Shown piece by piece: positions 1 to 36,797 of a stretch of DNA of 36,797 nucleotides. The DNA lies in contig WFZZ01000006.1 of assembly GCA_015489315.1 (NCBI GenBank), positions 1-36,797 on the forward strand, written 5' to 3'. The notes beneath the pieces were generated by a model, which searched no databases, was not told where the DNA came from, and saw only the letters and a program-made list of their open reading frames with translations. How positions within the stretch are numbered: position 1 is the first letter of the stretch; every line of letters starts with the position of its first letter. The position numbers and the translations under genes are program-made. Origin of the DNA: Deltaproteobacteria bacterium. Lineage in GTDB: Bacteria > Desulfobacterota > Dissulfuribacteria > Dissulfuribacterales > QOAL01.

Positions 1-246
1 AGTTACTACTGTGCGAAATGCATATATAACATCTTTAGGTATTTTTTTATTCCAATATTTACACTCACAAAGATAAACCATAGCAGGAGTACTACAAACA
101 TCCTCTACATATACATCGATTTTCTTGGTACCTCTTGCTAATTTAATCTCCTTTTCCAGTTCTGTTTTGCAACCAATTTCATCAAATAACTGCTTAACAA
201 GATCCTGTAATTCCTTCCAATTTTGTGGTTCCCTGTCAAAGATCAT
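1..246 (-). CDS. Restriction endonuclease-like (PD-(D/E)xK) protein, truncated by window start; probable integron cassette 2 gene
   Basis: Own translation of the minus strand from ATG at 246: MIFDREPQNWKELQDLVKQLFDEIGCKTELEKEIKLARGTKKIDVYVEDVCSTPAMVYLCECKYWNKKIPKDVIYAFRTVVT, open to the window edge. KIDVYVED...YLCECKYW matches the D...ExK nuclease signature. Confidence 0.7.
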   Translation of the reverse strand, partial: MIFDREPQNWKELQDLVKQLFDEIGCKTELEKEIKLARGTKKIDVYVEDVCSTPAMVYLCECKYWNKKIPKDVIYAFRTVVT

Positions 247-335
247 ATACTACCTTGCCAACATTTCTTTTAATTAGATTGGATCTCCAATAAAAGCTTT
301 CATGTTAATGAACTCTGAGATATTTGCAGCTAGTA

Positions 336-408
336 AGCCAACGTCCAGGGTCACTTGCCGCTGTGGAGCGCCAGCGGAACAGCGGTCAAGTGGACCCGTT
401 TGTTAGCG
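336..408 (-). repeat. attC: attC recombination site (integron cassette 59-be)
   Basis: Plus strand AGCCAAC(336-342)-GTCCA-GGGTC ACTTG CCGCTG-loop-CAGCGG[T386]CAAGT[G392]GACCC-GTTT-GTTAGCG(402-408). A 16-bp imperfect hairpin with two extrahelical bases (T and G) on the same arm, an unpaired spacer, and terminal R''/R' core boxes. Confidence 0.88.
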
Positions 409-424
409 AATAATATATTTTATT

Positions 425-619
425 TCAAGTGGATATATCCATTTTTAACACTTTGTCATGAATGTCTACAATCCCCAAACTTTTAATATCCCCTCTGATC
501 TTCTGAACCAATATCTCAAAATCTGAATCGCATGACGAAGAATAATAATCTTTTGCTTCCCATAATTCTTGTAATATATGATCTGTCTCTTTAATCTCAA
601 TATCTTCTTTTCTATTCAT
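425..619 (-). CDS. Small antitoxin-like protein paired with PIN toxin
   Basis: 64 aa ORF, overlaps the end of the PIN gene by 8 nt in the same orientation. The pattern ...ILQELWEAKD...CDSDFEILVQKIR... resembles small proteins often encoded next to this PIN subfamily. Confidence 0.6.
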   Translation of the reverse strand: MNRKEDIEIKETDHILQELWEAKDYYSSSCDSDFEILVQKIRGDIKSLGIVDIHDKVLKMDIST

Positions 620-1082
620 TGACTATCTCCTGTGGCGTACATATTGTCGGAACTACCAAACCTGCATCGAAAGAAATTTTCTGCAATTTTCGTATAAAGT
701 GAGCGTTAGCTAAGTGCCTACAATTCCACGTTAAAAGAAAATCCATTTGATAATGTGTTGCTATGGCAACATGTAACGCATCATCTCTAGCCTTTTCAGG
801 TAGCAGTGCTTTCCTAAAAAAGAGCTCTGCTAATTCAATACATTCCTTTGTGATTTTCAATACTTTAATTTCTTTTGCAACATCTATTCTCAACTTAACT
901 GCTCTTTCATCTCCACGTGAACATTCCGCCAACACCAATTCAGAAATGAAAATATTGTACTTATTTCTTTCACTATCCCACCAATCATATGTAATTTTTT
1001 GACGCGCAGCCGATATTAAATTATTACTCGGCCGTGCAACAAGATAGCTAATTATTGATGTTTCAATATATAAATATTCCAT
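612..1082 (-). CDS. PIN-domain protein, VapC-like toxin
   Basis: MEYLYIETSIISYL... (first acidic residue E7), LAECSRGD, KARDDALHVAIATHYQMDFLLTWNCRHLAN: typical PIN acidic-motif layout. Confidence 0.8.
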   Translation of the reverse strand: MEYLYIETSIISYLVARPSNNLISAARQKITYDWWDSERNKYNIFISELVLAECSRGDERAVKLRIDVAKEIKVLKITKECIELAELFFRKALLPEKARDDALHVAIATHYQMDFLLTWNCRHLANAHFIRKLQKISFDAGLVVPTICTPQEIVNE

Positions 1083-1126
1083 CTATTCCCTTTTGCATAC
1101 AGTTTGGCAACTTAATATAATTTTAC

Positions 1127-1421
1127 CGCTAACATTACCTTATTAGACATCATCGAAATTTTTTTAGCACGTAATAATTGTTGGAGCAAGGGAAAATTTT
1201 TGAGGCACTTTATTTCTGAACCTACTGAGTATGAATGATGTTTCGTTAAATTAGGTGCACTTTGCTTTTGCAGAATAGAAAAAGCATTGTAGAGCAATAT
1301 CAGATAATTAAGCAGCAAATGAAGTGATTTTTTTGACGTTAGACTGATATGGTTCAAGTACCTGTTTAAAATTCCACTTACAAAAATATTTGTTTAATGT
1401 TATGGTTATATTAAAAATATT
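1127..1421 (-). promoter_or_regulatory. attI: Probable attI region and divergent promoter zone between intI and first cassette
   Basis: Non-coding AT-rich DNA between the intI 5' end and the first cassette. Ends in core site AATGTTAGCGG (minus strand, 1133-1127). Confidence 0.6.
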
Positions 1422-1448
1422 TTGCTCAACACAATAAATTCTTGTGTC

Positions 1449-2705
1449 ATGAATAATAAAAAAAATGATATTTTTGATGATTTTGAAATTTTTTTGATAC
1501 AAAATAACTTTCCTGAAAGGCAAGTGCCGTTTTATGTTACATGGGTAAAGAAGGGGTTAAAGTTTTTCCGAAAAGGTTCTGGAGCAAGATTGAATTCCGA
1601 TGAAACTAATAGATTTTTGAAAAGTCTTTCTGAAAGGTTTTCCGACTGGCAGATCAGACAGGCTCAAGAGGCCATAAAACTTTATCATTTTTTTCTTGAT
1701 AAAGAATTGAATAAAGAAAAGGGTTTTCCTTCTCAGAACAAAAAGGCGTGGGATGAGTGCATTTCCAGAATGAAGAAAAGGATAAGGCTAAAGCACATGT
1801 CTTACCGAACTGAAAAGGCATATATTTCATGGGCTGAGAGATTTATGCACTTTACGGATTTTAAGGAGCCGACATCTCTCGCCAGCCATGATTTGCAAAA
1901 CTATTTGACGTACCTGGCAGTTGAAAGACAGGTTGCTCCTTCGACTCAAAATCAGGCATTGAATGCTCTGGTCTTTCTTTTTGGAAATGTCCTCGGCATA
2001 GATGTAAAAGATGCTATAGATGCTGTAAGGGCCAAGGAAAAAAGACGCCTTCCTGTAGTATTGTCTCAAGATGAAGTGCAAAGAATAATGGAAAATCTGA
2101 CAGGTGTTTACAAGTTGATAGGTAAGCTCATTTATGGATGTGGTCTTAGGCTTCAAGAAGCGGTGACGCTCAGGGTAAAGGATATTGACCTTAAAAGGCT
2201 GGTTCTAACAGTTAGACAAGGGAAGGGAGACAGGGACAGGGTTACGGTTCTTCCGGAAACTCTTGTTGAGCCTTTGAAAGGACACTTGGCAACCATCAGA
2301 AAAATTTATGAAAATGACAGGAAGGATGACATACCAGGTGTTTATCTTCCAACTGGACTTGAAAGAAAGTATCCAGATGCAGGAAAGAGCTGGGAGTGGT
2401 TCTGGGTATTTCCATCAAAAAGGCTTTCTGTAGATCCAATTTCAGTAGTTGTGAGAAGGCATCATATTAACCCTTCTGCCATGCAAAGGGCATTTAAAAA
2501 AGCAATAAAGGCAGCCGAGATACCTAAAAATGCAAGTGTCCATTCATTAAGACACAGCTTTGCCACACACCTTTTGGAATCAGGTTATGACATTAGGACA
2601 GTGCAAGAGCTTTTGGGGCACAAACATATCCAGACCACCATGATTTATACCCATGTTGCAAAGAAAAATATCCTTGGCGTGGTCAGTCCCCTTGATAAAA
2701 TGTAA
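1449..2705 (+). CDS. intI: Integron integrase (IntI-type tyrosine recombinase) with extra N-terminal domain
   Basis: TGLERKYPDAGKSWEWFWVFPS...DPISVVVRRHHI is the IntI-specific insertion. Catalytic residues: R in CGLRLQEA, K in RQGKGDRDR, HSLRHSF, LLGHKHIQTTMIYTHV. The supplied ORF begins at TTG 1422; ATG at 1449 is preferred. Confidence 0.95.
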   Translation: MNNKKNDIFDDFEIFLIQNNFPERQVPFYVTWVKKGLKFFRKGSGARLNSDETNRFLKSLSERFSDWQIRQAQEAIKLYHFFLDKELNKEKGFPSQNKKAWDECISRMKKRIRLKHMSYRTEKAYISWAERFMHFTDFKEPTSLASHDLQNYLTYLAVERQVAPSTQNQALNALVFLFGNVLGIDVKDAIDAVRAKEKRRLPVVLSQDEVQRIMENLTGVYKLIGKLIYGCGLRLQEAVTLRVKDIDLKRLVLTVRQGKGDRDRVTVLPETLVEPLKGHLATIRKIYENDRKDDIPGVYLPTGLERKYPDAGKSWEWFWVFPSKRLSVDPISVVVRRHHINPSAMQRAFKKAIKAAEIPKNASVHSLRHSFATHLLESGYDIRTVQELLGHKHIQTTMIYTHVAKKNILGVVSPLDKM

Positions 2706-2723
2706 CCAATCTCTGAAAATTTT

Positions 2724-3950
2724 TTAGGGCTTATTTCTTTTTGTAAATAAAATCAAGCAGATAAAAAAGGAAACCGCCGAAAAGATAACTATAGTCTGTC
2801 TTATTCCGATCTCGTCTGCAATTTTTCCCTGTAAAAGGCTTCCAAAGGGAAAAAGGCCCATGAAGGATGTGGTGAAAAGTCCCATTAGCCGCCCTCTCAA
2901 TTTGTCTTTGGCCTCTATTTGGAGGATGCTTATTGCACTTGTTGAGGTGATTACCATGATGAATCCGCTGACAAATAAGAATATACAGGCCTCAAGGAAG
3001 CTTTGAGAAATTGCAAAAAGACAAAGGGATAATGGAAAAAGGAAACAGCCGAGAAGCCACCAGCTCTTTCTGTTGCCGCCATGCCCAAAGATGGCCACAA
3101 AGATTGCGCCAAAAAGCGCGCCAAGGCCGTTTGCCGCACACATGAAGCCATATTCTTTTGCATTAAGTCCGAGGATATTACGTCCAAAGGATGGTAAAAG
3201 TATTGAATATGGAAGAAGCATGATTCCAAAGGCCATTATGGCCAGAAGGATTTTTAAGAGAAAGGGACGCTTTCTTATAAAATAGAAAAGCTCCTGAAAA
3301 GATACTATTATGGATTCTCCTTTATTGCCAAGGGGTTCGTCAAAGGACCTGTATCTTTTTTTTATAAAGAAAAGTGAACACATTATTGCAAGGGCAGAGG
3401 TAGCCTTAAAATAAAAGCAATCTGCCATGAGACCTGCACTCATAAGGATGCCCGCAAGGGCAGGGCCACAAAATCTTGCAATGTTGAAAACAGTTGAGTG
3501 AAGGGCAATGCCATTGGTTATATCTTTTCCCCCAACAAGGTCAAATACAAGAGACTGCCTTGCAGGAACTTCAAAGGACATGCCTGTACCAAGAAGAAGG
3601 GCAAGAAAAAGTATCCAGGAAAAGGTTATTTGATGGGTCTGGACCAGAAAGCCAAAGGCCATTGCCTGAATAAAAATCAGGGTATGGATCAAGAGTAAAA
3701 ACGAGACCTTAGGGAATCTATCTGCCAGAAGGCCTCCCATTATGGAAAAAAAAAGGACTGGAAGCCCTGAAACTGCCCCGAGAATTCCCACATGAAAGGA
3801 GGAGCCAGTAAGCTCAAGGACAAGCCACCTTTGGGCAGTGCCCTGGACCCATGTGCCCAGAAGGGAGATGGCCTGCCCGATTATAAAGACCCTGAATCCT
3901 AAGTGTCTAAGGCTTGAAAGGGCCTTTGGGTAGCCCTTGTTTTCGATCAT
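2724..3950 (-). CDS. MFS transporter (DUF/enterobactin-exporter-like permease)
   Basis: 408 aa, about 12 hydrophobic segments, [22 protein letters not shown] and [13 protein letters not shown] motifs. Confidence 0.88.
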
Positions 3951-4957
3951 GAAAGAGAGTTTACACTTTTCGCAAAATCCTTTGCAAAATATGTGATAAT
4001 AAGGTCTGCTCCTGCCCTTCTGAAAGCAATGAGGGATTCAAAGACGACCTGTTCTTCTGAAAGCCATCCGTTTTGAGCTGCTGCCTTTATCATGGAGTAT
4101 TCCCCGCTGACCTGATAGGCAGCAATCGGAAGGGTAAATTCCTGTCTCAATAGGCTTATGATGTCCAAATAGGGCATTCCTGGTTTTACCATCAGGATGT
4201 CTGCACCTTCTTCCATGTCGAGAGTTGCTTCTCTAAGGGCCTCGCGTCTATTGGCAATATCCATCTGGTAGGAACGCCTGTCTCCAAATTGCGGCGCACA
4301 CTCTGCTGCGTCCCTAAAGGGGCCGTAAAAGCTAGATGCATATTTTACTGCATAGGACATTATAGGCACATGTTCAAAGCCATTTTCATCAAGGGCCTCG
4401 CGAATGGCTCCAACCCTTCCGTCCATCATGTCAGATGGGGCAACCATGTCAGCTCCGGCCCTTGCATGGGATAATGCAATCTTCTGCAAAAGTTCCAAAG
4501 TAGCATCATTTTCAACCCTGAAATGGCCTTTCTTTTTATCCTTTATCACCACTCCACAATGGCCATGGGATGTATATTCACAAAGGCATACATCGGTAAT
4601 GACGACAAGCTCAGGAACCTCCTTCTTTATGGCTTCAATAGCCCTTTGAACTACTCCTGACTTTATCCAGGCATGGGAACCCTTGGAGTCTTTCTTTTCA
4701 GGGATGCCAAAAAGAAGGATGGCGGGTATTCCAAGGTCATAGGCCTCTTTGGCCTCTCTGATAATATTTTCAACAGACATTTGATAGACGCCTGGCATGG
4801 AGGATATAGGTTCCTTAACATTCTTTCCTGCAGTAACGAAAAGGGGATAGATGAGGTGGTCAGTGGAAATAGATGTTTCTCTGACCATTGCCCGTAATTT
4901 GTCTGTTTGCCTCAACCTTCTTGCTCTATATTCTGGAAACATCATTTGAAAAGCCAC
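3947..4957 (-). CDS. hemB: Delta-aminolevulinic acid dehydratase (porphobilinogen synthase)
   Basis: [68 protein letters not shown]. Confidence 0.97.
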
Positions 4958-5316
4958 TCCTTGATCTTTGATATTACAGGTTCTTCGTCCTTTAGTTCTT
5001 TAATGCAATCGTTACAACCTGCATCCTGAAATTTTTCCTGGTCTTCTTTTGAAAAATCAGGACAAATGACAATAATTGGAATCTTTTCAGTACTGGCGGA
5101 CTGTTTTAAAAGCACACTCACAGATTGCGCGTTAAGGATAGGAACATTTTTCCTTATGACAATAAGATCAGGTACTTCTTCCCTGGCAATATCAAAGCCA
5201 GCCTGGCCATCTTCCGCAACAATAAGCTTGAATTGCACCTCTTTGGCGATCTTGGAAAGCACATTTCTGGCTTCGGGTTTGTCATCCACTAATAATACAA
5301 CTGGCTTATCGCTCAT
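4942..5316 (-). CDS. Receiver-domain protein lacking the conserved phosphoacceptor Asp
   Basis: [20 protein letters not shown]... is a receiver fold, but the LxxxD site reads [10 protein letters not shown]. Confidence 0.8.
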
Positions 5317-5326
5317 GGGATGTCTC

Positions 5327-7279
5327 CTAATTTTCGGATTCGTAGCAGATGCGAATCAGCCTATTTATAAAGAGTTCGGGATTTTCAACAGCATCCTTTG
5401 GTATATTAAACTGATTTTGGCCTGTTTTTTCCCTTATAAGAGTAAGGCCATATTCAAGGATGCTTATTAACCTTTCGCAGTGGGTGTAAAGGCTTGCTGG
5501 GTCGAACTTACATGCCTCAAGGATCTTATCGATGGCAGGATCATCAAAGGTAATTTCAATATCACATCTATTTAGAAAGGAGGTTTCGTAGCTTTTTATT
5601 TGTTGAATCCAGAAAAGCACATTGGAAGATGCCTCTTCTACAGTAAGGTCCTCTCTCAGGCAAAGATGTGCGATAAGCTCTTTTCTCATCTCGTTAAGGG
5701 AAATTCCCTGGTCTTTCCAAGAGGGCAATTTTTTAAGTGACAAGCCCTTAATGATCTCTTCCTTTTCTTCTTGAATAAGGGCCTCATATCGCTTTATTCG
5801 TTCCTGAGCATAAGGATTATCAAGAAGCCTTTTTAGTTCCCTTTCTGGATCTTCAACAAGTCTTTTTGTAACAACCAGAAAGTCAACATCAGTGGAAGGA
5901 AGCGCCTTTTCAAAGGGTAATAGTGCCCTTTCAATGACACTTACAAGGGCCCTTGCACCTGTTTTTTCCTGATAGGCCTTTTGGGCAAGAAGCCTCAGGG
6001 CATCTTCCTCGAATTTTAGATCAATACCATATGCCTTAAAGTCCTGCTTTTTGCTTACAATAACCGGGCTTTTGGGGTTTTTTAGTATCTCAAAAAGGTC
6101 ATTTTCAGTAAGCTCTTCAAGGACTGCAATTACCGGAAGCCTTCCAATGAACTCATTTTCAAAGCCAAATTCCACAAGGTCCTGAGGTTTAACCTTTTTA
6201 AGCCAATATTCTTCATCCTTGAGGTCAATATCTGCCCCGAAGCCAATACCCTGTTTGGATAGCCTTTTTTTTATGATTTCTGAAAGGCCATTAAAGGCGC
6301 CACTTACTATAAAGAGGATGTTTTTTGTGTTGATGGTCTTTTTCATCCTCTTTCCAGTCTTTCTGAAGTGCTCAATGGCCTCTAGCTGAGAAATCGGGTC
6401 ATGGGGGGTCTTAAGATCAACTTCTGTCTCTTCAAGGGGTTTTAAAAGGGCACGCTGAACACCTGCGCGGGAGACATCAGGCCCTCTAAATCCCTCTGAA
6501 GATGCAATTTTATCTATCTCGTCAATATAAACTATTCCATATTGGGCCCTTTCAATGTCTCCATCTGCCTCCTTGACAAGGTCTCTTATAAGGTCTTCAA
6601 CATCAGCGCCAACATAGCCGGTTTCACTGAATTTGGTTGCATCTCCCTTTACAAACGGGACCCCAAGCTTTGCTGCAATGAGTTTGATGATATAGGTCTT
6701 ACCAACCCCTGTGGGACCTATGAGGATGATATTGTTTTTGATATTTCCAACAGGATGCCTGTGTTTTCCTTTTTTATGCATATAGGAAATCTTGTTGAAA
6801 TGGGTACATATCTTTGTGGCAAGGATGGCCTTTGCCTCATCCTGCCTTACAACATATTCATCAAGATAGGCCTCAAGATCTTTGGGTTTTAGATTGAAAT
6901 TGATAACAGAATTTGTCTTTTTACTGGTGGAGGTGCCGTCTGTTTCTTCTGGTTTTGCCTGGCCTGGAAAGACCATCTGGGATATAACCTTTACTCTTCC
7001 GCCATACTTTTTGGCCAGATACTCGCTTATTTCTTTCTCTAGGGCCTTTTGAGACGGAAAAGGGCGTTCTCTTTCATCTTCAAGCTTTTCACCAGGGCCC
7101 TTCGGGGAATTTTTTTGGGCACCTTCTAATAGCTCATTAATTTCTGGTTTTTCACGGGCTTTCTGGGCCTCATCCCGTGAAGGCTTTTGGGCCTTTTTGC
7201 CCTTATCATTCATGTTCATAGAAGTCACTTTAACACAGCCAAAATCTATTCTCAACTTTCTGGACTTTTTATTTTCCAT
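5327..7279 (-). CDS. ClpX-like AAA+ ATPase without zinc-binding domain, with C-terminal extension
   Basis: Walker A GPTGVGKT, Walker B IVYIDEIDKIA, GYVG pore loop, KQGIGFGA (IGF-like loop); no N-terminal Cys4 zinc finger. The start may be an internal Met. Confidence 0.85.
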   Translation of the reverse strand: MENKKSRKLRIDFGCVKVTSMNMNDKGKKAQKPSRDEAQKAREKPEINELLEGAQKNSPKGPGEKLEDERERPFPSQKALEKEISEYLAKKYGGRVKVISQMVFPGQAKPEETDGTSTSKKTNSVINFNLKPKDLEAYLDEYVVRQDEAKAILATKICTHFNKISYMHKKGKHRHPVGNIKNNIILIGPTGVGKTYIIKLIAAKLGVPFVKGDATKFSETGYVGADVEDLIRDLVKEADGDIERAQYGIVYIDEIDKIASSEGFRGPDVSRAGVQRALLKPLEETEVDLKTPHDPISQLEAIEHFRKTGKRMKKTINTKNILFIVSGAFNGLSEIIKKRLSKQGIGFGADIDLKDEEYWLKKVKPQDLVEFGFENEFIGRLPVIAVLEELTENDLFEILKNPKSPVIVSKKQDFKAYGIDLKFEEDALRLLAQKAYQEKTGARALVSVIERALLPFEKALPSTDVDFLVVTKRLVEDPERELKRLLDNPYAQERIKRYEALIQEEKEEIIKGLSLKKLPSWKDQGISLNEMRKELIAHLCLREDLTVEEASSNVLFWIQQIKSYETSFLNRCDIEITFDDPAIDKILEACKFDPASLYTHCERLISILEYGLTLIREKTGQNQFNIPKDAVENPELFINRLIRICYESEN

Positions 7280-7361
7280 GTTTTCAGTTACTATTTCTTC
7301 TAAAAATCTTATTCTTAGGATTTTAATTTTTCAAAAAAACTTTAATCTTAAGAGGTTATAA

Positions 7362-8915
7362 ATGTCACCAACTCATAAAAATTTAATTGTTGTTCTTGAT
7401 TTTGGCTCTCAAACCACCCAGCTAATTGCCAGAAGGGTGAGAGAAGCAAATGTTTACTGTGAGATTCATCCATTTAATATAAGCCTTGAAAGGCTTAAGG
7501 CAATGGCTCCAAAGGGAATAATACTTTCAGGAGGGCCATCCAGTGTTTATGATAAGGATGCACCAAGGGTGGAAAAAGGGCTATTTGAGCTGGGAATCCC
7601 CATCCTTGGCATCTGCTATGGGATGCAGCTTACAAGCTATCTTTTGGGCGGTAAGGTTGAAAGAAGTGATCACAGGGAATACGGCCATGCAAAATTGATA
7701 ATTGACGAGCCAGATGAAATATTTCATGGCCTTTCAACAGGAGAGCCCGGCCATCAGGTATGGATGAGCCACGGGGATAGAATCGAAAGGCTTCCGGAAG
7801 GCTTCAAGGCCCTTGCACACAGCAAATCAAGCCCTTTTGCAGCAATGGCCAACAGGGAACTTCCCATCTATGGCGTTCAGTTTCATCCTGAGGTGGTGCA
7901 TACGGAAATAGGTATGGATTGCCTTTCAAACTTTATATTCAGGGTTTCAAGGTGTGAGCCAGACTGGACCATGGAGAACTTCGTGGAGGTTACAACCCGG
8001 GAGATTTCTGAAAGGGTGGGTGAGGGAAAGGTGATATGTGCCCTTTCAGGTGGGGTTGACTCAACGGTAACAGCCCTTTTGATCCACAGGGCCATAGGAA
8101 AAAGGCTTACCTGCGTCTTTGTAAACAATGGGCTTTTAAGGAAAAACGAGCCTGAGACCGTTTTGAATTTTTTGAAGCAGTTCGATCTCAACGTGCGCTA
8201 TGTGGATGCAGAAGATAGATTTTTGGAAAAACTTAAAGGTGTGGAAGATCCAGAAAAAAAGAGAAAGATAATAGGAAATGAATTTATAAAGGTCTTTGAA
8301 GAAGAGGCTGGAAAGATCGGCAAAGTCGATTTTCTGGCGCAGGGAACCCTTTACCCGGATGTTATTGAAAGCGTTTCATTCAAGGGGCCATCTGCCACCA
8401 TCAAGAGCCATCACAATGTGGGAGGGCTTCCAGAGGTCATGAAGCTTGATCTTATAGAGCCTTTGAGGGAGCTTTTCAAGGACGAGGTTAGAAAGGTGGC
8501 AAAGGAGCTTGGAATGCCCTATGAGCTCATAAACAGGCACCCTTTCCCAGGTCCGGGCCTTGCCATAAGGATTCTAGGCGAGGTTACCAAGGAAAGGCTT
8601 GAGATATTAAGGGAGGCCGATGCAATAGTCATTGAGGAGATGAAGGCATCGGACTGGTACTGGAAGGTTTGGCAGTCCTTTGCAGTCCTTTTGCCAATAA
8701 AGACCGTGGGGGTCATGGGGGATGAAAGGACCTATGACCATGTGGTGGCCCTTAGGGTCGTTGACAGCCAGGATGCAATGACTGCAGATTGGACAAAGCT
8801 TCCCTATGAGCTAATGGGAAGGATTTCAAATAGAATTATCAACGAAGTCAAGGGAGTAAATAGGGTCTGTTACGACATAAGCTCAAAGCCCCCGGCAACA
8901 ATAGAATGGGAGTAG
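7362..8915 (+). CDS. guaA: GMP synthase (glutamine-hydrolysing)
   Basis: GATase motif [10 protein letters not shown]-loop [11 protein letters not shown]-terminal [12 protein letters not shown]. Confidence 0.98.
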
Positions 8916-8933
8916 ATTTTGGATCATTAGAAT

Positions 8934-11900
8934 ATGTTTACACATCTTCACTTACATACCGAGTATAGCCTCCTGGATGGGGCCATAAGGCTTAAGGACC
9001 TTTTTAAAAAGGCAAAAGAATATGGCTATGAAAGTGTTGCCATTACGGATCATGGCAATATGTACGGAGTGTTGAAATTTTATGAAAAGGCCAAAAAGGA
9101 GGGGATAAAGCCCATCATTGGCTGTGAGCTTTATGTGGCTCCAAAAAGCAGGAAGGACAGGAGTGCAAAGAGCCAGTCGGAGGCTGCCTATCACCTGGTC
9201 CTTCTAGCCATGAATGAAAAGGGTTACAAGAATCTCATGAAGCTTGTAACCATCGCAAATTTTGAAGGTTTTTACTACAAACCAAGGGTTGATAAGGCCC
9301 TTTTGGAAGAGATAAACGAAGGATTGATAGCCCTTTCGGCCTGTCTTCACGGCGAGGTGAGCAACTGTCTCCTAAGGGGGGATGAAAAGAGGGCAATTAG
9401 CCTTGCCGAGACCTATGCAAGTATATTTAAAGATAGATTTTATCTTGAGCTTCAGGAAAACGGGATTCCCGAGCAGGCTGAGGTCAATAAGGCCCTTTTG
9501 GACCTTGGAAAGAGACTTGGTATCCCAGTAGTTGCGACAAATGACTGCCATTACCTTAACCGGGAAGACGCCGACGCCCACGATGTCCTTTTGTGTATCC
9601 AGACTGGAAAGACCGTGAACGATCCCAAACGGATGAAGTTTTCAACAGACATGCTCTATTTTGCACCACCTGAGGAGATGAAAAGTCGCTTTTCATGGTG
9701 CGAGGAGGCAATAAGCCAGACTCAGGAGATTGCTGAAAGATGCAACGTGGAGATAGAAACGGGGAAACATCATTTTCCGGTCTTCACCATTGATGAAGGC
9801 ACTACCTATGAAGAAGAGTTTGAAAAAAGGGCACGGGAGGGCTTTAGAAAAAGGCTTAAACGGCTTAATTTATCAGACCAAGAGCTTAAGAGCTATGAGG
9901 AAAGGCTAGCAGAAGAACTTCAAATCATAAAGGAGAAGGGCTTTTCATCGTACTTTCTGATAGTTTCCGATTTTATAAATTGGGCAAAGAAAAAGGGGAT
10001 TCCTGTTGGGCCTGGAAGGGGTTCGGCAGCAGGCTCCCTTGTAGCCTATTCAATGGGTATTACAGATCTTGACCCAGTAAAATACGGACTTTTTTTCGAG
10101 CGTTTCCTGAATGTTGAAAGGATATCCTTGCCTGATATCGATGTGGATTTTTGCATGTCAAGAAGGGATGAAGTTATAGAGTATGTCACGAAGAAATATG
10201 GCGGAGAAGACCATGTTGCCCAGATAATCACCTTTGGTCAGATGAAGGCAAGGGCGGTCATAAGGGATGTTGGAAGAGGACTTGGGATGAGCTATCAGGA
10301 GGTGGATAGAATTGCAAAGCTCGTCCCTGAAAGGCTAAATATCAGCCTTGAAGAGGCCATAAGGCTTGAGCCAAAGCTCATGGAGCTTTCCAAAAAGGAT
10401 GAAAGAATCTCCCGCCTTTTGACCATTGCAAAGGCCCTTGAGGGACTTCCAAGGCACTCATCCACCCATGCGGCCGGGGTGGTCATATCGGACAAGCCCA
10501 TGATGGAATACCTTCCGCTCACAAAGGGGCAGGAGGGTGAAACCATCACCCAGTTTGACATGAAGGATGTTGAAAAGGTGGGGCTTATAAAGTTTGATTT
10601 TCTGGGTCTTAAGACCCTTACTGTCATTGACACAGCCCTAAAGCTCATTGAAAGGCACCACGGCGAAATGATTGATCTATCTTCCATACCCCTTGATGAC
10701 GAAAAGACCTTTGAGCTTTTGAAAAGGGGCGATACCACGGGGGTATTCCAACTTGAAAGCTCTGGCATGAAAGAGCTTATAAGGAGGCTTAAGCCAAGTA
10801 CCTTTACGGATCTCATAGCCCTTGTGGCCCTTTATAGACCAGGGCCCCTTGAAAGCGGAATGGTGGATGACTTTGTAAAGAGAAAGCATGGTGAAGTGGA
10901 GGTGGAGTATCTCCTTCCAGAGCTTGAACCAATTCTAAAGGAAACCTACGGGGTAATTGTCTATCAGGAACAGGTTATGAAGATTGCCCAGGAGCTTGCT
11001 GGCTACAGCCTTGGAGAGGGAGATCTTTTAAGAAGGGCAATGGGAAAAAAGATTCCAGAGGTCATGGAGGCCCAGAAGGACCGCTTCATGAAGGGTGCCC
11101 TTGAACGTGGTGTTGACCCAAAGAAGGCAGAGACCATCTTTGATCTAATGGCAAAATTTGCTGGATATGGCTTTAACAAGAGCCATTCTGCTGCCTATGC
11201 CCTTATTGCCTACCAAACTGCATATCTAAAGGCACACTATCCAATCCCGTTCATGACATCCCTTCTTTCAAATGAGCTTGGAAATACAGATGGTGTTGTA
11301 AAATTTCTTGCAGAATGCAGGGTTTCTGGGATTGAAGTCCTTCCTCCAGATATAAACAAGAGCGAAGAGGGGTTTACCATCGAAGGGGAAAAGATTCGTT
11401 TTGGCCTTGCTGCTGTAAAAAATGTGGGGGAAAGTGCCATACAGAGCATAACAACCGAGAGGGATAAAAAGGGGCCTTTCAAGGACCTTGAAGATTTTAT
11501 TTCAAGGGTGGATCTCAGAAAGGTTAATAAGAGGGTCATGGAAAGCCTCATAAAATCAGGTGCCCTTGACTCCTTTGGGCTAAAAAGGGCTCAGATGTTT
11601 GCCTTCCTTGACGAGCTTTTGGAATTTGGGCATAAGAAACAGCGTGAAAAAAGCCTTGGTCAAAAAAGCCTCTTTGACCTTAAAGAGACATCTTCTTCCA
11701 TGTCACAGTTTTCCTTAAAGCTTCCCGAGGTTGAGGAATGGCCCGAGCTTGAGCTTCTTTCAAAGGAAAAGGAGGCCCTTGGTTTTTATATAAGCGGCCA
11801 TCCCCTTGATGCCTATCATGATGAAATAAAGCGTCTTTCTCCTTTGAATACTGAGCGATTAAAGGACGTTCCAGAAGGTTCGAGAGTTGGTATTTGTGGA

Positions 11901-12422
11901 ATTGTGCGTTCAAAAAAAGAAAAGCTTACAAAAAGGGGAGACAAGATGGCCTTTTTGGTATTTGAGGACCTTTTTGGCTCAATAGAGATACTTTGTTTTT
12001 CCGAGGTTTTTTTACGGTCAAAGGAGGTTATTGAATCGGAAAAACCGCTTTGGATTGAGGGAATTCTTAAAAAAGAGGGAAACGAAGGGGAAGAGAGCCA
12101 GATAAATATAAAGATGGTGGCAGAAAGAATCGAGTCACTTGAAGATGCATGTAAGAAAAGGACCACTGGAGTTATCATCGAGCTTAACGAAAATGAGCAT
12201 TCCATGGCAATTCTTGATGAATTAAAGGGTCTTCTTTTAAAGAATGCAGGAGGGCTTCCTGTTATATTGAAGGTCAAAGTAGGTGAAAAAGGGCAGGTAG
12301 AGCTTGAGCTTCCTGAGGAGTTCAACTCCAGCCTTAATGATGAATTTATAAAAGAAGTTACTGATATACTAGGCTATCCAGGGATTAGGCCAAGATATGA
12401 AAATGTGAATGTGATTCATTAA
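8934..12422 (+). CDS. dnaE: DNA polymerase III subunit alpha
   Basis: PHP domain HLHTEYSLLDGA, GPGRGSAAGSLVAY, PDIDVDFC, GYGFNKSHSAAYA; 1162 aa. Confidence 0.98.
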   Translation: MFTHLHLHTEYSLLDGAIRLKDLFKKAKEYGYESVAITDHGNMYGVLKFYEKAKKEGIKPIIGCELYVAPKSRKDRSAKSQSEAAYHLVLLAMNEKGYKNLMKLVTIANFEGFYYKPRVDKALLEEINEGLIALSACLHGEVSNCLLRGDEKRAISLAETYASIFKDRFYLELQENGIPEQAEVNKALLDLGKRLGIPVVATNDCHYLNREDADAHDVLLCIQTGKTVNDPKRMKFSTDMLYFAPPEEMKSRFSWCEEAISQTQEIAERCNVEIETGKHHFPVFTIDEGTTYEEEFEKRAREGFRKRLKRLNLSDQELKSYEERLAEELQIIKEKGFSSYFLIVSDFINWAKKKGIPVGPGRGSAAGSLVAYSMGITDLDPVKYGLFFERFLNVERISLPDIDVDFCMSRRDEVIEYVTKKYGGEDHVAQIITFGQMKARAVIRDVGRGLGMSYQEVDRIAKLVPERLNISLEEAIRLEPKLMELSKKDERISRLLTIAKALEGLPRHSSTHAAGVVISDKPMMEYLPLTKGQEGETITQFDMKDVEKVGLIKFDFLGLKTLTVIDTALKLIERHHGEMIDLSSIPLDDEKTFELLKRGDTTGVFQLESSGMKELIRRLKPSTFTDLIALVALYRPGPLESGMVDDFVKRKHGEVEVEYLLPELEPILKETYGVIVYQEQVMKIAQELAGYSLGEGDLLRRAMGKKIPEVMEAQKDRFMKGALERGVDPKKAETIFDLMAKFAGYGFNKSHSAAYALIAYQTAYLKAHYPIPFMTSLLSNELGNTDGVVKFLAECRVSGIEVLPPDINKSEEGFTIEGEKIRFGLAAVKNVGESAIQSITTERDKKGPFKDLEDFISRVDLRKVNKRVMESLIKSGALDSFGLKRAQMFAFLDELLEFGHKKQREKSLGQKSLFDLKETSSSMSQFSLKLPEVEEWPELELLSKEKEALGFYISGHPLDAYHDEIKRLSPLNTERLKDVPEGSRVGICGIVRSKKEKLTKRGDKMAFLVFEDLFGSIEILCFSEVFLRSKEVIESEKPLWIEGILKKEGNEGEESQINIKMVAERIESLEDACKKRTTGVIIELNENEHSMAILDELKGLLLKNAGGLPVILKVKVGEKGQVELELPEEFNSSLNDEFIKEVTDILGYPGIRPRYENVNVIH

Positions 12423-12428
12423 TTGCGA

Positions 12429-12466
12429 GCACCTGCCCCTTTTAATTTAGGGCAGGTGCCTTTTTC
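12429..12466. terminator. Rho-independent (likely bidirectional) terminator between convergent dnaE and hcp
   Basis: GCACCTGCCC-cttttaattta-GGGCAGGTGC perfect 10-bp stem followed by cTTTTT. Confidence 0.85.
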
Positions 12467-12476
12467 TTCGCCTTTT

Positions 12477-14108
12477 TTATCCTAGTATTTCTTTTATATC
12501 CTCATCGGGTGTTTTTATTGGCATGATGTTATAGTTTTGAACAAGGACATTCAAGACATTTGGACTTACAAAGGCCGGAAGGCTTGGTCCAAGCCTCATG
12601 TTTTTGATTCCAAGGGCAAAAAGGGTTAGAAGTATTGCAACTGCCTTTTGCTCATACCAGGAAAGCACCATTGAAAGTGGAAGATCATTCACATCGCAGT
12701 TAAAGACCTTTGAAAGGGCGACTGCAATCTGGATAGCAGAATAGGCGTCATTGCACTGGCCGATATCAAGAAGCCTTGGAATCCCCTCAATATCTCCAAG
12801 TTTTTTGTCAAAAAAGCGGAACTTTCCACAGGCAAGGGTAAGTACAATGCAGTCTTTGGGAACCTTTTCAACAAATTCTGTATAGTAATTTCTTCCTGGC
12901 TTTGCCCCGTCACAACCTGCAACTAGGAAAAAGTGCCTTATCTTTCCGGCCTTTACTGCCTCAATTACCTTGTCTGCAACGGACATAACCGTATTTCTTG
13001 CAAAGCCCACCATTACAGTGCCCTTGTCAGTATCTTCCTTGAAGCCTTCGCACTCAAGGGCCTTTTCAATGACAGGGGTAAAGTCCTTGTCGGCAATGTG
13101 CTTTACTCCTGGCCAGCCAACAAGACCAGTAGTGAATATCCTGTCAAAATAGGACTCCTTTGGCTTCTGGATACAGTTTGTAGTCATGACTATTGGCCCT
13201 GGAAATTCAGCAAATTCTTTTTGTTGATTTTGCCATGCAGTTCCATAATGGCCGTAAAAATGAGGGTATTTTTTAAGTTCAGGATAGCCATGACATGGAA
13301 GCATCTCGCCATGGGTATAGACATAAATACCCTTACCCTCGGTCTGCTTCAAAATAAGCTCAAGGTCCTTAAGATCATGTCCTGAGACAAGTATGGCCTT
13401 TCCCTTCTTGGCCCCTAGAGGAACTTCAGTTGGGACAGGATGGCCATAATTTTTGGTATTTGCATTATCAAGTAGCTCCATTGCCTTTAGATTAAGCTCT
13501 CCCACCTTAAGTGCCAGGCCAACCCATTCTTCAAGGGACATATCCTTATTGAGGGTTGCTGCAAAGACTTCGTGGATATTTTTATAGTGCTCTTCATCCT
13601 CTTCACCGAGAATCTGGGCATGATCCGTATAGGCACAGACCCCCTTTAATCCATAAGTTATTGTTTCTCTAAGAGATCTTTTGTCTTCATCAAGATCTCC
13701 GTTTGAAAGCACTCCATGCATCTCGCCTTGGCGCACCATCTCTTCCTTGTTGTTTCCAAGCTCAAAGGTTGCTGGGCCTTCTGGAAAGTCCGCATTTCCG
13801 CCCTTTGTCTTTATCTTTTCTTTAAGATCGTCTCTCATGGCGACACAGCGTCTTAAAAGCTCCACAAAACGATCCGGGTCAAAGTCCACATTGGTAAGTG
13901 TTGAAAATACAGCCTCACAGGTAAATACATTTACGTCTCTAGGTACATCTACACCACTTTTTCTGGCCTCAACTGCAACCTGTGAAAGGCCTTTTATGGC
14001 ATAAATAAGTAGGTCCTGTAATGCAGCTACATCGGGTTGTTTTCCACAAACTCCAACAGTTGTACAACCTTTACCCTTTGCTGTCTGTTCACATTGAAAA
14101 CAAAACAT
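12477..14108 (-). CDS. hcp: Hybrid cluster protein (hydroxylamine reductase)
   Basis: MFCFQCEQTAKGKGCTTVGVCGK N-terminal Cys cluster, full-length Hcp (ACGKFRFFDKKLGDIEGIPRLLDIGQCNDAYSA). Confidence 0.97.
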   Translation of the reverse strand: MFCFQCEQTAKGKGCTTVGVCGKQPDVAALQDLLIYAIKGLSQVAVEARKSGVDVPRDVNVFTCEAVFSTLTNVDFDPDRFVELLRRCVAMRDDLKEKIKTKGGNADFPEGPATFELGNNKEEMVRQGEMHGVLSNGDLDEDKRSLRETITYGLKGVCAYTDHAQILGEEDEEHYKNIHEVFAATLNKDMSLEEWVGLALKVGELNLKAMELLDNANTKNYGHPVPTEVPLGAKKGKAILVSGHDLKDLELILKQTEGKGIYVYTHGEMLPCHGYPELKKYPHFYGHYGTAWQNQQKEFAEFPGPIVMTTNCIQKPKESYFDRIFTTGLVGWPGVKHIADKDFTPVIEKALECEGFKEDTDKGTVMVGFARNTVMSVADKVIEAVKAGKIRHFFLVAGCDGAKPGRNYYTEFVEKVPKDCIVLTLACGKFRFFDKKLGDIEGIPRLLDIGQCNDAYSAIQIAVALSKVFNCDVNDLPLSMVLSWYEQKAVAILLTLFALGIKNMRLGPSLPAFVSPNVLNVLVQNYNIMPIKTPDEDIKEILG

Positions 14109-14111
14109 GGC

Positions 14112-14939
14112 TCACCTCTTACTATTTGGATTTCCCTTAAAAGGGATACTTAAACCTTCTTCCAAGGCCCTTAAACCCTCATGATCCAAAAGGGCTCCGA
14201 GCCTTTCTCCTCTACTTGCCCTTTTCTTATAAAATGAAAGAACCTTTTCTACTGCCTTGATGCATTCTGTTGTTGAAAAGATATGGTCAAGCTCAAGGCC
14301 AAGCTGGGGGTGACGACCTAGTTTTCCTCCAACAAGGATTCTAAAACCCTCTTTTCCTCTTGTAAGAGCGCTATTTTTACATGCCTTTATACAACTTCCA
14401 CAATAAAGACATTTTTTTTCATTTATTCGTGCAACCTTTTTTTCATTTAAGGTGATTGCATTCTCTTTGCATACCTTGATACATGCCTGGCATCCATCGC
14501 ACATTTCAGGGTCAAGTTTTGGCCTGACTGCACCTATGAGACCTATATCCACTATCTGGGGCCTTGAACAGCTATTTGGACAAAAGGATATGGAGACCCT
14601 AAATTCATTGTGCATCTTTAATGGCCCTTTGATTCTTTCCTTTAAAAACTCCTTTAGATCCTGGGCCATAAGGAGATTTTCAAGTCTATCCGGAATATCT
14701 GTTTTCCAAAGGAATCTGTTTTTGCATCCGTCAGCCCCAAGACAGGTGTCAAGACTAAAGCCCTTGATCTCATCTTCTTGGTCCTTCATAAACCTTTCTT
14801 TTAAGGTGTTGATATGCTCAACCCTTATTTCAGATATCCCGTTTTCACGTGCATAGGCCTCAACCTTTTTTTTCACCATAGGCCTTATGAAAAACGGGAC
14901 CCTTTTTATCTTTGATACTGCCTCAGGACTCCACTTCAT
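14112..14939 (-). CDS. PCP_red-type N-terminus + siroheme nitrite/sulfite reductase-like + 2x[4Fe-4S] protein
   Basis: N-term KWSPEAVSKIKRVPFFIRPMVKKKVEAYARENG; CPNSCSRPQIVDIGLIG siroheme/[4Fe-4S] motif; CDGCQACIKVCKENA and CLYCGSCIKACKNSA ferredoxin motifs. Confidence 0.85.
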   Translation of the reverse strand: MKWSPEAVSKIKRVPFFIRPMVKKKVEAYARENGISEIRVEHINTLKERFMKDQEDEIKGFSLDTCLGADGCKNRFLWKTDIPDRLENLLMAQDLKEFLKERIKGPLKMHNEFRVSISFCPNSCSRPQIVDIGLIGAVRPKLDPEMCDGCQACIKVCKENAITLNEKKVARINEKKCLYCGSCIKACKNSALTRGKEGFRILVGGKLGRHPQLGLELDHIFSTTECIKAVEKVLSFYKKRASRGERLGALLDHEGLRALEEGLSIPFKGNPNSKR

Positions 14940-14990
14940 TTTTTCTCCTCAAATCTATTTTATTTATATATGAGACAATTTTGATAATAA

Positions 14991-15004
14991 TTGACTTATG
15001 TCAA
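14991..15004. promoter_or_regulatory. CRP/FNR-family (HcpR/DNR-like) palindromic operator upstream of the siroheme protein-hcp operon
   Basis: Perfect palindrome TTGAC-TTAT-GTCAA about 52 nt upstream of the minus-strand gene starting at 14939. Confidence 0.65.
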
Positions 15005-15057
15005 AGGATTTGAATAATTATTTCTTTTAGAGGAAAAACATGAAGACTAAAGAGATT

Positions 15058-16803
15058 CTAAAATGTAATTCTCAATATCTCTTCCATAGTGGTTATTCCT
15101 TCAAGCATCTTTTTGCACGCGTCATATTTAAGAGTCCTCATCCCCTCTTTAAAGGCAACCTTTCTTATCTCATCTTCAGACCTTTTCTGATGGATCATGG
15201 CCTTAATTTTCGGCGAAATAGACAAGACCTCATAGATGCCAATTCTTCCAAAATAGCCAGTATTTCTGCACTTATCACATCCTTTTCCATGATAAACCCT
15301 GACACGCTCCGTATTTACCTTCACGCCAAAGGCCCTTAATTCTTCTTCCGATATCCAGTAGGACTCCTTGCAGTTTGGACAGATGGTCCTTACGAGCCTT
15401 TGTGCAACTACACCAATTAAAGTTGATGAAATGAGATAGGGCTCAAGGCCTAGGTCCATTAGTCTTGTAATGGCTCCAACTGCGTCGTTAGTGTGAAGGG
15501 TAGAAAAGACAAGATGCCCTGTCAAAGAGGCCTGAACCGCATAGCGGGCAGTTTCGTTATCTCTTATCTCTCCTATCATTACTATATCAGGGTCCTGTCT
15601 TAGGATGTTTCTAAGTATGCTTGAAAAGGTGACATCAATCTGAGGCTGGACCGCTATCTGGTTGAAATCTTCATAGACCATCTCGATTGGGTCTTCAATG
15701 GTTATGATATTGACTTCGGGGCTACTAAGATATCTTAGGGAGGAATAGAGAGTGGTGGATTTTCCGCTCCCTGTAGGGCCGGTCATGAGTATCATTCCAA
15801 AGGTGTTTTTCAAAAAATTTCTGTAGGTCTCAAAGTCCCTTTTTGAAAAACCGAGTTTGTCTAGATCGCTCATAAGGATCTCTGCACTTTGAAGCCTTAG
15901 AACGAGCTTTTCTCCAAAGGCCACTGGAACTGTGGAAACACGGACCTCTGCCTCCTGTCCCTTCCAGGAAAGCTTGATCCTTCCATCCTGAGGGCGTCTT
16001 TTTTCCGAGATATCAAGGCGGGAAAGTGCCTTTATTCTTGTGCAAAAGGCCTCATGGATGATCCTTGGAAGCCGGTAGATGGTATGGAGGATTCCATCGA
16101 TTCTAAAGCGAATTACAGTTTCATTCCTCTTGGGCTCAATGTGGATATCGCTTGCCCTCTCATTAAGGGCATATTGAAAAAGGTGGTCAACTGCCTTGTT
16201 AATGTGTTTATCACTGGGGGATGTGCCATCTTTTGCAGAAAGTTTGACGTACTGTTCCAAGTTAGAAATATCTACCTCAGGGGCAGAAAGCACATCTTGG
16301 GCGGCAGAAATCGACCTTCTAAAATCAAAAAACTCCCCTATTACCCTTTCAATATCGCCTTTTGGAGAAATAAAGAAGCGTACATCACACTTGGAGACTC
16401 TTTTAATATCCTCTTCAAGCTCCTTGTCCCAAGGCTGATATGTACTTATTTCCAGCACATCATTTTCAAAGGCTACTGGAATAACAAGTCTTGTCTTTGC
16501 AAAGGATGCTGGAAGGGTCTTTGTGACCGTCTCCATGTCAAGTTTAAGCGGGTCAAGCCTTTTAAAGGAAAGCCCCTTGTCTTCGCAGATAAGTCTCAGT
16601 ATATCTGCCTCATTGAGGCTTTTTGAAGGGTCATCCTTTCTTAAGATCTTTTGATGGTGAAGCCACTGAACAATATCTATCCCCTTTCTTTCGGCAATGT
16701 GGCTTTTTGTCCTTAGTCTTTCAAGGGTTTCACTATCTATTAACCCCTTTTTTTCAAGGAGTGAGAATATATAATCTTTATCCTTATAGATATTTTGGGT
16801 CAT
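15058..16803 (-). CDS. GspE/PilB family type II/IV secretion ATPase
   Basis: Walker A MTGPTGSGKSTTLYSSL, EDPIEMVYEDFNQIAVQPQIDVTFSSILRNILRQDPDIVMIGEIRDNETA, zinc CPNC...CDKC. Preferred start is MTQNIYKDK; the supplied ORF extends to 16854. Confidence 0.95.
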   Translation of the reverse strand: MTQNIYKDKDYIFSLLEKKGLIDSETLERLRTKSHIAERKGIDIVQWLHHQKILRKDDPSKSLNEADILRLICEDKGLSFKRLDPLKLDMETVTKTLPASFAKTRLVIPVAFENDVLEISTYQPWDKELEEDIKRVSKCDVRFFISPKGDIERVIGEFFDFRRSISAAQDVLSAPEVDISNLEQYVKLSAKDGTSPSDKHINKAVDHLFQYALNERASDIHIEPKRNETVIRFRIDGILHTIYRLPRIIHEAFCTRIKALSRLDISEKRRPQDGRIKLSWKGQEAEVRVSTVPVAFGEKLVLRLQSAEILMSDLDKLGFSKRDFETYRNFLKNTFGMILMTGPTGSGKSTTLYSSLRYLSSPEVNIITIEDPIEMVYEDFNQIAVQPQIDVTFSSILRNILRQDPDIVMIGEIRDNETARYAVQASLTGHLVFSTLHTNDAVGAITRLMDLGLEPYLISSTLIGVVAQRLVRTICPNCKESYWISEEELRAFGVKVNTERVRVYHGKGCDKCRNTGYFGRIGIYEVLSISPKIKAMIHQKRSEDEIRKVAFKEGMRTLKYDACKKMLEGITTMEEILRITF

Positions 16804-16883
16804 TAAGTTCTTGCCTTTAATCCCCTTTTTTATTGTAATAGTCCAAGGTCTCAAATAATTTATCGGGAATTAGCAGAAAGATT

Positions 16884-17804
16884 ATGAGCAAGATTAAAAA
16901 GGACAATTTATGGGTTGAACTCCACATTAAGGTAAGCCCCGAGCTAGAAGATGCAGTCTGTGATTTTTTGGTATCAGAACTTAACAGAGGCGTGATAATT
17001 GAAGAGATAAATGAAAAAAAGCCTCCACTATTACTTATAAAGGCATATCTTAACCAGGAAGACCTTTCAACAGGGGTTTTAAAGGTAATTGAAGGTTATC
17101 TTAATGAGCTTTCAAGGCTTCATTCTGGCTTTTATACCGTTTCCATGGACATAAACCACATAGTAGAAGAAGATTGGCATGAGGGGTGGAAAAGGTTTTT
17201 CAGGCCCTTAAAGATTGGGGAGTATCTTATTGTAAAGCCCAGCTGGGAGACCTATGTTCCCAAAAGGGATGAGATTGTCATTGAGATTGATCCTGGAAGG
17301 GCCTTTGGCGTAGGCACTCATGCATCTACCCGACTTGTGCTTTTGGCCCTTGAAGGGCTTTATAAGAAATCTCTTTTAAAAAAGAAAGAGGTCCTTGATT
17401 GCGGCACTGGTTCTGGAATCCTTGCAATAGCCGCTGCAAAGCTAGGGGCTTCATCTGTAACTGCCATTGATATTGATCAGGATGCAGTGGAAGTTGCCAG
17501 AAAAAACGTCCATCTCAATCATTGTCATGATATAGTTTCTGTGTCAAATACCCCCCTTTGGAAAGTAGAAGGCCCCTTTGATGTAGTCCTTGCCAACATT
17601 GAAAAAGACACTCTTATCTTTTTGTCGAAGGACCTTTTAAGGGTGGTTAAGATGAAAGGCTTACTCATTTTAAGTGGAATTCTAAATATACAGGTCCAGG
17701 AACTTAAGGCCAGCTATGAAAAAAAAGGTTTTGTCCTTAAAAAAGTCATAAGTGACCAAAAAGAAAAAGAATGGGTCCTAATGGAATTCCAAAAAGGCTC
17801 TTAA
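16884..17804 (+). CDS. prmA: Ribosomal protein L11 methyltransferase
   Basis: EEDWHEGWKRFFRP, AFGVGTHASTRL, VLDCGTGSGILAIAAAKLG, VLANIEKDTL. Confidence 0.95.
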   Translation: MSKIKKDNLWVELHIKVSPELEDAVCDFLVSELNRGVIIEEINEKKPPLLLIKAYLNQEDLSTGVLKVIEGYLNELSRLHSGFYTVSMDINHIVEEDWHEGWKRFFRPLKIGEYLIVKPSWETYVPKRDEIVIEIDPGRAFGVGTHASTRLVLLALEGLYKKSLLKKKEVLDCGTGSGILAIAAAKLGASSVTAIDIDQDAVEVARKNVHLNHCHDIVSVSNTPLWKVEGPFDVVLANIEKDTLIFLSKDLLRVVKMKGLLILSGILNIQVQELKASYEKKGFVLKKVISDQKEKEWVLMEFQKGS

Positions 17805-18541
17805 GCCTTCCGCAATTTTTGGTAAATGGACGTCAGATCAAAAAAGGCGGACAAATTCTCGTAAAAGGCCCCGAGGCAAGGCATATTGTCGGTTCAAGGA
17901 GGCTTAAAAAGGGTGACGAGTTAAGACTTTGTGATGGAGAGGGGAACTTTCTTTTTGGCAGGATCATAGATGTAAAAAATGAAGGCGTCCTTGTTGATTC
18001 CTTCCTTGGCCCCCTTTTTTTTGATGACAGGAAGGATCTTATCTTTATTCTTTCCATTATCAAATCTGAGCGTTTTGATATTGCAATATCAAAGCTTTCT
18101 GAAATTGGTGTGAGAGCTATAATCCCAGTATTTACAGAAAGAACCCTTTTAAGGGACAGGAACGAAAAAAGACTCCTTTCAAAGCATAAAAGATGGAAAA
18201 GGCTTAGCCTTGAGGCTCTAAAACAAAGTAAAGGTTTTTTTGCAACAGCCATCCATTTTCCTTGCCCACTTAAAGAGGCATTAAAGGGCATTCCAGTAGA
18301 TTCAATAAGGATTGTTGTTCATGAAAAGGAAGAAGGTGGGATTCTGGAAAATATAAAGGGTGTTAAAAAAGGCCCACTATTCATTGCTATAGGGCCAGAA
18401 GGCGGTTTTTCTGAAGGAGATCTTGAGCTTTTTAAACATTACGGTTTTTTAAGGACAGGGCTTTCTTCAAGGGTCCTTAGAAGCGAGACAGCGGCAATCT
18501 ATGTCGCCTCCTTTTTCTCTGAATATCTAAATGGAGCCTAA
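17771..18541 (+). CDS. rsmE: 16S rRNA (uracil(1498)-N(3))-methyltransferase
   Basis: SPOUT C-terminus IAIGPEGGFSEGDLELF...LSSRVLRSETAAIYVAS. Confidence 0.94.
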   Translation: MGPNGIPKRLLSLPQFLVNGRQIKKGGQILVKGPEARHIVGSRRLKKGDELRLCDGEGNFLFGRIIDVKNEGVLVDSFLGPLFFDDRKDLIFILSIIKSERFDIAISKLSEIGVRAIIPVFTERTLLRDRNEKRLLSKHKRWKRLSLEALKQSKGFFATAIHFPCPLKEALKGIPVDSIRIVVHEKEEGGILENIKGVKKGPLFIAIGPEGGFSEGDLELFKHYGFLRTGLSSRVLRSETAAIYVASFFSEYLNGA

Positions 18542-19661
18542 TATGAAAGGAAATTTTCATGCCCTTATACTTGCAGGTGGAATTGGCGTAAGGCTTTGGC
18601 CCAAAAGCCGGGTATTTCGTCCAAAGCAATTTTTAAGGTTTGATAATGATCTAACCTTTCTCGAAAAGACTGTCAGACGGATAGAGAGAATCTTTAAAAG
18701 GGAAAATATCTGGATACTTTGTAAACCCTATCAACAGGAACAACTGAGGACAATTCTTCCGGAATTTCCAGAGGAAAACATAATCATCGAACCTTCTCCA
18801 AAGGGTACCTGTGCAGCCATTTTATTTGGGAGTCTTTTTATAGATAAGAGCTCTCCAGGGGCAACGGTTTCCGTTTTTCCATCGGATCACCTTATTAGAG
18901 ATGAAAATAGGTTTTACTCAACTTTGCTATCTGGCCAAAAATGGGCAGAGGAAAACATGGCCATTGTCATTTATGGAATAAGACCCCAGAGGGCAGAAAC
19001 ATCTTATGGATATATTGAACTTGGCCCAACCCTTGGAAAGGTGAATGGTTTTTGTTGCATGGAAGTAAGGGGCTTTCATGAAAAGCCTGACAAGAGGACT
19101 GCAAGGGCCTATTTTAAATCAAAAAGATTTCTATGGAATAGCGGGATGCTTTCCTTTTTTGTAAAAAATGTAAGCTCACTGTTGAACTTTGATGATTTTT
19201 CTATATGGAGGCCCCTAATTGAGCTGTCTGAAAGGGCCTTTAAAAATAAGATAGACCTGGATATTGAAAAAGGTTACAGGATGCTTCCTGAGGATCCCTT
19301 TGATACGGCCTTTTTGGAAAAGATATCAGGCTGTAAGATATATTCCTCCAGGCCCCCTTTGGATGTTGTGGTATTTCCCTGTGACTTTGAATGGCACGAT
19401 ATGGGGCTTTGGGAAAGTGTTTACAGGATAAGTACAAAGGACGAGTCAGGTAATGCAATTTCGGGGAAAGCCTTTGCACTTTCCTGTAAAAATAGCCTTT
19501 TGATGTCTGAAGACGGCGTACTGGTTGCAGCAATTGGTCTTAAGGATATGGTGGTGGTTTTTGAAAATGATGCAATTCTTGTATGTCCAAGGGATCAGCT
19601 TGAAAGGATAAAAGAGCTTGTTGAAGGGCTTAGAAAAAAAGGTTTTGAGAAATACACCTAG
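18531..19661 (+). CDS. Mannose-1-phosphate guanylyltransferase
   Basis: ALILAGGIGVRLWPKSRVFRPKQFL, VSVFPSDHLI, ETSYGYIELG, FLWNSGML, EWHDMGLWESV. Confidence 0.92.
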   Translation: MEPNMKGNFHALILAGGIGVRLWPKSRVFRPKQFLRFDNDLTFLEKTVRRIERIFKRENIWILCKPYQQEQLRTILPEFPEENIIIEPSPKGTCAAILFGSLFIDKSSPGATVSVFPSDHLIRDENRFYSTLLSGQKWAEENMAIVIYGIRPQRAETSYGYIELGPTLGKVNGFCCMEVRGFHEKPDKRTARAYFKSKRFLWNSGMLSFFVKNVSSLLNFDDFSIWRPLIELSERAFKNKIDLDIEKGYRMLPEDPFDTAFLEKISGCKIYSSRPPLDVVVFPCDFEWHDMGLWESVYRISTKDESGNAISGKAFALSCKNSLLMSEDGVLVAAIGLKDMVVVFENDAILVCPRDQLERIKELVEGLRKKGFEKYT

Positions 19662-19675
19662 GTTTAAGTAAAGGC

Positions 19676-20221
19676 ATGGAAGGGATAATTGGCTTTGATA
19701 CAACTGTTTTTCCAAGGCTTAATTATAAAGAACCAAATGAGTTTTGGGAGAAAATAGAGGAAATAAAGGCCTTTTTTAGAGAAAACAGAGGGGAGCTTGA
19801 ATCCTGTTTTGTCTCAGCAAAAAAGGTCGAGCATGCCTTTTCGGTTCTTGATCCATTTATAGAATCCTATACCTCAAGGATCTGTCCATATTGCGGCACT
19901 GTTTGCTGTGCTAATAAATTTGGTTTTCCTGAATTTGCCGATGTGGTTGTCTTTTTCGCCCTCGGTCTTGAGGTTCCAAGATATGACCTTTCCGTAAATG
20001 AAGAGGATATCTGCCAGTTCATTGGCGAAAAGGGATGTATGCTTCCAAGACCCCAGAGGCCCTACAGGTGCACGTGGTATTTTTGTGATCCAATACTTAT
20101 ACAGCTTGACCTTGGCCCGGCAAAGACCTATAGAAAATTCATCCATGAACTCCAGAGCCTTTCTGGAGCCAGGGGAGAGCTTTTAAGGAATTTTTATTCT
20201 GTTTGGTCAAAAAAGAGGTGA
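19676..20221 (+). CDS. Cysteine-cluster protein of unknown function (YkgJ-like, weak)
   Basis: ICPYCGTVCCANKFG, CMLPRPQRPYRCTWYFC cysteine motifs; compact gene between neighbours. Confidence 0.65.
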   Translation: MEGIIGFDTTVFPRLNYKEPNEFWEKIEEIKAFFRENRGELESCFVSAKKVEHAFSVLDPFIESYTSRICPYCGTVCCANKFGFPEFADVVVFFALGLEVPRYDLSVNEEDICQFIGEKGCMLPRPQRPYRCTWYFCDPILIQLDLGPAKTYRKFIHELQSLSGARGELLRNFYSVWSKKR

Positions 20222-20228
20222 AGGAGCA

Positions 20229-21272
20229 ATGAGGGTTAATGCCAATCAAATCACTGCGCTTAGAATAATCCTTTTGCCTCTCCCTCTTTTTTTGATATAC
20301 GGCAATACCCTTTGCCGTATAATTGCCCTTGTCATTTTTACCATACTCGGACTTACTGATTATCTGGACGGGGTGATGGCTAGAAGATATGGGGTAACCC
20401 CGTTAGGAAGGCTCCTAGACCCCATAGCAGATAAGATTTTTCTGGCTGTAACCGCTGTGCCCCTAGTGGATTTGGGAATGTTACCTATTTGGATTGTATG
20501 GCTCATCTTTTTTAGGGAATTTCTGATTACAGAGATGCGCCGTTTTATGACTCCAGATAAAAAGGGGCTTAGGGTTACAGAGCTTGCAAAGCTTAAGACC
20601 ACCATTCAGATGATAGGAATGGGGCTCATTCTTTTAAATTCCACCTTTCCTGACAAGCTCATAACCATTTCTTTTTTGTCTGGGCTGTTCCTTGCGACAA
20701 TCTTTCTGGCAGTGGCCATGTGGGCAAAGGGTCAGGAGATTACCCAAAGGGTGAAATCGGCCCTTTTGTTTGAATCAATCGGACTCTTGGCAGCGAGTGT
20801 TCTAGGCGTGGATTCTCTTAATATATTTTATGGCCTGATGATTCTTGGTGTCACCATTCTATCTGGCGGTCAATACTTTTTGGCATGTCTTCCTTCTGTA
20901 AGCAAAAAGGGGTTTGGTGTGTGGATGGATATTATTTATTCTCTTTTGATTCCACTTGTGGTCTTGGGATTATTGCCCTGGGCGCCCAAAAATGCCCATT
21001 TTTTGGCTATCTTGATTCTTGCAATTGAATTTGCAGTTCAGGGGATCGATATGTGGGCGGTGCAAGAGAATAGATTTGATCTTTCAAACCTAAAGAAAAA
21101 GATATTTATTCCAACTCTTTTGATCATTTTTATTTTAATGTTTGTGGCAAGGGTCAACTTTAGTCTTATTGTCGGAACATTTTTTGTGGCTTCTGCCCTT
21201 TTTTCTCTTTCATATCTGATCCTTGATATCTGGAAGCACAGTGAGTTATTTCGAAAAGGGGATTTTTTTTAA
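20229..21272 (+). CDS. pgsA: CDP-diacylglycerol-glycerol-3-phosphate 3-phosphatidyltransferase with hydrophobic C-terminal extension
   Basis: CDP-alcohol phosphatidyltransferase motif DYLDGVMARRYGVTPLGRLLDPIADK; about 150 extra residues with several TM segments. Confidence 0.9.
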   Translation: MRVNANQITALRIILLPLPLFLIYGNTLCRIIALVIFTILGLTDYLDGVMARRYGVTPLGRLLDPIADKIFLAVTAVPLVDLGMLPIWIVWLIFFREFLITEMRRFMTPDKKGLRVTELAKLKTTIQMIGMGLILLNSTFPDKLITISFLSGLFLATIFLAVAMWAKGQEITQRVKSALLFESIGLLAASVLGVDSLNIFYGLMILGVTILSGGQYFLACLPSVSKKGFGVWMDIIYSLLIPLVVLGLLPWAPKNAHFLAILILAIEFAVQGIDMWAVQENRFDLSNLKKKIFIPTLLIIFILMFVARVNFSLIVGTFFVASALFSLSYLILDIWKHSELFRKGDFF

Positions 21273-21319
21273 CATTTATCATATTGCCTGTTTTTATTGA
21301 AAAAGTTATAACTTCAAAC

Positions 21320-22423
21320 ATGTACATTGATAGAGGGAGCCAAGTCAAAAATACCAAAGGGCTTAGTGTAAGGCAGGAACTTGAGCTAAGGGAAGAGCAG
21401 ATGTTAAGCCCTCATGCCTGTCTCAGCAAGAATAGCAGGGGCAGAAGATTCAAGACAACTCCCTGTTTTATCCGTACATCATTTCAAAGAGACAGAGACA
21501 GGATAGTATATTCAAAGGCCTTTAGAAGGCTTAAGCACAAGACCCAGGTCTTTTTGTCCCCTATGGGAGACCACTATAGAACAAGGCTTACACATACTCT
21601 AGAAGTCTCTGAAATAGCAAGGACAATATCAAGGGCCCTTCGCCTCAACGAAGATCTCACAGAAGCCATAGCCCTTGGCCATGATCTAGGGCATACGCCC
21701 TTTGGACATGCAGGAGAGACAGTTCTTAATGAGATTGTGCCAGGGGGTTTTAGCCACTGCAGACAAAGCCTCAGGGTGGTAGATTGTTTGGAAAATGGGG
21801 GAAGGGGACTCAATCTCACCTATGAAGTAAGAGACGGAATATTAAAGCATTCAAAGGGCTTTGGAAACATTATCCCTAAAGAGCCAGGTGAGTTTGCCCA
21901 GACTGTAGAAGGTAGAGTTGTTAGGATCGCCGATGTAATCGCCTATTTAAGTCATGACCTTGATGATGCCATAAGAAGCGGGGTTATTAAGGAGTCTTTT
22001 GTGCCAGAGGAAGTGACAAAGGTCTTGGGTGATACCCACAGCAGCCGTATTTCATCTATGATAAAAGACATCATAGCAAGTACAAAGATAACAGATGAAG
22101 GTATAGAGCTTGATATTAGCCCTATAATGCTAAAAACCATGCTGGATCTCCGTGCCTTTTTGTATGATAATGTCTATAGGGCTCCTCAGGTACATAACGA
22201 ATTTGAAAAGGCAAGAAAGATACTTTTTGAACTTTATGAATATTTTTTAAAGAATAAGGATGCCTTTTTTAGAGAGAGGAAAAGGCTTTTTGAGGAGGAG
22301 CAGGTTATAAAGGACGAAAGAACTCCCTATGAAAGACATGTCTGTGATTTTATAGCAGGAATGACAGATAGATATGCTCAAAACCTCTATAATAAGATAT
22401 TTATGCCATCTTCTGTGGTCTGA
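21320..22423 (+). CDS. dgt: dGTP triphosphohydrolase-like HD-domain protein
   Basis: SFQRDRDRIVYSKAFRRLKHKTQVF, RLTHTLEVSEIARTI, ALGHDLGHTPFGHAGE. ORF listed from TTG 21284; ATG at 21320 is preferred. Confidence 0.93.
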   Translation: MYIDRGSQVKNTKGLSVRQELELREEQMLSPHACLSKNSRGRRFKTTPCFIRTSFQRDRDRIVYSKAFRRLKHKTQVFLSPMGDHYRTRLTHTLEVSEIARTISRALRLNEDLTEAIALGHDLGHTPFGHAGETVLNEIVPGGFSHCRQSLRVVDCLENGGRGLNLTYEVRDGILKHSKGFGNIIPKEPGEFAQTVEGRVVRIADVIAYLSHDLDDAIRSGVIKESFVPEEVTKVLGDTHSSRISSMIKDIIASTKITDEGIELDISPIMLKTMLDLRAFLYDNVYRAPQVHNEFEKARKILFELYEYFLKNKDAFFRERKRLFEEEQVIKDERTPYERHVCDFIAGMTDRYAQNLYNKIFMPSSVV

Positions 22424-24594
22424 TGAGATACCCTTTGCCTTTCATTAAAAGACCATTTATCTTTTACTTTTTGTTCCTTTACATTTTTCTTTTTATATCC
22501 GTTGTCTTTGCAGCAAGTAATAGTCAAATAAAAAAAGAGCCTTGGTCCATAAGGGCCCGCGAGCTCGTTTTTTATCACAATTCAAGGGTTGTGGTGGCAA
22601 GGGGTGATGTTGAAGTCATCAAGGGTAAGCTTCGCTGTTTTGCCCAAAAGATAATTTATGACTCGCAAAAGAAAAGGATTTATGCCAGTGGAAATGTTGT
22701 AATACACATGGGTGAGGATGTACTAAAGGGCAAAAGGGGTAGGCTTGATCTTATAACATCAACAGGTGAAGTAGAAGGTGGTATTTTATATCTAAAGCGT
22801 AACAACATACATCTTACTGCCAAAAAAATGGAAAAGATTGGGCCAGAGGAATATTATGCGGAAGATGCCACTGTCAGTACATGCCCATTTCCAGATCAGG
22901 ACTGGAGATTTAGATGCAAAAAACTAAAACTTACTGTAAATGGTGAAGCCGAGGCAAAGCATTCCTTTTTTGAAGTAAAAAATATCCCTATCTTTTACAC
23001 GCCCTGGCTTTTTGTCCCTATAAATAGATACAGAAAGACAGGTTTTTTAATACCCGAGTACACCTCGTCAAAAAGAAACGGGATAGGTGTAAATATCCCT
23101 TTTTTCCTCGCATTAAATGACAGCATGGACCTCACTTTTTATCAGCACCCTATGTCAAGCAGAGGCTGGATGCAGGGGATCGAATACAGGCATGTATTTT
23201 CAAATACTGATAAAATGATCCTTAGATATAACTTCCTTTATGATACCAAGGATGACAATGATTTTAATGGAGACGGTCATACTAGGGGCAATAAATTCAG
23301 GTGGTGGCTCAGAGGTAAAGTGAATCAGTCCCTTCCCTTTGGCTTTAATGCAAAGCTGGATCTGGATCTTATGAGCGATATGGATTACCTGCAAGAATTT
23401 GATTCAGGTCTTATGGGTTTTTCAAGGAGCGATGAAGAGTTCAGAAAGGTCTTCAACAGAAATCTTGCCGAAGAGACAGATAATATAAGGCCTACAATTG
23501 CACAGATTACTAAGGAGACCACTAATTCCTTTTTTGGTCTTCATGGGCGTTATAATGACAACCATTTTTTTGGAGAAAGGGGATTTACGGTCCAGACCTT
23601 GCCAAGTGTTTTTTGGCATGTGTTTAAAAAAAGGCTTTGGAAATCAGTATATTATTCCTTTGATTTTGATTACACAGATTATTATCGTGAGCAGGGAACA
23701 AAGGAGCACAGGCTAAAATTCACCCCTGGGCTTTCTATTCCTTTGGACCTTTTCAACTGGGGGGACTTGGTTCTTGAGGCAAAGGCTGATGATACGGTCT
23801 ATGTGGCCTACGGGGAAGAGGTCAATGAAAAGAAATACAACAATACAGCCAATAAATTTAGATACATACTTAAGGCAGATTTAAGCAAGACCTTTTCCAG
23901 AAATTTTAATAGCACCACTTCCACTTGGCGACATTATATTACTCCAAGGGTAAGATATGAATACAGCCCCCATAGAAATACAGACAATATTCCTAGTATT
24001 GATATCTATGACAATTATGATGAGAAAAATAAAGTTGTTTTTTCACTTCTGTCTTTTGTTAGCAGAAAGTGGCAAAGGACAAATGGTGCCTATTCTTACA
24101 GGGATGTTTTTAGGATAAAGGTGGAAGAGGCCTATAATTTTCATAAAGAGCCCACCTTCTTATCAGCCAAATTTTCCGAGCCTAAAAGCCTTTCTGATCT
24201 CTATGCTGAAATGGATTTTTCACCATTTCAAAACTTTTGGTTGAGGTATGATTCAACCTATAATTTTTATGGAGATGGTTTTAGAACCCACAATGTCTGG
24301 TGGAGGTATACAGGATATCTAGGAAGCACGGTTGATCTTTATTATAGGTATCATAAGCTCGTAGATATCAATGAATTGAATTTTGACCTAAATGCAATAC
24401 TTACTAGGTCATGGTCTTTTAAGTTCCATATAAAGCAGGATTTTAAAAACAACAAACAGATTGAATCTCGTTATGCACTTCGTTATACCTCAAGCTGTTG
24501 GGCATTGGAGGGGAAGTTAAAGACAGATTCTGATGACACCTCTTTTTTGATAAATCTTGAGCTTCTTGGAATAGGCGGCTGGTCTGGAGAGTAG
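22423..24594 (+). CDS. lptD: LPS-assembly protein LptD
   Basis: Signal sequence, OstA-like N-domain (ARELVFYHNSRVVVARGDVEVIKGK), CPFPDQDWRFRC, FYTPWLFVPINRYRKTGFLIPEY, C-terminal beta barrel. Confidence 0.93.
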   Translation: MRYPLPFIKRPFIFYFLFLYIFLFISVVFAASNSQIKKEPWSIRARELVFYHNSRVVVARGDVEVIKGKLRCFAQKIIYDSQKKRIYASGNVVIHMGEDVLKGKRGRLDLITSTGEVEGGILYLKRNNIHLTAKKMEKIGPEEYYAEDATVSTCPFPDQDWRFRCKKLKLTVNGEAEAKHSFFEVKNIPIFYTPWLFVPINRYRKTGFLIPEYTSSKRNGIGVNIPFFLALNDSMDLTFYQHPMSSRGWMQGIEYRHVFSNTDKMILRYNFLYDTKDDNDFNGDGHTRGNKFRWWLRGKVNQSLPFGFNAKLDLDLMSDMDYLQEFDSGLMGFSRSDEEFRKVFNRNLAEETDNIRPTIAQITKETTNSFFGLHGRYNDNHFFGERGFTVQTLPSVFWHVFKKRLWKSVYYSFDFDYTDYYREQGTKEHRLKFTPGLSIPLDLFNWGDLVLEAKADDTVYVAYGEEVNEKKYNNTANKFRYILKADLSKTFSRNFNSTTSTWRHYITPRVRYEYSPHRNTDNIPSIDIYDNYDEKNKVVFSLLSFVSRKWQRTNGAYSYRDVFRIKVEEAYNFHKEPTFLSAKFSEPKSLSDLYAEMDFSPFQNFWLRYDSTYNFYGDGFRTHNVWWRYTGYLGSTVDLYYRYHKLVDINELNFDLNAILTRSWSFKFHIKQDFKNNKQIESRYALRYTSSCWALEGKLKTDSDDTSFLINLELLGIGGWSGE

Positions 24595-24598
24595 GGCG

Positions 24599-26287
24599 AT
24601 GCCCCAAAAAGAAAGGCAAAAAAGATCCTTAAAAGACTGGACGCCAGAAATTATCCTCCTTTTGGCTGCAAGTATTCTCCTCTTTTTTAATCTTGGGGAA
24701 AGGGCCCTTTGGGGGTCAGAAGGAAGATGGGCAGAAGTTGTCCGCCAGATGCTTCTTACTGGGGACTTTTTTCATCCAAGGATTAATGGGGAACCCTATT
24801 TTGACAAACCCCTTTTTACCTACTGGGCCATTGCCATCTTTGTTCCTATCTTTGGAAAGCTAAACGAATTTGTTGTAAGATTGCCAAGTGCACTTTCTGG
24901 AATAGTTACCCTGTCTTCCACTTACCTTTTAGGGAAAAGACTTATTGGAAGAAAAGCTGCCCTTATGGCATCTTGGCTTCTTTTGACCTCGTGGGGCTTT
25001 ATCTTCTGGGCAAGGACGGCTGCAGCAGATATGGAAAATCTTGCATTTATCATGCTGGCCTCCTTGTGGTTTGTGATTCGAAGGGAAAAAAGGGATCTTT
25101 TCTCATATCTCGTCTTTTATGGGATTTGTGCAGTAGGTGCTCAGTTTAAGGGGCTAACAGCAATTGCAGTTCCAGTCCTTGTTGCAACAATCTTTATCTT
25201 CATAAGAGGAGAAATTAAAAGGCATATTAATGTATCACACCTTTTTTCCATTATATTTGGTGCAGCGTTCTATTTACTTCCATTTATCTATGCGCAAATG
25301 ACGAGTGAAGGCTATGCGGAGCAGGGTCTTTACCTTGTTTTCAGGGAAAATCTTTTGCGCTTTTTTAATGCCTTTGACCACAGGGAGCCTTTTTATTGCT
25401 ATTTTTATTATGTGCCCATCCTTTTAATGCCCTGGATATTCTTTCTCGTAGGAACGTTAATAGATGGATTCAAAAATCTAAAAACATTGGAAAAAAATCA
25501 CAGGTGGCTCTTTTTGTCTTCTGTTGGGATATTTCTTCTTTTCACCATATCTAGTTCAAGAAGGAGTTATTACATTCTTCCAATTTTGCCCTTTTTGACC
25601 CTGTCCATTTCCTCCTTTCTTGTTTCTTCAAGTTCAAAATTGAGGAATTTTTTTATTGATATTGAGGCCCTGCTTATTTTTTTTATTGGTTTAATAGAGC
25701 TATTGAGTGTAATTATCTGGCCAATAATAGAAAAGAGGTTTCTTTTTTATGCGCCCTTTTCCTTTAAGGTATCAACGGCATTAATTGGATTTTTTGCAAT
25801 ATTTCCCTTTCAAGTCCCTCAAAGGTATCCTTTTTTCAAAAAAGAGGAAAAACGTTCACTTGCTCCCCTTATACTTTCAACCTTTATCCTTTTTTCTGGC
25901 TTTTTTTGTGTCCAACAGGTGCAGCTTGAGATCTTTAGGTCAACTAAAAGGATATTAGAACAGGTGAAACCCATTGTCCAAGGGTTGCCTGAGGATGCAG
26001 TTGCCCTCTCAAAAAATATGGCCTCGGTGGCCTTTTATCTTAACAGGCCGAAGCCGCTGGTAAATCTTGAGAGGCCATTAAATCAGGAACGATTTTTTAA
26101 CAGGAAAGGGGAAAAGGTACTGATCACTCGTAAAAAGGACATGAGGCGTTTTAAAAAATATATCTCCAGTTGTTCAATGGAGTTAATAATATCTGCCCCT
26201 GAATACTCCTGGAGCCATAGAAATGATAAGGAATTGGCTGTCTATAAAATTAATGGTCCATGTATAAAGAAAGGTAAGGACATTTGA
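24599..26287 (+). CDS. Glycosyltransferase family 39 (ArnT/PMT-like) membrane protein
   Basis: WGSEGRWAEVVRQMLLTGDFFHPRINGEPYFDKPLFTYW motif, multiple TM segments. Confidence 0.9.
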   Translation: MPQKERQKRSLKDWTPEIILLLAASILLFFNLGERALWGSEGRWAEVVRQMLLTGDFFHPRINGEPYFDKPLFTYWAIAIFVPIFGKLNEFVVRLPSALSGIVTLSSTYLLGKRLIGRKAALMASWLLLTSWGFIFWARTAAADMENLAFIMLASLWFVIRREKRDLFSYLVFYGICAVGAQFKGLTAIAVPVLVATIFIFIRGEIKRHINVSHLFSIIFGAAFYLLPFIYAQMTSEGYAEQGLYLVFRENLLRFFNAFDHREPFYCYFYYVPILLMPWIFFLVGTLIDGFKNLKTLEKNHRWLFLSSVGIFLLFTISSSRRSYYILPILPFLTLSISSFLVSSSSKLRNFFIDIEALLIFFIGLIELLSVIIWPIIEKRFLFYAPFSFKVSTALIGFFAIFPFQVPQRYPFFKKEEKRSLAPLILSTFILFSGFFCVQQVQLEIFRSTKRILEQVKPIVQGLPEDAVALSKNMASVAFYLNRPKPLVNLERPLNQERFFNRKGEKVLITRKKDMRRFKKYISSCSMELIISAPEYSWSHRNDKELAVYKINGPCIKKGKDI

Positions 26288-26365
26288 TATACGAATTTTC
26301 AAGTTGAATTTTAGATAGCCTCTGATAAACTGCCATCCAAATTAAAAAGGCCCTTTGGAGGTGTT

Positions 26366-26956
26366 ATGCATATTAGGAAGTTATATCTTTATCTAATCTT
26401 TTTCATGTCATTTGTCCCTTTTTTACTTTCTTCTTGTTCTCAAAAGGCCCAGACTACCACTGAGGCAGGAGGTGAAATTCCACTTGAGCAGGTGGGCCAG
26501 GCTCAAGGCCAGGGACAGGGCATCCATGGCCAGGGTCAAGGTGAAATCAAAGAAGGTGTTATAAATGAAGAAGGAATAAGGGTGCCAGGTGAAGGCAGCA
26601 ATATAATGGAGGGCAGGACAAGTGCGCCTTTTCAGCCAATCTATTTTGACTTTGATAGTTATGTGATTCGTCCTGATATGATGGAGAGAATGGAATATAA
26701 TGCAAGGGTAATGCAGGAGCATCCCGATATTAAGGTGGAAATTCAGGGAAATTGTGATGAGCGAGGCACCAACGAATACAATTTGGCCCTCGGAGAAAAA
26801 AGGGCTAAGGCCGCAAGAGACTATTTGATCAACATGGGTATAAGTCCTGATAGAATTTCTATTGTAAGTCTTGGTGAAGAAAAACCCCTTGATCCAGGTC
26901 ATAATGAAGAGGCCTGGGCGAAAAATAGAAGAGACGACTTTGTAATTTATCGTTAA
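26366..26956 (+). CDS. pal: Peptidoglycan-associated lipoprotein Pal (OmpA family)
   Basis: Lipobox LLSSC, IYFDFDSYVIRPD, IQGNCDERGTNEYNLALGEKRAKAARDYL. Confidence 0.95.
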   Translation: MHIRKLYLYLIFFMSFVPFLLSSCSQKAQTTTEAGGEIPLEQVGQAQGQGQGIHGQGQGEIKEGVINEEGIRVPGEGSNIMEGRTSAPFQPIYFDFDSYVIRPDMMERMEYNARVMQEHPDIKVEIQGNCDERGTNEYNLALGEKRAKAARDYLINMGISPDRISIVSLGEEKPLDPGHNEEAWAKNRRDDFVIYR

Positions 26957-27028
26957 AATAAAGTATAGAATGAGTCTCTTTTATTTTTGATAAAAATTCA
27001 TCAAAATCTTCACGCCAATAAAGTTTTC

Positions 27029-27042
27029 TTGATGATTATCAA
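27029..27042. promoter_or_regulatory. FNR-box-like palindrome upstream of ompH/skp
   Basis: TTGAT-GATT-ATCAA perfect match to the FNR-type palindrome (flanked C...G), about 90 nt upstream of ATG 27131. Confidence 0.5.
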
Positions 27043-27130
27043 GGTTAAAAGGATGTACTAGTAAATAAATATTGATTTTTAACTATTTGAATCACAATAA
27101 ATTTTAACCCTGAGTGGAGGATTTTTAATT

Positions 27131-27667
27131 ATGAAAGATTTTTTTAGTCCTGGAGTCGTTTTTTCTATTTTCATATTAATAGCCATGATTCTAACCTTTT
27201 CGTCAACATCCTTTGGGCAGGAGGTAAAGATTGCAGTAATTGATATGCAAAAGGTAGTCAGGAGTTCGAAGGCAGGTAAAAAGGCCATGAAGGAGCTTAA
27301 TAAGAAATTTGAGGCATTGAAAAAGAAGCTTCAGGCAAAGCAAAGAGAAATCAAGGCATTCAAGGTTGACCTTGAGAAAAAGGCCCCTCTTATGAGTGAA
27401 GAGGCAAGGGCTGAGAAGGAAAGACAATACAAAAAGATGTTGAGGGATTTTCAGGATCAAAGTGATGATGCCCAGTATGAGATGAGAAATGCCGAGGCAA
27501 AGAGGATGCAGCCCATTCTAAAGAAACTTGAAAAGGTTGTAAATAAACTAGGAAAAGACAAGGGCTATACTTTGATATTGGAAAAAAATATGCCTGGTCT
27601 CTATTACATATCTCCAAAGGTGGATATCACGGAAAAGGTCATAAAGATATTCGATAGCCAAAGTTAA
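27131..27667 (+). CDS. OmpH/Skp family periplasmic chaperone
   Basis: Signal peptide, KIAVIDMQKVVRSSKAGKKAMKEL, Lys/Glu-rich coiled coil, C-term GLYYISPKVDITEKVIKIFD. Confidence 0.9.
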   Translation: MKDFFSPGVVFSIFILIAMILTFSSTSFGQEVKIAVIDMQKVVRSSKAGKKAMKELNKKFEALKKKLQAKQREIKAFKVDLEKKAPLMSEEARAEKERQYKKMLRDFQDQSDDAQYEMRNAEAKRMQPILKKLEKVVNKLGKDKGYTLILEKNMPGLYYISPKVDITEKVIKIFDSQS

Positions 27668-27694
27668 GAAAGGTTTGAGATTAGGGGTAGGGAA

Positions 27695-29647
27695 ATGTTT
27701 AGGATAGATGTGTCTTCAAAAAAGGAGCTTAGTTCAGAAGATTTAGAAACCCTTTCGGGTATGTGGAAAAGGTGTGTAGGAAATATTATTCTTTCCACAA
27801 CCCTTGCTGGAAGTGGACACCCTGGCGGAAGTCTTTCGAGTCTCCATTCCCTTCTTTTGTTATACGCCATAATGAGGCATGATCCCAAAAATCCAGACTG
27901 GGAGGAACGGGAAAGGCTTATAGTAAGCATAGGTCACATATCTCCTGGGGTTTATAGTGTTTTGAGTGAGTATGGCTATTTTGACCAGGAGATATTTTTG
28001 AAAGAATTCAGGCGGGCAGGCTCTGCATTCGGAGGTCATATAGAACAAGGCGTTCCGGGAGTAGAGTGGAATACAGGAAATCTTGGACAAGGTCTTTCTG
28101 CAGCTGATGGATTTGCCTTATCTTCAAAGCTTCTTGGACGAGAAGGAAAGACCTATTGTCTTATGGGAGACGGCGAGCAGCAAAAGGGTCAGGTGGCTGA
28201 GGCAAGAAGGTTTGCAGTAAAATTCAATTTAAAGGATCTTATCTGCATAGTTGATAGAAATCATCTTCAGATCGGCGGAAACACAGAAGAAGTTATGCCC
28301 GTAAGGGTAAGAGATGAATACAAGGCTGCAGGATGGAATGTGATTTACTGCCCAAATGGTAATGATTTTAATGAGCTTTATAAGTGCATGAGACGGGCAA
28401 TTTTACATGAGGACCTGGACCCAGAAAGGCCAGTTGTAATCATCAACAGGACTGTAATGGGTTATGGTGTTTCTTTCATGGAAAACAAAGAGAAATACCA
28501 TGGAAGCCCGTTAAAATGGGATGAGGCTGAAAAGGCCCTTGATGAGATTGGCATTGATTCAGGTCTTCTTGAAAAATACAGGGAAAAAAGAGATGCACAT
28601 AAGATTAAGCCTAAAAGGCATGAATTTAGAAGGGTCCCTAAAAGGTCCATTGATCCGGGGCAGCCAATAGTATATTCTCCGGATGTTTTTACAGACTGTC
28701 GTTCTGCCTATGGCAACGCCCTAAAATCCCTTGCCGAGGCAAATAACTTGGGGGATTTCCCAACAATCCTTGGCTTTAGCTGTGACCTTGAAGGTTCTGT
28801 GAAGATGCAGGGTTTTCACTCCATAAATCCTAAGGCCTTTTATGAAACAGGCATCCAGGAACACCATGCAGCAGTTTGTGCAGGTGCCACAACAAGGGAG
28901 GGCTTTGTTACCTTTTTTAGCACATTCGGGGTATTTGCGGTATGTGAGACATATAATCAGCACCGCCTGAGTGATCAGAATGAGACAAATTTAAAGGTAG
29001 TGTCAACTCACATAGGGCTTGATGTGGGGGAGGATGGGCCCACCCATCAATGCATTGACTATGTTGGCCTCATGGAAAATCTCTTTGGTTTTTCCATTTT
29101 CATACCTGCAGATCCAAATCAGACCGATAGAATCATTCGCTATGTGGCAACTCATGAAGGAAATTACTTTGTGGGCATGGGAAGGTCCAAGTTGCCGGTT
29201 GTAACAAACGAAGAAGGAGAGCCATTTTTCGGGAAGGATTATAGCTTTACTCCTGGAAAGGCCGACTGGATCAGAAAAGGTGAAAAAGGCGTTCCCACCA
29301 TTATGGCCTATGGCTCGGTTATTCCAAACTGTATTGAGGCTGTGAATGAGCTAAAAAATGAAGGTATTAGGGCCACATTGATAAATATGGCAAGTCTTAA
29401 GCCAGTTGATGAAGAGGCGATTATTGAAGCTTGCCAAAATGGGCCTATTGTTACTGTGGAAGACCATGTTGCAACAACGGGGCTTGGGTCCATTGTGGCA
29501 AGGGTTATGGTTAAAAATGGCATCATCCAAAAGCTAAAGACCATGGGAGTTACTGCCTATGGAGCATCTGGAAAGCCAAAGGATCTTTATAAGATACAGG
29601 GGTTAGATCCGGGAAGCATAAAAGGTGCGGTAAAATCCTTTCTTTAG
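27695..29647 (+). CDS. Transketolase family protein (single-chain, divergent)
   Basis: SGHPGGSLSSL, WNTGNLGQGLSAADG, MGDGEQQKGQVAEARRFA TPP motif, TGIQEHHAAVCAGATTREG, pyrimidine-binding and C-terminal domains in one ORF. Confidence 0.9.
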   Translation: MFRIDVSSKKELSSEDLETLSGMWKRCVGNIILSTTLAGSGHPGGSLSSLHSLLLLYAIMRHDPKNPDWEERERLIVSIGHISPGVYSVLSEYGYFDQEIFLKEFRRAGSAFGGHIEQGVPGVEWNTGNLGQGLSAADGFALSSKLLGREGKTYCLMGDGEQQKGQVAEARRFAVKFNLKDLICIVDRNHLQIGGNTEEVMPVRVRDEYKAAGWNVIYCPNGNDFNELYKCMRRAILHEDLDPERPVVIINRTVMGYGVSFMENKEKYHGSPLKWDEAEKALDEIGIDSGLLEKYREKRDAHKIKPKRHEFRRVPKRSIDPGQPIVYSPDVFTDCRSAYGNALKSLAEANNLGDFPTILGFSCDLEGSVKMQGFHSINPKAFYETGIQEHHAAVCAGATTREGFVTFFSTFGVFAVCETYNQHRLSDQNETNLKVVSTHIGLDVGEDGPTHQCIDYVGLMENLFGFSIFIPADPNQTDRIIRYVATHEGNYFVGMGRSKLPVVTNEEGEPFFGKDYSFTPGKADWIRKGEKGVPTIMAYGSVIPNCIEAVNELKNEGIRATLINMASLKPVDEEAIIEACQNGPIVTVEDHVATTGLGSIVARVMVKNGIIQKLKTMGVTAYGASGKPKDLYKIQGLDPGSIKGAVKSFL

Positions 29648-30856
29648 ATGTCAAAGATTTTAGTTATCAATTCGGGGAGTTCTTCACTAAAATTTACGCT
29701 TTTTAAAAGGGAAGGACTCACATTTTGGGCAAAGGGCCTGATCGAAGAGATAGGAAGTGAACGGGCAAAGATAAAAGTTAAGTCCAAAGAAGGCGAAACA
29801 ATTTTTGAAGACAAAAGGGCCATAAGGGATCATTCCGAGGCCCTTTTTTTAATGACAGATTGCCTTACAGGTTGCTCTATTTTAAAGGAAAGTGAAGAAA
29901 TACTTGCAGTTGGGCACAGGGTGGTCCACGGTGGTGAGAAATTCAGGGATGCAACCCTTATTACAAAAGATGTTTTGAATGAGATAAAAAGGCTTTTTGA
30001 CCTTGCCCCTCTTCACAACCCACCAAATCTCCTTGGTATTGAGGTTGCTATCAAGGCTCTTCCTGGAATTCCACAGGTTGCCGTCTTTGATACTGCCTTT
30101 CATCAGACAATGCCCGAAAGGGCTTGGCGCTATGCAATTCCCTTGAAGTTTTACCAAAAAAACAGGATAAGGCGCTATGGCTTTCATGGCACATCTCACA
30201 GTTATGTAAACAAAAAGGCTGCTGATTTTTTAGAAAAAAATTTTTCAAGTCTTTCGTCTATAAGCCTTCACCTTGGTAATGGGGCAAGTGCCTGTGCCAT
30301 AAAAAATGGCAAATGCATTGATACCTCAATGGGCTTTACACCTCTTGAGGGCCTTGTCATGGGGACAAGATCAGGTGATATAGACCCCTCCATTGTCATA
30401 TACATGATCAAAGACCTTGGTTTTTCACTACAAGAGGTTGAAGATATCCTCAATAAAAAAAGCGGGCTTTTCGGACTATGTGGTGAAAGCGATATGAGGA
30501 AGATAGTCGCTGGTGTAAAAGAAGGGGACAGGGACAAAGAACTTGCCCTTGACATATTCTGCTACAGGATAAAAAAGTATATTGGTTCCTATCTGGCAGT
30601 AACTGGAGAGATTGATTGCCTCATATTTACTGGTGGAATTGGAGAAAACTCATCCTTGGTAAGGGAAAGGATTTGTTCTGGCCTTGAACATCTAGAGATT
30701 GTTTTAGATGAGGAGTTAAATGGTATCAGTCCAAACGATGACGTTTCAAGAATAGGGAAGGAGAATGGGGCAGTTGAAATACTTGTGGTAAAAACTGATG
30801 AAGAGCTCGAAATAGCTAGAAAAACCTTGAAGGTTTTTGAAGGATTTGAAGGTTAG
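29648..30856 (+). CDS. ackA: Acetate kinase
   Basis: ILVINSGSSSLKFTLF, VGHRVVHGGEKF, AVFDTAFHQTMPERA, RRYGFHGTSHSYV, FTGGIGENS. Confidence 0.97.
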   Translation: MSKILVINSGSSSLKFTLFKREGLTFWAKGLIEEIGSERAKIKVKSKEGETIFEDKRAIRDHSEALFLMTDCLTGCSILKESEEILAVGHRVVHGGEKFRDATLITKDVLNEIKRLFDLAPLHNPPNLLGIEVAIKALPGIPQVAVFDTAFHQTMPERAWRYAIPLKFYQKNRIRRYGFHGTSHSYVNKKAADFLEKNFSSLSSISLHLGNGASACAIKNGKCIDTSMGFTPLEGLVMGTRSGDIDPSIVIYMIKDLGFSLQEVEDILNKKSGLFGLCGESDMRKIVAGVKEGDRDKELALDIFCYRIKKYIGSYLAVTGEIDCLIFTGGIGENSSLVRERICSGLEHLEIVLDEELNGISPNDDVSRIGKENGAVEILVVKTDEELEIARKTLKVFEGFEG

Positions 30857-31487
30857 CATAATAGCCATAGAGACCCTATGTGGAAGGATAACTCCTGCCG
30901 GTTTTGGGAGTAAAAGAGACAGGGTATTTTTAGAAACAGCAAGAGAAAATACAGACGCATCCCTTATTGGTGCTGGCTCTCTAAGAGAAGGAGACCCTGA
31001 ATTCAGGATAAGAGATGGCTCAATCCCCCCAAAAAGACTTAGGGCCATAATTACAAATTCGGGTGATTTGCCGGAAGATAGATCCATATTTAAAAAAGGG
31101 CCTAGCCCTATAATCTTTTGTCCTGAAACAGTCTTTACTAGATTAGAGGAAAGATTTTCCAAAAAGGCCCACGTCGTTGCCCTATCAAAGACAATAGATG
31201 GAATGCTCGATTTAAAGGAAGCATTTTCATTTTTAGAGAGGCATGGGGCAGGTAGTTTGCTGATAGAAGGAGGGGGCATGTTGAACTATTATGCCTTAAA
31301 ACAAGGTGTAGTCCACGAGCTTTTGATAACCCTTTCTCCCAAGCTAATTGGAAGCGTGAGAGAAAAGTGCATGGTTTATGGAGAGGGTCCCTTGGGGTCT
31401 CCTTTCATGGATTCTGAATTGAAGTCTTTTAAGGTCCTTTTGGAAACAGGGGAAATTTTTTTGAAATACAGGATAAAACAAGTATGA
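30837..31487 (+). CDS. RibD C-terminal (dihydrofolate reductase-like) domain protein
   Basis: TLCGRITPAGFGSKRDRVFLE...DASLIGAGSLREGDP...SLLIEGGGMLNYYALKQGVVHELLITLSPKLIG. TTG start overlapping ackA. Confidence 0.85.
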   Translation: MKDLKVSIIAIETLCGRITPAGFGSKRDRVFLETARENTDASLIGAGSLREGDPEFRIRDGSIPPKRLRAIITNSGDLPEDRSIFKKGPSPIIFCPETVFTRLEERFSKKAHVVALSKTIDGMLDLKEAFSFLERHGAGSLLIEGGGMLNYYALKQGVVHELLITLSPKLIGSVREKCMVYGEGPLGSPFMDSELKSFKVLLETGEIFLKYRIKQV

Positions 31488-31494
31488 TACTTTC

Positions 31495-32271
31495 ATGACC
31501 ATGGAAAAAAAGGACATAGCCATTCTCTATTCAGGGGGTAGGGATAGCCTTTCTCTCTACGCCCTTTCGATGACAGGAAGGCATAAGGACATCCCCATGG
31601 CCCGCTCCATCCACTGCCTTCACATGTTAAATGGTATGGGCAGGTTTCATGATTTTCCCAAAAGGCGTCTTGATGTTGCTAAGAAAATCCTTGAAGGGCA
31701 AGTTCCCCAAAGGGAAGATTGCCCCAGTACTCATTATGTAGAGCTTGATTGTGGAAGGCTTTTTCAGGGACTTTGGCTAGATACCTATGAAGCCCTAATG
31801 CCGCGGTTTGGGGGCAAAAATCTTGTCTGCGTGGCATGTAAACTTGCTATGCACACAAAGGCTATTATATATTCCATTACTAATTATTGTTCTATAATCC
31901 TTGCAGGCTATGCGAAAAGACAGTCTTTTTACCCTGAACAGACCTATGTCTTCATGGAAAAGATAGTTGAGGTTTCAGCACATTTTGGCGTTACCACTAG
32001 TTTTCCTCTTTACGAGGACTTTAGTGATGAAGACATTACTAGGCACCTTCTTGAAGACTTTGGCCTTCCTTCCACAGGTGGAGGGGAAAGAAAGTGCCTT
32101 TTCTGTCAGACCCTCACTACAGCTACTGAAAAGGAGATTGGTCAATACCTTGATTACATGATTCCGACAATCAAAAAATATATTGACCATGTGCTTTCCG
32201 GACAGATCAAAAAGGCTGCCGAGTGTTTTCCTCCAGGAAACAAATGCCTTACCCAGAAGTCACCTGCATAA
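31495..32271 (+). CDS. PP-loop ATP-pyrophosphatase family protein with CxxC motifs
   Basis: ILYSGGRDSLSLYAL PP-loop, CVACKLAMH and CLFCQT cysteine pairs. Confidence 0.8.
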   Translation: MTMEKKDIAILYSGGRDSLSLYALSMTGRHKDIPMARSIHCLHMLNGMGRFHDFPKRRLDVAKKILEGQVPQREDCPSTHYVELDCGRLFQGLWLDTYEALMPRFGGKNLVCVACKLAMHTKAIIYSITNYCSIILAGYAKRQSFYPEQTYVFMEKIVEVSAHFGVTTSFPLYEDFSDEDITRHLLEDFGLPSTGGGERKCLFCQTLTTATEKEIGQYLDYMIPTIKKYIDHVLSGQIKKAAECFPPGNKCLTQKSPA

Positions 32272-33053
32272 TTCCTGTTAAAGACAGGAAGGATAAAGCC
32301 ATCGAGGCCATAGAGTCTGTTTTTTCAAATGAAGGCGTGAGCCTTGAGGTAATCCTTGTTGATGATGGTTCAAAGGATGGTGTATCTGAGGCTGTCAAAA
32401 AGTGTTTTCCAGAAGTAAGGATAATTCGGGGAGAAAATCTTGGGCCTGGAAGGGCAAGAAATCTCGGTGCAAGGTTTGCTAGTGGCGATTGCCTTATGTT
32501 CCTTGACTCCGATGATCTATGGCTTAAAGGCCATGTTTCAAGTCTTCTTTCTCCCCTTTTCAAGGGATATCATGCCTCATTTGGCATAGCAAAAAATATT
32601 GATACCAAGACAGGAGATACATTTTACATACCTGGAGATGAATTTGACGATAAAAGGTCGGTTTTTGAAAATCTCTTTTTCTGGTGTTCCATTGTTCCCT
32701 CTGCCTTTTCAATAAAAAGGGATATATTTTTTAAAACTGGGGGTTTTAGGGATATAGGTCTGGGAGAGGACTGGCTTTTTTTCTTTGAACTGTCCCTTAA
32801 ATATGACCTCTATTTTGTGAAAAGGATTGTCACTACCAGAAGAGTGAGTGATAATGGCCTTTGTTCAAAAAACTTTTCAAGGGATTCCATTCTTTATCTT
32901 TTATCAGAGATAAAGAATCTGGCAAAGAACTCGCAAAAGGAGCTAAACCTTGAAGCTATCGACTGCTTAATTGAATTTACCAGGAGTATGGATGGAAGAT
33001 GTCAAAGGATTCAAGACTGGTATCTGGCCCTAAGGGAGCAAGGTCTTATTTGA
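32244..33053 (+). CDS. Glycosyltransferase family 2
   Basis: VTCIIPVKDRKDKAIEAIESVFSNEGVSLEVILVDDGSKDG, GPGRARNLGARFASGDCLMFLDSDD. Supplied ORF starts at 32223. Confidence 0.92.
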   Translation: MPYPEVTCIIPVKDRKDKAIEAIESVFSNEGVSLEVILVDDGSKDGVSEAVKKCFPEVRIIRGENLGPGRARNLGARFASGDCLMFLDSDDLWLKGHVSSLLSPLFKGYHASFGIAKNIDTKTGDTFYIPGDEFDDKRSVFENLFFWCSIVPSAFSIKRDIFFKTGGFRDIGLGEDWLFFFELSLKYDLYFVKRIVTTRRVSDNGLCSKNFSRDSILYLLSEIKNLAKNSQKELNLEAIDCLIEFTRSMDGRCQRIQDWYLALREQGLI

Positions 33054-33943
33054 GGCCCCAGTTTTCTAGAGAAGAACATAAGAGGTGCCTTTTAAGAGGA
33101 GAGGATGTCCCCGAGCTTTCGCCGGATTTCAGGATAGACCTAGACGAGGTCGGGATTTCCCAAAAGACCGTATGGATAAATCTTCCAGAGGGAAGAGTGC
33201 CCTTTGATGCAGAGATAACCACAGACCTTCCGGGGGATTTTAAAGGCATCCATATGTCAAGGATAGAAAACCAGATATCTTTGTTAAACGAAAGGTCCTT
33301 TTCTGACATCAGGGAATATGGCCTTTGTCTTTCAAAGAAGGTTCTAGTCGGACAGAGGGGGAGAAGGGCAAAGGTTACTCTAAAGGGCCTTTTCCCTGTA
33401 AATTCAATTACCCCGGTAAGTGAAAGGGCCTCAATAGACAATATGGAAATCTACCTAAAGGCTGAATCCAAAAGGCTGGATGGAGACGGAATTTCTCAGT
33501 CTTCCTGGCTAGGCCTTGGTGTTTTTCACATAACTGCATGTCCATGCACCCAGGTGTATAACGAGAGCCTTTTCAACCAAAAGTCGTCTTTCCCGATGCC
33601 GACCCATTCCCAGAGGTGTAAGACTTGGGTTTATGTGGAAGATAGGCTAAACAGGCTTTCTTATGATGATATTCTGGGGCCATTGTTGAAAAGCCTTCAT
33701 GTGGTAAGTGACCTTTTAAAAAGGCCGGATGAGGCAGAGCTTGTCTATAGGAGCCATTCGGCCCCCCAGTTTGCTGAAGATGTCGTAAGGGCTGTGGCAA
33801 AGGCCCTTGGAAAGGGCCTTTTAAATAAGGTATCCAAGGATTCCAAGATAATTATTGAAACCCTTAGCCTTGAAAGCATTCACATCCACAACGTAAAGTG
33901 CAGACTGAATACAAGGCTAACGGACATTATTGAGGCCCTTTAG
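32999..33943 (+). CDS. folE2: GTP cyclohydrolase I type 2 (FolE2)
   Basis: IDLDEVGISQKTVWINL, KGIHMSRIENQI, FHITACPCTQVYNESL, AHPS-type region FPMPTHSQRC. Confidence 0.93.
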   Translation: MSKDSRLVSGPKGARSYLRPQFSREEHKRCLLRGEDVPELSPDFRIDLDEVGISQKTVWINLPEGRVPFDAEITTDLPGDFKGIHMSRIENQISLLNERSFSDIREYGLCLSKKVLVGQRGRRAKVTLKGLFPVNSITPVSERASIDNMEIYLKAESKRLDGDGISQSSWLGLGVFHITACPCTQVYNESLFNQKSSFPMPTHSQRCKTWVYVEDRLNRLSYDDILGPLLKSLHVVSDLLKRPDEAELVYRSHSAPQFAEDVVRAVAKALGKGLLNKVSKDSKIIIETLSLESIHIHNVKCRLNTRLTDIIEAL

Positions 33944-35360
33944 TCTGTTTAGCCCGTCCATATCTATCTTCAAATCGGACTATATCGTCCTCGCCAAGAT
34001 AAGGTCCGCTTTGGACCTCAATGAGTTCGAGCGGAATCTTGCCCGGGTTTTCAAGGCTGTGAATGGTCCCTAAGGGTATGAAGGTGGACTGGTTTTCTGT
34101 AAGAAGTATGGTTTCATCTCCTCGTTGAACTCTAGCAGTGCCCTTTACGATTATCCAGTGCTCGGCCCTGTGGTGATGCATCTGTACCGAAAGTTTTGCC
34201 CCTGGCTTTACCGTGATGAGCTTAACCTGAAATCTGTCACCGGAAACCAGCCCTTCATAGGAGCCCCAGGGCCTATAGACCTTTGAGTGAAAAATCAGCT
34301 CTTCCCTTCCTTTTTCTTTGAGCCTTGAGACAATGTCCTTTATCTCCTGGCTCCTTTTTTTATCAGCCACAAGGAGTGCATCGGTAGTATCGATAACAAT
34401 GACTTCTGAAAGCCCAAGGGCTGCAACTAATCTTTTTTCAGAAAAGAGTATGGAATCTTTCACATCCTTTGTTATCACATCACCCCTTGAAACATTTCCA
34501 TCCTCATCTTTTTCATTAACTTCCCAGAGAGAAGCCCATGAGCCAATATCGTTCCAAGGGCAGTCAAGGGGAATAACTGCACATTTTTCTGTCCTTTCCA
34601 TGACTGCGTAATCTATGGAATTTGAAGGGCAAAGGGAAAAGCTTTTCTTTTCAAGACGCAGGAAATCAAGGTCCTTGGCAGCACCAGAAAAGGCCCTTTT
34701 ACACATGTCATACATCTTTGGTTCAAAGGCCTTAAGCTCGTTGAGGTAATCCTTTGCCCTGAAAAAGAACATTCCCGAGTTCCAAGAAAAACTTCCTTCA
34801 TCCAGATACCTTTTTGCCCTTTCTTCGTCGGGCTTTTCAACAAATCTTTCCACCCTGTAGGCGCCATCTCCAAGCGCTTCTCCCCTTTTTATATAACCAT
34901 AGCCTGTCTCTGGTGAGGTGGGCTTGATCCCAAAGGTTACTAAAAATCCTTTATCTGAAAGTGCTTCTGCAACCTTTATGGCATGTTGGAATCGTTCTAT
35001 ATTTCCCAAAAGGTGATCTGCGGGCAATATCAAAAGATTTGGATTATCATGTTCTTTAAGTGCCCTTAATGCTGCTACAGCAATGGCAGGAGCTGTATTT
35101 CTTCCTAAAGGCTCAAGTATTATTTCAAGGGGTTTTACCCCGATTTCGAGCATCTGCTCTGCCACAAGAAATCTGTGCTCGTTATTGCAAACAAGAATTG
35201 GGGCGCTTGCTTCATGAAGCTCTCTAATCCTTTTTACTGTCTGTTGTATGAGTGAGTCCTCCCCTGTTAGTCTTAAGAGCTGCTTAGGGTAGGCTTCCCT
35301 TGACATTGGCCAGAGGCGGCTTCCTGTTCCACCAGAAAGGATTACAGGGATAAAGGTCAT
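33927..35360 (-). CDS. manC: Mannose-1-phosphate guanylyltransferase/mannose-6-phosphate isomerase
   Basis: PVILSGGTGSRLWPMSREAYPKQLL, LILPADHLL, SFSWNSGMF, C-term YRPWGSYEGLVSGDRFQVKLITVKPGAKLSVQMHHHRAEHWIIVKG. Confidence 0.96.
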   Translation of the reverse strand: MTFIPVILSGGTGSRLWPMSREAYPKQLLRLTGEDSLIQQTVKRIRELHEASAPILVCNNEHRFLVAEQMLEIGVKPLEIILEPLGRNTAPAIAVAALRALKEHDNPNLLILPADHLLGNIERFQHAIKVAEALSDKGFLVTFGIKPTSPETGYGYIKRGEALGDGAYRVERFVEKPDEERAKRYLDEGSFSWNSGMFFFRAKDYLNELKAFEPKMYDMCKRAFSGAAKDLDFLRLEKKSFSLCPSNSIDYAVMERTEKCAVIPLDCPWNDIGSWASLWEVNEKDEDGNVSRGDVITKDVKDSILFSEKRLVAALGLSEVIVIDTTDALLVADKKRSQEIKDIVSRLKEKGREELIFHSKVYRPWGSYEGLVSGDRFQVKLITVKPGAKLSVQMHHHRAEHWIIVKGTARVQRGDETILLTENQSTFIPLGTIHSLENPGKIPLELIEVQSGPYLGEDDIVRFEDRYGRAKQTKGPQ

Positions 35361-35371
35361 TTTTTCCTCCT

Positions 35372-36682
35372 TTATTTTCTTCCAACCCCAGTATATTTAA
35401 ACCCCAATTTTTTCATGTTTTTGGGATCATAGACATTTCTTAGGTCTATAAAAATTGGCTCGTTTAAAAGATTTTTTATCTTTTTTAGGTCAAGCGCTCT
35501 ATATTGATTCCATTCGGTCATGAGGACCACTGCATCCGCCCCTTCACATGCCTCATAGGCGTTCCGGGTATAAATCACCCCTTCCGGAAGGACCTTTTTG
35601 GCCTCATCCATGCCTTTTGGGTCATGGGCCTTTACCCTTGCGCCCTTTTCCATAAGTGATGTGATAATTGTGATGGAAGGGGCTTCCCTCATATCGTCTG
35701 TCTCTGGTTTAAAGGTAAGCCCAAGAAAGGCAATGGTCTTTCCTGCCTCACTTCCTCCAAGCATGTCCCTGATCTTTTTTACCATCCTTGCCTTTTGGGC
35801 AAAGTTCACCTCGACTGCTGTTTCAACAAGTCTTACGTGCTCACCGTACTCCTGAACTATACGCATGAGGGCTGTGGTGTCCTTGGGAAAACAAGAGCCG
35901 CCATAACCGGGCCCTGGATGTAGGAATTTTGACCCGATCCGTCCATCCATGCCTATTGCCTTTGCAATGTCTGCTACATCTGCCCCTACGGCCTCGCAGA
36001 CATTTGCTATTTCGTTTATGAAACTAATCTTTATGGCCAGAAAGGCATTTGCAGCATATTTTGAAAGCTCTGCCGTCTCGATGGTGGTGCAGACAATGGG
36101 TGTTTCAATGAGATAAAGGGGCTTATAGATTTCCCTAAGGACCTTTTCGGCCCTTTCACTTTCTACACCAATGACCACCCTGTCAGGTCTCATGAAATCA
36201 TTTATGGCAGCTCCTTCCCTTAAAAACTCAGGGTTTGATGCCACATCAAAGTCTGCATTTGGATTTTCTTCCTGTATTATCCTTTTGACCTGCCGTGCAG
36301 TTCCCACAGGAACCGTGCTTTTATCGACGATTACAGTATAATCATTTAGATACGGCGCTATTTCCCTTGCCGCCTGATATACATAAGTAAGGTCCGCATA
36401 GCCATCTCCCCTTCTGCTGCTCGGGGTGCCTACTGCCAGAAAGACTGCCTCCGCATCGGGGATGGCCTCGGATAGTTCTGTTGTAAAATGAAGCCTTCCT
36501 TCAGAAATATTCTTTTTTACAAGCTGTTCAAGACCAGGTTCATAGATTGGGATTTCCCCTTTTTTAAGGGTTTCTATCTTTTCTTTTATCTTGTCAACAC
36601 AGGTGACATTATGACCAAATTCTGAAAAACAGGTCCCTGTCACTAGCCCAACATACCCTGTTCCAATCATTGTTATATTCAT
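35372..36682 (-). CDS. ugd: UDP-glucose 6-dehydrogenase
   Basis: MNITMIGTGYVGLVTGTCFSEFGHNVTCVD, FLAVGTPSSRRGDGYADL, GPGYGGSCFPKDTTAL, FLGLTFKPETDDMREAPS. Confidence 0.97.
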   Translation of the reverse strand: MNITMIGTGYVGLVTGTCFSEFGHNVTCVDKIKEKIETLKKGEIPIYEPGLEQLVKKNISEGRLHFTTELSEAIPDAEAVFLAVGTPSSRRGDGYADLTYVYQAAREIAPYLNDYTVIVDKSTVPVGTARQVKRIIQEENPNADFDVASNPEFLREGAAINDFMRPDRVVIGVESERAEKVLREIYKPLYLIETPIVCTTIETAELSKYAANAFLAIKISFINEIANVCEAVGADVADIAKAIGMDGRIGSKFLHPGPGYGGSCFPKDTTALMRIVQEYGEHVRLVETAVEVNFAQKARMVKKIRDMLGGSEAGKTIAFLGLTFKPETDDMREAPSITIITSLMEKGARVKAHDPKGMDEAKKVLPEGVIYTRNAYEACEGADAVVLMTEWNQYRALDLKKIKNLLNEPIFIDLRNVYDPKNMKKLGFKYTGVGRK

Positions 36683-36797
36683 AAATTCTAGCTCCCGATG
36701 TGGTTTATTTTGTTAGTGAACCAATTTAGACAGAGTTGTCAATCTCCAACTTCATCTCCTTATTAGTCATTTTGGTGAAAATTTGAGACATTTATAT

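Follow-up and report, generated by a model that had tools for sequence, protein, structure and literature searches.

Does the left end of this stretch of DNA hold the integrase-proximal end of a chromosomal integron, and if so, how would cassettes enter it, what do they carry, and how did the integron come to stand where it does? The window, meaning the whole stretch analysed, is the complete contig C6 (36,797 bp, 41.5% GC) of G000, a draft MAG of 2.4 Mb in 266 contigs with 95% completeness. All comparisons were made with draft assemblies, and the window itself comes from a draft MAG. The genus set comprises nine genomes, namely G000 and eight congeners, and of 60 genomes searched, the source genome among them, 34 contained integron integrases. 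Our analysis indicates that the locus is almost certainly the integrase-proximal end of a chromosomal integron of a Desulfobacterota-type MAG. The integrase IntI would recombine the folded bottom strand of a cassette attC with attI at 1132/1133, and because IntI would join attC to attI at this point, new cassettes would be inserted beside intI in an orientation in which their genes point away from it. A candidate PIN-domain RNase toxin would be supplied by cassette 1, together with a small putative antitoxin encoded downstream of it, and cassette 2 would open with an Mrr-type nuclease. The features, with the evidence for each, are as follows:

1-341, minus strand: start of cassette 2, beginning at the R' crossover and cut by the contig end
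1-246, minus strand: first 82 aa of an Mrr_cat restriction-endonuclease-like protein (PF04471, 24.1 bits, cut-off 21)
336-408, minus strand: attC of cassette 1, with R'' at 402-408 and R' at 336-342 (covariance model, fold, complementarity, covariation)
342-1132, minus strand: predicted gene cassette 1, 791 bp, with the PIN protein, its 64-aa partner and attC (attC model, R'' rule, homologous cassette)
425-619, minus strand: conserved ORF of 64 aa, partner of the PIN gene, whose end it overlaps (frame conserved in homologous loci)
612-1082, minus strand: PIN-domain protein of 156 aa with a VapC-like RNase fold (PF01850, 30.6 bits)
1127-1133, minus strand: putative attI core site GTTAGCG (complementary at all seven positions to the R'' box of attC in cassette 1)
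1449-2705, plus strand: intI, integron integrase of 418 aa (TIGR02249, PF00589, PF13495, structure match, tree)
1467-1727, plus strand: extra N-terminal core-binding (SAM-like) domain of IntI (profile-profile match, PF13495, predicted model)

The 1132/1133 crossover, the 64-aa ORF and the extra N-terminal IntI domain of about 100 residues were not part of the initial annotation of this DNA.

Analysis of the integrase gene placed its product in the IntI family. The NCBIfam model TIGR02249 scored 431.7 bits against a cut-off of 265, while the XerC and XerD models stayed below half of their own cut-offs, and the Pfam domains PF00589 and PF13495 were both recognised. The closest solved structure, alike in sequence and fold, is Vibrio cholerae IntI4 (2a3v, E 8e-80), and residues of about 290-340 align through to 2a3v across the IntI-specific insertion before the patch III region; the initial annotation had described an IntI with the family-specific insertion, and both the family score and this alignment bear it out. 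The SWEWFWVFP and RRHH motifs are conserved, the catalytic residues R234, K259, H365, R368, H391 and Y400 are all conserved in the IntI alignment, and the ORF is intact; an alternative TTG start at 1422 would give a protein of 427 aa. A phylogenetic position outside the IntI clade would have spoken against the initial annotation. In a tree of 47 rows with two Xer outgroups, the window integrase falls within the IntI clade, apart from Xer (branch support 99), in a ten-member clade (support 98) whose other members come from other families, with the exception of that of the congener G005. Its relatives include MAGs titled Deltaproteobacteria and Candidatus Desulfofervidaceae. It is the sole integron integrase of the source genome above the TIGR02249 cut-off; three genomes of one genus of the same order (G040, G042 and G048) each hold 3-4 integron integrase genes or pieces. 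Tyrosine recombinases are common, and Xer-type hits occur on other contigs of the source genome, which would suit a Xer-like or phage tyrosine recombinase standing beside an unrelated palindrome. This reading is refuted by the family scores, far over the cut-off for TIGR02249 and far under it for Xer, by the position in the IntI clade, and by an independent attC match (E 1e-17) in divergent orientation with the cassette rule at 7/7, as described below, and its probability is negligible.

The integron integrase carries an additional domain. Residues 1-104 stand ahead of the usual IntI start, and the usual core-binding domain covers about residues 107-187. A profile of the N-terminal region matched the IntI core-binding domain with a probability of 94.8 (E 4.9e-8), against 0.9 for a control comparison with the catalytic domain, and it also picked up the second copy within the same proteins. 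Phage_int_SAM_4 (PF13495; cut-off 27) scored 16.6 bits on the extra domain of the window protein, under the cut-off, and 27.2 bits on that of the relative L059. The predicted IntI model has four helices at the N terminus followed by a second four-helix bundle (mean pLDDT 85.6); the overall pTM is only 0.57, so the placement of the domains in it is uncertain. These sequence comparisons show that the core-binding domain of IntI is duplicated, the N-terminal domain being the duplicate. The doubled domain was found in Desulfobacterota-type, Verrucomicrobiota and Gammaproteobacteria genomes, and in the open-licence full-text literature we found no description of a doubled core-binding domain, an N-terminal extension or a SAM-like domain in integron integrases. 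We suggest, tentatively, that the window IntI may represent a structurally distinct subfamily with a duplicated core-binding domain, in which the grip on attI or on the folded attC could change and lead to a site choice or activity other than that of single-domain integrases.

An Rfam scan of the window returned no hits, and attC models were therefore built in this analysis. Related attC sites were located first by a motif-and-fold scan made without reference to the window, which produced no hit in a 180-kb shuffled control, and nine scan-found sites of other genomes, none from the window, were used to build the covariance model R2. With filters off, R2 gave a single match of 69.7 bits (E 1.4e-17) in the window, and its coordinates, 336-408, are exactly those that the initial annotation had given for the attC. 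The single-strand DNA fold of this segment is more stable than expected (z = -3.6, with 0 of 200 shuffles as good). In a ten-site attC alignment, 12 of 25 pairs showed changes on both sides, with a covariation of 0.381 versus 0.143 in shuffles, a value favoured by the fact that the attC structure was partly derived from the same sequences. When the window attC served as a DNA query against the source genome, no strong match appeared elsewhere. The array runs divergently from intI, as initially described, with the PIN and Mrr_cat genes on the minus strand versus intI on the plus strand. The window attC also closely resembles, in sequence, one of the attC sites in the array of the congener G003, and the stem at L043:6194-6266 is nearly the same as that at 336-408, while the congener integrases are only about 42% identical.

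Analysis of the cassette boundaries showed that the R'' box of cassette 1 (CGCTAAC) pairs with GTTAGCG at 1127-1133 in 7/7 positions, which sets the probable attI crossover at the G1133/T1132 step and the limits of cassette 1 at 342 and 1132. This single core site, together with its complementarity to R'', is the basis of the attI assignment. In five related arrays, R'' perfectly complements its own cassette start in 11/11 cassettes, against a mean of 5.4/7 matches between the junction R' and the cassette start. Integrons of the same clade showed no convincing attI pattern outside the core site. No Pc promoter is claimed, because sigma-70 promoter matches lie near the shuffle expectation. Judged from the sequence, the integron anatomy and the cassette boundaries are thus well established, and the core site would probably function as attI.

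The array within the window amounts to one complete cassette and the start of a second. The initial statement that the array passes position 1 proved literally true: position 1 is the assembly end of contig C6, cassette 2 is cut there, and the contig ends after the first attC, the only one counted within the window. Contigs overlapping this left end were looked for in the genome and none was found. Among 98 other genomes the Mrr fragment has no relatives. In the related genomes G003 and G009, up to five tandem attC sites lie on one strand beside intI.

Homologues of the cassette-1 PIN protein are annotated as VapC family toxins, and the protein is a candidate RNase toxin. Homologous loci, five in number and as little as about 70% identical in DNA, preserve the 64-aa ORF in frame and at the protein level; it matched no Pfam family, antitoxin families included, and is a candidate antitoxin of the PIN protein. 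Comparison of the window with G031 revealed 21 synonymous and 11 non-synonymous codon differences in the PIN gene and 9 and 11, respectively, in the 64-aa ORF, which in this one pair suggests purifying selection on PIN and does not indicate it for the partner. The initial annotation had read the cargo as defence or stress functions. The PIN and Mrr_cat folds were supported, while PADLOC reported no named defence system in the cargo, and such functions are plausible for the cassettes. Cassette 1 also occurs, bounded by attC, in G031 and partly in G037 (another family). The G031 copy, which has its own attC, is 90% identical in DNA from the start of the G031 contig to window position 342, so that the edge of homology coincides with the predicted cut site. 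For the PIN protein, identity amounts to 93% in G031 and 88% in G017; elsewhere its homologues are patchy, fragmentary or of lower identity, and at E 1e-8 none was found in any of the eight congeners. These comparisons show that cassette 1 moved between families in the past, and since it is 90% identical across families yet absent from the congeners, the movement is suggested to be fairly recent.

This bears on whether the locus could be an inactive remnant, with an intact intI and one or two stranded cassettes at which recombination has ceased. Only one attC is visible, and the two further attC-like sites of the genome, at C197:4014-4093 and C63:1485-1568, are degenerate or isolated, as a remnant would have it; however, the intI ORF is intact with all catalytic residues, the attC has kept both its sequence and its fold, and the suggested recent movement of cassette 1 also argues against such a state, which we consider quite improbable. 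The integron is probably still active at present.

The further attC-like sites, both of them degenerate, lie on other contigs. The C197 site (L081), whose R' box is degenerate, is located between dapB and dapA, an interval of no more than about 50-80 bp in G001, G004 and G007, and the insert, at G000:C197:4014-4342, holds a ribbon-helix-helix antitoxin-like gene and the remnant of a PIN toxin. It is consistent with a single cassette that integrated away from the integron; cassette insertion at secondary sites has been discussed (PMC2426708). The dapA side of G000:C134:1-360 (L167) overlaps with C197 at 96% identity and its PIN gene is fuller, reflecting either strain variation or mixed binning. 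The C63 site (L080) is on a contig of 2.2 kb, where a DUF2283 gene lies downstream of it. Strong attC-like sites also occur in G002, G004, G025, G035 and G039, genomes in which no IntI was found, and some of these are isolated in long contigs, such as G025:C9:13583-13654 (69.5 bits).

Comparison of the nine genus genomes revealed that the block of MFS, hemB, response regulator and AAA ATPase genes is present in all of them, and that intI stands beside it only in G000 and G005; in the other seven, its place is held by other genes. The congeners G001, G003 and G007 carry an IntI of another clade, 42-43% identical to that of the window, with no MFS or hemB gene around it in the stretches examined. 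Monophyly of the IntI of the genus was rejected (p-AU 4.6e-7), for groups chosen after the identities had been seen. The restriction of intI at this locus to two of nine genomes, together with an IntI nearer to those of other families than to those of the congeners, would accord with a mobile rather than sedentary integron, brought recently by a transposon or genomic island. This is nevertheless rather unlikely, as the intI-MFS junction is common to the two species, with protein identities from 93% (IntI) to 99% (neighbours), and the right side of intI is ordinary chromosome (hemB, guaA, dnaE) with no transposase recognised among the ORFs of 150 aa or more. The integron would either have been gained at the MFS-hemB locus in the common ancestor of G000 and G005 or have been lost there by all other congeners. 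The congeners thus carry different, non-orthologous integrases yet nearly the same attC sites.

Desulfobacterota are among the integron-bearing phyla and toxin-antitoxin cassettes are typical of integrons (PMC8618304), and an attC model for Deltaproteobacteria has already been published (PMC8352920); the integron described here is therefore of a known type. Here a full unit of integrase, attI and cassette is documented for an anaerobic lineage that has been little studied and in which integrons are common, with a cassette common to two families whose homology ends at the predicted cut site. The sedentary chromosomal superintegron of V. cholerae (IntI4/IntIA) shares with the window the IntI family, divergent cassettes, lineage-similar folded attC sites and toxin-antitoxin-like cargo, but its integrase is without the extra N-terminal core-binding domain. 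IntI1 and IntI3 of the class 1 and class 3 integrons are 48.7-49.8% identical to residues 103-418 of the window IntI and have the catalytic fold in common with it; unlike the window integron, they are without the extra domain, mobile and associated with resistance cassettes. The IntI of a Candidatus Desulfofervidaceae MAG (L059), a member of the same ten-member clade, is 57% identical and has the doubled core-binding domain; its locus differs from the window in that model R1 found no attC sites in the flank examined. The integrase of the Candidatus Thiodictyon syntrophicum plasmid pTs485 (WP_269467352.1, 454 aa) is 40% identical over 98% of the length, the N-terminal extra domain included, and its gene adjoins small PIN-like genes; unlike the window integrase, it is plasmid-borne, belongs to the Gammaproteobacteria and falls outside the ten-member clade. 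The doubled core-binding domain represents a concrete, testable difference between the window integrase and the well-studied IntI1, IntI3 and V. cholerae IntI.

Follow-up and report, generated by a model that had tools for sequence, protein, structure and literature searches.

Can both ends of a gene cassette be read exactly from the letters of its own integron when the next cassette is cut by a contig end? The question is raised by the window, by which we mean the whole stretch of DNA analyzed here (36,797 nucleotides), the entire contig C6 of a 2.4-Mb assembly in 266 contigs (G000). The original prediction recognized a core GTTAGCG at the attI junction, its complement CGCTAAC as the R'' box of the same cassette and a 3' junction core GTTGGCT, and called the boundaries of the resulting 791-bp excision unit provable. 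Our analysis indicates that this cassette is almost certainly the first one in a sedentary chromosomal integron, and that it would excise as a 791-bp circle with a paired R'' box and start. The features, in positions of the window, are the following:

1..246, minus strand: Mrr-type restriction-endonuclease gene, first 82 aa (Pfam PF04471, 24.1 bits, cutoff 21)
1..341, minus strand: beginning of cassette 2, truncated where the contig starts (base 1), with its attC outside the assembly
336..342, minus strand: 3' junction core GTTGGCT (G from cassette 1, TTGGCT from cassette 2)
336..408, minus strand: attC of cassette 1 in its integrated form, R'' to R' (84.6 bits by a model made without the window; DNA fold z -3.4/-3.7)
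342..1132, minus strand: gene cassette 1, 791 bp as it would be excised (own-start/own-R'' rule; base 342 is also where homology to the G030 copy stops)
402..408, minus strand: R'' box CGCTAAC, fully complementary to GTTAGCG at the cassette start
425..619, minus strand: 64-aa partner gene, overlapping the stop of the PIN gene by 8 nt
612..1082, minus strand: PIN-domain (VapC-like, toxin-like) gene, 156 aa (Pfam PF01850, 30.6 bits, cutoff 23.6)
1127..1133, minus strand: core GTTAGCG at the attI/cassette junction (attI supplies the first G, cassette 1 the TTAGCG)
1134..1448, minus strand: probable attI region, separating the integrase gene from cassette 1 (assigned by position; outer limits inferred)
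1449..2705, plus strand: integron integrase gene, 418 aa from ATG (TIGR02249, 431.6 bits, cutoff 265)

Integrase, probable attI and the predicted excision unit

The integrase is a tyrosine recombinase with the integron-specific extra region. It aligns continuously (272 bits) with IntI4 (PDB 2a3v), its best solved relative, over residues 110-417, including the catalytic LRLQE, HSLRH and GHKHIQTTMIY motifs. The closest integrases come from MAGs whose titles are Deltaproteobacteria bacterium (93%, residues 86-418) and Candidatus Desulfofervidaceae bacterium (57%). Unlike the integrases of known sedentary chromosomal integrons, the protein bears an N-terminal extension of about 105 aa (window 1449-1780); similarity extends as far as residue 24 for the Desulfofervidaceae relative and, for an Akkermansiaceae MAG (41%), as far as residue 20. 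A perfect inverted repeat, ACACAA-N7-TTGTGT, lies directly before the integrase ATG (1429-1447). Because it occurs once in the genome, it is better explained by a dedicated operator, or by chance, than by a genome-wide SOS box.

The bases preceding the GTT junction resemble the attI ends of G005, G002, G015 and G016 (TATTAnnAnT directly before GTT); the contig of the closest relative, G004, stops inside the integrase. An attI-like end, TATTGGGAAT followed directly by GTTGGGC, was also seen with two cassettes in G003 (contig C165, about 12258; L066), a genome where no integrase was found; the gene may have been lost there or be missing by assembly.

Reading the minus strand directly, we found GTTAGCG at 1133-1127, CGCTAAC at 408-402 and GTTGGCT at 342-336, exactly as predicted. 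At the 3' end of the cassette there are GTT/AAC cores, an imperfect inverted repeat and a single strand predicted to fold. We compared this attC with similar sites in relatives, and a covariance model made from 20 of them, with the window excluded, recovered positions 336-408 with 84.6 bits (E 2e-22); Rfam gave no match. When the two ends are joined, the predicted fold of the bottom strand goes from -19.8 to -24.3 kcal/mol, a gain obtained via R-box pairing, and that of the top strand from -18.5 to -22.9 kcal/mol.

In the mechanism that this anatomy suggests, the bottom strand of the attC would fold into a hairpin and the integrase would cut the GTT core between G and TT, both at the attI junction (1133/1132) and at the attC of the cassette (342/341). 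Excision would join 1132 to 342, and the circle junction is predicted as ...CCCTGGACG joined to TTAGCGGTAAA..., where the R'' box CGCTAAC would face its own partner GTTAGCG. The unit 1132..342 begins with TTAGCGGTAAAA, ends with TGACCCTGGACG and measures 791 bp, the length given in the original prediction. On integration, TTAGCG would occupy the left end and the right end would borrow TTGGCT from the next cassette. Judging from the sequences, cassette 1 would actually excise and reintegrate in this way. The anatomy behind the original wording holds, and only the word provable is slightly strong, since excision is inferred and the five other copies of the cassette all lack an intact 5' end, owing to contig edges or decay.

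A different reading would be that the cassette was fixed long ago in an integron that is now inert, its complementarity being a relic instead of a working site. The only other attC in the genome is degenerate (contig C197, 42 bits), so that the array may be short or decaying, and there is no sign of movement within the source strain. However, the integrase frame is intact with its catalytic motifs, and the attC retains its stem and perfect R pairing, whereas decayed copies elsewhere (G013, G036 and C197) have lost theirs. We consider an inert integron rather improbable, and favor a cassette that is still excisable.

Gene content of the two cassettes

The two-gene unit of cassette 1 was found, whole or partial, in G030 (90% over 755 bp), G036, G013, G020 and G018. 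These represent other genera and families within the order, as would be expected of a mobile cassette. The similarity to the G030 copy breaks off precisely at base 342, where the cassette is predicted to end. The PIN gene is kept in G030, G013 and G020, and in part in G036, and the overlapping partner gene is conserved in full in four other genomes and in part in one. The 64-aa product belongs to no Pfam or NCBIfam family. Because its reading frame and its overlap with the PIN gene are the same in G030, G013, G036 and G020, and its dN/dS ratios against the window are 0.26-0.55, we regard the ORF as a real gene. Its position makes it a possible antitoxin, and the PIN gene and its partner would constitute a toxin-antitoxin pair. 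A PIN domain and a small overlapping partner gene are also what is seen in VapC-like families (PF01850); yet here the toxin gene comes first, and the partner is outside the known families. A search by sequence found no PDB relative.

Two genes in one cassette, versus the usual one, could mean that the true unit is larger or composite (two fused cassettes, for instance) and that 791 bp is not its natural size. But no trace of an attC separates the PIN gene from its partner, the two reading frames share 8 nt, the pair stays linked in G030, G013, G036 and G020, and the R'' box matches the start at 1133, all of which makes a composite very unlikely and leaves the 791-bp cassette as the unit.

Cassette 2 is represented by its start and by part of the Mrr-type gene. 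Its attC is absent from the assembly, according to a DNA search, a pattern search and a covariance model run at a loose threshold; beyond cassette 1, the attC search of this genome gave the degenerate C197 site and two marginal matches (E 0.1 and 0.4). Extrapolating from the rates seen in relatives, the R'' box of an intact cassette 2 would very probably be exactly AGCCAAC, as anticipated from the 3' junction, and with slightly greater assurance would lie within one mismatch of it. The Mrr gene itself was not found elsewhere in the order or in viral contigs; distant homologues exist in the phylum and on plasmids. One distant Mrr-like gene, in G172, lies in a cassette with start GTTCGGC and R'' box GCCGAAC and so obeys the own-start rule, the gene similarity being weak (E 3e-4). 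This is the sole Mrr homologue located between attCs that allows such a comparison.

The own-start rule among relatives

Matches to the attC family were found in 38 of the 47 genomes of the lineage that were searched. In arrays with consecutive attCs, we compared each R'' box at its four variable positions with the start of its own cassette and with that of the next one. The match with the own start was perfect in 22 of 30 unselected internal cassettes, while over 20,000 permutations the average was 2.6 and the highest count 10; the match with the next start was perfect in just 2 of 30. The logic of the original prediction, by which the R'' box pairs with its own start and the 3' junction letters belong to the next cassette, thus extends to the relatives. 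Sites that are weak, distant or widely spaced account for most of the eight imperfect cassettes. Agreement was 16/16 in the seven best-preserved arrays, a descriptive figure as these arrays were chosen for strong attCs after the overall result had been seen. The cassettes next to attI agreed in all five cases (window, G005, G002, G015 and G016, over 7, 8, 8, 9 and 8 letters, respectively). Upstream of first-in-line or isolated attCs (n=36), a 7-mer complementary to the R'' box was present in 19 cases where 3.7 were expected; many of the sites that failed are degenerate.

Own-start agreement is not a by-product of the consensus, because only 10 of the 30 starts fit GTTRRRY and the consensus is broken in 16 of the 22 perfect pairs. 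The pair GTTAGCG/CGCTAAC is itself outside the strict consensus GTTRRRY/RYYYAAC, as are 20 of the 30 starts in relatives, so the evidence resides in complementarity and not in consensus letters. In the 36.8-kb window GTTAGCG occurs twice on both strands together, at the attI junction and, inverted, at the R'' box (0.83 expected by chance). That the match merely reflects chance or the plain R-box consensus, with no information on boundaries, is scarcely credible: GTT/AAC is common to all cores, leaving four informative letters and about 9% of cassettes expected to match under shuffling, but the 7-mer is confined to those two places, the 22 matches among 30 relatives far exceed the 2.6 expected, most perfect pairs break the consensus, and permutation rejected both chance and consensus as the cause.

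Pairing between start and R'' box in cassette 1 covers 7/7 nt and is mismatched at the eighth position, versus at least 8 in most relatives. Of the 22 perfect pairs, 16 remain complementary at position 8 as well (expectation 27%, P about 1e-5; P values are indicative, as related sequences are not fully independent). We had considered this extension as a novelty and rejected it, because R-box pairing has been reported to reach 9-11 nt, beyond 7, in most cassettes (PMC2727003). The relatives behave alike, whereas the window stops at exactly 7.

Solitary copies and comparison with known integrons

The degenerate C197 site (4013-4096; L085) belongs to the same attC family, lies just upstream of a dapB-like gene and is preceded by a small ribbon-helix-helix-looking gene and an apparent PIN gene tail; this is probably a decayed cassette standing alone within a lysine-biosynthesis cluster. 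In G013 (contig C151, about 15383-16130; L061), the PIN and partner unit of cassette 1, with a decayed attC, is placed between argF-like and argG-like genes. In this lineage, biosynthetic clusters may thus harbor solitary cassettes. At the right attC junctions of L056, L118, L127, L128, L132 and L133, several solitary attCs end in GAT and not GTT (GATACAT, GATATGT, GATCGCT and GATTGTT), and such ends resemble GWT, the motif of attG sites used for secondary insertion. A copy in G036 (contig C57, about 635-690; L060) carries an insertion of about 50 bp that separates the beginning of its R'' box from the attC stem. A broader picture, which we put forward tentatively and which may well fail, is that in this order the core box is set by self-complementarity and not by the letters of GTTRRRY, the variable bases drifting freely while both copies stay paired, that the cassette pool moves between families, and that solitary copies settle in biosynthetic clusters at GAT-type secondary sites.

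The boundary boxes are the textbook signature of cassettes cutting in and out, and the rule behind them is the published definition of a cassette, with no new mechanism. In the ACID annotation scheme (PMC2674596) a cassette runs from the first T of its start core to the first G of the next core; its own R'' box is complementary to its own start, the last six letters of the 3' junction belong to the next cassette, and the attC is the one of the circular form. The argument of the original prediction is identical to this definition. Boundaries are likewise defined by two GTT cores in PMC3053210, which cites Hall 1991 and Stokes 1997. Sedentary chromosomal integrons (TIGR02249; IntI4, 2a3v) share with this locus the divergent integrase, the probable attI junction, the attC 3' of the genes, the R'' and R' boxes, the folded attC with extrahelical bases, and toxin-antitoxin-like and restriction cassettes. 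In contrast with them, cores rarely fit GTTRRRY here (10 of 30 in the relatives, and not in the window), and the assembly covers no more of the array than cassette 1 and part of cassette 2. Cassette 1 and its integron are therefore an ordinary, well-preserved example of a known system. Exact boundaries have nonetheless been obtained for a cassette of an uncultured lineage, and the R'' box, by predicting the cassette start, provides a checked rule for parsing the arrays of this lineage even where contigs break.
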